In this document: positions 1 to 64,000 of the stretch, one piece after another | Numbering within the stretch: position 1 is the first letter of the stretch | How the letters are laid out: every line of letters begins with the position of its first letter | Assembly: GCA_019186945.1 (NCBI GenBank) | Contig: JABAQJ010000001.1 | Coordinates: forward strand, 124,001-188,000 | Source: Gemmatimonadaceae bacterium | GTDB lineage: Bacteria > Gemmatimonadota > Gemmatimonadetes > Gemmatimonadales > Gemmatimonadaceae | DNA: 64,000 nucleotides | Reading direction: 5' to 3' | The notes under the pieces: model-generated | Seen by the model: the letters and a program-made list of their open reading frames with translations, nothing else | Told to the model about the DNA's origin: nothing | Databases searched by the model: none | Position numbers and translations under genes: made by a program

Positions 1-230
1 ATGCCGATAGGCTTCGGAGAATGGGATCGTTCGCCCTACCTGACTCGCTCCCTTACGAGAGCTTCCGGTCATTGACGGTCGAGGCAAGGCAGAAGCTTGC
101 AGTTAGGCGCCCGTCATCACTCGCTCAGGCCGCGTCTATCCCGGGAGTGGGTCCGAACGACCTGCAAAACCTGATCATCGAAGTTGAGCGTTGGCGTCGG
201 GTTGCTGCGAGCGCCTCGCATGCGTCCTAG
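1..230 (+). CDS. mnmG: tRNA uridine-5-carboxymethylaminomethyl enzyme MnmG, C-terminal part
   Basis: The frame is open from the window edge to a stop at 230, so only about 75 C-terminal residues are present and the start lies outside. They match the end of MnmG (GidA): a Y-E-S-F-R-S-L-T-V-E-A-R-Q-K-L stretch, an R-P-S-S-L-A-Q-A motif and an I-P-G-V-G-P-N-D segment, which correspond to the helical C-terminal domain that contacts MnmE and tRNA. MnmG with MnmE modifies the wobble uridine of several tRNAs. The partner mnmE is also in this window but about 27 kb away (27160-28512) instead of adjacent as in many bacteria. Confidence 0.9.
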   Translation, partial: ADRLRRMGSFALPDSLPYESFRSLTVEARQKLAVRRPSSLAQAASIPGVGPNDLQNLIIEVERWRRVAASASHAS

Positions 231-261
231 GCGGAGGCCCGCGTGACATTAGCCCACACCG

Positions 262-2334
262 ATGACTCTGCCCGATTCCCAAGACCGGTCGTCCTTTGCC
301 ACGTCGGGCTCTTGGGTACGAGTCCTTCTGGTACTCGGAATCGGTTTGCTCGGGACGCTACCTGCAGCGAATTGGCTTGACGGCGGCCACGACGCGCCCT
401 GGTTCAACGAGATTGCCAGCGAGTGGTTGAGCGGGACCGCGATCGCGGTCGGCACCGGACTCGTCCTGGCCATATTGTCGCGACGCTTTCCGTACCTGTG
501 GAACCGGGATCTCGCGACCAGAGTCGCGCAGGCAGCCGAGGCGAAGCGCTGGCGAACAGGCATCGTGTGGTCCGCATCGATGTTCCTGCTGTATGCAACG
601 ATCGCGCGGACTGTCTTTGATGGGCGGCCCCTGCTGATCGACGAGCTCGTCCAGGTCATGCAGGCGAAGATCTTCGCCCGAGGGCTTACTTCGCTTCCTG
701 CGCCCGCGCACCCGGAGTTTTTCAGCATTCTGCACGTCGTGGACTTTGGAGGCCGCTGGTACGCGCAGTTTCCGCCTGGTGGCCCCGCGATGCTGGTACC
801 AGGCGTCATGCTTGGGGCACCGTGGCTAGTGGGTCCCATCTGCGGAGCGCTTTCCGTATTGTCGTTCTGGCTGTTGGCTCCCAGCCTGGATCCACGCCCG
901 ACGGTCAGGCTCGGTGCGACGCTGGTATTCTCCTGTGCACCGTTCATGCTGTTCATGTCGGGCTCGCACATGAACCATGTGCCGACACTCATGTGGAGTC
1001 TGTTCGCGCTCCTCGCGCTGATTCGCGTTATCGGGGCGACTTCCGCTGTGCCGCTGGCCTCGGCCTCGTTAGGCTTCTGCCTCGGCATGATGGCGGCGAT
1101 CCGACCGGTCGACGGAGCTGCGTTGGCGCTGCCTGTCGGCGGCTGGCTCCTGTGGCGTACATGCCGCGGGCGCCTTCCGCTTGGCGATCTTCTGCTTGCG
1201 GGCACTGGCGTCGCGATTCCACTCGCTGGCGTTCTGCTCTTCAACCTGCGCACGACTGGCGATCCGTTTCTCTTCGGCTACGAACTGCTCTGGGGCAAGA
1301 GCCATGCGCTCGGATTCCACAGTGCGCCTTGGGGTGTAGCCCATACGCCGTCCCGCGGACTCGAGCTGTTGAACCTGTACTTCCTGCGCCTGCAGACCTA
1401 CTTTCTCGAAACGCCGTTTCCGTCGCTCTTGCCGGTGCTCGGTGCCTTGGCGCTGGGGTCGCTGCGCTCGAGCCTCGATCGGGTGCTGCTATGGAGCGGT
1501 GGGTTGCTGCTGGCGGGGTATTTCGCCTACTGGCACGACGGATTCTATCTCGGGCCGCGTTTCATGTTTCCGTTGATGCCTCTGCTCGCGTTGTGGTCGG
1601 CACGGTTTCCTGCCGAGGTACGCAGACGCAGTGGACCGGGGAGCATGACGGTGAGAGCAGTGACGTTTTCGCTCGTGGCCGGCGCCATGATCGCGCTGTG
1701 CGTGGCTGTTCCGTTCCGCGTCAGACAGTACGCGGGCGGATTGACGTCGATGCGGTTGGACTACACCGGGCCGGCTCGTCGTGCCAACGTGTCCAATGCG
1801 ATCATCCTCGTCCGAGAGAGCTGGGGGACGCAGCTGGTCGCACGTATGTGGGCACTCGATGTGCCCCGGAGCGAAACAGAACTTCTCTACCGCAACGTGG
1901 ACACGTGTCTGCTGGAACAGCGGGTGCAGCAGCTCGAACAGCAGGGGACGCGCGGTCGCACGGCCATTGCCGCGCTCGTGCCGCTGCTCCGGGATTCGGC
2001 GCGTGTCGAGAAGACATCGCTTTCGCCTGACCGCACTGAGCGGATGCTCCCTGGAACCCATTACGCTCCTGTGTGCGTCACGCGCATCAGTGAGGACCGT
2101 GCGGGGTTCACGCTACTCGCGCCGTTGCATGCCATGGAACTGGGCTCGAACGTCTACGCACGGGATCTCCATGCTCGAGACACCTTGTTGTTGAAGCTGT
2201 ATCCTGAGCGTGCGGTGTTCCTGCTTTCGCCGCAGGGCAACGAAATCGGCGCCCCATTACAGCTGCAACGAGCCTCGGTCGACTCCATGCGACAGGCTTG
2301 GATGAGCGAGCGGGAATCCGCTCCCCGGCCTTGA
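262..2334 (+). CDS. Multi-pass membrane protein, GT-C (family 39-like) glycosyltransferase
   Basis: 690 residues with about ten or more hydrophobic helices in the first two thirds and a soluble C-terminal third of about 200 residues. A D-E pair near residue 128, in the loop after an early membrane segment (L-L-I-D-E-L-V-Q), fits the acidic motif in the first periplasmic loop of GT-C enzymes that use polyprenyl-phosphate sugars. A Q-F-P-P-G-G segment follows, also seen in such proteins. The likely role is transfer of a lipid-linked sugar at the outer face of the inner membrane. Acceptor and sugar cannot be told. It starts 31 bp after mnmG on the same strand. The fold class is moderately sure, the activity is inferred. 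Confidence 0.6.
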   Translation: MTLPDSQDRSSFATSGSWVRVLLVLGIGLLGTLPAANWLDGGHDAPWFNEIASEWLSGTAIAVGTGLVLAILSRRFPYLWNRDLATRVAQAAEAKRWRTGIVWSASMFLLYATIARTVFDGRPLLIDELVQVMQAKIFARGLTSLPAPAHPEFFSILHVVDFGGRWYAQFPPGGPAMLVPGVMLGAPWLVGPICGALSVLSFWLLAPSLDPRPTVRLGATLVFSCAPFMLFMSGSHMNHVPTLMWSLFALLALIRVIGATSAVPLASASLGFCLGMMAAIRPVDGAALALPVGGWLLWRTCRGRLPLGDLLLAGTGVAIPLAGVLLFNLRTTGDPFLFGYELLWGKSHALGFHSAPWGVAHTPSRGLELLNLYFLRLQTYFLETPFPSLLPVLGALALGSLRSSLDRVLLWSGGLLLAGYFAYWHDGFYLGPRFMFPLMPLLALWSARFPAEVRRRSGPGSMTVRAVTFSLVAGAMIALCVAVPFRVRQYAGGLTSMRLDYTGPARRANVSNAIILVRESWGTQLVARMWALDVPRSETELLYRNVDTCLLEQRVQQLEQQGTRGRTAIAALVPLLRDSARVEKTSLSPDRTERMLPGTHYAPVCVTRISEDRAGFTLLAPLHAMELGSNVYARDLHARDTLLLKLYPERAVFLLSPQGNEIGAPLQLQRASVDSMRQAWMSERESAPRP

Positions 2335-2525
2335 CGGCTGCCGGCAAGTCCAGCGACCGGTTTCGTTGACCATTCCCGCAAGATCGTGGTGCAATTCCAT
2401 GGGATGACCCGCGCGGAACAGGACTCGCGAGTGGACGGTATCGGCCAAGCAGTTTACGCTTGGCGGTGTCCGGGCTGACTGATCGCGCAGTTAGTCACGG
2501 TATGCTACTTAATGACATTGGACGA

Positions 2526-3245
2526 ATGAGCCGACTTCCCACTTGCGGTGTCCTGCTCCCGCTTCTTCTCGGACTGTCGCCGGCCGTTGGCCTTGGGCAG
2601 TCAGCCCCTGCGAGTCCGAGCGTTCCCCCAAGTATCGTCGTATCTGCTATCGGCGAGGCAAGCATCCAGCCTGACCGTGCGACGATGATGTTCTCCGTTG
2701 AAACGCGAGCGCCGACCGCGGCTGCCGCCGGTGCTGAGAATGCTCGTCTCCAGCGAGCCGTAACCGATGCACTTCGAGGCAGGATTGCCTCCTCGGATCG
2801 CTTATCGACGGCGGGCTATTCCGTCAGTACCGACGACCGCTATGAGGACGGACAAAGGAGAGTCACAGGGTACATCGCGCGAAATACGGTTGTACTTGAG
2901 ACGCGATCCATTGAGCGGGTGGGCGCCTACATCGATCTTGCCCTTTCCAGCGGCTCGAACCTGGTATCCGGCCTCCGCTTCTGGGCATCGGCTGCAGACA
3001 AAGCCCGACGGGAGGCGCTGGCGGACGCAGTAAAGAGGGCACGCGCTGACGCCGAAGCCATCGCGGCAGCTGCCGGGGGATCTCTGGGACAGCTATTGGA
3101 AGTTCAGTCTTCGTCTCCAGGCGGTCCAATCATCATGGAGGCGATGGCGATGCGGTCCGCCGCCACCGAGACGCCCATTTCTCCTTCTGAACAGACCGTG
3201 TCCGCCACAGTGTCGGCGAAGTGGGTGTTTGTCGCCAAGAGGTAA
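2526..3245 (+). CDS. SIMPL domain (DUF541) periplasmic protein
   Basis: The frame opens at 2460, but the ATG at 2526 places a clean signal peptide first (M-S-R-L-P-T then a Leu-rich core ending near G-L-G-Q-S), so I use it; 239 residues. The mature part has the SIMPL pattern: V-S-A-I-G-E-A-S-I-Q-P-D-R-A near the N terminus, repeated A-rich helices, a G-Y-I-A-R-N-T-V segment and A-R-R-E-A-L-A-D-A-V-K-R-A-R near the C-terminal half. These proteins are exported and their biochemical role is poorly known. The gene ends 32 bp before the parS site of the parAB locus and is probably not functionally tied to it. Confidence 0.8.
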   Translation: MSRLPTCGVLLPLLLGLSPAVGLGQSAPASPSVPPSIVVSAIGEASIQPDRATMMFSVETRAPTAAAAGAENARLQRAVTDALRGRIASSDRLSTAGYSVSTDDRYEDGQRRVTGYIARNTVVLETRSIERVGAYIDLALSSGSNLVSGLRFWASAADKARREALADAVKRARADAEAIAAAAGGSLGQLLEVQSSSPGGPIIMEAMAMRSAATETPISPSEQTVSATVSAKWVFVAKR

Positions 3246-3276
3246 GGCTTCACACTGGGATGGAGTAAGCGTGGAA

Positions 3277-3294
3277 TTGTTCCACGTGGAACAA
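3277..3294. promoter_or_regulatory. parS: parS centromere-like site
   Basis: A perfect palindrome, TTGTTCCACGTGGAACAA, lies 47 bp upstream of parA. Its 16-bp core (3278-3293) differs from the widely conserved bacterial parS consensus TGTTTCACGTGAAACA at two symmetrical positions (T to C and A to G), which keeps the palindrome. It is the expected loading site for the ParB encoded at 4200. Its position inside the parA promoter region also allows autoregulation; that part is inference. Confidence 0.92.
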
Positions 3295-3341
3295 CTTTCT
3301 GGCTCACCCGGAGCGAGCGGCATATATTCCTCGCGCCTCAG

Positions 3342-4160
3342 ATGCGAACGGGTACCAGGTTGGCGCATGTCATCGCAATTGCGAACCAGAAGGGTGGCGT
3401 CGGAAAGACGACTACAGCGATCAATCTTGCTGCATCCCTGGCGCTCTCGGAACGTCGTATCCTGCTGGTTGATGGAGATCCACAGGGGAACGCTACCAGC
3501 GGGATAGGAATCCAAGCCCGGAGTCTGCCCAGAACGATCTACGACGTCATTCTCGGCGCATGTGCCGTCGATGAAGCGATCGTGATCAGCTCTCATTTCC
3601 CGACGCTCCATGTCCTTCCCTCGACTCCTGACCTGGCCGGGGCCGAAGTCGAGCTTGTCGGAGTAGATTCCCGGGAGTTGATGGTGCGACACGCACTGGA
3701 TTCGCTCCGGCGCCGCTACGACGTGATCCTTATCGATTGCCCGCCGTCGCTCGGGCTTATCACAGTCAACATGCTGGCGGCAGCCGACTCTGTTCTCATC
3801 CCCCTCCAATGCGAATACTTCGCATTGGAGGGTATCTCCCAACTTATGAGTACGATCCAGCTAGTACAGCGAAATCTCAATGAGCGATTGACGCTCTTTG
3901 GCGTCCTTCTAACGATGTACGACGCCAGGCTAAACCTGTCGCGACAGGTCGCCGAAGATGCTCGCGCTTACTTCGGAACATCTGTTTTCACCACGGTCAT
4001 CCCCAGAAACGTCCGACTCGCCGAAGCCCCAAGCTTCGGTCGACCAATCATCTCCTACGACGTTTCTTCAATCGGCTCCGCTGCATACATGCAAGTGGCA
4101 AATGAAGTTGTCACTCGTCTGAAAACGTATGTTTCCGAGCCCGAGACGGTCGTCTCCTGA
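3342..4160 (+). CDS. parA: Chromosome partitioning ATPase ParA/Soj
   Basis: 272 residues. The deviant Walker A motif K-G-G-V-G-K-T-T sits at residues 17-24, the first Asp switch as L-V-D-G-D-P-Q-G-N at about 42-50, and Walker B as I-L-I-D-C-P-P-S around 128-135. This is the standard Soj length with no N-terminal DNA-binding domain. ParA binds DNA non-specifically in its ATP form and is released by ParB, driving segregation of the origin region. ATG at 3342 follows the parS site; parB begins 39 bp after the stop, so both are probably co-transcribed. Confidence 0.97.
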   Translation: MRTGTRLAHVIAIANQKGGVGKTTTAINLAASLALSERRILLVDGDPQGNATSGIGIQARSLPRTIYDVILGACAVDEAIVISSHFPTLHVLPSTPDLAGAEVELVGVDSRELMVRHALDSLRRRYDVILIDCPPSLGLITVNMLAAADSVLIPLQCEYFALEGISQLMSTIQLVQRNLNERLTLFGVLLTMYDARLNLSRQVAEDARAYFGTSVFTTVIPRNVRLAEAPSFGRPIISYDVSSIGSAAYMQVANEVVTRLKTYVSEPETVVS

Positions 4161-4199
4161 CCAAACCCGATCACTCCACATCCTCGCGAAATACACACC

Positions 4200-5099
4200 G
4201 TGACTGATCCACCTAGACGCCTTGGCCGTGGGCTGGAAGCGCTGATCGGAGGGGCCGGTCATGAGACCCGAACACCCAGCACTGAGCTGCCGAAAGACAT
4301 ACCCATTGAACTCATTCGGCCAAACCCGTTTCAGCCCAGACGCGAGTTCCGCGCTCAGGACATGGACGAATTGCAGGCCTCCATGAAGGCGAGCGGGCTC
4401 CTACAACCCATCGTGATCCGGACGGCTGATAATGGCTTCGAACTCGTCGCCGGCGAACGAAGACTCCGTGCCGCAACCGCGATTGGCTGGACTTCGATCC
4501 CGGCTGTCGTCCGATCGTTCGATGACCGTGACATGCTCACCATGGCGCTGATAGAAAACCTGCAGCGCTCTGACCTCAACCCGATCGAGGAGGCCGAGGG
4601 ATATCACCGACTGCAGGACGAGTTCCGGCTGACGCAACAGGAGATCGCAAACACAGTCGGGAAGGAGCGCTCGACCATCGCCAACCTGCTTCGCCTGCGC
4701 TCGCTGCCCGAGGCAGTACGCGAAATGGTTCGCCAAGGCCGGCTGTCGGTCGGCCACGCGCGCGCGCTACTCGCGCTGCCTGGCGGCACCGACTTGACAG
4801 CTGTCGCCGAACGAGTCGCGCGCGATAGCCTGACGGTCCGCGATGTCGAGCGTCTCTCGCGCTCGGCTCACGTTGACCGCCCGCCGCGATCCGAAGCACA
4901 AGCAAGGGAGCCGGTTTCCTCAACTGAAACGGCGGAGACCAGAACTATCGCCGACAAACTCCGCCGTTTTCTTCAGACGGATGTGGCAATCACCGCTGAT
5001 CGTCGGGCGCAGGGAGACATCCACATCCACTTCTACTCCGCAGATGATCTCGACCGCTTGCTCCTCAAGATTCTCGGTCCTGACTGGCAGCAGCATTGA
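4200..5099 (+). CDS. parB: Chromosome partitioning protein ParB/Spo0J
   Basis: 299 residues from a GTG start. Conserved opening R-R-L-G-R-G-L-E-A-L-I; ParB/Srx domain with N-P-F-Q-P-R-R, G-L-L-Q-P-I-V-I-R and the CTP-binding E-L-V-A-G-E-R-R-L-R-A-A (about residues 81-92); helix-turn-helix region L-T-Q-Q-E-I-A-N-T-V-G-K-E-R-S-T-I-A-N with L-R-L following; and a C-terminal dimerisation segment. It loads on parS and acts as a CTP-dependent DNA clamp that stimulates ParA. It forms the segregation module with the upstream parA and parS. Confidence 0.97.
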   Translation: MTDPPRRLGRGLEALIGGAGHETRTPSTELPKDIPIELIRPNPFQPRREFRAQDMDELQASMKASGLLQPIVIRTADNGFELVAGERRLRAATAIGWTSIPAVVRSFDDRDMLTMALIENLQRSDLNPIEEAEGYHRLQDEFRLTQQEIANTVGKERSTIANLLRLRSLPEAVREMVRQGRLSVGHARALLALPGGTDLTAVAERVARDSLTVRDVERLSRSAHVDRPPRSEAQAREPVSSTETAETRTIADKLRRFLQTDVAITADRRAQGDIHIHFYSADDLDRLLLKILGPDWQQH

Positions 5100-5476
5100 C
5101 CATATTCGTGGTAGCTTCCTTCTGATCGGCGATTCCGATTCGATAGCGGATCCTCGCATAACCTTTCTCCCCAAGAGGGGAAGTCCCACTGACTACTCGT
5201 CGAGAATGCGTTCCAGCAGGAGATCGGCTTCCCGGCCGTGGCTTCAGCGGTGAACGTTGTTTGCGCACCGGCTTCTTCAGTGGCGACGTCGAGACAAAGA
5301 GCATTATTGTCCTTTGAATGTGGTCGACCGACGACACTGTTCGCATGTTGAACCCTAACGCGCGCGCCGCGATTCATCCGTTGCGGCCGCTACCGCAACC
5401 TCACTAGCCCTCACTCGGCCGCATAGAGCGTCTTGCCTGGCAGTACTGTCTTCGACGCGGTCTGGATTCTCGTTTC
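5100..5476. other. Non-coding gap of 377 bp after parB
   Basis: Short frames cross this interval on both strands but none looks like a known protein or keeps codon use like its neighbours. I considered a decayed cytoskeletal (bactofilin) gene, often placed near parB, but could not support one. No RNA gene, strong hairpin or obvious sigma-70 promoter was seen. It probably holds the promoter for the BMP transporter operon that starts at 5477. Confidence 0.4.
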
Positions 5477-6484
5477 GTGCGCATTCCGCATTTCCTCTCC
5501 GCTTTCGCCGCCGCACTCGCCTTGGCGTGTACTGGCGATCGCTCGAAGGACGCAGACGCTTCGACGACTTTTCGCGTCGCCCTTCTCACGCCTGGCCCGA
5601 TCACAGATCACTCATGGAACGCAGGCGCGTATAGTGGTCTGCTCGAGATTCGCGATAGCCTCGGCGCGGAAATCAGCCACATCCAAACAAAGACGCCCGC
5701 GGAGTTCGAGGAAAACTTTCGCGAGTACGGGAAGCGCGGATACTCGCTGATCTTCGGCCACGGGTTCGAGTTTCAGGATGCCGTGCGACGTGTCGCACCG
5801 CTCTTCCCGAAGAGTGTCTATGTGGTGACGTCCAGTCAGCTGGCAGGCCCGAACTTCGCAGGAATACGCTTCGCGTTCGAGGAGCCTGCTTACATCGCGG
5901 GGATGATCGCGGCCTCGGTGTCCCGAACTGGAGTAATTGGGCTCCTTGGTGGAACGGAGCTTCCGCCCGTTCACGCCGGGTTTACAGCCTTCAGGGACGG
6001 TGTGCGTCGGGTGCGCCCGGAGTCTCGGATTCTTGTCTCCTTCGTGGGCAACTGGGACGATGCCAGTGCAGCGAAAGAGCAGGCACTCGCCCAGATTGCC
6101 CAAGGCGCAGACGTCATCTTCCAGAACGCGGATGCGGCAGGCTTGGGCGTATTCCAAGCCGCTCGTGAGAAAACGGGCGTAGTCGTCATCGGCTCCAATT
6201 CCGACCAGAATGGTGTTGCGCCTGATGTGGTGCTGGGAAGCGTCGTGATCGACTTGCCTCGCGCGTACCTCACGGTCGCCCGCGTCATCCGCGACGGTCG
6301 CTTCACCGGGTCCGTCTTTGAGCTTGGCGCCGCAAGCGAAGTAGTCCGCTATGTCGCCAACCCAGCCATGCCCGGGCGTGTTCCGCACGCAGCGCAAGTT
6401 ACCGCGGACTCGGTCTGGCAAGCCTTCGTCAACGGCTCGTTTCATCTGGATCCGGACGAAGCCACACGCGAGACATCTCGTTAG
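5477..6484 (+). CDS. BMP-family substrate-binding lipoprotein of a nucleoside ABC importer
   Basis: 335 residues from a GTG start. An N-terminal lipoprotein signal ends in A-L-A-C with Cys18. The Bmp/PnrA-like domain shows the typical D-H-S-W-N-A-G-A-Y-S-G opening (near residue 48), S-L-I-F-G-H-G-F-E-F, the F-E-E-P-A-Y-I-A-G-M segment, and G-L-L-G-G-T-E-L-P before F-T-A-F-R-D-G-V. BMP proteins bind purine or other nucleosides outside the membrane and deliver them to YufOPQ-type transporters. The ATPase and two permeases of that system follow at 7257, 8687 and 9772, so this is most likely their receptor. The real substrate is not visible from sequence. Confidence 0.87.
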   Translation: MRIPHFLSAFAAALALACTGDRSKDADASTTFRVALLTPGPITDHSWNAGAYSGLLEIRDSLGAEISHIQTKTPAEFEENFREYGKRGYSLIFGHGFEFQDAVRRVAPLFPKSVYVVTSSQLAGPNFAGIRFAFEEPAYIAGMIAASVSRTGVIGLLGGTELPPVHAGFTAFRDGVRRVRPESRILVSFVGNWDDASAAKEQALAQIAQGADVIFQNADAAGLGVFQAAREKTGVVVIGSNSDQNGVAPDVVLGSVVIDLPRAYLTVARVIRDGRFTGSVFELGAASEVVRYVANPAMPGRVPHAAQVTADSVWQAFVNGSFHLDPDEATRETSR

Positions 6485-6486
6485 GT

Positions 6487-7260
6487 ATGGTAACGGCTGG
6501 CGAAGTTGCGAGGTACCTGGACGATCTTCTCGAGACAGGCGAAGTCCCGGACTACCCCGGAGCACTCAATGGCCTCCAGCTCGATCATGTCGGTCCTGTA
6601 CGGGGCATCGCTGCTGCTGTCGACGTCTCGCTCAGCGTCATCACGGCAGCCGTCTACGCAGGTGCCAACCTGCTTGTCGTCCACCACGGCCTGTTCTGGG
6701 CTGACCGCGAGCGCATCGTGGGTGCGCGGTATGAGCGACTCCGACAGCTCTTTTCGCACGATATTGCTGTCTATTCGTCACACCTGCCGCTGGATGCGCA
6801 TCGATCCGTGGGCAACAACGCCCTGCTCGCGAACACTCTCGACCTCGAACCGAGTGGGGGGTTCGCGCATTTCCAGGGTGTCCCTATTGGCGTGATGGGG
6901 CGGGCCGAACTCCCGACGGCTCGACTTGTGGAACGCGTTCGGTCGGCAGTATCACCGTGGGGCGGAACCGTAACGGCGACGGCACACGACGATCGCCGGA
7001 TAACGCGCGTGTGGGGCATCTGTACCGGGGCGGGAGCGTCCACAGCGACTTTGCAGGAAGCAGTCTCTCAGGGAGTCGATACTCTCATCGTTGGCGAGGG
7101 CCCGCATCATACCGCGGTCGACGCTCCGGACCTTGGCTTGGTCGTGGTCTACGCCGGACATTACGCGACCGAGACCCTTGGCGTGCAGGCAATCGCGCGC
7201 GATGTGTCGGAGCGATTCGCTTTACCCTGGACTTTCGTGCACGTACCGAGTGGACTGTGA
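6487..7260 (+). CDS. Nif3-like dinuclear metal-centre protein
   Basis: 257 residues, beginning 2 bp after the BMP gene. Nif3/YbgI features include Y-P-G-A-L-N-G-L-Q-L-D near the N terminus, L-L-V-V-H-H-G-L-F-W (the metal-binding His pair, about residue 65), Y-S-S-H-L-P-L-D-A-H, and the C-terminal G-E-G-P-H-H-T and Y-A-G-H-Y-A-T-E-T segments that supply the other metal ligands. Members form hexameric rings with two metal ions per subunit; some have been linked to GTP cyclohydrolase I-like activity or nucleotide metabolism, but the function is generally uncertain. Here it sits inside a nucleoside importer operon and its stop overlaps the start of the ATPase. Confidence 0.88.
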   Translation: MVTAGEVARYLDDLLETGEVPDYPGALNGLQLDHVGPVRGIAAAVDVSLSVITAAVYAGANLLVVHHGLFWADRERIVGARYERLRQLFSHDIAVYSSHLPLDAHRSVGNNALLANTLDLEPSGGFAHFQGVPIGVMGRAELPTARLVERVRSAVSPWGGTVTATAHDDRRITRVWGICTGAGASTATLQEAVSQGVDTLIVGEGPHHTAVDAPDLGLVVVYAGHYATETLGVQAIARDVSERFALPWTFVHVPSGL

Positions 7261-8690
7261 GCGATCGTCTGCTCGACCTGCGGAACGTCCAGAAGCGTTT
7301 CGGTTCGGTCGTTGCACTCGATGGTGTTTCGCTTCAGGTCGCCAGCGGTTCCGTGCACGCGCTGCTTGGCGAGAACGGAGCAGGCAAGACAACGCTGATG
7401 CGAATCGCATACGGCCTCACACGACCCGACTTAGGCCGGATCGGGGTGGGCGGCACGTGGCGCCACTTCCGCTCGCCGATGGATGCCTTGGACGCCGGCG
7501 TTGGCATGGTGCAGCAGCACTTCTCGCTCGTGCCCTCGATGACTGTCGCGGAGAATGTGGTGTTAGGCACACGCCTTCCTTTTCGTCCCACGGTCATTCG
7601 ACGCATCGTACTCGAACTCGCCGAAAAGACAGGACTTCCTGTCGACCCCGACGCTCGGGTTGAGACTCTGAGTATCGGTGCCCAGCAGCGAGTGGAGATC
7701 CTGAAGGTCCTCGTGCGTGACGCTCGCGTGCTGATATTGGACGAGCCCACTGCCGTTCTCCCACCGCAGCAGGGCAGGGAGTTGCTGAGTTGGGTCCGGA
7801 ACTTCTGCACGGAGGATCGCGCCGTCGTGCTTATCACCCACAAGCTCGAGGACGTGCGCGCCGTGGCCGATGCCGTAACGGTGTTGCGAGGTGGCAGGTG
7901 CATCCTTACCGGTAAGACTTACGACATCCCTGACGACACGCTTGTAGGTGCGATGCTTGGCGCACCGCTCGAGCCCGTCGAGCGCGTTGTGCGTCACGCA
8001 CCCTCTGGCCCTCCGATCCTCCAAGCGAAGGACGTAACTCTTCGCGATGCGCGCGGGATCGTACGCATTCGCAATGCGGACTTCTCGGTTAGAGCCGGTG
8101 AGGTTATCGGAGTGGCGGGTGTGGAAGGTTCGGGTCACCGTGAGTTGCTGAGGGCAGTCGCCGGCCGCCTCAAGCCTTTTTCTGGATCTCTGGTACTTCC
8201 CCAACGTGTCGGATATGTGCCGGAGGACCGACAGAACGACGCATTACTGGCTTCCCTGGATCTCCGACAGAATCTGCTGCTCCACGACGCCGCGAGGCGT
8301 CGCGGCTTCTTGCGATGGAAGTCCGTGGAACGGTCGGCTGAGTCCTTGATATCGGCTTTCGATATCCATGCTTCTGGCCCGCGAGCAGCCGTCGATACAC
8401 TTTCGGGCGGAAATCAGCAGCGGTTCGTCCTTGCGCGGGAGATCAGCGATCGTCCCGACCTGCTCGTAGCAGCAAATCCCACCCGTGGGCTCGACGTCCG
8501 GGCCGCACAGTATGTGTTGGAGCTGCTCGGCAAGCTGCGCGATGATGGAATGGCGGTAATCATCCAGTCCAACGACATCGACGAACTGCTGGAGACCTGC
8601 GACCGCATCCTCGTGACGCATGCCGGGCGTGTCAGGGAAGCTCGTCCGGACAGGGATCTGATCGGCCGAATCATGGTTGGCGCCGCTTGA
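7257..8690 (+). CDS. Nucleoside ABC importer ATPase with two ABC domains (YufO-like)
   Basis: 477 residues from the GTG that overlaps the preceding TGA (GTGA). The frame is open further left, but the protein proper starts here, next to D-L-R-N-V-Q-K-R-F-G. The first ABC domain has Walker A G-E-N-G-A-G-K-T-T (about 40-48), signature L-S-I-G-A-Q-Q-R and L-I-L-D-E-P-T. The second has a degenerate Walker A, G-V-E-G-S-G-H-R-E, signature L-S-G-G-N-Q-Q-R and V-A-A-N-P-T-R-G-L-D, which is usual for sugar and nucleoside importers of this class. It powers the permease pair encoded downstream. Confidence 0.92.
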   Translation: MSDRLLDLRNVQKRFGSVVALDGVSLQVASGSVHALLGENGAGKTTLMRIAYGLTRPDLGRIGVGGTWRHFRSPMDALDAGVGMVQQHFSLVPSMTVAENVVLGTRLPFRPTVIRRIVLELAEKTGLPVDPDARVETLSIGAQQRVEILKVLVRDARVLILDEPTAVLPPQQGRELLSWVRNFCTEDRAVVLITHKLEDVRAVADAVTVLRGGRCILTGKTYDIPDDTLVGAMLGAPLEPVERVVRHAPSGPPILQAKDVTLRDARGIVRIRNADFSVRAGEVIGVAGVEGSGHRELLRAVAGRLKPFSGSLVLPQRVGYVPEDRQNDALLASLDLRQNLLLHDAARRRGFLRWKSVERSAESLISAFDIHASGPRAAVDTLSGGNQQRFVLAREISDRPDLLVAANPTRGLDVRAAQYVLELLGKLRDDGMAVIIQSNDIDELLETCDRILVTHAGRVREARPDRDLIGRIMVGAA

Positions 8691-9772
8691 GTGCGATCCT
8701 CCGGGGGCACGCGAGCACTGTTCGATTCCTGTTCGGCGGATCGGTCGTCGTCGTTCTCCTCGGCGTGCTGGCCGGGACAATCGCGTTAGGCGGGTTTCCC
8801 GTGGGCGCATCGCTGCAGTCGCTCGTGCGCGGCTCGATTGGCTCTCCCGATGCTCTGCTTTCGGCCACCTTCGTTCGCGCATCGCCACTGTTGCTTACGG
8901 GACTGGCTGTCGCGCTGTCATTCCGTTCTGGCGTTTTCAACATAGGAGCCGAGGGTCAACTGGTGGTTGGCGCCGCGGCAGCTACGTTCGTCGCTATCCG
9001 TGCTGAGCAGTGGCTCGACGTATGGACCGTTCCGGTCGAGCTGGCGGCTGCCGCCGCGGCAGGCATCGCTTGGGCCATCGTTCCTGCATGGCTGCGTCGG
9101 CGGTTCCGCGTGCCCGAAGTCATCACGACCATCATGATGAACTTCCTGGCCACGTTCCTTGTCTCGTATCTCGTCCGTGGTCCGCTGCAGGAGCCTACTC
9201 GCGTCTACCCGCAATCGTCGACCTTTGCCGAACTGGCTCGCATCCCCACCGTACATCCGATGGTGCGTCTCCATTGGGGATTCGTCCTGGCCATTCTTCT
9301 TGCGCTCTTCCTCGGCTGGGCGCTGCGCCATACCGCGAGCGGGTTCCGTATCATTGCCGTTGGAGTGAACCCCCGAGCGGCGGAGGAGACTGGCCGGATT
9401 GACGTCGATCGCCTGACATGGCTCGTTTTTCTGGGCAGTGGCGCATTGGCTGGCCTGGCAGGTGGAATCGAGGTCGGCGGGGTTACCTACGCCCTCTACG
9501 ACAATGTTTCGCCGGGATACGGCTATACCGCTATCGCCGTCGCGCTTCTCGCCGGCCTACAGCCAGTCATGGTGGTCCCGAGTGCCATTCTCTTCGGAGG
9601 CCTGAGCGCTGGTGCCGCCGCGATGCAGCGGGACGTCGCAGTGCCGGCGGGGTTCGTCGAGTTCGTTCAGGCGCTCATCATCCTGGCGCTGCTGGCCGCG
9701 CCGCACATCGTCGCATTCATGCAGCAGCGGCTTGCCCGCCTCCAAGCGGTGGAACAGCAAGGCGCGCGCTGA
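8687..9772 (+). CDS. Nucleoside ABC importer permease 1 (YufP-like)
   Basis: 361 residues. The start is a TTG at 8687 overlapping the TGA of the ATPase gene, showing translational coupling. Multiple membrane helices and the BPD_transp_2 signature F-R-S-G-V-F-N-I-G-A-E-G-Q (near residue 85) identify it as a nucleoside/sugar-type permease; P-E-V-I-T-T-I-M-M-N-F-L-A is the cytoplasmic coupling segment of this family. It is one half of the membrane channel together with the product of the next gene, whose ATG overlaps its stop. Confidence 0.92.
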   Translation: MSAILRGHASTVRFLFGGSVVVVLLGVLAGTIALGGFPVGASLQSLVRGSIGSPDALLSATFVRASPLLLTGLAVALSFRSGVFNIGAEGQLVVGAAAATFVAIRAEQWLDVWTVPVELAAAAAAGIAWAIVPAWLRRRFRVPEVITTIMMNFLATFLVSYLVRGPLQEPTRVYPQSSTFAELARIPTVHPMVRLHWGFVLAILLALFLGWALRHTASGFRIIAVGVNPRAAEETGRIDVDRLTWLVFLGSGALAGLAGGIEVGGVTYALYDNVSPGYGYTAIAVALLAGLQPVMVVPSAILFGGLSAGAAAMQRDVAVPAGFVEFVQALIILALLAAPHIVAFMQQRLARLQAVEQQGAR

Positions 9773-10695
9773 TGGAAACGCTTCTGACTGCGTTCCTCGC
9801 ATCCACGGTGCGCACCGCAACGCCGCTGGCGTTGGCTTCGCTCGGAGAGGGCATGTGTGAACGCGCCGGCGTCATCAATCTCGGAATGGAGGGCACGATC
9901 ATCGCGGGCGCGTTTGGCGCCGCCGTCGGAGCAGCAGCCGGAGGTACAGTCCTTGGGATCGCAGGCGGAGCGCTTGCTGGGCTGGTTGTCTCGTGTGTGT
10001 TCGGGATCTTTGCCATCTGGTTGCGGACAGACCAGATCATCACCGGAACAGCCGTCACGCTGGGCGCGTTAGGCCTCACCAGCGCATTGTACCGAGTGAC
10101 TTTCGGAACGCAGGGTGTGGCGCTCTCAATACCTACTCTCGCCCCCCTTCCCTTGCCGCTCCTCTCTTCCATCCCCGTTCTCGGGTCGGCGTTCTTCTCC
10201 CAACCGGTGCTGACATACATTGCATTCGTGCTTGCGCCAGTGTGCTCCTGGTTCCTGTTCAGAACGCGAACCGGCCTCATTTGGCGGGCGACCGGTGAGT
10301 CGCCGGAAGCAGTTCGAAGCGCAGGCGGGCGACCGGTTCAGGTGCAGCTGCTGGCGACGTCGCTGAGTGGACTTCTCGGCGGTCTGGCCGGTGCCTGCCT
10401 CGTGCTCTCGCAGGTAGGAACGTTCGCCGATGGGATGTCGGCTGGCCGCGGTTTCATCGCCATTGCCGTCGTCGCGCTGGGGCGCTGGCATCCCAGCGGT
10501 ATTCTCGCCGCGAGCCTGCTCTTTGGTGGATCCAGCGCGCTCCAGTACCTGTTTCAGGCGGCTGCGACCGCCATTCCCTATCAGGTCTTTCTTGCGCTGC
10601 CCTACATGATGGCGCTGGTGGTTCTCACGTCAGGAAGACGGGGACACGCGGCACCAGCGGCACTCGGAGGCAAGCTCGAGAATTCGCTTTCGTAG
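9772..10695 (+). CDS. Nucleoside ABC importer permease 2 (YufQ-like)
   Basis: 307 residues from the ATG overlapping the previous stop (TGATG). The frame is open upstream, but the overlap and the typical start M-E-T-L-L-T-A-F decide the start. G-E-G-M-C-E-R-A-G-V-I-N-L-G-M-E-G is the family signature at about residue 24, followed by hydrophobic helices and D-Q-I-I-T-G-T-A-V as the cytoplasmic coupling segment. It completes the importer of BMP lipoprotein, ATPase and permeases. The operon probably ends here, since the next gene is convergent with only 3 bp between stops. Confidence 0.92.
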   Translation: METLLTAFLASTVRTATPLALASLGEGMCERAGVINLGMEGTIIAGAFGAAVGAAAGGTVLGIAGGALAGLVVSCVFGIFAIWLRTDQIITGTAVTLGALGLTSALYRVTFGTQGVALSIPTLAPLPLPLLSSIPVLGSAFFSQPVLTYIAFVLAPVCSWFLFRTRTGLIWRATGESPEAVRSAGGRPVQVQLLATSLSGLLGGLAGACLVLSQVGTFADGMSAGRGFIAIAVVALGRWHPSGILAASLLFGGSSALQYLFQAAATAIPYQVFLALPYMMALVVLTSGRRGHAAPAALGGKLENSLS

Positions 10696-10698
10696 CCT

Positions 10699-11640
10699 TC
10701 AGCATCCTGCGTAAGCGCTCGTCCAACGGATGCGCCATTCACCCCCGGTAACGCGCTCGATAAGGCTGTAACGGACGCCTTCGCCCAGATCGCGTGCCAC
10801 GAGCAGTTGTATCACACCGGAAGGCGACTGAACGATAGCGAGCGTTTCCGTTGTCTCGGTCAGATCCTCGATGCCCATCCTGCGCTCGTAGTATTCCACC
10901 CGCAGCCCGCTGCGTTCGGTTGAGTCGACACGCGCGATGACGAAAAGGTGCTCCAACAGCGGCATGGCTTCCTGACTCACGGAACGCGTGACTTCGGCGA
11001 CTACCAGCGATACGCCGGTCATCCTGAACTGCGCCGCCTGCCGTACCACGAACGGCCGTCCACGGAACTCCGAAGCTGTGTCACCCGGCAGCGCGGATGC
11101 AACTCTGGCGAGTGCAACCGTCAGGACAGTCGAGTCCTTCGAGCTCAGTCCCGCCAATGAATCCATTTGCGCGACCGTGACTCCCGGGTCAATGCCCAGT
11201 GACCACTCAGCAGGCAGAGTCCCTCCCGTGTCGGACGCCAATTGCACCGTTGGCCATGTCGGACAACCATCGACCGGATCGTGCGCCATCTCGACTATCC
11301 GCGCTGTCGCGACACGTCTCCCTCCCCTCAGCAGCTGCAAGGAACCTCCTATGGAGCTCTGCATGTCAAAGCGGACCGTATCAAGGGATGACGCGTCCGT
11401 GAACGCAGGAAACACGAGGAGGGCCGACGATCCCCCTGGAGCCGGAATCGCGAATACACTTCCCAGTCGCTCATCCCAGCCAGTAAGGGCGGCGACCGGC
11501 GGAACTACCGCAGTCGGTGGCGAGTCGCCAAACGTGACCGTATCCTTGCTCTGCCGCGTCGTCTCTTGACGACAGGCCATGACAAGCAAGGTAACTGCCG
11601 CCGTTGCGGCTGCGTTTGCCCTGACTCTCACGCTATACAT
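10699..11640 (-). CDS. Predicted lipoprotein of unknown function
   Basis: 313 residues. A signal peptide ends in a lipobox L-V-M-A-C (Cys23), so it should be anchored to a membrane. The mature part is rich in Asp, Ser and Val, with no motif I recognise; a C-P-T-W pair near residue 127 and a C-terminal Cys could form a disulfide. The W-R-I-R-W-T-S-A-Y end and repeated beta-like stretches suggest an extracytoplasmic beta-sandwich. It is convergent with the nucleoside importer operon and divergent from the MFS gene at 11728. No function can be assigned. Confidence 0.7.
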   Translation of the reverse strand: MYSVRVRANAAATAAVTLLVMACRQETTRQSKDTVTFGDSPPTAVVPPVAALTGWDERLGSVFAIPAPGGSSALLVFPAFTDASSLDTVRFDMQSSIGGSLQLLRGGRRVATARIVEMAHDPVDGCPTWPTVQLASDTGGTLPAEWSLGIDPGVTVAQMDSLAGLSSKDSTVLTVALARVASALPGDTASEFRGRPFVVRQAAQFRMTGVSLVVAEVTRSVSQEAMPLLEHLFVIARVDSTERSGLRVEYYERRMGIEDLTETTETLAIVQSPSGVIQLLVARDLGEGVRYSLIERVTGGEWRIRWTSAYAGC

Positions 11641-11727
11641 GTCGCAGTCAATCTGTCGATCGGTTACGAATCGTCAATGTGTTGTGCCTGATCGGCATGC
11701 ACGCGACCTGCCGCTCCTGGTCCGTTC

Positions 11728-13128
11728 ATGACGCCCTCAGCTGAAGACCGCCGTACAGCGGCTGCGACGTCGATCGTTGCACGACTCGGACTCAGTCGGC
11801 CGGAACTTCGCGCATGGGCGATGTACGACTGGGCCATCTCATCCCTGCAGACGACCATTATGGTCGCTGTCTTCCCCGTGTTCTTCGTAAGGATCTCGGA
11901 CCTTCCCGAGAGTCGGGCAACACAGGCATTCGCAGCCGCCAATACGATCGCCGCGCTCGTTTTGGCTGTGCTCTCTCCGTTGCTCGGAGCGATCTCCGAT
12001 TTTGCAGCTGCCAAAAAGAAACTCCTCTTCGTTGCAATGCTGATCGGTGCAACGGCTACGGCTGCAATGTTCTTCATCGACCGAGGTGAGGTCGGCTTCG
12101 CAGCCACGCTATTCGTGATCGCAGTAATCGCCGGTACTGCCAGCGTCGTTTTTTACGAAGCACTCCTTCCTCACATTGCCGGTCCGGACGAAATCGATCG
12201 CGTATCAACCGCAGGCTATGCGATGGGCTACATCGGCGGTGGTGTGCTTCTCGCACTCAACCTCGCCTGGATTCAGAAGCCGGAATGGTTCGGCCTTCCG
12301 TACGGCCCAGACTTGGCGGAACAGCAGCGCACGCTTCCAACCCGACTGGCATTTGTCTCGGTGGCTGTATGGTGGAGTCTCTTCACCATCCCGTTGCTTC
12401 GTGGCGTCCGGGAACCAGCACGCACGCTCGAAGCAGATGAGGTGACCCGGCCACGGTCTGTCACGGCTCCGTTCGTCCGCCTGGCCGAGACGCTGCGCGA
12501 ACTGCGCGGATTCAAACAGGCGTTCCTGATGCTTCTTGCTTTCTTGGTCTACAACGATGGGATCCAGACGATCATCAGGATGGCGACTGCGTATGGGGCT
12601 GAAATCGGCATCCCGGACTCGGCGCTCATCGCGTCAATTCTGATCGTCCAATTCGTGGGAATCCCGTTCACTTTCCTGTTCGGTGCATTGGCAGAGCGAG
12701 TTGGGGCAAAGCACGCGATTTTTCTGGGCCTGCTCGCGTACACATTCATCAGTGTGGTCGGCTACTTCATGAAGAATGCCGTTCATTTCGTAATTCTGGC
12801 GGGGATGACCGGCATGGTCCAAGGTGGTACTCAGGCCCTCAGTCGGTCGCTCTTTGCCACCTTGATCCCGGCACACAAGTCCGGGGAGTTCTTCGGTTTC
12901 TATAGCGTCTTCGAGAAGTTCGCGAGCATTTTTGGTCCACTACTCTTCGCTGCCACGATTGCAGTGTTCGGGACCAGTCGGCACGCGATACTCTCGGTGA
13001 TCCTGTTTTTCGCAATCGGCGCCTGGTTGCTCTCGAAGGTGGATGTCGCCAAAGGGCAGCAGGACGCTCGACTCGCCGAAACCGGACTGAAAGCGCTCCC
13101 AACACCTACATCGATCGGCGCATCATGA
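11728..13128 (+). CDS. Atg22/UMF1-type MFS transporter
   Basis: 466 residues with about 12 hydrophobic helices. The early A-W-A-M-Y-D-W-A-I-S-S segment (residues 30-40) is the hallmark of the Atg22-like branch of the major facilitator superfamily, followed by V-F-P-V-F-F, S-P-L-L-G-A-I-S-D (the MFS loop 2-3 region) and, late in the protein, G-G-T-Q-A-L-S-R-S-L-F-A-T-L-I-P, also typical. Eukaryotic Atg22 exports amino acids from vacuoles; bacterial members have no settled substrate. The gene stands alone with a divergent lipoprotein gene to the left and a convergent gene to the right. Confidence 0.88.
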   Translation: MTPSAEDRRTAAATSIVARLGLSRPELRAWAMYDWAISSLQTTIMVAVFPVFFVRISDLPESRATQAFAAANTIAALVLAVLSPLLGAISDFAAAKKKLLFVAMLIGATATAAMFFIDRGEVGFAATLFVIAVIAGTASVVFYEALLPHIAGPDEIDRVSTAGYAMGYIGGGVLLALNLAWIQKPEWFGLPYGPDLAEQQRTLPTRLAFVSVAVWWSLFTIPLLRGVREPARTLEADEVTRPRSVTAPFVRLAETLRELRGFKQAFLMLLAFLVYNDGIQTIIRMATAYGAEIGIPDSALIASILIVQFVGIPFTFLFGALAERVGAKHAIFLGLLAYTFISVVGYFMKNAVHFVILAGMTGMVQGGTQALSRSLFATLIPAHKSGEFFGFYSVFEKFASIFGPLLFAATIAVFGTSRHAILSVILFFAIGAWLLSKVDVAKGQQDARLAETGLKALPTPTSIGAS

Positions 13129-13147
13129 CTTCCGAGTGGTCTTCTCT

Positions 13148-13435
13148 TCAGTGGCTGATCGGGGGAAGGAACCTGCCAACAAGATCCCAGTGCCACGCTT
13201 CCCGCCGCTCATTCGTGCGCGGGTCTTTCAGGGGCTTGTACTGAAGCAGCTCAATGGCAAGGCCCACTTCCAGACCGTATCGAATAAGGAGCACACGGTC
13301 GGCGGAAATGAGGTGGGCCATTGGTTCGCCCTTCCAGACGTGGCGGTGGAGCCAGAGACCACCCTCCAGCGCAAAGACCAGCCCGTCGCGGCGTCGCGCG
13401 AACTCTCTGTACCACAAACCCTGTTCACTGCCCAT
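13148..13435 (-). CDS. Small hypothetical protein downstream of the pilin gene
   Basis: 95 residues, Trp- and Arg-rich, with G-L-W-Y-R-E-F-A-R-R-R-D-G near the start, two further Trp in L-W-L-H-R-H-V-W-K and a Y-G-L-E-V-G-L-A-I-E-L-L segment. I do not recognise a family. Codon use on this strand is G/C-rich at third positions as in its neighbours, while the overlapping plus-strand frame (13136-13447) looks unnatural, which is why I prefer this strand. It lies 18 bp after the pilin gene and may be co-transcribed with it. Confidence 0.45.
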   Translation of the reverse strand: MGSEQGLWYREFARRRDGLVFALEGGLWLHRHVWKGEPMAHLISADRVLLIRYGLEVGLAIELLQYKPLKDPRTNERREAWHWDLVGRFLPPISH

Positions 13436-13453
13436 CCGGCTAAGTAATGGTGC

Positions 13454-13837
13454 CTACTGGCAGACGAGAAGGCCCTCAGTGGTTGCGGGGGCAAGCGGCG
13501 AGACGCCTCCCATGAACATCGCACACTGTATCGGATAGGCCAGCGGATGTGTCACGACAGCCGACCAGCCGGCAGCCGTTGCTGCACCAAAGGTCACCGT
13601 AACGCCACTCGTGAGCGTCACGTTCATGGCGGTCAGATTCGATGTGTAGGTTCCGTAGTCGTAGAAGTAAGATTCCTCCGCCGTCGCGAGGTTCCTCAGA
13701 TCGGACCGAAGGGTGGCGGCATTCGCCTTCCCCTTCGTGTTCTGAAACTTCGGGATCGCGATTGCGGCCAGAATACCGATGATTACGACCACGACTAGCA
13801 GTTCGATCAACGTAAAACCACCATGCCGCTTCTTCAT
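13454..13837 (-). CDS. Type IV pilin-like protein (PilA type)
   Basis: 127 residues from the ATG at 13837, which has a GGAAGAG ribosome site just upstream; the longer frame to 13915 adds nothing pilin-like. The leader M-K-K-R-H-G-G is followed by F-T-L-I-E-L-L-V-V-V-V-I-I-G-I-L, the prepilin peptidase site with mature Phe1 and Glu5, then I-A-I-P-K-F-Q-N. The C-terminal part carries two Cys (C-A-M-F and a near-terminal V-C-Q) likely forming the pilin disulfide loop. It should be cleaved by PilD and assembled into a type IV pilus or pseudopilus. No other pilus genes are nearby, so its machinery is elsewhere. Confidence 0.92.
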   Translation of the reverse strand: MKKRHGGFTLIELLVVVVIIGILAAIAIPKFQNTKGKANAATLRSDLRNLATAEESYFYDYGTYTSNLTAMNVTLTSGVTVTFGAATAAGWSAVVTHPLAYPIQCAMFMGGVSPLAPATTEGLLVCQ

Positions 13838-13952
13838 GAGGACTCTTCCGCTGTTCAATCGTGCGCAGAGTGGATGCAGGCCGAATTCCTTCAGCGGCCT
13901 CCATTGCAATGCCAAGGCCCGTCAGAACACGGCGCACAAGTGGTTGTGTGAC

Positions 13953-13980
13953 AATATATTACGCCGATTGAGTCTGTCTA
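13953..13980 (-). promoter_or_regulatory. Predicted sigma-70 promoter of the pilin gene
   Basis: On the minus strand a -35 TAGACA (13975-13980) and a -10 TATATT (13953-13958) are separated by 16 bp; each differs from consensus by one base. It lies about 116 bp upstream of the pilin ATG, leaving a long leader. Confidence 0.55.
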
Positions 13981-14049
13981 ACGACGGTGATCGGGATCCC
14001 TCGAATCGCGCGGGGTGGCGCACTCTGCAATGACAACCGGACCCGACTG

Positions 14050-16881
14050 CTACCGCCCGTCCTTCGTTTCGAGCCAGTTTGCGCCGACGCCGAGATCGAC
14101 CACCAGCGGCACCGAAAGCTCAGCGGCATGTTCCATTTCGTGCTTTACGAGCCCCTGGACGCGCTGTGCCTCATCCGGCGCCATCTCCAGCACCAGCTCG
14201 TCGTGGACCTGCAGGAGCATACGGGATTCCAGGCGCTCTTTTTCGATGCGCTGATCTATCCTGATCATCGCAATCTTGATCAGATCCGCCGCGGAACCCT
14301 GGATTGGGGCATTCGTTGCCACACGTTCGCCGAACGAGCGAATATTGAAGTTGCGGTCCTTCAGCTCCGGGATGTACCTGCGGCGGTGAAAGATTGTCTC
14401 CACGTAACCGTGCTCCCTGGCAAAAGCCACGCGGGAATCCAGGTACTCGCGCACACCTCGAAAGCGGTCAAAGTACGTCGCGATAAATGCGCGAGCTTCA
14501 GCCACCGGGATTTTGAGCTGGCGGGCAAGTGCGACTGGACCCTGTCCGTAAATCGTCGCAAAGTTGATTGTCTTGGCTCGGGCACGCATTTCTGACGTGA
14601 CGTCCGCAGGGCTCACGGCGAAGATGATCGCAGCCGTTTCTCGATGAATATCTCCACCGCGAGAGAAGGCATCGACGAACGCGGCGTCATGCGACAAGTG
14701 CGCAAGCACCCGCAGTTCGATTTGGGAGTAGTCCGCGGCGAGAAGCATCCACCCACTGCGCGCGACGAAGCCCCGTCGAATGTCACGCCCCAGTTCCCGC
14801 CGAATCGGGATATTCTGCAGGTTTGGATCACTCGACGACAAACGACCGGTCGCCGCTACCGTCTGGTTAAACGTGGTGTGCAGGCGCCCGTCAGTCCGAT
14901 CGACGAGCCTTGGCAGCGCATCCAGATACGTCGACTCCAGCTTGGCCAGCTCCCGGTACTCCATCAACAACACGGGAAGCGTGTGCCCCTCGTCGGCGAG
15001 TTCCTGAAGAACGGTCGCATCGGTCGACGCGCCGGTGGCAGTCCTCTTCTTGACCGGAAGATGCAGCTTCTCGAAGAGAATCGTGCGAAGCTGCTGGTTT
15101 GAGTTGATGTTGAAGCGCTCGCCAGCCACATCAAAGATTTCGCCTTCCACTCGCGCACGTTCGCGTTGAAATCGTTGCTTCAACGAACGGAACCAGTTCA
15201 GGTCGATCGCGATTCCGGTGATCTCCATACGCATGAGGACGTTGATCAGCGGAAGCTCCACGTTCTCGAACAACTCCATCAAACCGTGCTCGGCAAGCTG
15301 CATGGTCAGAGTTTCCCGAAGACGCAGCAAGGCGTCGGCCCTCCCGCAGGCGTACGGCATCACCGTTATCGGCCGCAGGAGGTCCAGGGCGACCCGATCC
15401 TTTCCTCGCCCACACAGCGCTTCCTCCGTCATCAAATTCCGATCGAGGAACTCGAGCGCCAGAAGCGTCAGATCGTGTGACCGTCGGCCGGGATCCAAGA
15501 CATAGCTCGCCAACATCGTGTCGAACTGAAGTCCATTGAGGGCGACCCCTGCACCCCGAAGGATCGCCGCGTCACGCTTCGCATCGTGTGCGACCTTCGC
15601 TATGCGCGGCTCCTCGAGCACCGCAACAAGATCCCTCATAGCGGGGTCTCGCAGTCCTGGAAGATTCTTGGGTTCGTTCTCCTTGGCGTGAGCATCCCCG
15701 GTACTTTCCCCGAGCAAGTCACCTTGCCGAGTGTGTTGAAGCCGATGGGCGAACGGAAGGTAGAACACTTCTCCTGGAACGATGGCGAGGGCAAGGCCTG
15801 CGAGTCGGGAACGTATCGGGGCCGCTTCGTCCGGACTGTCTGGTCCCGGTGCGGAGACGGTGGTCAGGGCGAACGTCGTCTGCTGCCGGAGCCGCGCAAC
15901 AAGTGACGAAAGCGATCCAACGCTGTCTACGATGGAATAGTGGGCGTGGGTTTCAGCTGACGGTACCGTCTGCACGTCGTCGAGCGTCTTGAGGAGCGTG
16001 GAAAACTCCAGCTCGACGAAAAGCTGTCGCAGTCGCGAAATATCCGGAGCCCGGACTCGGCATCGCTCCAGTTCCAGCTCGATCGGCACATTGGTCTGGA
16101 TGGTCACGAGGACTTTCGACAACAGGGCCTGCTCCGAAAACTTCTGGAGCGCCTCGCGAGGGCGCTTCTTCGGAATCTCGTTCGTGCTGGCGAGGATCGA
16201 AGTGAGATCGCCGTATTCTTCGATCAGCTCCCGGGCTGTCTTGTCGCCAACACCCGGCACACCTGGGACATTGTCTGATGAATCGCCGACGAGTGCGAGG
16301 TAGTCCGTTGTGCGCTCTGGTGGAACGCCAAGGCGTTGCATGGCGTTTTCAACGGAAACGAACTGCTCATCGACACCCGCGGGACCTCCACGGCCTGGAT
16401 TCAGGAGCCACACGCCAGGTTCGATGCATTGGTGGAAGTCCTTGTCGCCCGACACGATGACCACGTTCAGGCCGCGGCGGCGTGCCTGCTGTGCCAGGGT
16501 ACCGATTACGTCGTCAGCTTCAAACCCGTCGACTGTTACTGTGGCTATGTGATACGCTGCGAGGAGTTCCTCGATTCGTCTGAGCCCGGCATCGAAGTCC
16601 GCCTGCAGTTCCTCGGAGAGCTTCTCGCGCGTCGCCTTGTAAGCCGGCAGGATATCATGCCGAAACGAACGACCGGAATCGTGGATCCAGGCGACGTAGT
16701 CTGGACGGTGCGAAGCCGTCAACCTCATCAGAAAATTGACGACGCCCCATGCCGCCGAAGTATTCTCTCCCCGAGCCGTCGTGAGAGGACGCGACAGCAT
16801 CGCAAAGAACGCGCGATAAATCAGCGCATACCCATCGATGAGGTAGATCGCCGGGCGTGGTGGTGCTGAAGCGCTAGTCAC
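14050..16881 (-). CDS. polA: DNA polymerase I with degenerate proofreading domain
   Basis: 943 residues. The N-terminal 5'-3' nuclease has L-I-D-G-Y-A-L-I-Y-R-A-F-F and V-S-G-D-K-D-F. The C-terminal polymerase has motif A D-Y-S-Q-I-E-L-R, motif B R-A-K-T-I-N-F-A-T-I-Y-G-Q-G and motif C V-H-D-E-L-V-L-E near residue 893. The middle 3'-5' exonuclease fold is present in length, but the first acidic motif (normally D-x-E) reads F-A-L-T-T-V-S, and the third (normally Y-x3-D) is altered to Y-A-C-G-R-A-D, so proofreading is probably lost as in Thermus-type Pol I. It starts 15 bp after the cold-shock gene's terminator hairpin. Confidence 0.97.
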   Translation of the reverse strand: MTSASAPPRPAIYLIDGYALIYRAFFAMLSRPLTTARGENTSAAWGVVNFLMRLTASHRPDYVAWIHDSGRSFRHDILPAYKATREKLSEELQADFDAGLRRIEELLAAYHIATVTVDGFEADDVIGTLAQQARRRGLNVVIVSGDKDFHQCIEPGVWLLNPGRGGPAGVDEQFVSVENAMQRLGVPPERTTDYLALVGDSSDNVPGVPGVGDKTARELIEEYGDLTSILASTNEIPKKRPREALQKFSEQALLSKVLVTIQTNVPIELELERCRVRAPDISRLRQLFVELEFSTLLKTLDDVQTVPSAETHAHYSIVDSVGSLSSLVARLRQQTTFALTTVSAPGPDSPDEAAPIRSRLAGLALAIVPGEVFYLPFAHRLQHTRQGDLLGESTGDAHAKENEPKNLPGLRDPAMRDLVAVLEEPRIAKVAHDAKRDAAILRGAGVALNGLQFDTMLASYVLDPGRRSHDLTLLALEFLDRNLMTEEALCGRGKDRVALDLLRPITVMPYACGRADALLRLRETLTMQLAEHGLMELFENVELPLINVLMRMEITGIAIDLNWFRSLKQRFQRERARVEGEIFDVAGERFNINSNQQLRTILFEKLHLPVKKRTATGASTDATVLQELADEGHTLPVLLMEYRELAKLESTYLDALPRLVDRTDGRLHTTFNQTVAATGRLSSSDPNLQNIPIRRELGRDIRRGFVARSGWMLLAADYSQIELRVLAHLSHDAAFVDAFSRGGDIHRETAAIIFAVSPADVTSEMRARAKTINFATIYGQGPVALARQLKIPVAEARAFIATYFDRFRGVREYLDSRVAFAREHGYVETIFHRRRYIPELKDRNFNIRSFGERVATNAPIQGSAADLIKIAMIRIDQRIEKERLESRMLLQVHDELVLEMAPDEAQRVQGLVKHEMEHAAELSVPLVVDLGVGANWLETKDGR

Positions 16882-16895
16882 GTGGGAGTCGACGG

Positions 16896-16933
16896 AGAAA
16901 AATGAATCCGCCTGCCAATTGGCAGGCGGATTC
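16896..16933 (-). terminator. Rho-independent terminator of the cold-shock gene
   Basis: A perfect 13-bp stem (GAATCCGCCTGCC at 16904-16916 and its complement at 16921-16933) with an AATT loop is followed on the minus strand by CATTTTTCT. It separates csp from polA. Confidence 0.9.
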
Positions 16934-16956
16934 TATTCGGAACACAGCTGATCTGC

Positions 16957-17157
16957 TTAGACGCGAGTGACGTTTGCCGCGTGCAGGCCTTTCGCCCCAT
17001 TCTGGATGTCGAACTCCACGAGTTGGCCTTCTGCCAAGGTCTTGAAGCCATCCATGGTAATCGCCGAGAAATGCACGAAGACGTCTTCGCCCCCTTCCTG
17101 CTCAATGAACCCGTAGCCCTTGGCGTCGTTGAACCACTTGACCTTCCCTCTGGCCAT
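16957..17157 (-). CDS. Cold-shock domain protein (CspA family)
   Basis: 66 residues from the ATG at 17157, which has an AGGGAGG ribosome site; the longer frame to 17196 has none. [15 protein letters not shown] (RNP1) and D-V-F-V-H-F-S-A-I (RNP2) are intact, giving the five-strand OB-fold that binds single-stranded RNA or DNA. The protein is of standard size and ends in A-A-N-V-T-R-V. It has its own strong promoter (17235-17263) and its own terminator, so it is a one-gene unit, probably highly expressed. A leader of about 70 nt may carry temperature-sensitive structure as in other csp mRNAs; this is inferred. Confidence 0.96.
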
Positions 17158-17234
17158 GAAAATCGCCTCCCTGCCGAGTGAAGCACACCTGCACAAACGT
17201 GGTGCGGGACAAACCGGGATGGTTCGCGGCCCAC

Positions 17235-17263
17235 TATATAGGGAACTCGAAACAGAGTGTCAA
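17235..17263 (-). promoter_or_regulatory. Strong sigma-70 promoter of the cold-shock gene
   Basis: On the minus strand a perfect -35 TTGACA (17258-17263) and a -10 TATATA (17235-17240) are separated by exactly 17 bp. It points to the csp gene with a leader of about 70 nt. Confidence 0.8.
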
Positions 17264-17375
17264 GAGAACGCCATATTCTGCAACAGGATACCTGTCAGTG
17301 CACGACCAGTTGTCTCCGTCGGACACGGTATTTTCACGGCGCCGCCCGTTCGTGACTTTTCTCACGAACGATGTC

Positions 17376-18791
17376 CTAGCCTGCCAGGTTGCGGCGCGCT
17401 GCACTCTCGAACTCTGTCTCGCTTCCAAGCGTCATCTTCCAGCGGCCGAAACCGGATTGGTCAATGAACACCACTTGAAGGCGCTCAGACCGGTATTCCC
17501 ACACTTGGCTTCGCCCGCGCTGGTTCACGTCCGCGATGTTCGGTTCGAACACTTGATCCGGGGCACCAAGTGCTACGAACACTCTACCCCGGTCCGTCAT
17601 CCAGCCGACGGCACCTTCTTCACGGAAGCGGGAGTTGGCCTGAGCAATGCGAGCGAAATAGTCCCGAAGGCCTTCGTTCTGCGGCGTAGCTGGATTCGGG
17701 TCCGTGTCTCTAAGAAAGGCAGCCCAGAGCGCTGCTCGCGCCTCCGGAGCAGCTTCGCGCAGAGCATTCAGTCGGGAAGGGACGGCGAAGTAGCGGAGAT
17801 AGTCGATCATTTCGGAAAAGGTCGCCACTGGCAACTCCTCGCCGAAACCCACGAAGATCGGTGCACGGAGCGTATCGCGTCCGTCCGCGCGAACTACGCC
17901 AACCGTCATGACACCAACGCCGAGTTTCGAAATCGGGACCGAGAACGTTCCTGCAAACAGGGCACCCTGCCGCGGCAGTGACAGATCCGTACTCCACAGG
18001 ACGACGTCTGCCCCTTCCCCTTGAACCAGTACCTTCACAGGCAGATCCTGACCTGGACCATAGCCCTCCACATAAAAGGGAAGGATCGAATCTCTGCCGA
18101 AGGTGAGTGTTGTGCGTGGAGTGGCGACGACCGCCGGAAGCGAGTCTCTCGACTGGCGGATCCTTGCTTCGTAAAACGCTACCGGTGACGAAAGCGACTT
18201 ATCTCCGAAGCGCGGAATCCCAACAGTAGCTTCGACCGCGCTGCCTCGTGGCGCGGACTCATCTCGTACCGTCAGCCGCATCTCGTAGGTTCCTGGGGCC
18301 AAAGACAGAACGTGTCGGAAAATGACGCTCTCGTCGCTTCTCGTCGTCTCACGGAACGCGAGCACTCGAACGGATTCGCTGCTCCGAAACTCGCCAGCCG
18401 GCTCTGTACCACGCCGGATGTCAAGAGATACGGTGTAACCTGCCTTGTAACGATCTCCCTCGCGGCTGAACGTCAGCACACGATTTGCCAAGCCAATACT
18501 GAGAATGACCGTTGTGGAGTCGGCAGTACGTCCCGCAAAGAACGAGAGACTGCCAACGAATGGCGTCTCACCGGATTCGGCGAGAAGTCCCATTCGCCGA
18601 TACAGTGCGACTGCGTCAGGCACCGTGGTCCCTCGCCTTGCCACACCGAACACGGTGCCCGAACTCGCCACAGGCGCGCTTACCGGCTCCTGACGGCCTC
18701 TATTGCCCGATGCGCATCCCGACACCGGCAGCAGCAGCCAAGTCAGCGCACTCAGCCACAATCGTCCACTGGGACGTCTGTTACTCGACAT
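17376..18791 (-). CDS. GWxTD-domain lipoprotein
   Basis: 471 residues from the ATG at 18791; the frame runs open to 19916 but the upstream part is antisense to the kinase gene and has no protein character. Signal peptide with lipobox V-S-G-C (Cys26). The C-terminal domain contains the defining G-W-M-T-D followed by R-G-R-V-F-V-A-L-G-A-P-D-Q and a W-E-Y segment. The middle 250 residues look like beta-sandwich repeats. GWxTD proteins are secreted or membrane-anchored proteins found in Acidobacteria, Gemmatimonadota and related phyla; their function is unknown. It is divergent from the kinase gene at 18879. Confidence 0.85.
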   Translation of the reverse strand: MSSNRRPSGRLWLSALTWLLLPVSGCASGNRGRQEPVSAPVASSGTVFGVARRGTTVPDAVALYRRMGLLAESGETPFVGSLSFFAGRTADSTTVILSIGLANRVLTFSREGDRYKAGYTVSLDIRRGTEPAGEFRSSESVRVLAFRETTRSDESVIFRHVLSLAPGTYEMRLTVRDESAPRGSAVEATVGIPRFGDKSLSSPVAFYEARIRQSRDSLPAVVATPRTTLTFGRDSILPFYVEGYGPGQDLPVKVLVQGEGADVVLWSTDLSLPRQGALFAGTFSVPISKLGVGVMTVGVVRADGRDTLRAPIFVGFGEELPVATFSEMIDYLRYFAVPSRLNALREAAPEARAALWAAFLRDTDPNPATPQNEGLRDYFARIAQANSRFREEGAVGWMTDRGRVFVALGAPDQVFEPNIADVNQRGRSQVWEYRSERLQVVFIDQSGFGRWKMTLGSETEFESAARRNLAG

Positions 18792-18878
18792 TTGTCTTCT
18801 TGCTCGATGAGTACTGTTCGGTGAGCTGTTGGACTGTTTTTCTTGCCGTGTCTGCATGGGAAGGTTAGGTTCGCGCCC

Positions 18879-19790
18879 GTGAATAAGGAAAACCTCTCCG
18901 GCCGGACCATAGCGGGCTTCACGCTCGAGGCACTCGTTGGCGAGGGTGGCACGTCTGTCGTTTACCGAGCCACCCACCCCCAGCATGGAACTGTAGCCTT
19001 CAAGGTTCTGCGCGAGAAGCTTCGCCATGATCGGACCGCACTGGCCCGATTCAACCGAGAGGCAGACTTCGGCAAGCGCGTTCTTCATCCGAATGTCATT
19101 CGAACTATCGAGACCGGTCAGGCCGAGGGACTCAGCTACCTTGTGATCGAGTGGGCGGCCGGGGAGTTGCTTGAGACGTACGCCAAGGCCAAAGCGCCAC
19201 TTCCGCGGCAAGAAGTGGCTAACATCCTTCAGCAAGTCGGCAATGCGGTGCAGGCCGCGCATGAGGCCGGCATTATTCATCGCGACTTGAAGCCGGACAA
19301 TGCGATGTACGATCCCGCTACGGGCGTCATCAAACTTCTCGACTTCGGAATAGCTGCTGCGACCGACACCGCACCCGACGAGCGGCTTACCCGTGCTGGA
19401 TATTTCGTCGGAACCCTGATGTACGTGGCCCCCGAGGCTTTGTCTGGAGCATTGGTGACGCCGGCGGCTGACCAGTACAGCCTGGCCACGATCGGATATT
19501 TCCTCATAACGGGTACTCTTCCATACTTGGCGAAGTCTCCCCGGGAGATGTTTACGCAGCTCCTCTCGCAGCCTCCCATCCCACTCAACAAGGCTCGGCC
19601 CGGGCTGGACTTTGGCGCCACGACCGAGCGGGTTCTCATGAAAGCTCTCGCTCGCGATCCGGCTGAACGATATGGATCCGTGATGGAGTTTTGTTCTGCG
19701 TTTGCTCAAGCGCTCTCTGCTCCCGCTGAACCCGAAGCGCTCCCACAGGGCAGCGTCATCTCGCGGGTCAGGAGCCTCTTCCGAAAGTAG
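18879..19790 (+). CDS. Hanks-type serine/threonine protein kinase
   Basis: 303 residues from the GTG at 18879, preceded by AGGT at 9 bp; the frame is open slightly further. Kinase motifs in order: glycine loop G-E-G-G-T-S-V-V-Y (about 18-26), V-A-F-K-V-L with the ATP-binding Lys, H-R-D-L-K-P-D-N catalytic loop, D-F-G, and Y-V-A-P-E-A in place of the usual A-P-E. The kinase domain fills almost the whole protein; there is no transmembrane segment and no PASTA or other sensor domain, so it is a soluble kinase. Its stop lies about 77 bp upstream of pyrE. The substrate is unknown; the divergent GWxTD lipoprotein gene is only a neighbour. Confidence 0.92.
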   Translation: MNKENLSGRTIAGFTLEALVGEGGTSVVYRATHPQHGTVAFKVLREKLRHDRTALARFNREADFGKRVLHPNVIRTIETGQAEGLSYLVIEWAAGELLETYAKAKAPLPRQEVANILQQVGNAVQAAHEAGIIHRDLKPDNAMYDPATGVIKLLDFGIAAATDTAPDERLTRAGYFVGTLMYVAPEALSGALVTPAADQYSLATIGYFLITGTLPYLAKSPREMFTQLLSQPPIPLNKARPGLDFGATTERVLMKALARDPAERYGSVMEFCSAFAQALSAPAEPEALPQGSVISRVRSLFRK

Positions 19791-19866
19791 TAGTACGAGG
19801 ACTGGCCCCGCCGCGCCCGTGGAAGGCACACCTGATCGCCCGACTGCCCCTAATTTCGTTTCGCCC

Positions 19867-20421
19867 GTGACTGCTCGCGCCACGCTACTGCGTCTCCTGG
19901 CCCACGATTCGTTCAAACGCGGCGATTTCGTGCTCTCGTCCGGGGCGCATTCACCCTACTATGTCGATGCGCGTCTGACGACCATGAGTCCGGATGGACT
20001 TCGCGCAGTTGGAGAATTGGGCCTGAGGACGATTCTGGCTCAAGGCTGGACCCCTGACTCCGTGGGTGGACTGACATTGGGGGCGGATCCAATCTCCTGC
20101 GCGATATCGTATTACTCAGCGGATTCGGCACATCCCGTGCGAGCATTCACCGTACGAAAGGAAGCCAAGGGGCACGGGCAAGGCAGGCTGATCGAAGGAC
20201 CCTTCAGATCATCCGACAGTTGCGTCATCATAGAGGACGTGGTAACGACCGGTGCTTCTGCTCTACGAGCGATAGATGCCGTACGCGCGGCTGGCGCGCG
20301 TGTGCTCGGAGTGCTGGCAGTTGTTGACCGGGAAGAAGGCGGTCGCGAGCTGATCGAGAGGACAGGCGTCCGGCCCGTTTGCCTGACCCGCGTCTCGGAA
20401 CTCGCCAACCTGGGCGCATAG
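19867..20421 (+). CDS. pyrE: Orotate phosphoribosyltransferase
   Basis: 184 residues from the GTG at 19867; the frame is open to 19702 but the extra residues overlap the kinase gene and are low-complexity. Motifs: F-K-R-G-D-F-V-L-S-S-G-A-H-S-P-Y-Y-V-D near the N terminus and the PRPP-binding V-I-I-E-D-V-V-T-T-G-A-S-A-L (about residues 117-130), with a K-E-A-K-x-H-G catalytic loop. It converts orotate and PRPP to OMP in pyrimidine synthesis. It ends 2 bp before the convergent AraC-type gene. Confidence 0.93.
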   Translation: MTARATLLRLLAHDSFKRGDFVLSSGAHSPYYVDARLTTMSPDGLRAVGELGLRTILAQGWTPDSVGGLTLGADPISCAISYYSADSAHPVRAFTVRKEAKGHGQGRLIEGPFRSSDSCVIIEDVVTTGASALRAIDAVRAAGARVLGVLAVVDREEGGRELIERTGVRPVCLTRVSELANLGA

Positions 20422-20423
20422 CG

Positions 20424-21287
20424 TCAAGGGATCAGCGGATCGAAGTGCCGGAGCGTGTCAACGTACGGCGCTATGAGTTCACGGCGAAAGTGATCCAACA
20501 TCCCCTCCCCGTCGTAATTCTCGCGAAAGACCGTGGGTGTCATACGCATCAGCATCAGCACATGTCGGCTGAAGCTCTGTGGCGATGAATAGTCCATTTG
20601 ATTTGCCGCGGTCGCCAACGAAAGCCCGGGGTTCTCGAGGAGTTGAGCGGCACACGCGAGTCGCGCTAACGTGAGGTACTGTTTCGGTGCCGGGAGATTA
20701 TTTCGGAAGAAGCGACTCATGAGCGTACTCGGTACCACGCTCAGTCGCTCCGAAAGTCCTCGGACAGTCGATACCCGGGGCGCGAGTTCGAAGACCGCTT
20801 GAAAGAACTGTCGCAGTCCGCCTCTGGCATCCGGAACCTCGGAATCGAGGAGTGCCACCCCGAGGCGTTGCAGGTTCGTCGCATGATCGCGAATGAGCAG
20901 CCTGCGCAGTTCCTGCCAGCCCCGAGGATCGCGGACATCTACCAGGGTCCGCACGCCGCATCGCCCAAGGAGCAGCACTGCCTGCGCTGTCTGCGGAAGG
21001 TACTGAGAGACGACGGCGACCGTCGGGATGCGCGGATACTCCCGCACGATTCGAGCGATTCGATTCGGATTTTCGTGAGCACAAACGTTCACCGACAGCA
21101 GTACAGCGTGAATGCGATTGGTACGAAGATCCTTCGTGATCTGCTCGATCGATTCGCGATGGCAGGAGTGATACAGCCCGATGCCAGCTGCATCGATCCG
21201 GATTCGTTCGTCTGGCGAAAGGACAGTGGCAATAGGTACTGCTTCGCGGTGCGTTGTCTGTGCGACAACTGAAGCCTGGCACGTCAT
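20424..21287 (-). CDS. AraC-family regulator with an N-terminal receiver-like domain
   Basis: 287 residues. The C-terminal 100 residues form the AraC double helix-turn-helix, with L-T-L-A-R-L-A-C-A-A-Q-L-L-E-N-P-G-L-S-L-A followed by A-A-N-Q-M-D-Y-S-S-P-Q-S-F-S-R-H and T-P-T-V-F-R-E-N. The first 130 residues resemble an alpha/beta response-regulator fold (V-L-L-S-V-N-V, T-V-A-V-V-S-Q-Y, G-V-R-T-L-V-D), but the usual phosphorylated Asp is not obvious. No histidine kinase gene is near. It is transcribed away from rnpB, 128 bp to the left of the RNA's 5' end. Targets are unknown. Confidence 0.82.
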   Translation of the reverse strand: MTCQASVVAQTTHREAVPIATVLSPDERIRIDAAGIGLYHSCHRESIEQITKDLRTNRIHAVLLSVNVCAHENPNRIARIVREYPRIPTVAVVSQYLPQTAQAVLLLGRCGVRTLVDVRDPRGWQELRRLLIRDHATNLQRLGVALLDSEVPDARGGLRQFFQAVFELAPRVSTVRGLSERLSVVPSTLMSRFFRNNLPAPKQYLTLARLACAAQLLENPGLSLATAANQMDYSSPQSFSRHVLMLMRMTPTVFRENYDGEGMLDHFRRELIAPYVDTLRHFDPLIP

Positions 21288-21402
21288 TGTCTCCCCCGGG
21301 GTTCGAAGACAACGCCGAGTGTACCGGGCGCTGTCACCATGGCGTCATTCGCCGCCGGTTTCCGCCGACGCTTGTCGGCTCCCGTACGTGGTACGAAGGA
21401 GC

Positions 21403-21408
21403 TAAATT
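21403..21408 (+). promoter_or_regulatory. Putative -10 element of the RNase P RNA gene
   Basis: TAAATT lies 7-8 bp upstream of the first paired base of the RNase P P1 helix (about 21416). No good -35 hexamer was found at 16-18 bp, so this is a weak call. Confidence 0.35.
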
Positions 21409-21415
21409 CTGTCCA

Positions 21416-21803
21416 TCGATGTGCGGACCGGGTGATCGCAGATCGCGCGAACGCTTGATCTGAGGAAAGTCCGGGCTCCACGGGGCAGGCTGCCAGGTAA
21501 CACCTGGGCGCAGGCTGGTTGCCTGTGACGGAAAGTGCAACAGAAAGTAAACCGCCAGCGGAGTAATGCTGGTAAGGGTGCAATGGCGAGGTAAGAGCTC
21601 ACCGCATTCCCGGTAACGGGGATGGCACGGCAAACCCCAGCCGGAGCAAGGCCAAATAGGCGGCGATGGATACGGCCCTTATCCGACCAACACGCCGCGG
21701 GTAGGCTGCTAGAAATTGCAGGCGACTGCAATTCCAGAGGAATGATCATCGGCAGCTTCTAGCGAGGCTGCACACAGAACCCGGCTTATCGGTTCGCCAT
21801 CGA
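21416..21803 (+). ncRNA. rnpB: RNase P RNA, bacterial type A
   Basis: About 388 nt. The universally conserved 5' block G-A-G-G-A-A-A-G-U-C-C-G-G-G-C-U-C-C is at 21461-21480 and the 3' block A-C-A-G-A-A-C-C-C-G-G-C-U-U-A-U at about 21774-21789. The ends pair to form helix P1: TCGATG-T-GCGGACC at 21417-21430 with GGTTCGCCATCGA at 21791-21803, with one bulged base. It is the catalytic RNA that matures tRNA 5' ends with the protein RnpA, encoded 3 kb away at 24842-25222. A strong terminator follows. Confidence 0.96.
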
Positions 21804-21813
21804 CTGTGGGAGA

Positions 21814-21853
21814 GCACGAGGGAGCAAGGCCCATCCGGTTTGCTCCCTCGTGC
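21814..21853 (+). terminator. Terminator hairpin after rnpB
   Basis: A perfect 14-bp stem (GCACGAGGGAGCAA at 21814-21827 and its complement at 21840-21853) with a 12-nt loop, followed by TTGTTC. It lies between rnpB and the convergent dnaN; the T-run is weak and only on the plus side. Confidence 0.8.
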
Positions 21854-21875
21854 TTGTTCAGTGCTTTGAACATAC

Positions 21876-22982
21876 CTAGTCGACAAGTCGGAGCGGCATC
21901 AGCAGACACAGGTAGTCCGCACCACCATCCCAGCCTTCCGGCGAGATCGTTGCAGCCCGCTCAGGTCCCTTGAGAGTGAGTCGAACATCGTCCGTTGGCA
22001 TGTAGCGGAGGATCTCCAGGAGGTAGTTGCCGTTGAATCCGATCTCCAGAGGATCCCCGGAAAAGTGGACTGGAAGTTCATCTTGGGCTTCGCCCACATC
22101 GGGCGTTTGCACGCTGAACTTCACGAGGGCGGCATTGAACGAAAGACGAACTCGATGCGTCTGGTCCGAAGCCACGATCGCCATGCGCCGCAGAGCGCTC
22201 GTCAAGGCAGCCCGGTCGATAACCGCGGTCTTGTCGTTATCGAGCGGAATTACTTGCTCGTAGTTCGGGTAGGGACCCTCGATGACGCGCGAGATGACCG
22301 TGGTAAGCGGTGACCGGAAGGAGATGTGGTTCTCGCTCATTCCGATTTCCAGTTCCTCGTCGGCTGGAAAAAGTCGGCGGACTTGCTCGAGGGCCCTTGG
22401 CGGAATGATTACCGAAACGTCATCGCTACCGTACTGTCCCCCCACTTGCATTCGCGCAAGACGGTGCCCATTCGTGGCGACCATCAAGAGCTGCGAAGGA
22501 TGAATCTCCCAGAGCACACCGTTCAGGATCGGTCTACTCTCTTCGGTAGACACCGCGAAGACCGTGTGCGAGATGAGTCGCTGAAGATCGCCGGATTTCA
22601 CACGAAGGTTGCGGTCATACGCCACCGCTGGAAAGGCCGGGAACTCGTCCTTGGCCATTCCCAGCAGTTTGAACTTGGACCGACCACACTCGATGACTGC
22701 CCGCTGGTCGCTCGAGCTGATCTTGACCGACGGAGCGGGGAGTTCACGGGCAATTTCTGTGATCTTTCTGGCCGGCAGTGTAAGAGCACCTGCCGTTTCG
22801 ACATCCGCGGCCACTTCCGTGCTCACAGCAACATCAAGATCGGTTGCCGACAGCTTCAGTCCGCGCTCCGTTGTTTCCAGCAGGAGATTACCCAGAACTG
22901 GTAGAGTGGTCTTCCCTGGTACCGCCGAGGCAACGGCTGAAAGGCCTTCCTGAAGCTTCTCCCTCGCAATGGATAGGCGCAT
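21876..22982 (-). CDS. dnaN: DNA polymerase III sliding clamp (beta subunit)
   Basis: 368 residues, the standard length. N-terminal M-R-L-S-I-A-R-E-K-L-Q-E-G-L, the S-R-P-I-L-N-G-V-L-W domain junction near residue 148, and the conserved C-terminal M-P-L-R-L-V-D identify it. It forms a ring dimer that tethers polymerase III and other factors to DNA. It lies 138 bp downstream of dnaA on the same strand, the conserved dnaA-dnaN order, and is convergent with rnpB. Confidence 0.97.
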   Translation of the reverse strand: MRLSIAREKLQEGLSAVASAVPGKTTLPVLGNLLLETTERGLKLSATDLDVAVSTEVAADVETAGALTLPARKITEIARELPAPSVKISSSDQRAVIECGRSKFKLLGMAKDEFPAFPAVAYDRNLRVKSGDLQRLISHTVFAVSTEESRPILNGVLWEIHPSQLLMVATNGHRLARMQVGGQYGSDDVSVIIPPRALEQVRRLFPADEELEIGMSENHISFRSPLTTVISRVIEGPYPNYEQVIPLDNDKTAVIDRAALTSALRRMAIVASDQTHRVRLSFNAALVKFSVQTPDVGEAQDELPVHFSGDPLEIGFNGNYLLEILRYMPTDDVRLTLKGPERAATISPEGWDGGADYLCLLMPLRLVD

Positions 22983-23120
22983 GATTCTGGTTAGGGGTGT
23001 TTAGGAAGCGAGGGTCTCGTCGACCCGATGGTCGCCATCTTTTATTTACAGACCGAACCCTATTGAAACGATTTGGTTTGAAAATGCAACAGTAGTAGAG
23101 CGTGTGGAAATGTGGAGATC
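22983..23120. other. dnaA-dnaN intergenic region with DnaA-box-like sites, candidate oriC part
   Basis: This 138-bp gap is A/T-rich in its middle (23038-23050 and 23080-23092). It has two adjacent sites related to the DnaA box complement TGTGGATAA: TGTGGAAAT at 23103-23111 and TGTGGAGAT at 23111-23119, plus a weaker TTATTTACA at 23042-23050. These features fit a DnaA-binding or unwinding region but are few; they could also serve dnaN regulation. Confidence 0.5.
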
Positions 23121-24548
23121 CTAGGCTGAACCCTCCCTCTCCTGTTCTGGGGTAGCTACGTACGGTATGCCCGTAAGACTCAGCCATGCATGCTGGTAAT
23201 TGGCCTGAAACGATGGTTCGGATGCGAGTTGTTCCTTCGCCCGACCCAAGCTGTGGATGACTGTGGAGTGGTCGCGATCCGAGAAGGCGCTTCCGATTTC
23301 CACGAGTTGCAGGTGGAGCAGCTCTCGACAAAGGTGCATGGCTGCCTGTCGAGGAATGGTGAGTGTCTTCAAGCGTGACTTGGACCTAAGATCGGCGACA
23401 GAGACATTCCAGACTGCCGCAACCGCCGCCTGGATGGTTTCGGGAGTGATAGGCGGTCGACCGTTGGAGAGGGTGCTGGGATCCTGAAAGCGGTCGTTGA
23501 AAGCATCGGCTGCAGTGGAAAGAGTGATCTCCCGGTGTTTGAGCGAGGCGAAAGCCAGGAGCCTCACGATTGCGCCCTCGAGCTCACGCACACTTCCCTG
23601 GACATGTTCTGCCAGAAGGCGGATCACGTTATCGGGGATGGTTCGTTCCAGTTGATCGACTTGAGCCTTCTTTCGGAGGATTGCTATGCGGTGTTCGAGA
23701 TCTGGAACGGTGATGTCTGCGACAAGTCCCCATTGAAAACGAGTAATCAGACGGCTCTCGATACCTGTGACCTCAGAGGGCGAACGGTCGGAAGTGACCA
23801 CGATTTGCCGACCTGCTTCGTAGAGCGCGTTGAAGGTATGGAAGAACTCCTCTTGTGTGCCTTCCTTGTTCTTCAGAAAGTGAACGTCGTCAATTAGAAG
23901 AAGATCTGCTTCGCGGAAGCGTGTGCGGAACGCGGGCATCGCGCGGCTCTGGATTGCCGTAACGTACTCATTGGTGAACTGCTCAGCGCCAAGGTAGATG
24001 ATTCGGAACTCGGGTTTCCGGACGAGGATTTCATGTGCAATGGCCTGCATGAGGTGCGTCTTGCCCAAGCCTGTTGGCCCATGAATGAAGAAGGGATTGT
24101 AGACTCGTCCCGGAGCGTCAGCGATGGCAAGTGCAGCGGCGGCGGCAAGTTCGTTGGACTTCCCGATTACGAACTGATCGAACGTGTAACGCGTCGACAG
24201 GATTGGACGTGGTATGGCAGTGGCTTGGCGGGCGGGCATCGGTTTCGCCGCCGCAGACGGGCGAGCGAACAGGTCCATCTGGATGCGGTCACGGGTCCGC
24301 TCGTCCACCGAGAAGCCAACGGCACACGGGAAGCCAAGAGCCATTGGAGCGAGCGCGGTCAGCATCGTGGCGTACTTCGAGGTTAGCCATTCGACGCTGA
24401 ACTGGTCGGGGGCTGCCAGCAATAGTTCCGTTCCAGTAAACGCAATTGGGACAAGCGGTTCCAGCCACATTCGAAACGTCTGTTCCGCAATGTCCCGTTT
24501 GGCGCAAGACAAGATGCGCTCCCAGGCGTCTCCGGCTGCTAGGCTCAT
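23121..24548 (-). CDS. dnaA: Chromosomal replication initiator protein DnaA
   Basis: 475 residues. Domain I begins A-W-E-R-I-L-S-C; the AAA+ core starts at Y-T-F-D-Q-F-V-I-G-K (about 121-130) with Walker A G-P-T-G-L-G-K-T at 157-164 and Walker B L-L-L-I-D-D at 216-221; domain IV ends with the DNA-binding signature F-S-D-R-D-H-S-T-V. Domain II is a short linker of about 25 residues. It binds DnaA boxes and unwinds oriC. It is divergent from rpmH across a 163-bp gap carrying two DnaA-box-like 9-mers. Confidence 0.98.
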   Translation of the reverse strand: MSLAAGDAWERILSCAKRDIAEQTFRMWLEPLVPIAFTGTELLLAAPDQFSVEWLTSKYATMLTALAPMALGFPCAVGFSVDERTRDRIQMDLFARPSAAAKPMPARQATAIPRPILSTRYTFDQFVIGKSNELAAAAALAIADAPGRVYNPFFIHGPTGLGKTHLMQAIAHEILVRKPEFRIIYLGAEQFTNEYVTAIQSRAMPAFRTRFREADLLLIDDVHFLKNKEGTQEEFFHTFNALYEAGRQIVVTSDRSPSEVTGIESRLITRFQWGLVADITVPDLEHRIAILRKKAQVDQLERTIPDNVIRLLAEHVQGSVRELEGAIVRLLAFASLKHREITLSTAADAFNDRFQDPSTLSNGRPPITPETIQAAVAAVWNVSVADLRSKSRLKTLTIPRQAAMHLCRELLHLQLVEIGSAFSDRDHSTVIHSLGRAKEQLASEPSFQANYQHAWLSLTGIPYVATPEQEREGSA

Positions 24549-24711
24549 GCAACGGATGTGGAAAACTGGTGGGCCGCGAACCTATGGGCACCCTGTGGAA
24601 AAGTCAATCCGTAGGCAGAACGAGGACGCCTAACGCATTGACATCATTATACTAAGACCCTATGTTCACCGGCTCGATTCTACCTGCATCACTAGCGCTT
24701 CGGAGCACAGT
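24549..24711. other. dnaA-rpmH divergent intergenic region, candidate oriC part
   Basis: The 163-bp spacer has two identical 9-mers TGTGGAAAA (24557-24565 and 24594-24602), one mismatch from the DnaA box complement, in the same orientation and 37 bp apart. A TATACT -10-like hexamer at about 24648 faces rpmH, without a matching -35 at the proper distance. One copy of the over-represented octamer (GCCTAACG, 24628-24635) is also here. This, or the dnaA-dnaN gap, or both, should hold the origin. Confidence 0.5.
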
Positions 24712-24876
24712 ATGGGCAAGCCAACTTACCGTCCGCGCAACAAGCGGCGGATCCGGACACACGGATTTCGCACGCGTATGGCCACGCGATGGGGGCGGGA
24801 AGTCCTGAGTCGGCGTCGGAAAAAGGGGCGAAAGCGACTGACTGTCCAACTGCCGTCAAAGTACGCCGCAGCGTAA
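24712..24876 (+). CDS. rpmH: 50S ribosomal protein L34
   Basis: 54 residues. It starts [13 protein letters not shown] and contains [11 protein letters not shown] and [11 protein letters not shown], the whole L34 signature. It is slightly longer than the usual 44-48 residues, through a tail [10 protein letters not shown]. It has the classical place next to dnaA and upstream of rnpA. Confidence 0.97.
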
Positions 24877-25222
24877 AGGTCGCGAGTTCCCGCGAGCGTA
24901 TCGCCTGACAAAGCGGAGCGATATCGAACGCGTCTTCCGAGAGGGGAAGCAGCGCCGCACGCGGTCACTCGTAGTGCGGCTTGCTGCTTCCCCTCAGCCG
25001 CATGTGCGGGTGGGCATTATCGTCCCGAAGCTCAAACAGTCGGCGGTAGCCAGGAATCGTCTCAAGCGACGCCTTCGGGAACTCGCTCGGTTGAACCTGT
25101 TGGACGTCGCCAAGAGCTCTGACGTGATTCTGCTCGCCACGAAAGAAGCGTTCCGCCGGAGTTTTGATGAACTGCGTGACGAAGTGCTAAGCGCCAAGGA
25201 CATCATTTCCGGCGCGGCATAG
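24842..25222 (+). CDS. rnpA: RNase P protein component, start codon unclear
   Basis: The conserved protein runs [17 protein letters not shown] from about 24887 and includes R-V-G-I-I-V-P-K and the RNR motif [13 protein letters not shown]. The frame is open back to a TGA at 24839, but no ATG, GTG or TTG occurs before GTG 24974, and that start would delete the N-terminal helix. Upstream candidates are CTG at 24842 (inside rpmH, overlapping it by 35 bp) or CTG at 24905. I give the widest possible limit. The protein binds the leader of pre-tRNA with the RNA encoded by rnpB. Downstream yidD follows after 4 bp. Confidence 0.85.
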
Positions 25223-25226
25223 CCTG

Positions 25227-25436
25227 ATGCGATGGATCGTTGTGGCCGTAATTCGCGGTTACCAGCTCTATGTCTCGCCGCTGTTGCCCTCAGCGTGCAG
25301 GTACTTTCCGTCGTGTTCAGCATACGCAATCGAGGCAGTGGAAAGACATGGTGTTGTCCGTGGCGTCATATTGGCGATTCGTCGTATTGGACGGTGCCAC
25401 CCGTTCCGGCCAGGTGGCTACGACCCTGTTCCCTAA
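25227..25436 (+). CDS. yidD: Membrane protein insertion efficiency factor YidD
   Basis: 69 residues. [24 protein letters not shown] contains the conserved Cys pair, and [14 protein letters not shown] closes the family signature. It is a small membrane-associated protein that helps YidC-dependent insertion. It lies between rnpA (4 bp) and yidC (8 bp) in the standard order. Confidence 0.96.
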
Positions 25437-25444
25437 AGTGATCA

Positions 25445-27124
25445 ATGGAGAAGCGGACCATCCTGGCTTTGGCGCTAGTCGCCCTGGTCATCATCCTTAC
25501 GCCAAAGCTCTTTCCGGGAAGCCGAGTTGCACCCGTAGTGGGACAGACCGGGTCGGAGCAGGTTGGGGTAGCACAGCCGGTTCAGGATTCCCTGCTGGCG
25601 CAACGAATTCCGCCACAGGCGAAAGTCGAACGTGATACCTCGGTCTCCGCGGTCAGTAATCCGGGCGTGGCTGCTGCGGTCGAGCAGGACGCAGCCGAGC
25701 AGACGGTGATCGAGAGTAGTGTGTCTTCATTCGCTACCAACAGCTCTGGTGCGTCGCTGCAGCAGGTGTCGCTCCGGACTTTCCGGGATTTGTCGGCGGC
25801 AAGAGCCCCGCTCGTTACGCTCACGGCGGGGGCAACACCACTGCTGTCGTATCGGATCGTATCCACGCGCGATACGATCCCACTCGCTGGCGTGATTTTT
25901 CAGACGACCCGGGAGGGTGACGGGATTACTCGCTATGACGGGGTGGTCGGGGACTCCCCTGTTACGATACGCTATGTCGTCAAGCCGGACAGTTTCATCG
26001 CGCACGTTTCCGGGACGATCGGCAGGAGCCAGACGACGGGAGACCCGCGGTTTCTCCTCATTGATCTGCCGGAGACGCTCCGATCCTTCGAGGCTGATAC
26101 TGTTGATGACCAGCGGCACCTGGCCTTCGCGTATTACACAAAGGCCGGCGATGCGCGAAGCCTTCCTTTCGGGAAACTCGACCCGGGTGAAGTGGAGCTT
26201 GTTCCAGGACCGCTTACATGGGTTGTCACAAAGGACAAGTACTTTCTCGTAGGCCTTCTATCAGATGGGAAGGATCCGGCATTCGCCGAGTTTTCTGCCG
26301 AAGGCGGCATACAGTCATCCCGTACAGAAACGCACGCGAAGGGAACGATCGTCCATCGACTAAGCGACGGCGCTTTTGCGTTCGATGTATATGCCGGACC
26401 TCAACAGTGGCGGCGGCTATCATCGCTCGGTCGCGACTTCGAGAACTCGAACCCGTATGGCGGCTTCCTTCAACCTGTCGTCCAGCCATTCGCGACGATC
26501 GTGATGAAGATCCTCCTGTGGATGCGTGAGAACCTTCGAATCAGCTATGGGTGGGTGCTTGTGATCTTCGGAATCGCGGTGCGCCTGATCCTGTGGCCGC
26601 TGAACCAAAAAGGGATGCGAGCGAGCATGAAGATGCAGCGCATCCAGCCGGAGCTGAACGAGATCCAGAAGCGATACAAGAGCGACCCGCCAAAGATGCA
26701 AGCCGAGATGATGCGTGTGTACAAGGAGCACGACATGAGCCCCTTCAGCACATTCGCCGGCTGTCTCCCGCTCTTTCTGCCCCTGCCGATTCTGTTCGCC
26801 TTGTTTTTCGTCTTTCAGAACACGATCGAGTTTCGCGGCGTTCCATTCCTCTGGTTTCCTGACATCTCACAGAAGGATCCCTTCTACATCGTACCTCTGA
26901 CGATGGGCGTCTCGATGTTCGCACTGTCCTGGATCAGCATGCGAAACACGCCCCCGAACCCGCAGACGAAGGCGATGACCTACATCTTCCCGGTGATGAT
27001 GACGGTTCTGTTCGCCAACTTCCCGTCGGGGCTCAACATGTATTACACAATTCAGAATCTCGCAGCTCTGCCACAGCAGTGGCTGATCGCGAACGAGCGA
27101 GCGAAAACGAGCGCCAAGTCGTAG
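25445..27124 (+). CDS. yidC: Membrane protein insertase YidC/Oxa1
   Basis: 559 residues, the long Gram-negative form. One membrane helix at residues 6-20 is followed by a periplasmic domain of about 320 residues, then the Oxa1 core, with [27 protein letters not shown] and further helices including [11 protein letters not shown] and [11 protein letters not shown]. It inserts membrane proteins with or without SecYEG. The next gene, mnmE, begins 35 bp after its stop. Confidence 0.97.
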
Positions 27125-27159
27125 CGCGCTGGAATAAGGACTTTCCCGGGCAGTCGTCA

Positions 27160-28512
27160 ATGCTCCTGGACAACGACACGATTGCCGCCGTGTCGACCGC
27201 GCACGGCCGAGGAGCAATCGCGATCCTGCGGCTGAGTGGACCAGAGGCATTCGAGATCGCGCGACGCGTGCTTCGCCGCACGCCCCAGACGGGACGAAGT
27301 GTCGTGCTGACGACGCTGCTGGATCCAGACAGCGGAGAGACGATCGATCGAGTGCTTGCGACCCGTTTCGATCCTCCGCACAGCTACACCGGGGAGCCCT
27401 TGGTAGAACTCAGCACCCACGGCGGCTCGGCAGTACCGGCCGCGGCGATGCGCGTGCTTCTGCAACAGGGTGCTCGACAAGCTCGACCGGGAGAGTTCAC
27501 GCAGCGGGCGTTCCTGGCCGGAAAGCTTGACCTGGTGCAGGCTGAAGGAATCGCCGAGCTGGTCGACGCGGAGACCGAAGCGCATCGACGGATTGCCCTC
27601 AGCCAAGTAGATGGCGGACTCTCCCGCCTTCTGGATGAGCTGCAGCGGCAGATGCTCGGGGTGGAGGCCCTGCTGGCGTACGAGATCGATTTCCCAGGTG
27701 AAGACGATGGACCGTTGTCACGACAAGCCGTCGGGGAATCGGCCGCGGAGGTCGTGCGTGTCATCGAGAAGCTGCTCGGGACAGTGGAGATCGGACAGAT
27801 TGCGAAAAAGGGTGCGTCCGTCGTCATCGCTGGTGTTCCGAACGCAGGGAAGTCGTCGCTACTCAACGCGCTTGCTGGTGAGGAGCGCGCCATCGTCACC
27901 GACCAGCCCGGAACGACGAGGGATGCAATAGAGGTCGTGCTGGATGACCCGACGATCCCGCTTCGGCTGATCGACACGGCCGGGTTGCGAGACACCTCGG
28001 ACGCGGTGGAGCGATTGGGGATTGAGGTGAGTCATCGGCACCTTTTCAGCGCCTCTGTCATCCTCGCCTGTGGAGAGAACCGAAGTGATATCGAGGATGC
28101 GCTGGAGCACATTCGATCGACCGGGGCGACTGGCATCGTGCTCACGGTACACACGAAATCGGACCTGTCTTGGGACAGTGATCCGGTGCCTGGTGCGATC
28201 GCCGTCAGTGCGAGGAACCGGACCGGTCTGAGCGAGCTAACCGGTGAAATTCGTAGAGCTGTTCAGAGTCGCTTTGTGCACACTGAACCGATGTATCCGG
28301 TCATTACGCGGACGCGACAGCGCATGGCCCTCGACGAAGCACTGGCAGAGATGCATGCATTTCAAGACGAGTGGGCGAAAGGCGACCTACCGCCGGTCAT
28401 CGCCGCGGTCCATGTGCGAAGCGCAGTGCATGCGCTAAACGAACTGATCGGGAAGATCGACACAGAGGCGATCCTCGGCGCGGTTTTCGAGCGGTTCTGT
28501 ATCGGGAAGTGA
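27160..28512 (+). CDS. mnmE: tRNA modification GTPase MnmE
   Basis: 450 residues from ATG 27160; the frame is open to 27079, but that part overlaps yidC. N-terminal tetrahydrofolate domain [16 protein letters not shown] domain with [10 protein letters not shown] (P-loop), D-Q-P-G-T-T-R-D and D-T-A-G-L-R; and the strictly conserved C-terminal C-I-G-K, whose Cys acts in modification. It works with MnmG, whose 3' end is at the left edge of the window. Confidence 0.97.
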
Positions 28513-28525
28513 GGAGGCGGCCGCA

Positions 28526-29470
28526 CTAAGCGGAAGCGCTAGCTGCCGAATCGCCTTCCGCGAGCAGTTCGCTCGCACTGGCTCGCACGACCCAAGGCAA
28601 TCCGCGCGATTCGAGCGCGCCCGCGACCATCTGTGCGCCCAGGTAGTATCCGGATCGTTCAGGAATTACGTAGCGATCGAGCGTGCGTGCCTCATCGCCG
28701 ACACCGCCCGACAAGTAGCGGAGACGCAGGCCCAGTGCAGAGCGGTCGAGCTCGAGTTGGAGCGTACGGGCAATCACAGGCTCGAGCTCTCTGACGCGCG
28801 CATACTGTCGCCGACCGTAGCCGAAATATTCCCAAGGAGCGTGTCCGGGACTCACCAGACGCGACGTCTGGACCGCGATCCCTTCATTGACGAGGAGTTC
28901 GCGGAGCGAAGCCCGTCGTCCCGTTTCCCAATACGAGTAGTATCCATCTGCCTCATCGATCAGGGTTCGCAGTTCGCTGCGACTGGCTGGGGATGTGTAG
29001 CGGACGGCGTGCGCGATTTCGTGGGAAAGCCAAAGGGGCAGGAGTTCCGGATCGAGGCCGAGTCCTTGCGTCTCCGGGTTCGCGACGCCCGTGAAATGTT
29101 CGAGACAGACGAACGCCATACCCCTTCCTGCTACGACCAGTTCGCCGGCATTCGCAGCGCCGACGCCGACCATGAGGACGATGTCGATGTCTACGTCCAC
29201 GTCGAGCATTTGCGCGCAACGCGCTTCAGTGTCTCGCGCTAGTGAAACAACGTCCACTCGTTCCAACATCGCGCGCATGTCTTCGCGATCCGCGAGTGCA
29301 GCCATTCGCACCACACCCTGGAAGTGCGGTCCGTCGGGATCGAGCACGTAGTTGTGCCAGTAGGCCGCAAGCCGATGGCGGTGCGCTTCGAAGTACTGAT
29401 TGTATGCGGCGATGCGGTCGGTGCTGTTAAGAACTGCGAGGAAGTCGGGGAGCAGGTTGACAAGCATCAA
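28526..29470 (-). CDS. Putative zinc-dependent HExxH protein (DUF2268-like)
   Basis: 314 residues with no signal peptide. The metal motif H-E-I-A-H-A-V-R-Y is at about residue 150, and L-L-V-N-E-G-I-A-V at about 195 would give the third ligand Glu; this layout (HExxH, then E-G about 40-45 residues on) is that of DUF2268-type predicted proteases. A G-Y-Y-L-G-A-Q-M-V-A segment near the C terminus is also usual in that family. Substrate unknown. It is convergent with mnmE (13 bp apart) and downstream of upp on the same strand. Confidence 0.65.
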   Translation of the reverse strand: MMLVNLLPDFLAVLNSTDRIAAYNQYFEAHRHRLAAYWHNYVLDPDGPHFQGVVRMAALADREDMRAMLERVDVVSLARDTEARCAQMLDVDVDIDIVLMVGVGAANAGELVVAGRGMAFVCLEHFTGVANPETQGLGLDPELLPLWLSHEIAHAVRYTSPASRSELRTLIDEADGYYSYWETGRRASLRELLVNEGIAVQTSRLVSPGHAPWEYFGYGRRQYARVRELEPVIARTLQLELDRSALGLRLRYLSGGVGDEARTLDRYVIPERSGYYLGAQMVAGALESRGLPWVVRASASELLAEGDSAASASA

Positions 29471-29586
29471 CGACCGGGGCGCAGGTGGGCGGCGCAGTGC
29501 TGCTCAATCCGGGCGGCAAGATAGTTGTGCTCACCGGCGACAACAAGAGAGAAGTACACAGCACGCACTTCTACTGACGGCGCGCG

Positions 29587-30234
29587 TCAGCGTGTACCGA
29601 AAAGGCGATCGCCAGCGTCGCCAAGGCCGGGAAGAATGTATCCCGACTCGTTGAGCTCCCGATCCAACGCTGCCGTGAGGATCTGTACGTCAGGATGTTC
29701 GTTCAGCAGTCGGAGGACACCTTCCGGCGATGCAACGAGACAGAGAAAACGAATGCGTGATGCCCCGGCGCGCTTCAGCGACGTGATCGCGGACACCGCG
29801 CTCCCTCCGGTCGCTAGCATCGGATCGAGAACAAGGAAGTCGCGCTCCGCGACGTCGCCAGGAATCTTGAAGTAGTAGTCAACCGGCTGCAACGTGGTGT
29901 GATCGCGATACAACCCGATGTGGCCAACACGAGCCGACGGGACAAGTCGCAAAATGCCTTCGACCATGCCCAGCCCTGCGCGGAGGATTGGCACCAGGGT
30001 CAGCTTCTTTCCGCCAACGCGCCAACCCTTGGTCACCTCGAGCGGTGTTGCGACATCGACTTCCTCGAGCGGGAGCGATGCGGTTGCCTCGTACGCCATG
30101 AGCATCGCGATCTCATCGACCAGTTCCTTGAAGATCTTCGTTGGGGTGTGCCGATCGCGAAGGATGGAGAGCTTGTGCTGCACCAACGGATGGCGCACAA
30201 TGACACAGTTGCGGAACTCAGGGGTGGTGTGCAT
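29587..30234 (-). CDS. upp: Uracil phosphoribosyltransferase
   Basis: 215 residues from the ATG at 30234; the frame is open to 30435 but that part is antisense to the neighbouring gene. [13 protein letters not shown] near the N terminus, [20 protein letters not shown] and the PRPP loop [13 protein letters not shown] are all conserved. It salvages uracil to UMP, complementing PyrE-dependent synthesis. It is divergent from the small gene at 30262, with 27 bp between starts. Confidence 0.95.
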
Positions 30235-30261
30235 GGACCGCAAACTAGTAATTTCGCGCGC

Positions 30262-30438
30262 ATGAAAGAATATCAAGCCGTCGTGCTCCGGCTGACTCGC
30301 CATACTCGCGAGGACGAGGATGCGCTGACCGATCTCTTCAACGAGCGCAGTCGTGGCGGTTGGGATCCGGTGATGATGGCGCAGGACGATCAGCGCCTGA
30401 CGGTGATTTTCCGCCGCGACACGGAGAACGAGCACTGA
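30262..30438 (+). CDS. Small DUF4177-like protein
   Basis: 58 residues starting [11 protein letters not shown]. The pattern of a beta strand, then L-x2[13 protein letters not shown] (a central G-W-D), then a closing strand L-T-V-I-F-R-R is that of DUF4177 domains, small alpha/beta proteins of unknown function. It lies 4 bp before the beta-CASP hydrolase gene and is likely translated from the same message. Confidence 0.65.
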
Positions 30439-30442
30439 ACCA

Positions 30443-31825
30443 ATGGAGCTAACATTCGCGGGCGCGGCGCGCGAGGTTACCGGGTCGTGTCACATCCTGC
30501 GGGTAAACGGAAAAGCGATTGCGCTGGACTGCGGCCTGTTTCAGGGTCGGCGATCTGAATCGAGTCTGAAGAATCGCGAACTCCCAATGCCCGTCGACGA
30601 GCTGGACGCAGTCGTCCTCTCCCATGCGCACATCGATCACGCGGGCAGGCTACCATTCCTGACGAAATCCGGATTTCGCGGTACGATCTGGGCTACTCCA
30701 GCGACGCGCGACCTCTGCTCGTTCATGTTGATGGACTCTGCGCACATACAAGAGAAGGACGCGGAGCACCTCAGTCGCAAAGGAAAGGAGTACGTCGAAC
30801 CGTTGTACAGGCAGCATGACGTTGTCTCGGCCATCGGGCAGATACATGCTGTGCCGTACGAGAGGACGTTTGCGGTCGTGCCCGGCGTTGAGGCGACGTT
30901 CCATGATGCCGGGCATATTCTCGGATCCGCCAGCGTTGTCTTGCACGTAACTGAAGGAAGTCGGGTTCATCGGGTGGTCTTCTCGGGTGATATCGGCCGG
31001 AAGGGTCTCGCGATCATACGTGATCCTCATCCTCCGGTAGGTGCGGACCTGCTCATAATGGAGTCGACGTATGGCGATCGAGACCATACCTCGGTCGATA
31101 GCGCGCGTGCGAGACTTGGCGAGATCGTTCGCGAAACCGCAGCGCGTGGCGGGCGCATACTGGTACCGGCCTTCGCGGTTGGGCGCACGCAGGAACTGGT
31201 CTACGACCTGCACGCCCTTGCCCGCGCGGGAGAAATTCCACGGATCCCGATCTTCATCGATAGCCCGCTGGCAACTGACGTTACTGCAGTCTTCGAACTC
31301 CATCCGGACGCGTTCGATCTCACGGAAGATCTGATCCAGCAGGTGCGGACGCTCTTCCGGTTCGAGATGGTACGTTTCACGCGAGACGTAGCTGAGTCCA
31401 AGGCGCTCAACGCGATGCATGGGCCAATGGTCGTTATCGCGGCGTCGGGAATGGCGGAATCCGGTCGCATCCTTCACCACTTGCTCCACGGAGCAGGCGA
31501 TCCGCGCAATACGATCCTGATTGTCGGGTATCAGGCCGAGCATACGCTCGGGAGGCGCATCGTCGAACGCCGTCCGACGATCCGCGTCTTCGGTGACGAG
31601 ATCCCGCTCCGCGCGCAGGTGGAGATTCTCAACGGGTACAGCGCCCATGCGGACCGTCGTGGGCTATTGGAGTGGGCGCAAACAGTGCGTGGCGAGTCGT
31701 CTGCTCGCCTACCGGTATTTCTCGTGCATGGCGAAACCAAGGCACAGGATTCGTTCGGAACGATGCTCGAGGCAGATGGATTCCGTGTGACCACGCCAGC
31801 CCGAGGCGATCGCGTCAGCGTCTGA
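30443..31825 (+). CDS. Beta-CASP metallo-beta-lactamase-fold hydrolase, RNA-processing type
   Basis: 460 residues. Metal motif 2 is S-H-A-H-I-D-H-A-G (about residues 59-67), other ligands follow as H-D-A-G-H and S-G-D-I-G-R, and the beta-CASP part has [30 protein letters not shown] and S-A-H-A-D (the last metal His). A C-terminal specificity region is included. The family contains the archaeal and eukaryotic mRNA 3'-end endonucleases and bacterial RNases of similar build; an RNase role is probable but not shown. Confidence 0.88.
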
Positions 31826-32040
31826 TCGGACTTAGTGGTTGCTGGCGCCACGACTCGGTGAGTGCGAGTCCGCAAGATTTTGACCCAATTGCGGTGACGG
31901 GGAGGGGTTCCTCCAGAGGTTCCATGCGGCCGAGACCGTGGTTCTGCCCTCGATCTGACCCGCTCACGCCATTTTCGTGGAGAGCTTGAGGCCGAGCTGA
32001 AATAGCGGAAACCCCGTGACGGGCAGCAGATTCGATCGGC

Positions 32041-32643
32041 ATGAGACTCGGATTTAGGTCCCACCTGATTCGACTGGCGGTAGCCACCCCGATCGCGGTA
32101 TGGGCGTCGAGTCTGGTCGCTGTGTTCTTCTACGGTCGACGGGACGCGGAGAGGTCAGCGGATGCCATCGTCGTGCTGGGCGCGGCACAGTACGCGGGCC
32201 GTCCGTCTCCGGTGCTAAGGGCGCGTCTCGATCACGCGGTGGAGTTATGGCAGAAGGGATATGCTCGATGGTTTGTCGTGACTGGCGGTACCGGTGCCGG
32301 CGATACAACGAGCGAAGCAGCGGTAAGCCGACGGTATGCGATTCGGCAGGGAGTGCCGGATGCGGTCATTCTGTTGGAGACACTGGGACGATCGACCGAT
32401 GCCTCGCTCACTGGAGTGGCGAACCTGCTACACGAGCGGAGGCTGTCCAGCGCGATTCTAGTGAGTGATCCGTTTCATTCGTTGCGTATTCGAATTCTTG
32501 CTCGCCACTATGGGATCGAAGCGGTGACGTCTCCGACGCGGACCAGCCCGATTTCCGCAAGTCGAACGGAGTCGTTGGCCTACATGCTGGGCGAATCCCT
32601 CAAAGTACCGATTACAGTGCTTTATACTCTGATCGATGGCTAG
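32041..32643 (+). CDS. YdcF/SanA-type DUF218 membrane protein
   Basis: 200 residues. One hydrophobic segment at about 12-29 anchors it, and the DUF218 domain follows with A-I-V-V-L-G-A-A-Q, V-L-R-A-R-L-D-H-A, V-V-T-G-G-T-G and V-S-D-P-F-H-S-L-R. Members (SanA, ElyC, YdcF) are linked to envelope integrity, though their chemistry is unclear. Its stop overlaps the start of the next gene by 8 bp. Confidence 0.85.
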   Translation: MRLGFRSHLIRLAVATPIAVWASSLVAVFFYGRRDAERSADAIVVLGAAQYAGRPSPVLRARLDHAVELWQKGYARWFVVTGGTGAGDTTSEAAVSRRYAIRQGVPDAVILLETLGRSTDASLTGVANLLHERRLSSAILVSDPFHSLRIRILARHYGIEAVTSPTRTSPISASRTESLAYMLGESLKVPITVLYTLIDG

Positions 32644-33310
32644 GACCGTGCCGCCTACGATGAGAGCCGGACGATGGGAAGGACCGAGCCACGGACGCGG
32701 GAGGCTCCTGACATGCGTAGTTGCGAGTCTGGCATGCCTGACGTTCCGTATCGAGGCCCAGGCGGTCTCCCGCGGCCCAGTGTTCCTGCTCCAACCGGGA
32801 TTCGTAACGACCGATTTCATGTCGTCGCAGTCCGATGCAAGCTCGACCGGATTCAATGCGCGCTTCGCCACTCTGCTGCGAACCGGCAGGTCGTGGTTGA
32901 CACCGATCGCCGGAGCGAACGTGACGCCATACGGAACCACCGGCTTCACGACGAGCCATGTGAACGCGCCGAGCGTCTTTGCGGGGAATGTTTTTCCGTT
33001 GGTTCCCGACAGCGCGTTAGGCGGTTGGATTCAGCTGGACGTGTCCGTCCTGTGGTACTACACATACGATGGAGGGGGACGCCACGCCTCACGCTTGTAC
33101 GGTCGTGATCTGTACGTGGAGCTGGCAATCACGGCTCCGTTAGGCAGGAAGCTCCTGGAGGGCCTGGGTCCGAACTGGCGACGACTGGACGGATACTTGC
33201 TCTTCGACCAGAACCTCACACCGAATCCCGATCCTGTTTCCACACGCACTGATCGGTTCAATCCAATCGCCCTCTTCGGCATGACCTTTCGCATAGGGCA
33301 GGTTCCGTGA
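32636..33310 (+). CDS. Exported protein of unknown function, probable outer-membrane beta protein
   Basis: 224 residues. A hydrophobic segment L-L-T-C-V-V-A-S-L-A-C-L (residues 24-35) ending near A-Q-A looks like a signal peptide; a start at 32660 would shorten the basic lead. The mature part alternates aromatic and polar residues (V-L-W-Y-Y-T-Y, D-L-Y-V-E-L-A, L-D-G-Y-L-L-F-D) and ends with a T-F-R-I-G strand, consistent with a small beta-barrel or exported beta protein. I recognise no family. It overlaps the upstream DUF218 gene and the downstream M16 gene, so all are likely one operon. Confidence 0.55.
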   Translation: MARTVPPTMRAGRWEGPSHGRGRLLTCVVASLACLTFRIEAQAVSRGPVFLLQPGFVTTDFMSSQSDASSTGFNARFATLLRTGRSWLTPIAGANVTPYGTTGFTTSHVNAPSVFAGNVFPLVPDSALGGWIQLDVSVLWYYTYDGGGRHASRLYGRDLYVELAITAPLGRKLLEGLGPNWRRLDGYLLFDQNLTPNPDPVSTRTDRFNPIALFGMTFRIGQVP

Positions 33311-34605
33311 CAGTCGTATCGGATGTCCACGTCCCACTCGAGATGTTCGAGCTGGACAACGGTCTGCGGGTTACCGTGTCGTCTGACCATACGACGCCGA
33401 TTGTGGCCGTGAACCTGTGGTATCATGTCGGGTCTGCCAACGAGCGTCCGGGCAGGACGGGTTTTGCGCACCTGTTCGAACACATGCTGTTTCAGGGATC
33501 GGCGAATGTCGGAGCGAATGAGCACTTCGAGATCGTTCAGCGTGCGGGCGGGACACTAAACGGTTCCACTTGGCTGGATCGGACGACCTACTACGAGACC
33601 GTGCCGTCGCACTACTTGTCGCTCGCGCTTTGGCTGGAGTCGGATCGGATGGGAGCGCTCCTCCCTGCAATGACCCAGGAGAAGCTCGATACGCAGCGTT
33701 CTGTGGTGAAGAACGAACGGCAGTGGTCGATGGACAATCAGCCGTATGGAACATGGTGGGAACGGTTGCCCGCCCTGTGCTTTCCGCCATCGCATCCGTT
33801 CCATCATTCGCTCATCGGCTCCATGGAGGATCTCGATGCAGCGAAGCTGAGCGATGTCACCGAATTCTTTGCCACGTACTACACGCCTGACAATGCGGTA
33901 CTGACCATTGCCGGTGACGTCGAACCGGAACACGCCCGGGCACTGGTGGAGGAGCATTTTGGCGCGATTCCGCGCGGGAAGGCACGTCCTCCACTCTCAG
34001 GGATGGAACTGCCTGCGCACTTTGGGATCTGGCAGCGCGAGGTCGTTCCCGATCACGTCGCACTGCCCCGGATTTTCCTTGCGTTCAGAATTCCCACGTT
34101 CGGGACCGATGACTCGAGCGTTGCTGCCGTGACGAGCGCGCTTCTCGGACTGAAGGTGGGTAGCCGGCTGCATCGATCCCTGGTCCGAAACCAGCGGAAG
34201 GCAACGTCCGTTGCTGCCTTCACATTCGACTTGGCGAGAGGCGCCGATCTGCTCGTGCTGGATGTCACGGCAAGTCGCGGTATCAGCGGCCAGGCGCTCG
34301 AGGAAAGCGTAGCACGGGAAGTCGACCGGCTGATCAGTGATGGAGTAAGGCCGGCTGAAGTGGAGCGTGCGATTGCGCTGCTGACAACGGATTACGTGTC
34401 CTCGTTGCAGAGTGCGACGAGTCGCGCCGACCTTATCTCCAAGTACGTGACCTATCTTGACGATGCCACCCGAATCAATGCACAGATAGCGGACTATCAG
34501 CGTGTCGACGGACTCGCCGTGACGCAGTTCGTCGAATCGTACATGACCGAGCGGAACCGGGCATCGCTGCTGTATGTGCCAATGGATGCTGTCGGATCCA
34601 CCTGA
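33307..34605 (+). CDS. M16 family zinc peptidase, catalytic member
   Basis: 432 residues from a GTG overlapping the previous stop (GTGA). The inverted zinc motif H-L-F-E-H is at residues 55-59, with the third ligand Glu137 in V-V-K-N-E, as in insulinase-family peptidases; a second M16-type half follows (R-I-F-L-A-F-R-I-P and L-x-L-K-V-G-S-R-L-H). It has no signal peptide. Pairing with the non-catalytic partner encoded next (34616) would give the two-subunit arrangement known for this family. Confidence 0.93.
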   Translation: MTVVSDVHVPLEMFELDNGLRVTVSSDHTTPIVAVNLWYHVGSANERPGRTGFAHLFEHMLFQGSANVGANEHFEIVQRAGGTLNGSTWLDRTTYYETVPSHYLSLALWLESDRMGALLPAMTQEKLDTQRSVVKNERQWSMDNQPYGTWWERLPALCFPPSHPFHHSLIGSMEDLDAAKLSDVTEFFATYYTPDNAVLTIAGDVEPEHARALVEEHFGAIPRGKARPPLSGMELPAHFGIWQREVVPDHVALPRIFLAFRIPTFGTDDSSVAAVTSALLGLKVGSRLHRSLVRNQRKATSVAAFTFDLARGADLLVLDVTASRGISGQALEESVAREVDRLISDGVRPAEVERAIALLTTDYVSSLQSATSRADLISKYVTYLDDATRINAQIADYQRVDGLAVTQFVESYMTERNRASLLYVPMDAVGST

Positions 34606-34615
34606 CGAGGACGAA

Positions 34616-35974
34616 ATGAGCACGCGCCCGCTTCCAGACGCGATTCGCGATTATCGGTTCCCGCGCGTCGATCGCCTCGTTACGAGTAACGGCATCCGCG
34701 TGATCGTGGCACAGCTGTCGCGGCTGCCAGTCGCCACCGTGCTCTGTTCTGTTGACGCCGGAGCTATCCGTGAAGATGTCAGAGCGGCCGGGGTTGCGCA
34801 GATGACCGCACGCGGGCTGGCGGAAGGGACAACGAAACGTACGGGAGATGCCCTCGCGGAATCCTTCGAGGCGTTAGGCAGCGCCATAGAACCAGATGCT
34901 GGATGGGACGCCCTCGAACTGCGTCACACGGTGCGATCCTCGAGACTTCGTGACCTGCTCATGCTAGCCAGCGAAGTACTCACCTCGCCAGCATTTCCCG
35001 AAACGGAACTGGGCAGGCTGCGGGACGAACGGCTGGCGGAGATAATGCAGCGCGATACGGATCCGCGCGGTTTGGCCGACGATCTGTTCGCGCGGAAGCT
35101 CTATGGGCCGGAGTCGCGGGTACGATTTCCCATTGGCGGCGAAGCGGAAACGGTGAAAGGCCTGTCTGAATTCGCCGTGCAGTCCTGGTACAAGGGGATG
35201 GTCCATCCTCAACGGACTTGCGTCGTCATCGCTGGAAGCGTCGAACCGAACGAAGCCCTGGCGATGGTGGAGCATGCTTTCGGTTCATGGACGTCGAACG
35301 CCGCGACGGGGAGCACAGATCCGGTGACGACGCGAGACAACCCTGCCGCAACGCATCTGGTTACAAGGACGGAGTCGGTTCAGTCGGAGATCCGCGTCGG
35401 CCATGCCGGACCGCCGCGAACCCATCCAGACTACTTCGCGCTCACCGTTCTGAACGCGATCCTCGGCGGTCTCTTCGGTTCTCGACTCAACCTCAACCTT
35501 CGCGAAGCTCACGGCTACACATACGGAGCCTTCTCCACGTTCCAGTGGCGCAGGGACGGCAGCACGTTTGTCATTTCGACGGCGGTCAGAAGCGATGCGA
35601 CGCTTCAGGCCCTCCGTGAGGTCATGACCGAGGTGACACGGATCAGAGCAGAGGAGGTATCGAGAAGCGAGCTCACGCTGGCAATCGAGCACCTTCAGGG
35701 TGTTTTTCCGATCCGATTCGAAACCACGGACGCACTCGCAGTGGCGCTAGGCGCCCAGCACGTATTCGGGCTGCCGACCGACTATTTCGACGTCTATCGC
35801 GATCTGATCGGAAAGGTCACAGCCGCCGATGTGTTACGTGCCGCGCGAGAACACATTCGTCCGGAGGCGTTGCAGGTGACTGTAATAGGGGGGCCAGCGC
35901 TCGAGGAACACTTGGTCAAGCTCGAACACGGAGAAATGACGGTGATCGACGCTGCGACTGCTGTACATGGCTGA
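34616..35974 (+). CDS. M16 family peptidase, non-catalytic partner
   Basis: 452 residues from ATG 34616, 10 bp after the first M16 gene. The fold signatures are present (T-S-N-G-I-R-V-I-V-A, D-A-G-A-I-R-E-D, and S-R-L-N-L-N-L-R-E-A-H-G-Y-T-Y-G in the second half), but the position of HxxEH reads V-A-Q-M-T-A-R-G, so no zinc site remains. The second-half R and Y residues (R-E-A-H-G-Y-T-Y-G) that bind the substrate are kept. This is the usual inactive mate of a heterodimeric M16 peptidase. Confidence 0.92.
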   Translation: MSTRPLPDAIRDYRFPRVDRLVTSNGIRVIVAQLSRLPVATVLCSVDAGAIREDVRAAGVAQMTARGLAEGTTKRTGDALAESFEALGSAIEPDAGWDALELRHTVRSSRLRDLLMLASEVLTSPAFPETELGRLRDERLAEIMQRDTDPRGLADDLFARKLYGPESRVRFPIGGEAETVKGLSEFAVQSWYKGMVHPQRTCVVIAGSVEPNEALAMVEHAFGSWTSNAATGSTDPVTTRDNPAATHLVTRTESVQSEIRVGHAGPPRTHPDYFALTVLNAILGGLFGSRLNLNLREAHGYTYGAFSTFQWRRDGSTFVISTAVRSDATLQALREVMTEVTRIRAEEVSRSELTLAIEHLQGVFPIRFETTDALAVALGAQHVFGLPTDYFDVYRDLIGKVTAADVLRAAREHIRPEALQVTVIGGPALEEHLVKLEHGEMTVIDAATAVHG

Positions 35975-36006
35975 ATGAAGCTACCAGCCGCAAACCCGCG
36001 CTGCTG

Positions 36007-36558
36007 ATGGGATCATCTTCGCGCCTCGATACTCGACGGATCTATACAGGACGCGTCCTGAATCTCGATATCGATACGGTTCGTTTTCCGGACGGAACGA
36101 GCGGAGAGCTGGAGCTGATTCGACATTCGGGTGCCAGCGCAGTCGTCCCGTTCATCACCGATCCGTTCGGCGAAGAACCAGCCGTGCTGATGATCCGGCA
36201 ATTTCGTTACGCTGCTGAGCAAGTGCTGTTCGAGATCCCTGCCGGTCGCCTGGATAGCGACGAATCGCCGGACGCGTGTGCTCGCCGCGAGCTTCGGGAG
36301 GAAACCGGCTGCACCGCTGGCCATCTCGAGCACATGCACACGATGTACACGACGCCAGGCTTCACGGACGAGCGAATTCACTTGTATATGGCCTGGGATC
36401 TCGAGCGCGGTACGGCTCACCACGAGCGCGACGAGTTCATTGAACCGGTAGTTCTCACGCTGAGAGAAGCGCTCGCCAAGATTAACAACGGCGAGATCGT
36501 GGACGGGAAGACATCACTGGCGCTTCTGTTCGCCGCTGGCTTCCGGCTGGGGCAGTGA
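36007..36558 (+). CDS. NUDIX hydrolase, ADP-ribose pyrophosphatase type
   Basis: 183 residues. A full Nudix box spans residues 80-102: Gly80, Glu86, then R-E-L-R-E-E-T-G. Other marks of the ADP-ribose subgroup are I-R-Q-F-R-Y-A before the box, F-E-I-P-A-G and, after it, Y-T-T-P-G-F-T-D-E. It most likely hydrolyses ADP-ribose or a related nucleoside diphosphate. It lies 32 bp after the M16 pair. Confidence 0.9.
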   Translation: MGSSSRLDTRRIYTGRVLNLDIDTVRFPDGTSGELELIRHSGASAVVPFITDPFGEEPAVLMIRQFRYAAEQVLFEIPAGRLDSDESPDACARRELREETGCTAGHLEHMHTMYTTPGFTDERIHLYMAWDLERGTAHHERDEFIEPVVLTLREALAKINNGEIVDGKTSLALLFAAGFRLGQ

Positions 36559-36807
36559 GCCAAGAGCGCTCTGGGTTTTGGCGACGACAGCACCGTCTAA
36601 CGGAACAGGCGGGCGACCGTCCAAGACAGCGGACACACGCAGGTACCGAGCACCCAATTCGGTAACGGCAGGCTAGCGCAAGTCAATGCAGTACAGGCGG
36701 TTAAGCTACTGGTGCCGATAGTCCTCCCAACGGCACATCGTCTGCCATTGATGCCCAAGCACGCGGGCGCGGTTCAGCGCCCGATCAGGCATCGAGGAGG
36801 AACGACA

Positions 36808-37446
36808 ATGGCTGACGTCGCGGTGAGGATGGCATCAATGCTGCCAGGAGCGGCAGTCAGGGAACGACTTCGCACGCTTGACGACGGAGAAGTTGTCGGG
36901 GCGTTTCTGGAGGGTGAGGAGCGAGCATTCGATGAACTGGTCACGCGGTACCAGACTCGACTTCTCAACTTCGTTTTTCGAACCATCGGCGATCGCGAGA
37001 GGGCAGAAGATCTGATTCAGGAGGTATTTGTCCGGGTCTACCGGCACATCCATCGATTCGACCGAACGAAGAAGTTTTCCACGTGGATTTATACGATCGC
37101 GTCCAACCTTGCGAAGAACGAGCTACGAAACCGTTCGCGCAGTCCGCTGGTGCTGTTCCAGACTCTTCGAAAGAACTTTCAGGATGATGATCGCCCTCTC
37201 CAGTTCGAGGACTACACGACACGACCGGACGATCTCTACCGAAGGCGTCACCTGCGATCCCTGGTTGAAGCCTCGGTAGATCGGCTCCCTCGGCATCACC
37301 GGGAGGTCTTCGTGCTGAGAGAATTGGAGGGGAAGTCGTACGAAGAGATCGCAGAAATAACAGCGTGCAACCTGGGCACCGTGAAATCGAGGCTCAACCG
37401 GGCACGAAGTGCGTTCGCAAACATCATTAGTCCACATCTGGACTGA
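36808..37446 (+). CDS. ECF-type RNA polymerase sigma factor
   Basis: 212 residues from ATG 36808, which has a GAGGAGGAA ribosome site; the frame opens at 36712. Region 2 includes R-A-E-D-L-I-Q-E-V-F-V-R-V-Y-R and F-S-T-W-I-Y-T-I-A-S-N-L-A; region 4 has L-P-R-H-H-R-E-V-F-V-L-R-E-L-E-G-K-S-Y-E-E-I-A and G-T-V-K-S-R-L-N-R-A-R. There is no region 3. An anti-sigma-like gene follows at 37595, so it probably answers an envelope signal. A perfect hairpin lies between them. Confidence 0.95.
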   Translation: MADVAVRMASMLPGAAVRERLRTLDDGEVVGAFLEGEERAFDELVTRYQTRLLNFVFRTIGDRERAEDLIQEVFVRVYRHIHRFDRTKKFSTWIYTIASNLAKNELRNRSRSPLVLFQTLRKNFQDDDRPLQFEDYTTRPDDLYRRRHLRSLVEASVDRLPRHHREVFVLRELEGKSYEEIAEITACNLGTVKSRLNRARSAFANIISPHLD

Positions 37447-37465
37447 GGGAGCCGGTTCGCAGGTG

Positions 37466-37497
37466 TTGGCGCCGCGAGCCCGAGCTCGCGGCGCCAA
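37466..37497 (+). terminator. Strong hairpin between sigma and anti-sigma genes
   Basis: A perfect 14-bp G/C-rich stem (TTGGCGCCGCGAGC at 37466-37479 and its complement at 37484-37497) with a CCGA loop lies 20 bp after the sigma factor stop. Only a short GTGTTT follows, so it could be a terminator, an attenuator, or an mRNA 3'-end stabiliser. Confidence 0.5.
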
Positions 37498-37594
37498 GTG
37501 TTTCCAGACGTACGTGGCGACCAGTCCAGTGGAACGCACGCCAAGGACTTGGGTAATCTGCGGGCGCGTCGACCCTGGGGAGCTCACGAACACA

Positions 37595-38098
37595 ATGCAC
37601 TGCTCGGCGTTTCGGAAACAGCACTCGGTGTATCTGGACGACGTGCTATCGGGTGAGCAGAGGGAGGCCATGCGGGCACACGTTCGGTCGTGCGAGCGGT
37701 GCGCGACACACGATGTCCGGATACGACGTGCGGTACTGTTGGCACGAAATATCGCGACAGTCGAAGCCAGTGAGGATTTCGGGCGCCGGCTTGCTGCCCG
37801 CATTCGTCGCGAACGTGAGCCGATCGCGTTGCTGCCGCAGAGCCGACGAGTTGCGGTCTGGTGCGGGGCAGCAGCGGCAAGTCTGGTTCTGGTGGTCGGC
37901 GTTCTCGCTTCGCTGACCACGGGCGACGCTCAGTCCGAGCCGCCTCGATTGCCGGCCGTTGTCGCGTCTGCACAGGCTGTCCTGGACACGGCGACGGCAC
38001 CGGCGATCGTCGCGGCGATGTCAGCAGGCATGGTCGTATGGCCAGCTCTGTTGATTGCCGAGGAGGCGCCGCTGCGATTCGCATCGAGTTCGCAGTAG
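37595..38098 (+). CDS. Anti-sigma factor-like membrane protein with zinc-finger N terminus
   Basis: 167 residues. The N-terminal part M-H-C-S-A-F and H-V-R-S-C-E-R-C-A-T-H has the spacing of the zf-HC2 anti-sigma domain (H-x3-C-x2-C). One hydrophobic segment V-A-V-W-C-G-A-A-A-A-S-L-V-L-V-V (about residues 87-105) should cross the membrane, leaving a periplasmic tail of about 60 residues with a second hydrophobic stretch near its end. Its position after the ECF sigma gene suggests it binds that sigma factor. The frame is open upstream but ATG 37595 gives the conserved start. Confidence 0.82.
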   Translation: MHCSAFRKQHSVYLDDVLSGEQREAMRAHVRSCERCATHDVRIRRAVLLARNIATVEASEDFGRRLAARIRREREPIALLPQSRRVAVWCGAAAASLVLVVGVLASLTTGDAQSEPPRLPAVVASAQAVLDTATAPAIVAAMSAGMVVWPALLIAEEAPLRFASSSQ

Positions 38099-38175
38099 GC
38101 AGAGTGCGACGCGGGTTGGACTGACAGCGAACCGGCGCAAGTAACGATTGGCGGTCAACGCTATATTCCTGTGTC

Positions 38176-39234
38176 ATGTCTCAAGCCGATCGACGCGAGC
38201 TTCAACGGGCCATTGAACAGAAGAAGTTCGCCCTCGTCTACTATTTTCACGGCGTGAACGAGCCGATGAAGGACAGCGCGATCGGGAGACTCGTCGATGC
38301 TGCGGTAGATCCTGCCACGCGTGACTTCAATCTGGACTACATCGATGGCAGTGAAGTCACCGGTGAGAGCCTCGGGACTCTGCTCAATACACCGCCCCTC
38401 ATGGTAGAGCGACGCGCGGTGGTTGTGCGCGACGTCCTTGCTCTTCGAAAAGAGGCGCGGCAGGTGCTCGAGCAATACATCGAAACCCCTTCTCCAAGAC
38501 TCGTTCTGGTGCTCTCCGGCGGCGTTGATGTGGCCAAGGACGCGTTGCACGACCGCTTGGTTCGCGAAGCGACATCGATGGCATTCGATGCGCTTGAAGC
38601 GAGGGAGGCGCTGGCGTGGGTTTCCGAGTATGCGCGCGAATCGCTAGGCGTAAGCATTACCAGAGATGCGGCCGACCTGTTGGTGACTGCTACCGAGGGA
38701 GAACCTTTGCAGCTGGTGGCTGAACTGGGGAAGGTCGCGAGCTATTCAGGCGAAAGACAGATTGACCGAGACGCAGTCACGGCTGTCGTCGGTGTGCGTC
38801 ACGGCGAGACACCCGGGGACTTGTTCGATGCAGTGGCTGCGCGCGATGCGATGCGGGCGCTGGCGCTTGTACCGTTCATTCTCCAACAACCGAAAGTGAC
38901 CTTGGTTCAGGTGTTGATGGGTTTGACGACGCAGATGCTGGCGATTGCGTGGGGACGTGCGGTCTGGGAGCGTGGCAGGGCAACTGGCGCGCTTTCCGGG
39001 CAGTTCTACAACCTGCTCCGGGAAACGCGTGCATATCCCGGACGCGCGTGGGGAGATGCCGTTCGCGTATGGATTCGTGCAGTTCCGAGTTGGGACCGGC
39101 ACCAGCTCGACAACGCGCTGGAGGTGCTGCTTCAGGCCGATCGCTCGGCGAAGGAGGGTCGATACTCGTCTGAGGAGCAGCTGTTGAGCGGCGTGGTCCT
39201 GCGCCTGTGCGGGACAGGGGGAGGCACGGCGTGA
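38176..39234 (+). CDS. holA: DNA polymerase III delta subunit
   Basis: 352 residues. It begins with the clamp-loader delta pattern F-A-L-V-Y-Y-F-H-G-V-N-E-P-M-K and continues with L-N-T-P-P-L-M-V-E-R-R-A-V-V-V-R, G-E-P-L-Q-L-V-A-E-L-G-K-V-A and a C-terminal helical domain ending in Q-L-L-S-G-V-V-L-R-L. HolA opens the beta clamp (DnaN) within the clamp loader. Its stop overlaps the GTG of the next gene. Confidence 0.92.
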   Translation: MSQADRRELQRAIEQKKFALVYYFHGVNEPMKDSAIGRLVDAAVDPATRDFNLDYIDGSEVTGESLGTLLNTPPLMVERRAVVVRDVLALRKEARQVLEQYIETPSPRLVLVLSGGVDVAKDALHDRLVREATSMAFDALEAREALAWVSEYARESLGVSITRDAADLLVTATEGEPLQLVAELGKVASYSGERQIDRDAVTAVVGVRHGETPGDLFDAVAARDAMRALALVPFILQQPKVTLVQVLMGLTTQMLAIAWGRAVWERGRATGALSGQFYNLLRETRAYPGRAWGDAVRVWIRAVPSWDRHQLDNALEVLLQADRSAKEGRYSSEEQLLSGVVLRLCGTGGGTA

Positions 39235-40076
39235 AACCGTGCGCAGCCGTTCGCGCCCTGGTTCTGTTGGGGTGTCTCTTGTCGCTCTACCCGTGTGATG
39301 TACCGGCACAGCGCGCTGACTCGGCCGTTGCAAGAATTGCCGGTCTGGTCAGCCGTGGTGACCGGCAAGGAGCCTATGCGGTCGCGGACTCCCTGCTGAC
39401 GGTAACGCCGGTCGATTCCCCAGAGTATCCAGAGGTGCTCTATTGGCGGGCCTTCTCAGCTGCGAATGCAGCTGGAGCTGAGCGAGACTACTTGCGCGTT
39501 GCGATCGAATATCCGTTGTCGCTGCGGGCCGAAGACGCACTTCTTCTGCTGTCTCAACTCGAGTTTGCCCGCGGCGATCGGACGGCAGCTCTGAAGCATC
39601 TCGACAGACTGCTTCGCGATCACCCGACGGGACACAACGCTGGCCGTGCGTCCTTCTGGACGGCGCGGATTGCCTTCGACACGGGTGATACGGCGCGCGC
39701 TTGCCAGGCTCTTGCCGCAGCGCGCGCGAAGCTGCCGGAAACGGACATCGAGACTAGAAACCAGGCTGAGTATTTCGCCCCCCGTTGCAGCCCGCGTTTG
39801 TCGGCTGACGGCTCTCGTCCGGCGCCAGAGTCATCAGTCGTACCCGCGAGCAGCTCGTACAGTCTGCAGGTGGCGGCGTTCAGGACGAGGCGCGAGGCAG
39901 ATGTCCTGATGCGCGGGCTCAAGCGACGTGGGTTTGACGTTCGGGTTACGCACCAGGACTCGTGGTACCGGGTGCGCATAGGTCGTTATGCCACGCATGA
40001 AGCGGCCGCTCAGGCACAGGCGCGGGCACGGGCGTCGAAGGTAACGACGCGCATAGTCGAGGCGGAGAAGCCATGA
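39231..40076 (+). CDS. Exported TPR-like protein with C-terminal SPOR domain
   Basis: 281 residues from the GTG overlapping the holA stop (GTGA). Signal peptide with hydrophobic V-L-L-G-C-L-L-S-L, then helical repeats with A-x-Y-A-V-A-D-S-L-L and A-L-K-H-L-D-R-L-L-R-D-H-P typical of TPR or tol-pal-like segments. The last 75 residues are a SPOR domain, Y-S-L-Q-V-A-A-F-R-T-R-R-E-A-D and W-Y-R-V-R-I-G-R-Y, which binds denuded peptidoglycan. Likely acts in the periplasm at division or envelope sites. It ends overlapping mutS (ATGA). Confidence 0.85.
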   Translation: MKPCAAVRALVLLGCLLSLYPCDVPAQRADSAVARIAGLVSRGDRQGAYAVADSLLTVTPVDSPEYPEVLYWRAFSAANAAGAERDYLRVAIEYPLSLRAEDALLLLSQLEFARGDRTAALKHLDRLLRDHPTGHNAGRASFWTARIAFDTGDTARACQALAAARAKLPETDIETRNQAEYFAPRCSPRLSADGSRPAPESSVVPASSSYSLQVAAFRTRREADVLMRGLKRRGFDVRVTHQDSWYRVRIGRYATHEAAAQAQARARASKVTTRIVEAEKP

Positions 40077-42712
40077 GTCGTGAGGGCACGCCGCTCATGC
40101 AGCAGTATCGTGAGATCAAGGCGCGCCACCAGGATGCGATCCTGATGTTTCGGATGGGGGATTTCTATGAGATGTTCTTCGACGACGCGCACGTCGCATC
40201 CCGTGTGCTCGGTCTGACCCTGACGGCACGGAACAATGGTGGTGCGGCGGACGTCCCGCTAGCGGGCGTTCCGGTGAAGGCCGTGCAAGAGTACATCCGT
40301 CGGCTGGTGGACCAGGGATTCCGAGTCGCGATCTGCGAACAGGTGGAGGATCCGCGACAGGCGAAGGGCATCGTCCGGCGGGAGGTGGTCGAAACGGTCA
40401 CGCCGGGCGCCGTCTTCGCTGACGATCTGCTGGATGCCGGGCGACACAATTTCCTGTGCGCCGTCCTGGTGAAGGGACAGGCGCTGGGGATTGCGGCGAT
40501 CGACGTCAGCATCGGGTCATTCTGTCTGGTACGGTGTGCGGCAGCGGACGGCGAAGCCATGCTGGCGCGATACGCCCCGCGCGAATTGCTGATCGTACGG
40601 GGAGGTGCCGTTGGCGATGCCGGTCCGACACTGCGCGCGGGTGGAGCGCTGGTCACGGAGCGCGATGGCTGGGAGTTCGATCCGGCACTGGGGCGTGAGG
40701 AGATCGCGCGGCTCTTCCGGGTGCACACGCTCGAGGGGCTGGGGATAGGCATCGACGACGATGTCGTGGTTGGAGCTGCGGGGGCGCTGCTGCGCTACGT
40801 TCACGAGTTGCAACCGGCGGGCATACCGCAGCTCGAACGCCCGCGCGTGGAACGGAGTGGACAGTGCATGCCTCTGGACGAAATGACGAGGCGAAACCTA
40901 GAGCTGGTGGAGTCGCTCCGTACGGGACCGGACGTTGCCAACGGGCGGGGTGCCGCGGAACGATCTGGAACGCTCTTGGGGGTGCTCGATCGCACGCAGA
41001 CGCCGATGGGAGCCAGGCTGCTGCGGCAATGGCTGCTGGCACCGCTGCTCGATCGTGAAGCAATCATCGAGCGTCTCGATGCGGTGGAGCGCTGTCTTGC
41101 GCTGCCGATGGTGCGTGCAACGCTCCGGGCGGCGATCGACGGAGTTCGCGATATCGAGCGCTTGGCAGGCAAGGCGGCCAGTGGGCGGAGTAGTCCTCGC
41201 GAGCTTCGTGCGCTCGGAGACTCACTGTTGCGCCTGCCGGCTATCGGTGGGGCATTGCGCGATATCGGCACAGCGGGCGCGCTCCGCGCGATCGTGGATG
41301 GATGGGACGATTGCGACGACGTCTCTTCGCGAATCCGCTCGCAGCTGGTGGAGCGGCCGCCGTCGGGGATCGGCGACGAAGACGTAATCGCCGCGGGTGC
41401 CGACGCGGCCCTGGATGAGCTTCGAGGGTTGCGTGACGGCAGCAGAGACGCCATCGCGCAAGTTCAGGCTGCGGAACGCGGGCGAACGGGGATTGCCTCG
41501 CTCAAGGTCGGTTACAACCGCGTGTTCGGCTATTTCATCGAGGTCACGAACGCCAACAAGCACCTGGTCCCGGACGATTATCAGCGCCGGCAGACGCTCA
41601 CCGGCGCCGAGCGCTACATCACGACAGCGCTGAAGGAATACGAGGAGAAGATCCTTCACGCCACGGAGCACATCGAGGCGCGGGAGCGTGCGCTGTTCGA
41701 CGAGCTTCGCGAGGCAACCGGACGCGAGATTCTTCGACTTCAGTCCGCGGCACAGCGGGTAGCAGCGCTCGATGTCTACGCTTCGCTCGCCGAGGTTGCA
41801 GAAACAGAGCGCTATGTGCGGCCAGATGTCCTGGACTCGTTCGAGCTGGAGATCACAGGTGGGCGCCATCCCGTGGTCGAGCGGATGATGCCGCGCGAGA
41901 AGTTCATTCCGAACGACCTGTCCCTGGTGAACGATGCGCGGGTGGTTGTGCTGACCGGTCCGAACATGGCGGGGAAGTCGACGGTGCTGCGCCAGGTTGG
42001 CTTGATCGTGCTCATGTCACAAATGGGAAGCTTCGTGCCCGCGACGAAGGCACGTATCGGCGTGGTGGACAGGCTGTTCACACGCGTCGGGGCGAGCGAC
42101 AATCTCGTGCGTGGCCAGTCGACATTCATGGTCGAGATGGCGGAAACCAGCGCGATCCTGCACACCGCCACGGACCGGAGTCTCGTGCTGCTGGACGAGA
42201 TCGGGCGGGGGACTTCGACGTACGACGGAGTGTCCATCGCATGGGCGGTAACCGAGCACCTTCACAACACCATCGGATGCAAGACAGTGTTTGCCACGCA
42301 TTACCACGAACTGACACAACTGGCAGACGAGTTGTCCTCGCTTCGGAACTACAATGTGGCGGTGCGTGAAGCGGGGGACGAAGTCCTGTTCCTCCATCGA
42401 CTGCAACCCGGTGGAGCAGATCGTTCCTACGGAATCGAGGTCGGTCGGCTGGCGGGGCTCCCTCGACAGGTGATCGAGCGTGCGCGGGCCATCCTGCGAC
42501 TGCTCGAGGGTGAGCAGCTCGTTTCGCGCCCGGATGGCACCGTGCGGACGACTCGTGATGCAACGGGGGCTCTCGACCCGCAGCTGACGCTCTTTCATCC
42601 CGCGTCGCATCCGGTCCTGACGCGACTTCGCGAAATCGACCCCGAACACACGACGCCCTTCGACGCGTTGAAGCTGCTGACGGAATTGACGTGTCTTGCG
42701 CGGGAGCCCTGA
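40073..42712 (+). CDS. mutS: DNA mismatch repair protein MutS
   Basis: 879 residues, standard length. Mismatch-reading motif M-G-D-F-Y-E-M-F at residues 28-35 (Phe31 and Glu33), connector and clamp domains, then the ATPase with Walker A G-P-N-M-A-G-K-S-T (about 628-636), L-L-D-E-I-G-R-G-T-S-T and the A-T-H-Y-H-E-L motif. The ATG overlaps the preceding TGA. It recognises mismatches and recruits MutL. A small lipoprotein gene follows after 10 bp. Confidence 0.98.
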   Translation: MSREGTPLMQQYREIKARHQDAILMFRMGDFYEMFFDDAHVASRVLGLTLTARNNGGAADVPLAGVPVKAVQEYIRRLVDQGFRVAICEQVEDPRQAKGIVRREVVETVTPGAVFADDLLDAGRHNFLCAVLVKGQALGIAAIDVSIGSFCLVRCAAADGEAMLARYAPRELLIVRGGAVGDAGPTLRAGGALVTERDGWEFDPALGREEIARLFRVHTLEGLGIGIDDDVVVGAAGALLRYVHELQPAGIPQLERPRVERSGQCMPLDEMTRRNLELVESLRTGPDVANGRGAAERSGTLLGVLDRTQTPMGARLLRQWLLAPLLDREAIIERLDAVERCLALPMVRATLRAAIDGVRDIERLAGKAASGRSSPRELRALGDSLLRLPAIGGALRDIGTAGALRAIVDGWDDCDDVSSRIRSQLVERPPSGIGDEDVIAAGADAALDELRGLRDGSRDAIAQVQAAERGRTGIASLKVGYNRVFGYFIEVTNANKHLVPDDYQRRQTLTGAERYITTALKEYEEKILHATEHIEARERALFDELREATGREILRLQSAAQRVAALDVYASLAEVAETERYVRPDVLDSFELEITGGRHPVVERMMPREKFIPNDLSLVNDARVVVLTGPNMAGKSTVLRQVGLIVLMSQMGSFVPATKARIGVVDRLFTRVGASDNLVRGQSTFMVEMAETSAILHTATDRSLVLLDEIGRGTSTYDGVSIAWAVTEHLHNTIGCKTVFATHYHELTQLADELSSLRNYNVAVREAGDEVLFLHRLQPGGADRSYGIEVGRLAGLPRQVIERARAILRLLEGEQLVSRPDGTVRTTRDATGALDPQLTLFHPASHPVLTRLREIDPEHTTPFDALKLLTELTCLAREP

Positions 42713-42722
42713 GCTACGACTG

Positions 42723-43142
42723 ATGCCGAGATCTCTTGCGTTGCTGCTGGCCATGAGCGCGATGGCGTGTTCCGGTGACCGGTCGGTGTCGCGACGGCTG
42801 CGAAGCCGCGAACCGGTGGAGCTGCCGGCGCTGATCACCACCGAGCTACCGTTTCGGTATCCCCCTGGCTTGTACCTTCAAGGCGTTCAGGACGACGTGA
42901 CGCTGCGGTTGTTCATCGACTCGTCGGGCGCGGTTGTCCGCGAGTCCACGCGTATCGAGGAACCATCGCGGTACGCGCTGTTTGACAGCTCAGCCATGGA
43001 GGGTGCGACGCGGCTGTCTTTCCGACCTGCCAGGCAAGGCGAACATCGCTTGGGACATGCGGTCCTGTTCCCGGTGAAGTTCCGCGTGCCAAACGGGCCG
43101 ACTCTTCCTCAGGACACTGCGCAGCGGAGCGAGAAAGAATGA
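42723..43142 (+). CDS. TonB C-terminal-like lipoprotein
   Basis: 139 residues from ATG 42723. Lipobox A-M-A-C (Cys16). The rest, with P-P-G-L-Y-L-Q-G-V-Q-D-D-V-T-L-R-L-F-I-D and S-A-M-E-G-A-T-R-L-S-F-R-P-A-R, resembles the small TonB C-terminal fold (energy-transducer domain), though without the usual proline-rich rod. It may contact outer-membrane receptors or act as a soluble TonB-like domain. Its stop overlaps ddl. Confidence 0.6.
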   Translation: MPRSLALLLAMSAMACSGDRSVSRRLRSREPVELPALITTELPFRYPPGLYLQGVQDDVTLRLFIDSSGAVVRESTRIEEPSRYALFDSSAMEGATRLSFRPARQGEHRLGHAVLFPVKFRVPNGPTLPQDTAQRSEKE

Positions 43143-44128
43143 AGATCGCCGTGCTTATGGGAGGCACATCGGCCGAGCGGGACGTCTCGCTAGCATCGGG
43201 CGTGCGGGTGGCGGAGGCACTTCGGCTGCGCGGGCATGAAGTGATACTGATCGATACAGTCGTGGGGAGACTAGGCCCCACGGAAGAGGCAGCGCTGCTC
43301 GCGGGAGGAGTGCTCAAGTCCGTTCCGCCAGATGTACACACGCTAGCGCGCCTCGATCGCCAGTTACCCACGGAAGTGAGTGCGCTGCCAGACGTCGACG
43401 CGGTCTTTCTCGCGTTGCATGGCGGACGAGGGGAGGATGGAACGGTTCAGGCGTTGCTCGACCTCGCGGGCGTTCCGTATACCGGGAGCGGCCACTTGGC
43501 GAGCGCTCTCGCGATGGACAAGGATCTATCAAAGCGACTCTTCCGGCAGGCGGGTGTTCCGACGCCTGAATGGATGATGTCGCCAGTGACCGCGCGAGCA
43601 GTCGAAGGGGTCTTCGGGTTCCCGTGCGTGGTAAAGCCGAGCAAGCAGGGGTCCACCGTTGGGTTGACTCTCGTGAGGGGGGCGAACGAACTGCCGGCGG
43701 CGCTCGAGCATGCACGCGAGTATGACGACGAGGTCATGGTGGAACAGTTCATTCCCGGCCGCGAACTCACCGTCGGGATTCTTGGCGAGCGCGCGCTGCC
43801 GGTCGGCGAGATCATCCCGGTGCACGAGATTTACGACTACGAATGCAAGTACACACCGGGGATGGCACGCGAGGTATTTCCGGCAGCGCTAGCCGGAGAC
43901 GAGTCGTCGCGAGTTCAGGCTCTGGCCGTGCGAGCTTTTGTCGCACTGAAGCTGCGGGGCTATGCACGAATCGACTTTCGCATGTCGCCGAGCGGTGAGT
44001 TTTTCTGTCTGGAGGCAAACACGTTGCCCGGGATGACTGAGCTTTCGCTCATTCCGCAGGCGGCAGCCGCGGCGCAGATTTCGTTTCCAGATCTTTGCGA
44101 GCGGATCGTGGAGCTCGCACTACCTTGA
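43139..44128 (+). CDS. ddl: D-alanine--D-alanine ligase
   Basis: 329 residues. M-G-G-T-S-A-E-R-D-V-S-L (start signature), F-L-A-L-H-G-G-R-G-E-D-G, D-K-D-L-S-K-R-L-F-R, the ATP-grasp K-P-S-K-Q-G-S-T-V-G, and E-A-N-T-L-P-G-M-T-E-L-S as metal and substrate site. It makes the D-Ala-D-Ala dipeptide for peptidoglycan in the cytoplasm. It is coupled to the TonB-like gene by a 4-bp overlap. Confidence 0.95.
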   Translation: MKIAVLMGGTSAERDVSLASGVRVAEALRLRGHEVILIDTVVGRLGPTEEAALLAGGVLKSVPPDVHTLARLDRQLPTEVSALPDVDAVFLALHGGRGEDGTVQALLDLAGVPYTGSGHLASALAMDKDLSKRLFRQAGVPTPEWMMSPVTARAVEGVFGFPCVVKPSKQGSTVGLTLVRGANELPAALEHAREYDDEVMVEQFIPGRELTVGILGERALPVGEIIPVHEIYDYECKYTPGMAREVFPAALAGDESSRVQALAVRAFVALKLRGYARIDFRMSPSGEFFCLEANTLPGMTELSLIPQAAAAAQISFPDLCERIVELALP

Positions 44129-44141
44129 CCGGACGACACGC

Positions 44142-44801
44142 ATGGGAATGACTCCCATCCTGGCGGCGGCGCTTACGGGCGTGCCAGTGGGAATTCAGAA
44201 GCAGGGCATCTGGTGTGGCTTCCGGCAACTGTTCGTGCGATTCGCTGGAGCGGCGGAAACGGCCCAGATGTACACGGCGGACGCTCTTGCTCGGGAGATG
44301 AATCGGGCCCTTGGTCGCACGCCGATCCACTCGATCTGCATCAGCGGACGTGACGCGTTGGGAAGTACCGAGTTCCTTGTGGCGGCGTTGAAGCAAGTGC
44401 TTCCGGGCCAGCGTGTGATGGCAGATACGGATGGTCAGAGGCCGGAGGCGATCGCCGCGCTGCAGGATTTCATCGACTTGGTGCAAATTACCGTAGAGCT
44501 GCCCTACTCGGCCGTGTCGACCGAGCGCATGCAGGAGACGGTTCGGGCCGCCAATCGCGCTGGGTGTGGGCATGCCGTGGTGATTTCAGGAACCGACGAA
44601 GCGAGTGACGCGGATTACTTGCGGATCGTCGAGCTCGCACACGATGCGAGCACGGCGACGGCGATCGTCATTCATCCCGGACCGGCGGAGGAGCGATCTC
44701 CCCTGGATCGCCGGTGGAGCGTCCTGTTGGAACATGCGATGGCGAAGCACACGGATGTTCGTGTGGCGCTTCGGCTTGGCGGGCCGGCGACGATCCGATA
44801 G
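44142..44801 (+). CDS. QueE-like radical SAM family protein lacking the iron-sulfur cysteines
   Basis: 219 residues. The start aligns with 7-carboxy-7-deazaguanine synthase (QueE): P-V-G-I-Q-K-Q-G-I-W-C-G at the place of S-I-Q-G-E-G-x-x-x-G, then L-F-V-R-F-A-G-A-A-E-T at the place of F-V-R-L-A-G-C-N-L-R-C-x-W-C. None of the three cluster Cys remains. Later C-I-S-G-R-D-A-L-G fits I-T-G-G-E-P-L and M-A-D-T-D-G-Q-R fits the L-E-T-N-G strand. No frame shift restores the cysteines. It thus keeps the fold but cannot hold the 4Fe-4S cluster; a non-catalytic or new role is likely. QueF of the same pathway lies 1.3 kb downstream. Confidence 0.6.
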   Translation: MGMTPILAAALTGVPVGIQKQGIWCGFRQLFVRFAGAAETAQMYTADALAREMNRALGRTPIHSICISGRDALGSTEFLVAALKQVLPGQRVMADTDGQRPEAIAALQDFIDLVQITVELPYSAVSTERMQETVRAANRAGCGHAVVISGTDEASDADYLRIVELAHDASTATAIVIHPGPAEERSPLDRRWSVLLEHAMAKHTDVRVALRLGGPATIR

Positions 44802-44849
44802 ACGCGGGAACGAGGAGTTGCCGAAGCGGTACGCTTGGTATAGTTGTAG

Positions 44850-45785
44850 ATGAGGCCCCAATCGAGTCGCATGTCCTCTCTCATTTCGGACGACGTTGAC
44901 GTTCCGCGCCTAACGCGGGCAGTGCAGTGGTTGATCGCGACCAATTTGGCGATCTACTTTCTGCAACTGACCGTTGTCGGGTCCGGTAACATGCAGGTAG
45001 CGCTGGGGTTCGATGCGGAGCATCTGTCCACCGCGTGGTGGACAGTGCTCACGTACATGTTCGTGCACGGAGGGTTCTGGCATCTTGCCTTGAACATGTA
45101 CACGCTGTTCCTCTTCGGGCCCCGTTTGGAACGTACGTGGAGCGCTGGCGAGTTTGTGCGCTACTACGTTGTGTGCGGGCTCGGCGGGTGGTTGTTGCAT
45201 CTGCTCGTGGCCCGTGAGTCCCTTCTGGTGGGAGCGTCCGCGGCCGTGCTGGGGGTGATGCTTGCCTACGCGACGCGATGGCCGCAGGACGAGGTGTATC
45301 TGTTCGGCGTGATGCCACTCAAGGTCAAGTGGCTAGTGGGGTTGCTGGTGACGGTCAATCTCGTTGGGGGGATGGCGACTGCGGATCAGGGCGGGGGCGT
45401 GGCGTATCTGGCGCACCTGGGTGGGCTGGCTGCGGGGTGGATCTACCTTCGATCGTCGTCCTCGATGGGAATAGATCGACTGCGGCAGCGCATTTCCCAG
45501 GTGCCAGACGTGCCGGATGAGACACCGCGTGCCATCCCGCGTTCGTTACCACGAACCCGCGAGAAAGCGAACGAGATCGACGATGTCATCAGCCGTAGCC
45601 ACGCCGCAACGACGCGCCGTGCGATCGCTACGCCGCCCCCAGGTGGAGCGCGCTCCGGTCGGCGAGACACCAGCGAGCTGGATGTCGTGCTGGACAAGAT
45701 CTCCCAGGGAGGGCTGGAGAGCCTCACGACTGAGGAGCGCAAACTGCTCGAGGAGATGTCGAAGGAGTTCCGACAGAAGGAGTAG
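44850..45785 (+). CDS. Rhomboid family intramembrane serine protease
   Basis: 311 residues (ATG 44871 is an alternative start). Six hydrophobic helices; L-T-Y-M-F-V-H-G-G-F-W-H-L-A-L-N-M is the usual second-helix motif, the catalytic Ser is in G-A-S-A-A-V-L-G and the His in A-Y-L-A-H-L-G-G. A soluble tail of about 110 residues ends in L-D-V-V-L-D-K-I-S-Q-G-G-L-E-S-L-T, the small C-terminal domain often attached to bacterial rhomboids of this type. It cleaves membrane-spanning substrates; none can be named. Confidence 0.92.
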   Translation: MRPQSSRMSSLISDDVDVPRLTRAVQWLIATNLAIYFLQLTVVGSGNMQVALGFDAEHLSTAWWTVLTYMFVHGGFWHLALNMYTLFLFGPRLERTWSAGEFVRYYVVCGLGGWLLHLLVARESLLVGASAAVLGVMLAYATRWPQDEVYLFGVMPLKVKWLVGLLVTVNLVGGMATADQGGGVAYLAHLGGLAAGWIYLRSSSSMGIDRLRQRISQVPDVPDETPRAIPRSLPRTREKANEIDDVISRSHAATTRRAIATPPPGGARSGRRDTSELDVVLDKISQGGLESLTTEERKLLEEMSKEFRQKE

Positions 45786-46103
45786 ATCCCCGCAGTCAGC
45801 GGCTGATCTTCTCTGCGGCCGTGCGGCTGTGGCGCGCAATCCCGGCAGAGGTTTGCGGGACGTCGTGGACGAGTCGACCGAAAAAAAGAGCCCCCCGGCT
45901 GTACCGGGGGGCGAGTGCCGCCACGCCGTTCTCGCGGCGGCATTGGCCGGCGCAATGCGCCTGCCTAGAGCAAGGTACGACCCCGTTCATCGGCTGTCCA
46001 TACTCGGCATGCCGAACGGGAACTTGTCTGCTGTCTCATTTTCAAACGCATGGTTCATGCCGGGCGACTGGCGCTGGCCAAGGTCGGGAGTACATCCTAC
46101 GCG
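45786..46103. other. Non-coding interval of 318 bp before queF
   Basis: No convincing plus-strand gene is present. On the minus strand a 23-codon frame (45987-46058) and two hairpins lie upstream of a minus-strand terminator at 45880-45912, so a short antisense transcript is possible. The longer queF start at 46050 would shorten the gap. Confidence 0.4.
45880..45912 (-). terminator. Rho-independent terminator facing the minus strand, no clear gene
   Basis: A 9-bp G/C-rich stem (GCCCCCCGG at 45890-45898 and its complement at 45904-45912) is followed on the minus strand by CTCTTTTTTTCGG. The T-run is on the minus side only, so it ends a leftward transcript. Confidence 0.75.
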
Positions 46104-46517
46104 ATGCCCCGTCCCGACTTGATCGAGAGCTTCCCGAACCCCTATCCGGAGCGCGACTACGAGATCCACATGACGTGTCCGGAGTTCACGTCGCTCTGCC
46201 CTCTTGGAGGAGTCGAGAGTGACGCAACCGAGTTGGCGTTGCTGCAAGGGGGGGCTCCGGACTTCGCGACCATCGCGATCACATATGTGCCGGCGGAGCG
46301 GTGCGTTGAGCTAAAGAGCCTCAAGTTGTACCTCTGGAGTTTTCGGAACGACGGTATCTTCTACGAGCGCGCGGTGAACCGGATCCTGGACGATCTGACG
46401 GCGTGTATATTGCCGCGTTGGATGCGCGTAGTAGGAGATTTCAACGTCCGCGGCGGGATCAAGTCAGTCATCCGCTGCGAGTCCGGCTCTCATCCGGCCG
46501 GTCTCGGGTCGCGTTAG
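46104..46517 (+). CDS. queF: 7-cyano-7-deazaguanine (preQ0) reductase QueF
   Basis: 137 residues from ATG 46104, which gives the usual short lead before F-P-N-P-Y-P-E-R-D-Y-E-I; ATG 46050 would add 18 residues with no support. The catalytic Cys is in P-E-F-T-S-L-C-P. G-A-P-D-F-A-T-I, V-E-L-K-S-L-K-L-Y-L-W-S-F-R-N and V-R-G-G-I are conserved. Between Cys-Pro and G-A-P-D-F there are about 15 extra residues (L-G-G-V-E-S-D-A-T-E-L-A-L-L-Q) where most QueF have two to three. It reduces preQ0 to preQ1 with NADPH in queuosine synthesis. Confidence 0.93.
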   Translation: MPRPDLIESFPNPYPERDYEIHMTCPEFTSLCPLGGVESDATELALLQGGAPDFATIAITYVPAERCVELKSLKLYLWSFRNDGIFYERAVNRILDDLTACILPRWMRVVGDFNVRGGIKSVIRCESGSHPAGLGSR

Positions 46518-46654
46518 GCGAGGCAGGGCAGTTCCGATGTTGGATCGGGAGGCCTGGGGCGGCGCACCGATGTACACGCTGATGAGTGTCTAGGCGGCCA
46601 CAGGCAGACGGCTTGGTGTTGCTGGCAGGGTTTGCTACGTTTCTGGATTCCTGG

Positions 46655-46727
<73 letters not shown>

Positions 46728-46836
46728 TTGTTGGAACGCGTGCCACGAGTAGGAGTTCATGAGAGCGTCTTCGCCGATACTATGGAGTTGACCCGGTTTC
46801 GTGGACACTTCACCCTTTGGGGGAGGAGGAGTCCCG

Positions 46837-47172
46837 ATGCCACGAGAACAGAACCGGAAGTGACGCACCTACCCGCCGGAGTTTCGGCAGCAGTTGATTG
46901 CGCTTGTGCGAGCGGGGCGCACACCGGAAGAACTGTCCCGCGAGTGTGAACCGTCTGGCCAGACGATTCGCAACTGGGTACAGCAAGCGGATCGCGATCG
47001 AGGAAGTCGCACCGATGGCCTGACGAGTGCCGAGCGCGCGGAGTTGGCGCAGCTCCGCAAGGAGAACCGACGGCTCAAGGTGGAGCGCGACATCCTCTCA
47101 AGAGCGGCGGCCTGGTTCGCACGGGAGACCGGCACGATTCCGAATCCGTCCAACGGGTCTTCGGGTTCGTGA
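46837..47172 (+). pseudogene. IS3-family transposase OrfA, broken by an early stop
   Basis: Starting at ATG 46837 the frame reads M-P-R-E-Q-N-R-K and then a TGA (46861-46863), followed in frame by R-T-Y-P-P-E-F-R-Q-Q-L. The expected residue at the stop is Arg, so a CGA to TGA change is likely. The rest is a normal OrfA: helix-turn-helix P-E-E-L-S-R-E-C-E-P-S-G-Q-T-I-R-N-W and a leucine-zipper part L-R-K-E-N-R-R-L-K-V-E-R-D-I-L. A TTG at 46894 could give a shortened product. Confidence 0.8.
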
Positions 47173-47931
47173 GGGATCACCAGGCCGTGTTCCCGGTCGC
47201 GACGATGTGTCGTGTCCTCAAGGTCTCTCCGAGTGGATTCTATGCGTGGCGGCAGCGCGGCTTGTCGGCGCGGGCGGTTCGCGACGTCACGCTCACGGCG
47301 CACATCACGCGCTTTCACACGCGGAGTGATGGGACGTACGGGGCCCCGCGGATTCTCCGGGATCTGCGAGACATCCACGAACGCGTCGGCCAGAAACGCG
47401 TGGCCCGGTTGCTGCGCGACGCGGGGCTGCGCGGGGTCAGCCGGCGGCGCTGGATCACCACCACGGACCGCGGGCCGGTGGCGCAGGCCGTCCCGGACCT
47501 GGTCCAGCGGGAGTTCGTGGCGGCAGCGCCGAATCAACTCTGGGTCGCCGACATCACCTGCGTCCCGACGTGGGCCGGGTTCCTGTTCCAGGCCGTGGTG
47601 CTCGATGCGTTCAGTCGACGCATCGTGGGATGGGCGATGGCCACGCATCTCCGGACCGAGCTCGTGCTCTCGGCGCTGGAGATGGCCCGCGTGCAGCGTC
47701 GACCGACCGGGGTAATTCATCATTCCGACCACGGCTCGCAGTACACGTCCATCGCGTTCGGTGAGCGCTGCGACGTCCTCGGCGTGCGCCCCTCGCGCGG
47801 GACCGTGGGCGACTGCTACGACAACGCACTCTGCGAGAGCTTCTTCGCCACGCTCGAGTGCGAGCTGCTGGATCGCCGCACGTTTCACTCGCATGCGGAG
47901 GCGCGGGCCGCCATCTTCCGTTTCATCGTGG
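47169..47931 (+). pseudogene. IS3-family transposase OrfB, C-terminally truncated
   Basis: The frame runs on to 49046 into the next gene, but the transposase ends near residue 254. The HTH_21 part and integrase core are present with the DDE residues: V-A-D-I-T (first Asp), H-S-D-H-G-S-Q-Y (second Asp) and N-A-L-C-E-S-F (Glu). After F-R-F-I-V-E the usual W-Y-N-x2-R-x-H-S-x-L-G-Y end is replaced by the repeated left-end sequence at 47929. The frame is open upstream (V-F-G-F-V-R-D-H), as needed for programmed frameshifting from orfA, whose stop it overlaps. Confidence 0.82.
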
Positions 47932-48104
47932 AGTTGACCCGGTTTGGTGGACACCTGGGTCAGGCGACCTTCAGGATCTCGTGTTCTTACTGCACGGGAC
48001 TGCGGCAGCCTAACGACAAATGCCGACGGCGGCGGTTGTACCGGACCCCGAAGTCGTTGGCTGTCCGGCCGGATCTCACCCCGGGACTCAGGAGACATGA
48101 ACGC

Positions 48105-49046
48105 ATGTCGCAGGTGGCGATCGTGGGTGGCGGTATCATTGGCAGTTCGTGGGCGCTCGTTTTCGCGAGAGCCGGCCACGACGTTCGCGTGTATGCCCGC
48201 CACGAAGAGGTCCGCGCGACGCTGATTGACCGTGTACGCACCGCTGCCGAACGGTCGCACGCTGTCGCGTCCGACGTGTCGGTGGACGAGACCGTCAGGC
48301 GCATCACGATGGCCACGGACCTTGCCGACGCACTCGATGGTGCGTCGTGGATGCAGGAGTCGCTGGAGGAGCGGATCGAAGTAAAGGCGGATCTGTTCGC
48401 TCGCGCCGATCGCCTCGCGGCGCCGGAGACAATCCTCGCCAGTTCCACCTCCAGTATCGGGGCATCGCGATTCACGGAGAACCTGAGAGGGCGCGGGCGA
48501 TGCATCGTGGCGCATCCCGCCACGCCTCCGCACCTGATTCCAGCGGTGGAAGTAGTGCCGGCACCGTGGACGACGCCGGGCGTGGTCGATCGCGCATTTG
48601 CAACGATGACTGCAATCGGCCAGGTGCCGGTGCTGGTGCGTCGCGAGCAACCGGGTTTCGTCCTCAATCGCCTGCAGGGGGCGTTGCTGATCGAAATGTT
48701 CCGCGCGATCACCGACGGTGTGATGACGCCGGACGACGTCGATAAGCTGATCAGAGATGGGTTCGGATTGCGCTGGGCCTTTCTCGGTCCCCTGGAGGGC
48801 GTGGACCTCAACGCGCCCGGCGGTATCGCCGACTATTTGTCCCGGTATGGCTTCATTTTCGACCAGATGGTGCGCGAGCGCGGTGGCTCCAGCGACGTAG
48901 TGACGTCGGAGCTGACGGCCGTGCTGCACGCGGCGATGCGAGATCGCCTGCCACTGGAATCGCTTCCCGATCGGATTGCGTGGCGCGATCAGCGCATGGC
49001 CGATCTGCGCCGACTGCGACAATTGAAGGGGCCGGATAGTCGCTGA
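48105..49046 (+). CDS. 3-hydroxyacyl-CoA dehydrogenase family protein
   Basis: 313 residues from ATG 48105, with CAGGAG about 12 bp upstream; the long frame that joins it to the transposase is accidental. The N-terminal Rossmann motif V-A-I-V-G-G-G-I-I-G-S-S-W-A (residues 4-17), the conserved S-S-T-S-S-I at about 112 and A-H-P-A-T-P-P-H with the catalytic His, and a C-terminal helical domain with F-V-L-N-R-L-Q-G-A place it with the lambda-crystallin/L-gulonate 3-dehydrogenase or carnitine dehydrogenase group. NAD is the likely cofactor; the substrate is uncertain. Confidence 0.88.
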   Translation: MSQVAIVGGGIIGSSWALVFARAGHDVRVYARHEEVRATLIDRVRTAAERSHAVASDVSVDETVRRITMATDLADALDGASWMQESLEERIEVKADLFARADRLAAPETILASSTSSIGASRFTENLRGRGRCIVAHPATPPHLIPAVEVVPAPWTTPGVVDRAFATMTAIGQVPVLVRREQPGFVLNRLQGALLIEMFRAITDGVMTPDDVDKLIRDGFGLRWAFLGPLEGVDLNAPGGIADYLSRYGFIFDQMVRERGGSSDVVTSELTAVLHAAMRDRLPLESLPDRIAWRDQRMADLRRLRQLKGPDSR

Positions 49047-49134
49047 AGGCGCTGCGTGCATTCCCACGGGACCATGGGTGTCCATCGTCGCCGTGGCGCG
49101 CGATAGATTATCACGCGACTCGGCAACGGACCCG

Positions 49135-50382
49135 ATGAATACAACCCGTGCGGTTGCGACGGCCACGCCTGGTCGCGCGGCAAGTCACACTTCAAGAGCG
49201 AAAGCGCTGCACGATAAGTTGCGGGAGTTCCCGTCTTCCCTGTTCCAGTTCGATCAGCGGATGAAGGACGGATGGTACACTGACCGCTACTTCGTGCGGA
49301 CGGCGCGAACGATTGCCCACGATGGGCGCGACCCGACTGTGTGCATGCAGGTGTTCGCGAAACGGCGCGGTGTGGTCGCGGGGGTGTACGAAGCGATCAG
49401 GATGCTGGAGACGCAGCTGGCGACGCACCCGGTGACAGGGCGGAGATACGCGTTCAGCGAGGTGACGATCGAGACACTGATGGACGGCGACGAAGTGGAG
49501 CCGTTCGAGACTACGATGTTCGTCACCGGTCCGTATCTGGCGTTTGCGCATCTGGAGACGGATTACCTGGGAGTGCTGGCGCGGCGATCGTTAGTGGCAT
49601 CCAACGTCCGTCGTGTGATCGAGGCCGCGAACGGGAAGCCGGTGATCTTCATGGGTGCGAGGCATGACGACTGGCGTGTGCAAACGCCGGATGGGTACGC
49701 GGCGCGTGTAGGTGGAGCCGGAAGCGTGTCGAGCGATGCCGGCGGTGCATGGTGGGGAGCATCCGGTGTCGGGACGATGCCGCACGCAATGATCGCGGCA
49801 TTCGGCGGCGACGCGGTGGAAGCGACGCTGGCGTTCGCGCGCTACTGCATGGCTAGCGAACCGGACGTAGGGGTGGTGAGTCTGGTCGACTACCGCAACG
49901 ACGTTGTGACGGACGCGCTGGCGATCGCCCGAGCGATGCGCGCTCAGATCGGGCTGCGCTCCCTTTCTGCCGTGCGTGTGGATACCAGCGAATCGATGGT
50001 GGACCGAACGCTACTCCGTGAAGCGGCGCAGCTCCCGCGCGAACTCGTAACGGGAGTCAATCCGATTCTCATTCGGCGGTTGCGATCCGCCCTCGACGCC
50101 GAGGGCTTTTCCGACGTGGGAATAGTCGTCTCCGGTGGATTCACGCCGGCCCGGATACGCCGGTTCGAGGAGGCAGGGGTTCCAGTAACCGGGTATGGCA
50201 TTGGATCCAGCCTGCTCGGGCACAACGATGGCGATGCGGATGGCCTGATCAACGACTTCGACTTTACAGCGGACATCGTCATGGTCGATGGCCGGCGTGA
50301 GTCGAAAGCTGGTCGGGAGTTGCGGCCTAACGGGCGACTGATTCGCGTCGATCCGGAGCAGCTCGGGGGAAGCGACGCATGA
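49135..50382 (+). CDS. Nicotinate phosphoribosyltransferase family protein
   Basis: 415 residues from ATG 49135. F-D-Q-R-M-K-D-G-W-Y-T-D-R-Y-F near residue 45, an E-T-x-L-M-D-G-D-E-V-E stretch, F-M-G-A-R-H-D-D (phosphoribosyl-site region), G-V-G-T-M-P-H-A-M and V-V-S-G-G-F-T-P and G-I-G-S are all nicotinate/quinolinate phosphoribosyltransferase features. It would convert nicotinate to its mononucleotide for NAD. The stop overlaps the ATG of the nicotinamidase gene, a two-gene Preiss-Handler unit. Confidence 0.9.
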   Translation: MNTTRAVATATPGRAASHTSRAKALHDKLREFPSSLFQFDQRMKDGWYTDRYFVRTARTIAHDGRDPTVCMQVFAKRRGVVAGVYEAIRMLETQLATHPVTGRRYAFSEVTIETLMDGDEVEPFETTMFVTGPYLAFAHLETDYLGVLARRSLVASNVRRVIEAANGKPVIFMGARHDDWRVQTPDGYAARVGGAGSVSSDAGGAWWGASGVGTMPHAMIAAFGGDAVEATLAFARYCMASEPDVGVVSLVDYRNDVVTDALAIARAMRAQIGLRSLSAVRVDTSESMVDRTLLREAAQLPRELVTGVNPILIRRLRSALDAEGFSDVGIVVSGGFTPARIRRFEEAGVPVTGYGIGSSLLGHNDGDADGLINDFDFTADIVMVDGRRESKAGRELRPNGRLIRVDPEQLGGSDA

Positions 50383-51116
50383 CGTGGCTGACGGGGAGGC
50401 AATCGGGAACGCCTCAGCTTCTCGGATGGGTAGTCGACGTGCAGCGCGATTTCATGGACCCGGACGGCCGCCTGTACGTGCACGATCTGACCGACCCAAC
50501 GGATCCAGGCGCTCGGATGGCGAGAGGGGCGATCGTGCGAGCGGTGACGTGGATGCGTGCGCGGTGCGCGACGATCGTATTCACCGGCGACTGGCACGCG
50601 TACGGCGATCGGGAGATCGACTCCGTAGCGCCGGATCCGCTGAAGGGAACGTATCCACCTCACTGTATGGGAATGTCTCCTGGTCCACGAGAACGCGAGG
50701 GTGCCTCGCTCTTGCCGGAGATCGCACCGAACGAGTCAGCCTTGGTGCTCAGTCGGCACGCCACTGAGGTTGAGGCCCGGGCAGTTGCTCGCGATGCCGT
50801 GAGATCGGCTCGGCCCGTCTTTCTGCAGAAGAGCGAATTCTCCTGTTTTTCCGGTAACTCCGGAACCGATACGCTCCTTGCCGAACTGGCCGCAGTGCTG
50901 GGCGAATCGTTCGAGGTGCTGGTGTGTGGCGTTGCAACCGATGTCTGCGTTCGGCATGCCGTTGAGGGCATGCTCGATCGCGGCCTTGCGGTGAGCGTCA
51001 TTCGCGATGCGACCTGGGGTCTTGGTCTTCTACCATCCTCTGAGACTTGGGATCGGTGGCGGTCACGTGGTGCTCGCGTGCTGCGAATGGGCGACCTGGA
51101 ACGAGCAGGTTCCTGA
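50379..51116 (+). CDS. pncA: Nicotinamidase / isochorismatase-fold hydrolase
   Basis: 245 residues. Catalytic triad candidates are Asp20 in V-V-D-V-Q-R-D-F, Lys in L-Q-K-S-E-F, and the nucleophile Cys in V-A-T-D-V-C-V-R. The metal site shows as G-D-W-H-A-Y and P-P-H-C-M-G-M-S-P-G. Nicotinamide to nicotinate is the probable reaction, supported by its 4-bp overlap with the nicotinate phosphoribosyltransferase gene. A hairpin follows 62 bp after the stop. Confidence 0.88.
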   Translation: MTWLTGRQSGTPQLLGWVVDVQRDFMDPDGRLYVHDLTDPTDPGARMARGAIVRAVTWMRARCATIVFTGDWHAYGDREIDSVAPDPLKGTYPPHCMGMSPGPREREGASLLPEIAPNESALVLSRHATEVEARAVARDAVRSARPVFLQKSEFSCFSGNSGTDTLLAELAAVLGESFEVLVCGVATDVCVRHAVEGMLDRGLAVSVIRDATWGLGLLPSSETWDRWRSRGARVLRMGDLERAGS

Positions 51117-51178
51117 CGACGGCGTGCTTCCACGTCGAAACGAGACCTGGCAAGCGATGCCGGGTACCGAAACCGAAT

Positions 51179-51203
51179 GCGCCCGGCCTTCCAGGCCGGG
51201 CGC
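51179..51203. terminator. Hairpin between convergent genes
   Basis: A perfect 10-bp G/C stem (GCGCCCGGCC at 51179-51188 and its complement at 51194-51203) lies between pncA (plus) and the next minus-strand gene. T-runs are weak on both sides, so it may act as a bidirectional, imperfect terminator. Confidence 0.55.
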
Positions 51204-51224
51204 GCTAGCAAGTTCGAATGCCGT

Positions 51225-51866
51225 TCAGAAAACCAGCAATCCGTTCACGTGCCATCGACCGGTTCCGTCAGGCCCAATGGCCAGTTTCTTGGGAAGTGTG
51301 AGTGGTCCCCACTTTTCAGCCTTGGCGCGGGAGCCCAAGTAGGCACCAAGGCCGCCTCCAACGAGGGCACCGATCGCGGCCGTTCCCATCGTGCTGTAGT
51401 CCTTCGACTTGTCGCCGGGGTGGAAGTTCGAGGCAAAGTAGCCGAACGCGAGAGCCCCGGCTGCCGACCCGATCAACCCGTAGCGAACGATGTATTGCCG
51501 GTGGTGTGGCTGCTCCCCGAGGGTGACTTCGATCTTGGTGATCTGGTCGAGCGTAAGGGACCAGATTCCGCGACCTGCCTTCTCTTCGAAGAAGAGCAAC
51601 GTGTCCGCCTTGTTCTCGAGGTAGTTGGCGATCAGCGGCGACACCAGGTTCGGGGCCGTGACACGCACGCGCATTCCGGGCACGAGGGGAAGCTGGCCCT
51701 GCGACGTGGACGTGGTGTCGGTCTGCTTCGTTGTCTGGGCATGGCCCACGGGCACGAGGGTCACGAAACAGGCGCAGGCAAGAGCCAGAAATCGCAAGAG
51801 AAAACTCCGGGAAAGGTCGGGGCCTGGGGTCTGAGGCAGCACGAGAGTGGACGCGCGGTCGTGCAA
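51225..51866 (-). CDS. Exported glycine-zipper protein of unknown function
   Basis: 213 residues. A signal peptide F-L-L-R-F-L-A-L-A-C-A-C-F-V-T-L ends at about G-H-A-Q (the true start may lie nearer to it). The mature protein has L-V-P-G-M-R-V-R-V-T near its start and a hydrophobic region with spaced glycines, G-L-I-G-S-A-A-G-A-L-A-F-G-Y and I-G-A-L-V-G-G-G-L-G-A-Y-L-G, as in glycine-zipper envelope proteins. A membrane-packing function is possible. No further homology is recognised. Confidence 0.65.
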   Translation of the reverse strand: MHDRASTLVLPQTPGPDLSRSFLLRFLALACACFVTLVPVGHAQTTKQTDTTSTSQGQLPLVPGMRVRVTAPNLVSPLIANYLENKADTLLFFEEKAGRGIWSLTLDQITKIEVTLGEQPHHRQYIVRYGLIGSAAGALAFGYFASNFHPGDKSKDYSTMGTAAIGALVGGGLGAYLGSRAKAEKWGPLTLPKKLAIGPDGTGRWHVNGLLVF

Positions 51867-52038
51867 GCAAGGACCGCGCCCGTACTACGACGGTTTAGAA
51901 CGGACGCCGGTAAAAATGTCCCAGTGGGGCAGAATGCGCACCTCTGTTATGAAACCTGTCGCTCGTTGGCGCGCGCAAGCGCGTCACCCTAGCTTCGGAG
52001 GTGTTCGAACGTAACCGCGTACCCAAGCACGAAGACCG

Positions 52039-53361
52039 ATGTCCGAGCCCACAACCAGCCTCGACGTAAGAGCGATCGCCAAAGTTCCCGGCGGCAATCG
52101 AATCCGCTTGTCGAATATCGCCATCGACCTCAAGGGCTCTGAGATCCTGCGGATTGCGGGCGAGATCCGGGCAATGGTTGCCGCAGGGGAGTCGGTGTGC
52201 AATCTCACTGTCGGAGACTTCGACCCGCGACAGTTCAGGATTCCTGAGCTTCTGGAGGAGGGGACTATCGAAGCGCTCAGGAAGGGCGAGACCAACTATC
52301 CACCTTCTAGTGGTCTGCCGGCGCTGCGGGAAGCGATCCAGACGTACTATGAGCGGGACCTGGGTATTGCGTACGACTTGGACTCGATCGTCGTAACGGC
52401 GGGTTCTCGTCCCGGCGTCTACGGGGCATATCGCGCCATTGTCAGCCGTGGCGAACGAGTGATCTACCCCGTCCCCTCATGGAACAACAATTACTACACG
52501 GACATGGTGGAAGGCGTGGGCGTGCCGATCGAGACAACGGTATCGGATGCGTTCCTCCCGACCCGACAGCTACTCGAGCCGTACGTACGCGGTGCTCGGA
52601 TGATCGCGCTGAATTCGCCGCTCAATCCATGCGGGACCGCATTCACCGCTGAGGCACTGGGCTCGATTTGCGACATGATTCTGGAGGAAAACGATCGCCG
52701 GGGGGCGGCAGGGCGCCCGCTGTTCCTGTTGTACGATCAGGTCTACTGGAAGTTGACGTTCGGAGGTACTGAGCACTTCAACCCTGTGACGCTTCGTCCG
52801 GAAATGGCGCGCTACACGGTGTTCATCGATGGGCTGTCAAAGGCGTTCGCCGCCACGGGTGTGCGTGTGGGCTGGGTGGCCGGTCCTACAGACGTGATTG
52901 GCGCAATGAACAATTTTCTCGGTCATGTCGGGACTTGGGCACCGAGGGCCGAGCAGGTGGCCGCTGCAAGCCTACTAAGATCACCGGATGAGATCGTCAC
53001 CTACGGAGTCGAGCTTTGCAGGAAGGTTCAGCTCAGGTTGGACGCGCTGTATCAGGCAGTCATGGACCTGAAAGCATCGGGTCATCCAGTGGACGCGGTC
53101 TCGCCGATGGGCGCGATTTACCTGAGTGCCCGGTTCAACCTCGAGGGAAAGCGTGCTCGGGATGGCAGCCAGATCCGGACTGTTGACGACGTTCGAGGCT
53201 GGCTGCTTCGTGAGGCTGGGCTTGGGGTAGTTCCGTTCGGAGCGTTCGGTGCCAGCAGCGGCGAGTCCGGCTGGTTCAGACTTTCCGTCGGTGCCGTCTC
53301 CATGGCGGACATCGAGCAGGCCATTCCGAGACTTCGGCGCGGACTCGATTCCCTCGGCTAG
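52039..53361 (+). CDS. PLP-dependent class I/II aminotransferase
   Basis: 440 residues. [15 protein letters not shown] near residue 95, P-S-W-N-N-N-Y-Y (aromatic over PLP), [13 protein letters not shown] in place of the D-E-I-Y strand, and [13 protein letters not shown] with the PLP-binding Lys. The fold-type I aminotransferase is clear, the amino acid is not. Its place before ahcY might point to methionine-related metabolism, but that is only proximity. Confidence 0.9.
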
Positions 53362-53598
53362 GCCGACTGGTGGCGATCGGGCGCAGGCGACACGGATAGC
53401 TTGGGCGTCCAGTCGGCAAGAGCTCGATACGGTAGTCGGATGCAGGTGGGACACGTGTGGCAGAGACTTGCGCCGGAGCAATTCAGCATTTGGGTGCAGG
53501 AAGCGGGACTGGGACGCGTGCACGTGCATCCGGTCCCGGTCGACAAGCGAGCGAAAGATCCCGCGCTCGTCGTCGCCAACGGTCGCGGGCCCAATTGA
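53362..53598 (+). pseudogene. C-terminal remnant of an ArsR/SAM-methyltransferase-like gene
   Basis: The stretch after the aminotransferase stop continues in the same frame. Its last 50 residues, [18 protein letters not shown] and V-A-N-G-R-G-P, resemble the extreme C terminus of ArsR-regulator/methyltransferase fusions, where a W-L-G-F-x4-L-x2-W-L-x2-A-G-F segment leads to a final A-x-G-R. Nothing of the regulator or SAM domain is left. Full-length homologues often sit beside ahcY, as here. Product use is doubtful. Confidence 0.4.
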
Positions 53599-53623
53599 TA
53601 CTTCATTTCCTTATGAGGAACCG

Positions 53624-55108
53624 ATGACATCGACATTTCAGCCAGTGCCAGCGCGGCAGCCAGCGTTGGACCGACCGGCTTTCAAGGTGGCGGATCTTTC
53701 GCTGGCGGAGTGGGGCCGGAAGGAGATTCGTTTGGCGGAGCAGGAAATGCCGGGCCTGATGGCGATTCGGCGCGAGTATGAGGGAAGCCGGCCGTTGAGT
53801 GGTGCGCGCATCATGGGTTCGCTGCACATGACGGTACAGACCGCGGTGTTGATCGAGACCCTGGTTGCGCTTGGTGCGGACGTACGCTGGGTGTCGTGCA
53901 ACATCTTTTCCACGCAGGACCACGCAGCCGCCGCGGTGGCCGTCGGTCGGGACGGGACGGTCGAGGTTCCAAAGGGCATTGCGGTATTCGCCTGGAAGGG
54001 CGAGACGCTTGACGAATACTGGTGGTGCACGGAGCAAGCGTTGATGTGGCCGGACGGATCGGGTCCGACGTTGCTGCTGGATGACGGCGGCGATGCCACG
54101 CTTCTGGTGCACAAGGGTGCAGAGTTCGAGCTGGCGGGTCAGATTCCTGCCTTCGATGCCGCGAGCGAGCCTGAGGAATGGGGGGTGATCCTGGAGCTGC
54201 TGCGTGCGGAAGCTCGCGTCCGGCCAGGGCGCTGGACGAGGGTGGCGGCGGGGATTCGCGGTGTGTCGGAGGAGACGACGACCGGTGTGCACCGTCTGTA
54301 CGAGATGATGCGGAACGGCACCCTGTTGTTCCCGGCGATCAACGTGAACGACTCGGTGACGAAGTCCAAGTTCGACAACATCTACGGTTGCCGGCATTCC
54401 GTGATCGACGGTTTGAACCGGGCAACCGATGTGATGTTGAGCGGAAAGCTGGCGGTCGTTTGCGGGTATGGCGAAGTCGGCAAGGGGTGCGCGCAGGCTC
54501 TCCGTGGACAAGGGGCACGCGTAGTCGTGACAGAGATAGATCCGATCTGTGCGTTGCAGGCAGCGATGGAGGGCTTCGAGGTCAACACGGTGGAAGCGGT
54601 ACTCGATCGAGCCGATGTGTTCGTCACGGCAACGGGCAACCGGAACGTGATCACCGTGGAGCACATGGCCCGGATGAAGGACAAGGCGATCGTGGGAAAC
54701 ATCGGTCACTTCGACAACGAAATCGACATGGCCGGACTGAGGCGGATCCCGGGACTGCAACGGATCAACATCAAGCCACAGTATGACGAGTTCCGGTTTC
54801 CCGATGGGCACAGTGTGTTGATACTGGCGGAGGGTCGTCTTCTCAATCTCGGATGCGCAACGGGGCATCCCAGCTTCGTCATGTCCGCTTCGTTCTCGAA
54901 CCAGGTGCTGGCGCAACTCGAACTGCATTTGCGTGCCGAATCGTACGAGAAAAAGGTGTACACGCTCCCCAAGCACCTGGACGAGAAGGTCGCGCGTCTG
55001 CATCTGGCGAAACTGGGGGTGAGGCTGACGGAATTGACACCGGACCAGGCGACCTACATTGGTGTCGCCGTGGAGGGGCCGTACAAGCCGGAGCACTACC
55101 GATACTGA
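53624..55108 (+). CDS. ahcY: Adenosylhomocysteinase (S-adenosylhomocysteine hydrolase)
   Basis: 494 residues from ATG 53624 with a GAGGAA ribosome site; the open frame to 53249 overlaps the aminotransferase in another phase. [16 protein letters not shown] near residue 65, [27 protein letters not shown], the NAD motif [11 protein letters not shown] and the terminal K-P-E-H-Y-R-Y are all present. It splits S-adenosylhomocysteine to adenosine and homocysteine, relieving methyltransferase inhibition. Confidence 0.97.
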
Positions 55109-55183
55109 GCCTGCGGCGGCCGAGCAGAGCGACCGGACGAGAACTGGGTCGATCGGGCTCCGCGGTCGTGCTGAGCCTCGACG

Positions 55184-55744
55184 TCAGGGCGAGGAATCGC
55201 TGGCCGGATCGTGTGCGGCCCGCCATGCGTCGATTCGATCGAGAGCGTCGTGCAGCCGGCGTGCCCCGCTGCCGGAAACTGCCGCGACGACAGCGCCGAA
55301 CTCGGCGAGCGTGGTGCGGAACAGCGAATCGAGCAGCTGCCGGTCGAACGGGCGGTCACGCACGCCGTCGCCTACCCAAGCGAGGTCGATATCGCAGAGG
55401 AGGTACAACGAACCAACGCGCTGTGCCGCGACCGCGTCGATCCATGCAGGCGAGGCACCGTAGTAGTGCCGGGCGTAGACGACAGTACTGAGCAAGTCGG
55501 TATCCTGGACTACGAGAGGTGGCCCTCCGGCGATCGCGACGTCCTCTCCGGCGATCTGCCCGCGCGCGATTTTTTCGACATCGCCAGCCAGCAGCGGGCG
55601 GCCGACAGTTTCGGCGTACGCGCGAGCATACTCCGGAATCCACACCGCGTGGAGCGCTTCCGCGAGCTGACGTGACAACGTGGTCTTGCCGGTGGACTCT
55701 GAGCCGGTGACGACGATGCGTATCGATCGAGTCGGCGCGGCCAC
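55184..55744 (-). CDS. NadR-type nicotinamide riboside kinase
   Basis: 186 residues from the GTG at 55744, 5 bp after the pnuC stop; ATG 55801 would overlap pnuC. P-loop G-S-E-S-T-G-K-T-T-L near residue 15, W-I-P-E-Y-A-R-A-Y, Q-D-T-D-L-L-S-T-V-V-Y and D-G-V-R-D-R-P-F correspond to the kinase domain of NadR. The nucleotidyltransferase half of NadR is missing, so this is a stand-alone kinase. It would phosphorylate nicotinamide riboside brought in by PnuC. Confidence 0.88.
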   Translation of the reverse strand: MAAPTRSIRIVVTGSESTGKTTLSRQLAEALHAVWIPEYARAYAETVGRPLLAGDVEKIARGQIAGEDVAIAGGPPLVVQDTDLLSTVVYARHYYGASPAWIDAVAAQRVGSLYLLCDIDLAWVGDGVRDRPFDRQLLDSLFRTTLAEFGAVVAAVSGSGARRLHDALDRIDAWRAAHDPASDSSP

Positions 55745-55749
55745 GCTCG

Positions 55750-56337
55750 TCAGGCGGTTGCTGGCTTGGTGTCCAACCGGTCCCGGCAGGAACGACTCCA
55801 TTGCAGATGACCGGACACTGCGAGGGCGAGGAAGACCGCGTACTGGAATCCAGTGAGGTAAAGCCCCTTGAGCAGCACGAGCATACCGACATAAACGACG
55901 TCGAGCACGATCCACAGGAGCCAGTTCTCGAGGATCTTTCGCGTCATCATCCACTGTGCGGCAAGCGAGAACGCAGACAGAGCCGCATCCAGCCAAGGTA
56001 GCGATGCGTCGGTGGTCCGATGGAGGACGAAACCCAACGTGAGCGACGCAGCGCTGGCTATGAGCAGAAGCGTCGTGCCGGTGCGTCGCGTCAAACGCGA
56101 CACGTGAAGCTCGGTTCGATTCTCGCCGCCGTACAGCCACTCGTACCAACCGTAGATGGAGAGGAGCAGGTAAATGACCTGCAGACCCATGTCCGCGTAC
56201 AGCTTCTCCCGAAAGAACAGGAGCGCGTACAGGCCGACGTTTACGATCGCCGTTGGCCAGGACCAGATGTTCTCGCGAGTGCTCAGGTATACGCTGATGA
56301 GCCCGAAGGTCACAGCAGCGATTTCGAGTCCATCCAC
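55750..56337 (-). CDS. pnuC: Nicotinamide riboside transporter PnuC
   Basis: 195 residues, about seven hydrophobic helices. N-I-W-S-W-P-T-A-I-V-N-V-G-L, Q-V-I-Y-L-L-L-S-I-Y-G-W-Y-E-W and W-I-V-L-D-V-V-Y-V-G-M are PnuC signatures with the aromatic residues of the substrate site. It moves nicotinamide riboside across the inner membrane by facilitated diffusion, driven by phosphorylation inside. It is the first gene of a two-gene unit with the NadR-type kinase. Confidence 0.93.
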   Translation of the reverse strand: MDGLEIAAVTFGLISVYLSTRENIWSWPTAIVNVGLYALLFFREKLYADMGLQVIYLLLSIYGWYEWLYGGENRTELHVSRLTRRTGTTLLLIASAASLTLGFVLHRTTDASLPWLDAALSAFSLAAQWMMTRKILENWLLWIVLDVVYVGMLVLLKGLYLTGFQYAVFLALAVSGHLQWSRSCRDRLDTKPATA

Positions 56338-56367
56338 GTTGAACGAAGTATTCGATGAAGAGCGCCG

Positions 56368-57489
56368 CTACTTCGGGACGATTCGGAGGATCCGGTCATC
56401 GCCGGCCTGGGGTGAGCCGCGCCCGTCCTTGTTACTAGTGGCAATGTACACGGTGCCATCGGGAGCGACGAGGACGTCACGAAGGCGGCCGAACTCTCCG
56501 GCGAACAGCGTTTCCGCGGCCGTCACGGCGCTTCCGTTCGTGGAGATCGTTAGGCGATGGAGTGCTCTTCCGTTGAGCGTGGTGAACAGCAGGGATCCGC
56601 GCCAGGCGGGGATGCGCGGGCTATCGTAGAACGCGAGACCCGATGGGGCAATCGTCGGCGTCCATGCGCGGAGCGGCTCGACGATGCCGTTCGCCTGGCA
56701 GAACCGCAGCTCGTTGGGGCCGGCGTCGCCGTCACAATATCCACGGACAGAAGGCCAACCGTAGTTCGCGCCAGCCTGGATGCGGTTCACCTCGTCGTTG
56801 TCCGAGGGCCCGTGCTCGGTTTCGTAGAGAGTCCCCGCTGGCGAGAATGAGATGCCCTGGGGATTGCGATGGCCGAACGAATACACGCTGGTCCCGAACG
56901 GATTGCCAGGCGCTGGACGGCCATCCAGCGTCACCCGCAGGATCTTGCCGGCAAGCGATGCGCGATCCTGGGCCGACTCGGCGGACGCGGCATCGCCGGT
57001 GGTCACGTAGAGGAGGCGATCCGGCCCGATCGCGAGGCGAGAACCGTTATGAACGGATGCTCCGGGAATGTCGTCGATCAGGATCTCTGGTGCGCCCAGG
57101 GCTCCGCCCGTGAAGAGCATTCGCACGACGCGGTTCTGCGTCCGACCTGCAGTCGTCGTCGTGTATGCAGCGTACACCCACGGTTGCGTGGAAAAGTCCG
57201 GATGCAACGCAAGTCCCATCAGACCGCCCTCGCCGATCTCGCTTACAGGCAGCTGACCGATTCGGGTGACCGAACCCGACACCGGGTTCACCCGTGAGAC
57301 CATGCCCGGACGTTCGCTGATCCAGATGGTTGCGTCCGGAGCCCATACCATCGACCAGATGGTGTCGAACCCACCGGCAACCGACTGGACCACGATTCCA
57401 TCGGCGTTAGGCGTGGTGGCGGTGGCTCCTCCGCAACCGACCAGGCCGAGGAAGAGCGCCGTGGAAGTGCTGGTCGCGCAGGATTTCAT
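56368..57489 (-). CDS. PQQ-type sugar dehydrogenase lipoprotein
   Basis: 373 residues from the ATG at 57489, placing a lipobox L-V-G-C (Cys19) properly; the frame is open to 57561. G-E-G-G-L-M-G-L-A-L-H-P-D-F, N-R-V-V-R, Y-V-T-T-G-D, S-F-G-H-R-N-P-Q-G-I, E-H-G-P-S-D-N-D-E-V-N and A-G-A-N-Y-G-W-P are hallmarks of the soluble glucose/sorbosone dehydrogenase six-bladed propeller. It oxidises sugars outside the cytoplasm using PQQ; no PQQ synthesis genes are in the window. Divergent from the DUF885 gene. Confidence 0.92.
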   Translation of the reverse strand: MKSCATSTSTALFLGLVGCGGATATTPNADGIVVQSVAGGFDTIWSMVWAPDATIWISERPGMVSRVNPVSGSVTRIGQLPVSEIGEGGLMGLALHPDFSTQPWVYAAYTTTTAGRTQNRVVRMLFTGGALGAPEILIDDIPGASVHNGSRLAIGPDRLLYVTTGDAASAESAQDRASLAGKILRVTLDGRPAPGNPFGTSVYSFGHRNPQGISFSPAGTLYETEHGPSDNDEVNRIQAGANYGWPSVRGYCDGDAGPNELRFCQANGIVEPLRAWTPTIAPSGLAFYDSPRIPAWRGSLLFTTLNGRALHRLTISTNGSAVTAAETLFAGEFGRLRDVLVAPDGTVYIATSNKDGRGSPQAGDDRILRIVPK

Positions 57490-57606
57490 GTGCCGGCGGA
57501 TGCGACAGGGCACTGACGGTCTGCCGTTGCGCGCAATGAACAGGTTCTTCGTCATCTGCATCTGGGGAAGCAGGGGGCCCGCCGTTATCCTGAGAATACT
57601 TGCATC

Positions 57607-59481
57607 ATGTCGAACTCTCGCGGTATGGGGTCACCCAGGCACACTCTACGGCTGGCGCTGGTGGCCGGCTCGGCGATCGTCGTCGTGTTGGCGAACGGTT
57701 GTGGGCTGGCGCTTTCGGGTACTGGGCGGGCTCCATCACCCACCGATTCGCTGCTGGCGCAGGGTGCACTGCAAGCGGTCGTGGATCAGTTCGTCTCCAA
57801 CGAGCAGCAAGTGGGCGCGCCCACGGTCGGGCCGCCGCTGGGTGAGCGTGCGGTTCGAGAGGGTGCCCGTTTTTCGCGCGCCCTCATACGGCGCCTCGAT
57901 TGGATCGACGTCAGCGCGCTGAACGAAGCCGACTATGTGACACTCCTGTCGATCCGCTCCGCGCTGGATGGCGTGGCTGAACGCGCACAGTTCTTCGAGA
58001 ACGATCTGGCGACATTCGCAGCCGCCTCTCCGTTTGCTCGGCTCGTTTACGTGCTCTCCGGCCTGATGCCGAGGGACTCGGCGGACGTGGCCGTGTATGC
58101 CTCCATGCTGACGTCGCTGGCGGCGTATGCAGATACTCTGCGGGCGGACCTGACGAGGAGAGAGTCGCAGGGGATCGTTCTCTCGCAGAGTGCCATTGAC
58201 CGGGCAATCGGAATGCTCGCGCCAGCGGAAGGCCTGACGCCCGATAACATGCTCCGACTATCGGGGCCTCGTACGCGTCTGCTGGATGACGTCTCCGCCT
58301 GGCATGCGATGGCGCAGGCCGATTCGGCAATTGCACGAGACCTTGTTCCCGCTGTCGCCCGTCTTCTGGCGTTCCTGCGGGGTGACTACGGTTCGCGCGG
58401 GCCGCGCGGGATTGGCTTGTGGCAGTACGTCGGCGGTCGGGAGTATTACCGCGCGCTCGTCCGGGCGGTGACGACACTCGATGTGACGCCCGAACAGACA
58501 CACGGCGTGGGTTTGCGCGAGGTAGCGCGCTTGTCGAGCGCGATGCAGTCGCTGCGGGCGCGCATCGCCGGATTCGACGTGCCGGCGGACTCGTTTCACG
58601 CTGCCTTGCGGCGAGATGCGCGCTATGGTGCCATCACGCCCGACGATGTGGCGGATCGCGTGCTGTTTGCTCAGTCCGAACTTCCGATCCTGGATGATTC
58701 GGGGATCGTGGCACCGGGCAATTACCCGATCGTAACCGCGCCGGCGATGGCGGTACCAGGAGGGGATCCGGTTTTCGGTTTCTATCGACAGCCCAACGCT
58801 CGCGATTCGTCGGCGCAGTACACGCCTTCGCCGCTCATGATGAAACCCGGGCTGTCGATACTGCTCGAACCACTCAGCTACTTCGCGATTTCGCCGGGTC
58901 GTCACGACCTGCTCGGTCGCCGTCTGGCACCTGGCCGAGACGTTGCGCGCTGGTATGCAAACGTTCCGGCTTTCAGCGACGGGTGGGGGCTTTACGCGCT
59001 GGATCTGTTGCGCGATACCGGGGCGCTCACGGATTCGTTGCAACAGTATGGTGCGTTGATGCTGGAGACGATAGCCGCGGTGCGTTTGGTGGTGGATGGC
59101 GGCATCCACTATTTCGGCTGGACGTCAGAGCAGGCATCGGCGTACATCCGCGAGCACACGATGCTCGATTCTGCCGAAGCGTTGGCGGAGGTCATGTTCA
59201 TGGCGCACGATGCGCCGGGTCTTGGGCTGGCGGCGGCGATGGGCGTCCACGAGATCCGCGGTGTGCGGCGTTGGCTGGAGCGCGAACTCGGGAAAGACTT
59301 CGATATTCGACGCTTCAACCGGGAGCTGCGCTCGTCAGGCCCCGTACCGTTGCAGGCACTGGGGCGCCATTTCGAGTGGTGGCTGTGGCAGGAGCGAGAG
59401 AGGATTCGGGAACTGCGGACCAGGACCAGTGAACGAAGCAGGCCTCAGGGCCAGGGGCCAACGACGGCACCGGCTGCCTGA
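57607..59481 (+). CDS. DUF885 family lipoprotein with a degenerate metal site
   Basis: 624 residues. Lipobox L-A-N-G-C (Cys32). The architecture follows DUF885: an N-terminal helical domain, Q-Y-V-G-G-R-E-Y-Y-R-A-L-V, a C-terminal F-S-D-G-W-G-L-Y-A and the V-D-G-G-I-H-Y-F-G-W-T-S-E-Q-A segment. But the zinc motif, normally H-E-x2-P-G-H-H, reads F-A-I-S-P-G-R-H, and the usual E-G-W-A-x-Y-x-E reads D-G-W-G-L-Y-A-L, so catalytic Glu and His are lost. It is probably a non-catalytic relative of these peptidases. Confidence 0.75.
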   Translation: MSNSRGMGSPRHTLRLALVAGSAIVVVLANGCGLALSGTGRAPSPTDSLLAQGALQAVVDQFVSNEQQVGAPTVGPPLGERAVREGARFSRALIRRLDWIDVSALNEADYVTLLSIRSALDGVAERAQFFENDLATFAAASPFARLVYVLSGLMPRDSADVAVYASMLTSLAAYADTLRADLTRRESQGIVLSQSAIDRAIGMLAPAEGLTPDNMLRLSGPRTRLLDDVSAWHAMAQADSAIARDLVPAVARLLAFLRGDYGSRGPRGIGLWQYVGGREYYRALVRAVTTLDVTPEQTHGVGLREVARLSSAMQSLRARIAGFDVPADSFHAALRRDARYGAITPDDVADRVLFAQSELPILDDSGIVAPGNYPIVTAPAMAVPGGDPVFGFYRQPNARDSSAQYTPSPLMMKPGLSILLEPLSYFAISPGRHDLLGRRLAPGRDVARWYANVPAFSDGWGLYALDLLRDTGALTDSLQQYGALMLETIAAVRLVVDGGIHYFGWTSEQASAYIREHTMLDSAEALAEVMFMAHDAPGLGLAAAMGVHEIRGVRRWLERELGKDFDIRRFNRELRSSGPVPLQALGRHFEWWLWQERERIRELRTRTSERSRPQGQGPTTAPAA

Positions 59482-61223
59482 AGGCGCTGCATTGCCGCAG
59501 GGAAATCGTCGTGGACGGCGAGTACCACCAGATCGCCGGGGCGCGCAATGCGCGTGACATGGTCGATGGCGGCAAGTTCGTCATCGGCTCGCACCAGCTG
59601 GTTGGGAGACGCTCCCAGTCTGATGAACTCGGCCGCGAGCAGGTCGGTCGTTTCACCAGGCGCACGTCCGCGCAGATACGCAGGCATTTCCTTGAGGATG
59701 AGCACGTCGGGCGCGAAACGCCACGCAGCGATCGCGAGCGCGTGGATCGCGCGGTTGTCGCGATCTCCGGCCTGACCGATCACGACCAGTCGTCGTCCCG
59801 CGATTCCGGCGAGGCCAGGAGCGATGGCGTTCCAGCCGTCGGGATTATGGACGAAGTCCACGAGGAGTCGCGCGCCGCGCAAGGTGAGCGTGGCAGATCG
59901 GCCGGGGTTGTCGAAGGCGTCCGTGCCGAATGTGCGCAGCGTGTGACTGATTCGGTCGATAGGCACGCGCAAGGCGAGGGCGGCGGCGCTCGCGGCAAGG
60001 GCGTTGGCGAGGTTGAAGCGCATGGTCCCGCCTAGTGAGATCGGCACGTCGGCTGCCCGAGCGAGTTCGTGTCGAGTGCCGTCGTGCCACGCGATCAAGT
60101 GGTGGCCGTGCAGGACGCATGCATCCGCACCGGCGGCGACGCTGCGCGAGATGGTGTCCGTTTCCCCTTCGAGCGAAAACCAGGTGACAGGCGCGATGAC
60201 CGTGTCGGCAAGCGCGCTGAGCGTGGCATCGTCGGCATTGAGGATGACGCGGCCAGTTCGCGGGATCGCCTTGGCGACGACGAGTTTGGTCTCGCCAAGC
60301 GCGCGGAGATCCTCGATGCCGTACTCGCCAAGGTGGTCGTCCGCGACGTTGGTGACCACGGCTGCCTGTGCTCGCTCGACGGCCAGACCGCGGCGGAGAA
60401 TGCCTCCCCTGGCGGTTTCGAGCACGGCGGCGGTCACGCGAGGATCGCGCAGGACGCGCCTAGCACCGGCGGGTCCGGCGTAATCGCCATCGGCCACGAT
60501 CTGATTGCCTACACTCACGCCGTCCGTACAGCTCCAACCCACCGTGTGACCAGCGGCGCACAACATCCGGGCGAGCAGGCGCGTGGTCGTGGTCTTGCCG
60601 TTGGAGCCGGTCACGAGCACAAGCGGAACGTCATGCAGCGACTTCCACGGGACGTTGGCAGGTTCAGGGAGTCGGGCCACTGGCGCGGTCCACGAACCCG
60701 TGCCGGCGCCGACCGTCAATGAATCGTCATCGATCGTAACGGATAGGCCGCGGGCATGCGCTGCGGCAACCATCGCCGCCAGCGCGGGTCGCCTGTCATG
60801 TTGAACGAATACCCTCAGACGAGACACGACGTCCGTGTAGTCCGGTGTGTCGGCGGCCAATTCGCGTTCCGCTGCCAGCCACGCTTGCTCGTTGATCTCG
60901 GTCGCTGCGAGGAGGCCGTCGATCGGTGCGCTGAGAAAGCAGCTGGCGAATCGCGATCCTGGTCGGTGCCTGACGACGATGGACTCGTGCGTCCAGCCGA
61001 GGCGCTCGAGGAGCCTGGCGATGGCGACTTGCCACGCTTCGAGCTGGTTGCTCGCCCGGTCCTCGGGCAGATCGAGTTCCAGGACCGCACCGGGGCGTTC
61101 GGAATACAGATTGGCTCCCATGAGCCGTCGTGAGCCAATGATGGCTGGTGACGGATATGGATGCTGAGGTGCCGGGAGTTCCGACGCGTCCCCCGGGAAG
61201 GAGGGGACGCCAGGTGCCGTCAT
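59445..61223 (-). CDS. Mur ligase family protein paired with cyanophycin synthetase
   Basis: 592 residues from ATG 61223, just after the cphA stop. An N-terminal domain of about 190 residues (N-L-Y-S-E-R-P-G-A-V-L-E-L-D-L near residue 45) has no ATP-grasp motifs. The Mur ligase part has V-T-G-S-N-G-K-T-T-T-T-R (ATP loop), V-L-E-T-A-R-G-G-I-L-R-R-G, N-V-A-D-D-H-L-G and D-F-V-H-N-P-D-G-W-N, as in the C-terminal half of CphA. It should join an amino acid to a peptide or polymer with ATP. Its 3' end overlaps the DUF885 gene by 37 bp, tail to tail. Confidence 0.8.
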   Translation of the reverse strand: MTAPGVPSFPGDASELPAPQHPYPSPAIIGSRRLMGANLYSERPGAVLELDLPEDRASNQLEAWQVAIARLLERLGWTHESIVVRHRPGSRFASCFLSAPIDGLLAATEINEQAWLAAERELAADTPDYTDVVSRLRVFVQHDRRPALAAMVAAAHARGLSVTIDDDSLTVGAGTGSWTAPVARLPEPANVPWKSLHDVPLVLVTGSNGKTTTTRLLARMLCAAGHTVGWSCTDGVSVGNQIVADGDYAGPAGARRVLRDPRVTAAVLETARGGILRRGLAVERAQAAVVTNVADDHLGEYGIEDLRALGETKLVVAKAIPRTGRVILNADDATLSALADTVIAPVTWFSLEGETDTISRSVAAGADACVLHGHHLIAWHDGTRHELARAADVPISLGGTMRFNLANALAASAAALALRVPIDRISHTLRTFGTDAFDNPGRSATLTLRGARLLVDFVHNPDGWNAIAPGLAGIAGRRLVVIGQAGDRDNRAIHALAIAAWRFAPDVLILKEMPAYLRGRAPGETTDLLAAEFIRLGASPNQLVRADDELAAIDHVTRIARPGDLVVLAVHDDFPAAMQRLQAAGAVVGPWP

Positions 61224-61245
61224 GTGGGGTGTCGCATGGCTGACG

Positions 61246-64000
61246 TCAGTCGTCCGCTTCGCGAGCGAGCCGAACTCCACGTTCCTCGCGGACGAGGATC
61301 ATGTCGTCGTAGATGGCCGGGGCGGAAAAGTCCGGGTGGTTCTGGTCGGGTTCGGATTCGAACCGGGATGGTTCGGGACTCGGTGCGGTCAACTGGTCCG
61401 CATCCGGCTTGAAGTGGACAACCTGTTTCCAGCTGCGGGCGATGGCGTCGGCGAAGATGAGAAGCAGATCGCCTGGCTGCGCCATGCGGAGACCAGCGTC
61501 GATGGCCTCCTGTTCGTCGGGGATGACGCTGATGCGCTGGGGATCGATGCCGCCGAGCTGGAGCGAATCGCGGATCATTTCCGGGACGGCGTGTGCATCG
61601 CGTCCGCGGGCGTCGTCATCGCGTCGGCAGATGTAGTAGTCGAAGTCGCCACGTGCGGCCACCGCCCCTATTTCGCGGATGTCGTCGTCGCGACGGTCGC
61701 CCGGTCCGGCCACTACGCAGATGCGTCTGCCCTTGATATCCAGCCGGCGCGCCAACTGGCAGAGCTGATCGACCGCGGCAGCGTTGTGGCCGTAGTCCAT
61801 GATGACCTTGAACGGGTGTTCGTCATAGACGTTGAGCCTGCCGGGAGCCTGGTAGAACGTGGTGTGGAAAGTGCGGAGGCCGTTTCGGATGTCCTCCAAT
61901 CGGACGCTCATGCTGAACGCCATTGCGGCCGCTACCATGGCATTCTGCACGTTGAAGCTGGCCTTGCCTTCGAGGGTTGCGGGGATGAGGTGTGTCCAGA
62001 GGAGGGGGATGTGCGCTCCCTTGTCGTAGATGGTGATCATCTGTCCGTTGACACCCGCTTCGAGTGCGATCGCGCGCCCGCCAGCCCGGATGTGTTCCCG
62101 AACGAGTTGGTGCTGCGGGTTCATGGTCACGTAGCAGAGGTTCTTCGCATCCGTGTAGGCGGCCATGCGCAGGCAGAGGGGGTCATCGGCGTTGAGCACG
62201 ACGGTGTCGCGGGAGATTTCAGCGATGATGCGCTTGACTTCGGCGAGCTGTTCGAGCGTGTCGATGCCGCGCATGCCGAGGTGGTCCGATTGCACGTTGA
62301 GAACGGCACCGACGTCGACGTGGCGCACCGCCATACCGGCGCGCAGGAGTCCGCCGCGCGCGACTTCGAGCACTGCGACGTCGATCGTCGGGTCTGCAAG
62401 CACCATCCGGGCAGAGACGGGGCCGGTCATGTCGCCCGCGACCGTGCGCTGGCCATCGATGTAGACGCCATCGGTCGACGTCATCCCCACGGTTCGTCCG
62501 GCGAGCTTGTGGATGTGCGCGAGCATTCGCGCGGTGGTGGTCTTTCCGTTCGTCCCCGTGATCGCCGCGATCGGTATGAGGCTGGGTGAGCCTGGCGGGA
62601 AGAGCATGTCGATGACGCGGGCGGCGACGTCCCGGGGCTTTCCCTCGCTTGGGGTGGTGTGCATGCGGAAACCGGGAGCGGCGTTGATCTCGCAAATGGC
62701 TCCGCCGCCATCCTTGTACGAACGGGCGATATCCGAGGTAAGGAAATCGACGCCACCGACATCCAAGCCGATTGCCTTGATGGCGCGAACGGCCATCTCG
62801 ACGTTATCCGGGTGAACGATGTCGGTGACATCGGTTGCGGTGCCGCCCGTGGACAGATTCGCTGTCAGACGCAAATGCACGACGTCGCCCGGCTCCGGGA
62901 CGGTCGTCCGGGTCAGGCCGCGTTTCCGCATCAGCTGTTCGGCCTGGTCATCGAGTTCGATCCGGGTGAGTACCTTCTCGTGGCCGATACCGCGGCGTGG
63001 ATCGGCGTTGACGATCGCCACGAGTTCCTCAATGGAGTGCACTCCGTCGCCTACAACGTGCCCCGGTTCGCGCTTGCTGGCAGCGACCAATTCACCATTG
63101 ATGACGAGCATTCGGTGATCGAATCCCGAAATGAAGCTCTCGACCAGGACGGAACGGGAGTGCTCGCGGGCTACGGCGAACGCACGGCGGACTTCATTCT
63201 GCGTCTGGAGGTGAATGGACACACCGCGCCCGTGATTGGCATTGTACGGCTTGACCACGACTGGATAGCCGATACGCTCCGCAGCCGCAACAGCACCGTC
63301 TTCCGACTGCGTCAGACGCTGTTGCGGTACCGGGAGACCGAGCGTCGCGAGAATCTTGTTGGTTTCCTCCTTGTCCGATGCGAGTTCGACCGCTATGTGC
63401 GGTGTCAGGCTGGTGACCGTGGCCTGTATGCGGCGCTGGTAACGGCCGTAACCGAGCTGGATGAGCGAGAACTGGTTCATCCGCATCCACGGGATGCCAC
63501 GCCGGGCTGCTTCGTGGACGATCGATGCGGTACTGGGCCCCAGCGCCCGGCGTTGCGCATAACGAATGAACTCCTCCCGGGCGCTTTCCCACACGAAGTC
63601 CGCGGGATAGTCGTCACTGCGTAGATCGGGAGGGAGGAGCGATTGAATGAGCGCCAGTGCCAGGGCTGCCGCTTCCAGTCCCACTTCGGCCTGCTCGTAC
63701 TCGAACACAACGTCGTAGATGCCGGGACGGCCGTCGACTGAGCGCGTCTTGCCGAAGGTAACGGATTCGCCGGCTGTGTTCTGCAGCTCGATCGCGCAGT
63801 GCTCGAGGACGTGACCAAGCCAGGTGCCGTCATCCTCGCGAAGTCGACGAAGGAAGCCGCCGGGAACGCCGTATGAGCAGCCGTGCTCGTGCAGACCGGG
63901 AAGGCGTTCGAGGAGCGCGCCAACGAACGATTCGCCCAGGCGACTGGTGGGCCAGTCTTCGAGGGATTCGAGATCGACCTCGAGACGGATCACGGGAAAG
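61246..64000 (-). CDS. cphA: Cyanophycin synthetase CphA, N terminus beyond the window
   Basis: The frame is open to the right edge; the first codon visible as GTG at 63993 is probably internal, since the conserved lead (about 25 residues) is absent. At least 917 residues are present. The N domain has V-P-G-G-F-L-R-R-L and H-V-L-E-H-C-A-I-E-L-Q; ATP-grasp K-P-Y-N-A-N-H-G-R-G-V and I-C-E-I-N-A-A-P-G-F-R-M-H; Mur ligase I-T-G-T-N-G-K-T-T-T-A-R, E-V-A-R-G-G-L-L-R-A-G and D-Y-G-H-N-A. It polymerises aspartate and arginine into the storage polymer cyanophycin. Confidence 0.95.
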   Translation of the reverse strand, partial: FPVIRLEVDLESLEDWPTSRLGESFVGALLERLPGLHEHGCSYGVPGGFLRRLREDDGTWLGHVLEHCAIELQNTAGESVTFGKTRSVDGRPGIYDVVFEYEQAEVGLEAAALALALIQSLLPPDLRSDDYPADFVWESAREEFIRYAQRRALGPSTASIVHEAARRGIPWMRMNQFSLIQLGYGRYQRRIQATVTSLTPHIAVELASDKEETNKILATLGLPVPQQRLTQSEDGAVAAAERIGYPVVVKPYNANHGRGVSIHLQTQNEVRRAFAVAREHSRSVLVESFISGFDHRMLVINGELVAASKREPGHVVGDGVHSIEELVAIVNADPRRGIGHEKVLTRIELDDQAEQLMRKRGLTRTTVPEPGDVVHLRLTANLSTGGTATDVTDIVHPDNVEMAVRAIKAIGLDVGGVDFLTSDIARSYKDGGGAICEINAAPGFRMHTTPSEGKPRDVAARVIDMLFPPGSPSLIPIAAITGTNGKTTTARMLAHIHKLAGRTVGMTSTDGVYIDGQRTVAGDMTGPVSARMVLADPTIDVAVLEVARGGLLRAGMAVRHVDVGAVLNVQSDHLGMRGIDTLEQLAEVKRIIAEISRDTVVLNADDPLCLRMAAYTDAKNLCYVTMNPQHQLVREHIRAGGRAIALEAGVNGQMITIYDKGAHIPLLWTHLIPATLEGKASFNVQNAMVAAAMAFSMSVRLEDIRNGLRTFHTTFYQAPGRLNVYDEHPFKVIMDYGHNAAAVDQLCQLARRLDIKGRRICVVAGPGDRRDDDIREIGAVAARGDFDYYICRRDDDARGRDAHAVPEMIRDSLQLGGIDPQRISVIPDEQEAIDAGLRMAQPGDLLLIFADAIARSWKQVVHFKPDADQLTAPSPEPSRFESEPDQNHPDFSAPAIYDDMILVREERGVRLAREADD

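Follow-up and report, generated by a model that had tools for sequence, protein, structure and literature searches.

Radical SAM proteins make up an enzyme superfamily that ranks among the largest, and it is their iron-sulfur cluster that defines them. In QueE, the 7-carboxy-7-deazaguanine synthase, of E. coli, Q13, E15 and R27 contact the substrate, C31, C35 and C38 are the cluster ligands and T40 is part of the Mg site (PMC11142719), and R27 of QueE binds the carboxylate of CPH4 by a salt bridge (PMC5347944). E. coli QueE also acts as a regulator of cell division: the R27A variant is dead for queuosine and yet still causes filamentation, which makes the division role independent of biosynthesis, and filamentation is lost in the C31A and C35A variants (PMC11142719). 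A precedent for deazaguanine-pathway folds in other roles is the repurposing of the QueC family as QatC and Cap9 (PMC13329287), although these belong to a different enzyme family from the one described here and work in defence systems. A few text searches of open-access papers turned up no account of a comparable radical SAM family that lacks its cluster.

The stretch of Gemmatimonadaceae DNA analyzed here (the window, 64,000 nucleotides of contig JABAQJ010000001.1) contains an intact gene for a candidate of this kind. The features discussed below are the following, in window coordinates:

43139..44128, plus strand: ddl, D-alanine-D-alanine ligase, ending 13 nt before the gene under study
44142..44801, plus strand: intact ORF of 219 aa with ATG start, radical-SAM-like protein, cysteine-less at the cluster site (label pQueE)
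44163..44249, plus strand: hairpin at the N-terminus plus strand 1 of the barrel, carrying the QueE-like block Q..G...G...FVRFAG
44196..44198, plus strand: Q19, aligned with the substrate-contact residue Q13 of E. coli QueE
44238..44240, plus strand: R33, aligned with the substrate-contact residue R27 of E. coli QueE
44250..44273, plus strand: AAETAQMY in place of the CxxxCxxC cluster loop; A38-E39-T40-A41 and Y44 do not vary within the family
44346..44354, plus strand: invariant GRD closing strand 2 and replacing the radical-SAM GGE(P) motif
44424..44444, plus strand: DTDGQRP closing strand 3, with D97, R100 and P101 invariant
44673..44714, plus strand: HP closing strand 6 and a DRR motif ahead of the last helix, with P179 and R191 invariant and H178, D189 and R190 nearly so
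44796..44798, plus strand: C-terminal arginine R219, the invariant final residue in a 50-member alignment
44850..45785, plus strand: rhomboid-family membrane protein with C-terminal DUF6576, the next gene in nearly all relatives
46050..46517, plus strand: queF (preQ1 synthase, QueF-II type; E 2e-46 with the QueF-II model), a conserved neighbor that is also found without pQueE

The original prediction described the protein as an intact QueE-like sequence with the QueE motifs in order and all three cluster cysteines missing. The motif run reads GIQKQGIWCGFRQLFVRFAG-AAETAQMY ... SICISGRDALG ... VMADTDGQRP, so that SGRDALG and DTDG are present as described; the first motif, however, is GIQKQG and not SIQGEG. 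Residues 31-44 are F-V-R-F-A-G-A-A-E-T-A-Q-M-Y, which places A, A and Y in the CxxxCxxC columns 37, 41 and 44, and the three cysteines that the window protein does contain are all located away from these columns. The loss is common to the whole family: in 50 aligned members column 37 is occupied by E (42), P (5) or A (3), columns 41 and 44 are A and Y throughout (50/50 each), and the number of cysteines per member is 0-3. This conservation across genomes excludes a sequencing error or a frameshift as the source of the missing cysteines. As the cluster cysteines are lost in every member, we assume that the family has a function other than the usual radical chemistry.

With the E. coli QueE positions placed by what we take to be its sequence, the ungapped alignment reveals that the equivalents of Q13 and R27 are kept (Q19 in 50/50 and R33 in 49/50 members), whereas E15, T40 and all cluster cysteines are not. 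The presence of GRD instead of GGEP makes ordinary SAM binding and radical formation very unlikely. Invariant in all 50 members are, among others, Q19, G22, W24, G26, R28, Q29, F31, F34, E39, T40, A41, Y44, H63, S64, G69, R70, D71, D97, R100, P101, P179, R191, H203 and R219, and the family has nine near-invariant arginines. These invariant charged residues, the arginines included, suggest an anionic ligand. Conservation at the C-terminal strand ends is mildly raised but not significantly so (32 of 213 circular shifts), so that the case for an active site is built on the identity of the conserved residues and not on statistics.

The gene is embedded in a tight string of genes. Nearly all relatives whose contigs extend far enough show the same order of ddl, pQueE, rhomboid gene and queF, and the gap between ddl and pQueE is only -4 to +38 nt across 29 loci, many of them overlapping, which suggests translational coupling with ddl. 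In relatives without pQueE, ddl is mostly followed directly by the rhomboid gene, with queF next in several of them. A TPR and SPOR-domain protein, predicted to bind peptidoglycan, is encoded in the same string directly upstream of mutS (window 39207-40076). At the other end, a tRNA-Phe (gaa) gene (window 46655-46727) lies between queF and an insertion element, a pair of IS3-type transposase ORFs with HTH_Tnp_1 in the first and rve in the second (window 46894-49046). The second ORF of this pair continues in frame into a 3-hydroxyacyl-CoA dehydrogenase to form a 625-aa ORF, probably because a transposase located before the dehydrogenase gene lost its stop codon.

The tight linkage to ddl and the SPOR-domain protein upstream might be taken to indicate that pQueE regulates cell-wall synthesis or division without catalysis, through protein-protein contacts with Ddl or the divisome, in the manner of moonlighting E. 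coli QueE. Both would share a QueE-type scaffold, the division role of the E. coli protein is separable from its catalysis, and pQueE can be lost, as regulators can. E. coli QueE has, however, kept its cysteines and its enzyme activity, and the loss of the division effect in C31A and C35A means that a protein without these cysteines is not simply analogous. The many invariant polar residues look more like those of a ligand-binding site than like those of a surface, and operon position alone is a weak argument. Therefore, we regard such a regulator as unlikely, though worth keeping in mind.

A different partner is offered by queF, which starts ~1.25 kb downstream, two genes away, and from which a role in deazaguanine metabolism had been deduced. 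According to this idea pQueE would act in queuosine (preQ0/preQ1) synthesis as a regulator or partner and bind an intermediate such as CPH4 or preQ0, and the retention of Q19 and R33 fits such a ligand. The genome does encode a separate, canonical QueE of the Cx14CxxC type and 60% identical to the B. multivorans enzyme (G000:C2:456981-457604). It is part of a queC-queE-queD-type (PTPS) cluster (G000:C2:456628-458287, within L104) away from pQueE, and thus a replacement of the genome's QueE by pQueE is ruled out. Of the 17 carriers in a first survey of 59 relatives, 15 have a canonical QueE, and across these relatives QueE and QueC co-occur exactly (44 genomes with both). Many Gemmatimonadaceae, on the other hand, have QueE and no pQueE, the ddl-rhomboid-queF adjacency exists without it, and the equivalents of QueE E15 and T40 are not kept. 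Two carriers lack both QueE and QueC, namely G027 (77% complete) and G033 (rated 100% complete, 280 contigs). The latter, a MAG, has no detectable QueC or QueE, no QueF-II above the cut-off and only a more distant PTPS, with Tgt retained, which argues against an obligate link of pQueE to preQ0 synthesis, although missing contigs might account for these absences. The deazaguanine role proposed from queF is thus not supported; any link to this pathway appears weak, and a queuosine regulator seems to us improbable.

To which radical SAM proteins, if any, the family is related is indicated by weak matches, and E-values near the threshold were weighed against controls. The only usable database match of the window protein is a sub-threshold hit to PF04055 Radical_SAM (E 1.7e-5, 25.5 bits against a gathering cut-off of 29.5), a model on which even the canonical QueEs from four genomes used for comparison reach just 29-32 bits; at E <= 1 it also matches 26/50 members, with Fer4_12 at 5/50 and NrdG2 at 7/50. 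NCBIfam models gave zero matches to the window protein, and no family model reached its curated cut-off. When profiles were compared with those of two QueE types and of ten further radical SAM groups drawn from four genomes, mixed QueE was clearly best (P 2.9e-5; the two types 4.9e-4 and 6e-3), followed by 0.031 for the best of the ten. The match runs through an ungapped block aligned with LQGEGxxAGRPAVFCRFAG, in which the family is missing the cluster C. Against the QueE models themselves the best members reached E 0.071 (TIGR04508) and E 0.19 (TIGR03365), one member each, and a search of PDB sequences found nothing with the single sequence and no QueE with profiles.

The structural prediction agrees with the expectation of a radical SAM barrel retained without its cluster. 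An AlphaFold model built on the family's own alignment of 17 sequences (mean pLDDT 90.3, pTM 0.87) consists of six strand-helix units plus a hairpin at the N-terminus, a predicted radical-SAM-type (beta-alpha)6 partial barrel. The highest TM-scores in the PDB were obtained with NifB, lipoyl synthase and viperin (TMq 0.55-0.61, by query length), compared with 0.35-0.47 at similar E-values for other TIM barrels such as KDO8P synthase and dehydroquinase. A viral fold library yielded seven matches at E <= 0.001, two unnamed and five named as PflA-, NrdG-, two QueE-like and radical SAM proteins; the best was a PflA-type protein (TMq 0.70), and the phage QueE-like models reached 0.64-0.65. Solved QueEs were not among the top 50 PDB matches. 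As a control, the model of the genome's canonical QueE (pLDDT 82.8) retrieved B. multivorans QueE 4njg with E 7e-25 and E. coli QueE with 8e-9, which shows that the library includes QueE and that pQueE is not especially QueE-like.

Taken as a whole, pQueE resembles QueE (TIGR04508, TIGR04349, TIGR03365; PDB 4njg, 6nhl) in its length of ~210-220 aa, in the ungapped block Q..G...G...F.RF.G, in the order of a GGE/GRD motif followed by a DT[ND]G-like one and in the GIR/GLR ending of many local QueEs and family members. It differs by the absence of the cluster cysteines, by GRD in place of GGEP, by the lost E15 and T40 equivalents, by scores below the QueE model cut-offs, by having no link to queC or queD and by helices that are absent from the QueE model of this genome, among them one between strands 4 and 5. 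NrdG and the PflA activases carry an N-terminal motif of the DGPG type. The resemblance to them consists of the PflA-type structural match and the weak contacts of NrdG2, and they are unlike pQueE in that the latter has no cluster motif and a QueE-like N-terminus. Weighing QueE as the best profile on one side and the weak NrdG2, Fer4_12 and MetH matches on the other, we place the family in the QueE/NrdG/PflA neighborhood; the proposed QueE identity has the profile comparison in its favor and the QueE models and the solved structures against it, and descent from QueE itself is likely but unproven.

The MetH match just mentioned recurs with the pterin domain of this protein, methionine synthase, over ~100 residues (48-149, sharing GRD...PVMxD) at E 0.04-0.06, and one member matches MtrH at E 0.001. 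These matches would weakly point to another small TIM-barrel family that is not radical SAM, for instance a pterin-binding methyltransferase-like one, with QueE-like motifs arisen by convergence, and the missing solved QueEs among the top fold matches would agree with it. The MetH matches stem from one group of close sequences, however, the top TM-scores in both fold libraries belong to radical SAM proteins, half of the members match Radical_SAM, and a hairpin with a six-stranded barrel is not a (beta-alpha)8 fold. We consider such an origin quite improbable.

The family is conserved in the Gemmatimonadaceae and apparently undescribed. In the survey of 59 relatives by protein search all 17 carriers belonged to this family of bacteria, profile searches recovered the gene in 43/298 and, with wider sampling, 60/395 genomes of the phylum (one of them a remnant), and real cases were confined to Gemmatimonadaceae. 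Three weak extra matches in one other genus (E ~0.01), from a looser search for intermediates in the phylum, were rejected as chance because one examined in detail and a second inspected by eye look like shikimate kinases. A scan of named genomes seeded with one exact peptide pattern, which diverged relatives outside could escape, found 54 loci, all but one titled Gemmatimonadota, Gemmatimonadetes or Gemmatimonas and the remaining one 'bacterium'. Comparison with PHROGs gave no convincing match for the family, and PADLOC models matched weakly at best (E 3e-4 in 4/50 members). In a ddl tree of modest support the early-branching Gemmatimonadaceae include carriers and ~7 changes are required, a pattern that an early gain followed by several losses would fit; in G115, where ddl is missing as well, the lack of the gene probably reflects an assembly gap. 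In G303 (L111 2565-2777) the gene has shrunk in frame to a 91-aa ORF that joins the N-terminal part to the last 27 residues, with the middle missing. The rhomboid protein of the same locus reads GAAA, compared with GASA in the window, at the position of the probable catalytic serine.

The gene is under purifying selection: dN/dS of close family pairs is mostly 0.03-0.15 and at most 0.2, distant pairs being uninformative due to synonymous sites near saturation. A decaying pseudogene or functionless frame, for which the repeated losses and the in-frame remnant could be cited, has next to no probability and is refuted for the family by the dozens of genomes that carry an intact copy and by dN/dS values far below 1.

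The best explanation, to which we give an even chance, is a neofunctionalised protein with a cluster-less radical SAM fold, a former active site that now accommodates a small anionic ligand and a place in a cell-wall operon. It would probably have originated in the QueE/NrdG/PflA branch and been repurposed in the ancestor of the Gemmatimonadaceae. The [4Fe-4S]-SAM chemistry would have been permanently lost with the barrel retained, the cluster loop turning into the invariant AETAxxY segment and the SAM-binding GGEP into GRD(P/A), and many arginines as well as D97, H178 and Y44 would have become fixed. The ligand of the old active site may be a carboxylated pterin or a nucleotide-like compound, which we propose because Q19 and R33 align with the QueE substrate contacts. 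The protein could then be a non-radical enzyme or a sensor, presumably co-expressed with Ddl. The more far-reaching reading, in which the new catalytic or sensory function of this family without Fe-S/SAM chemistry serves cell-wall synthesis through its coupling to Ddl, seems to us less likely than not.

If the best explanation is true, a vertically kept lineage that has no cluster and still has the barrel would show that the radical SAM fold is reusable without Fe-S. With the canonical QueE of the same genome as an internal control, the family may be a clean system in which to ask about such fold reuse.
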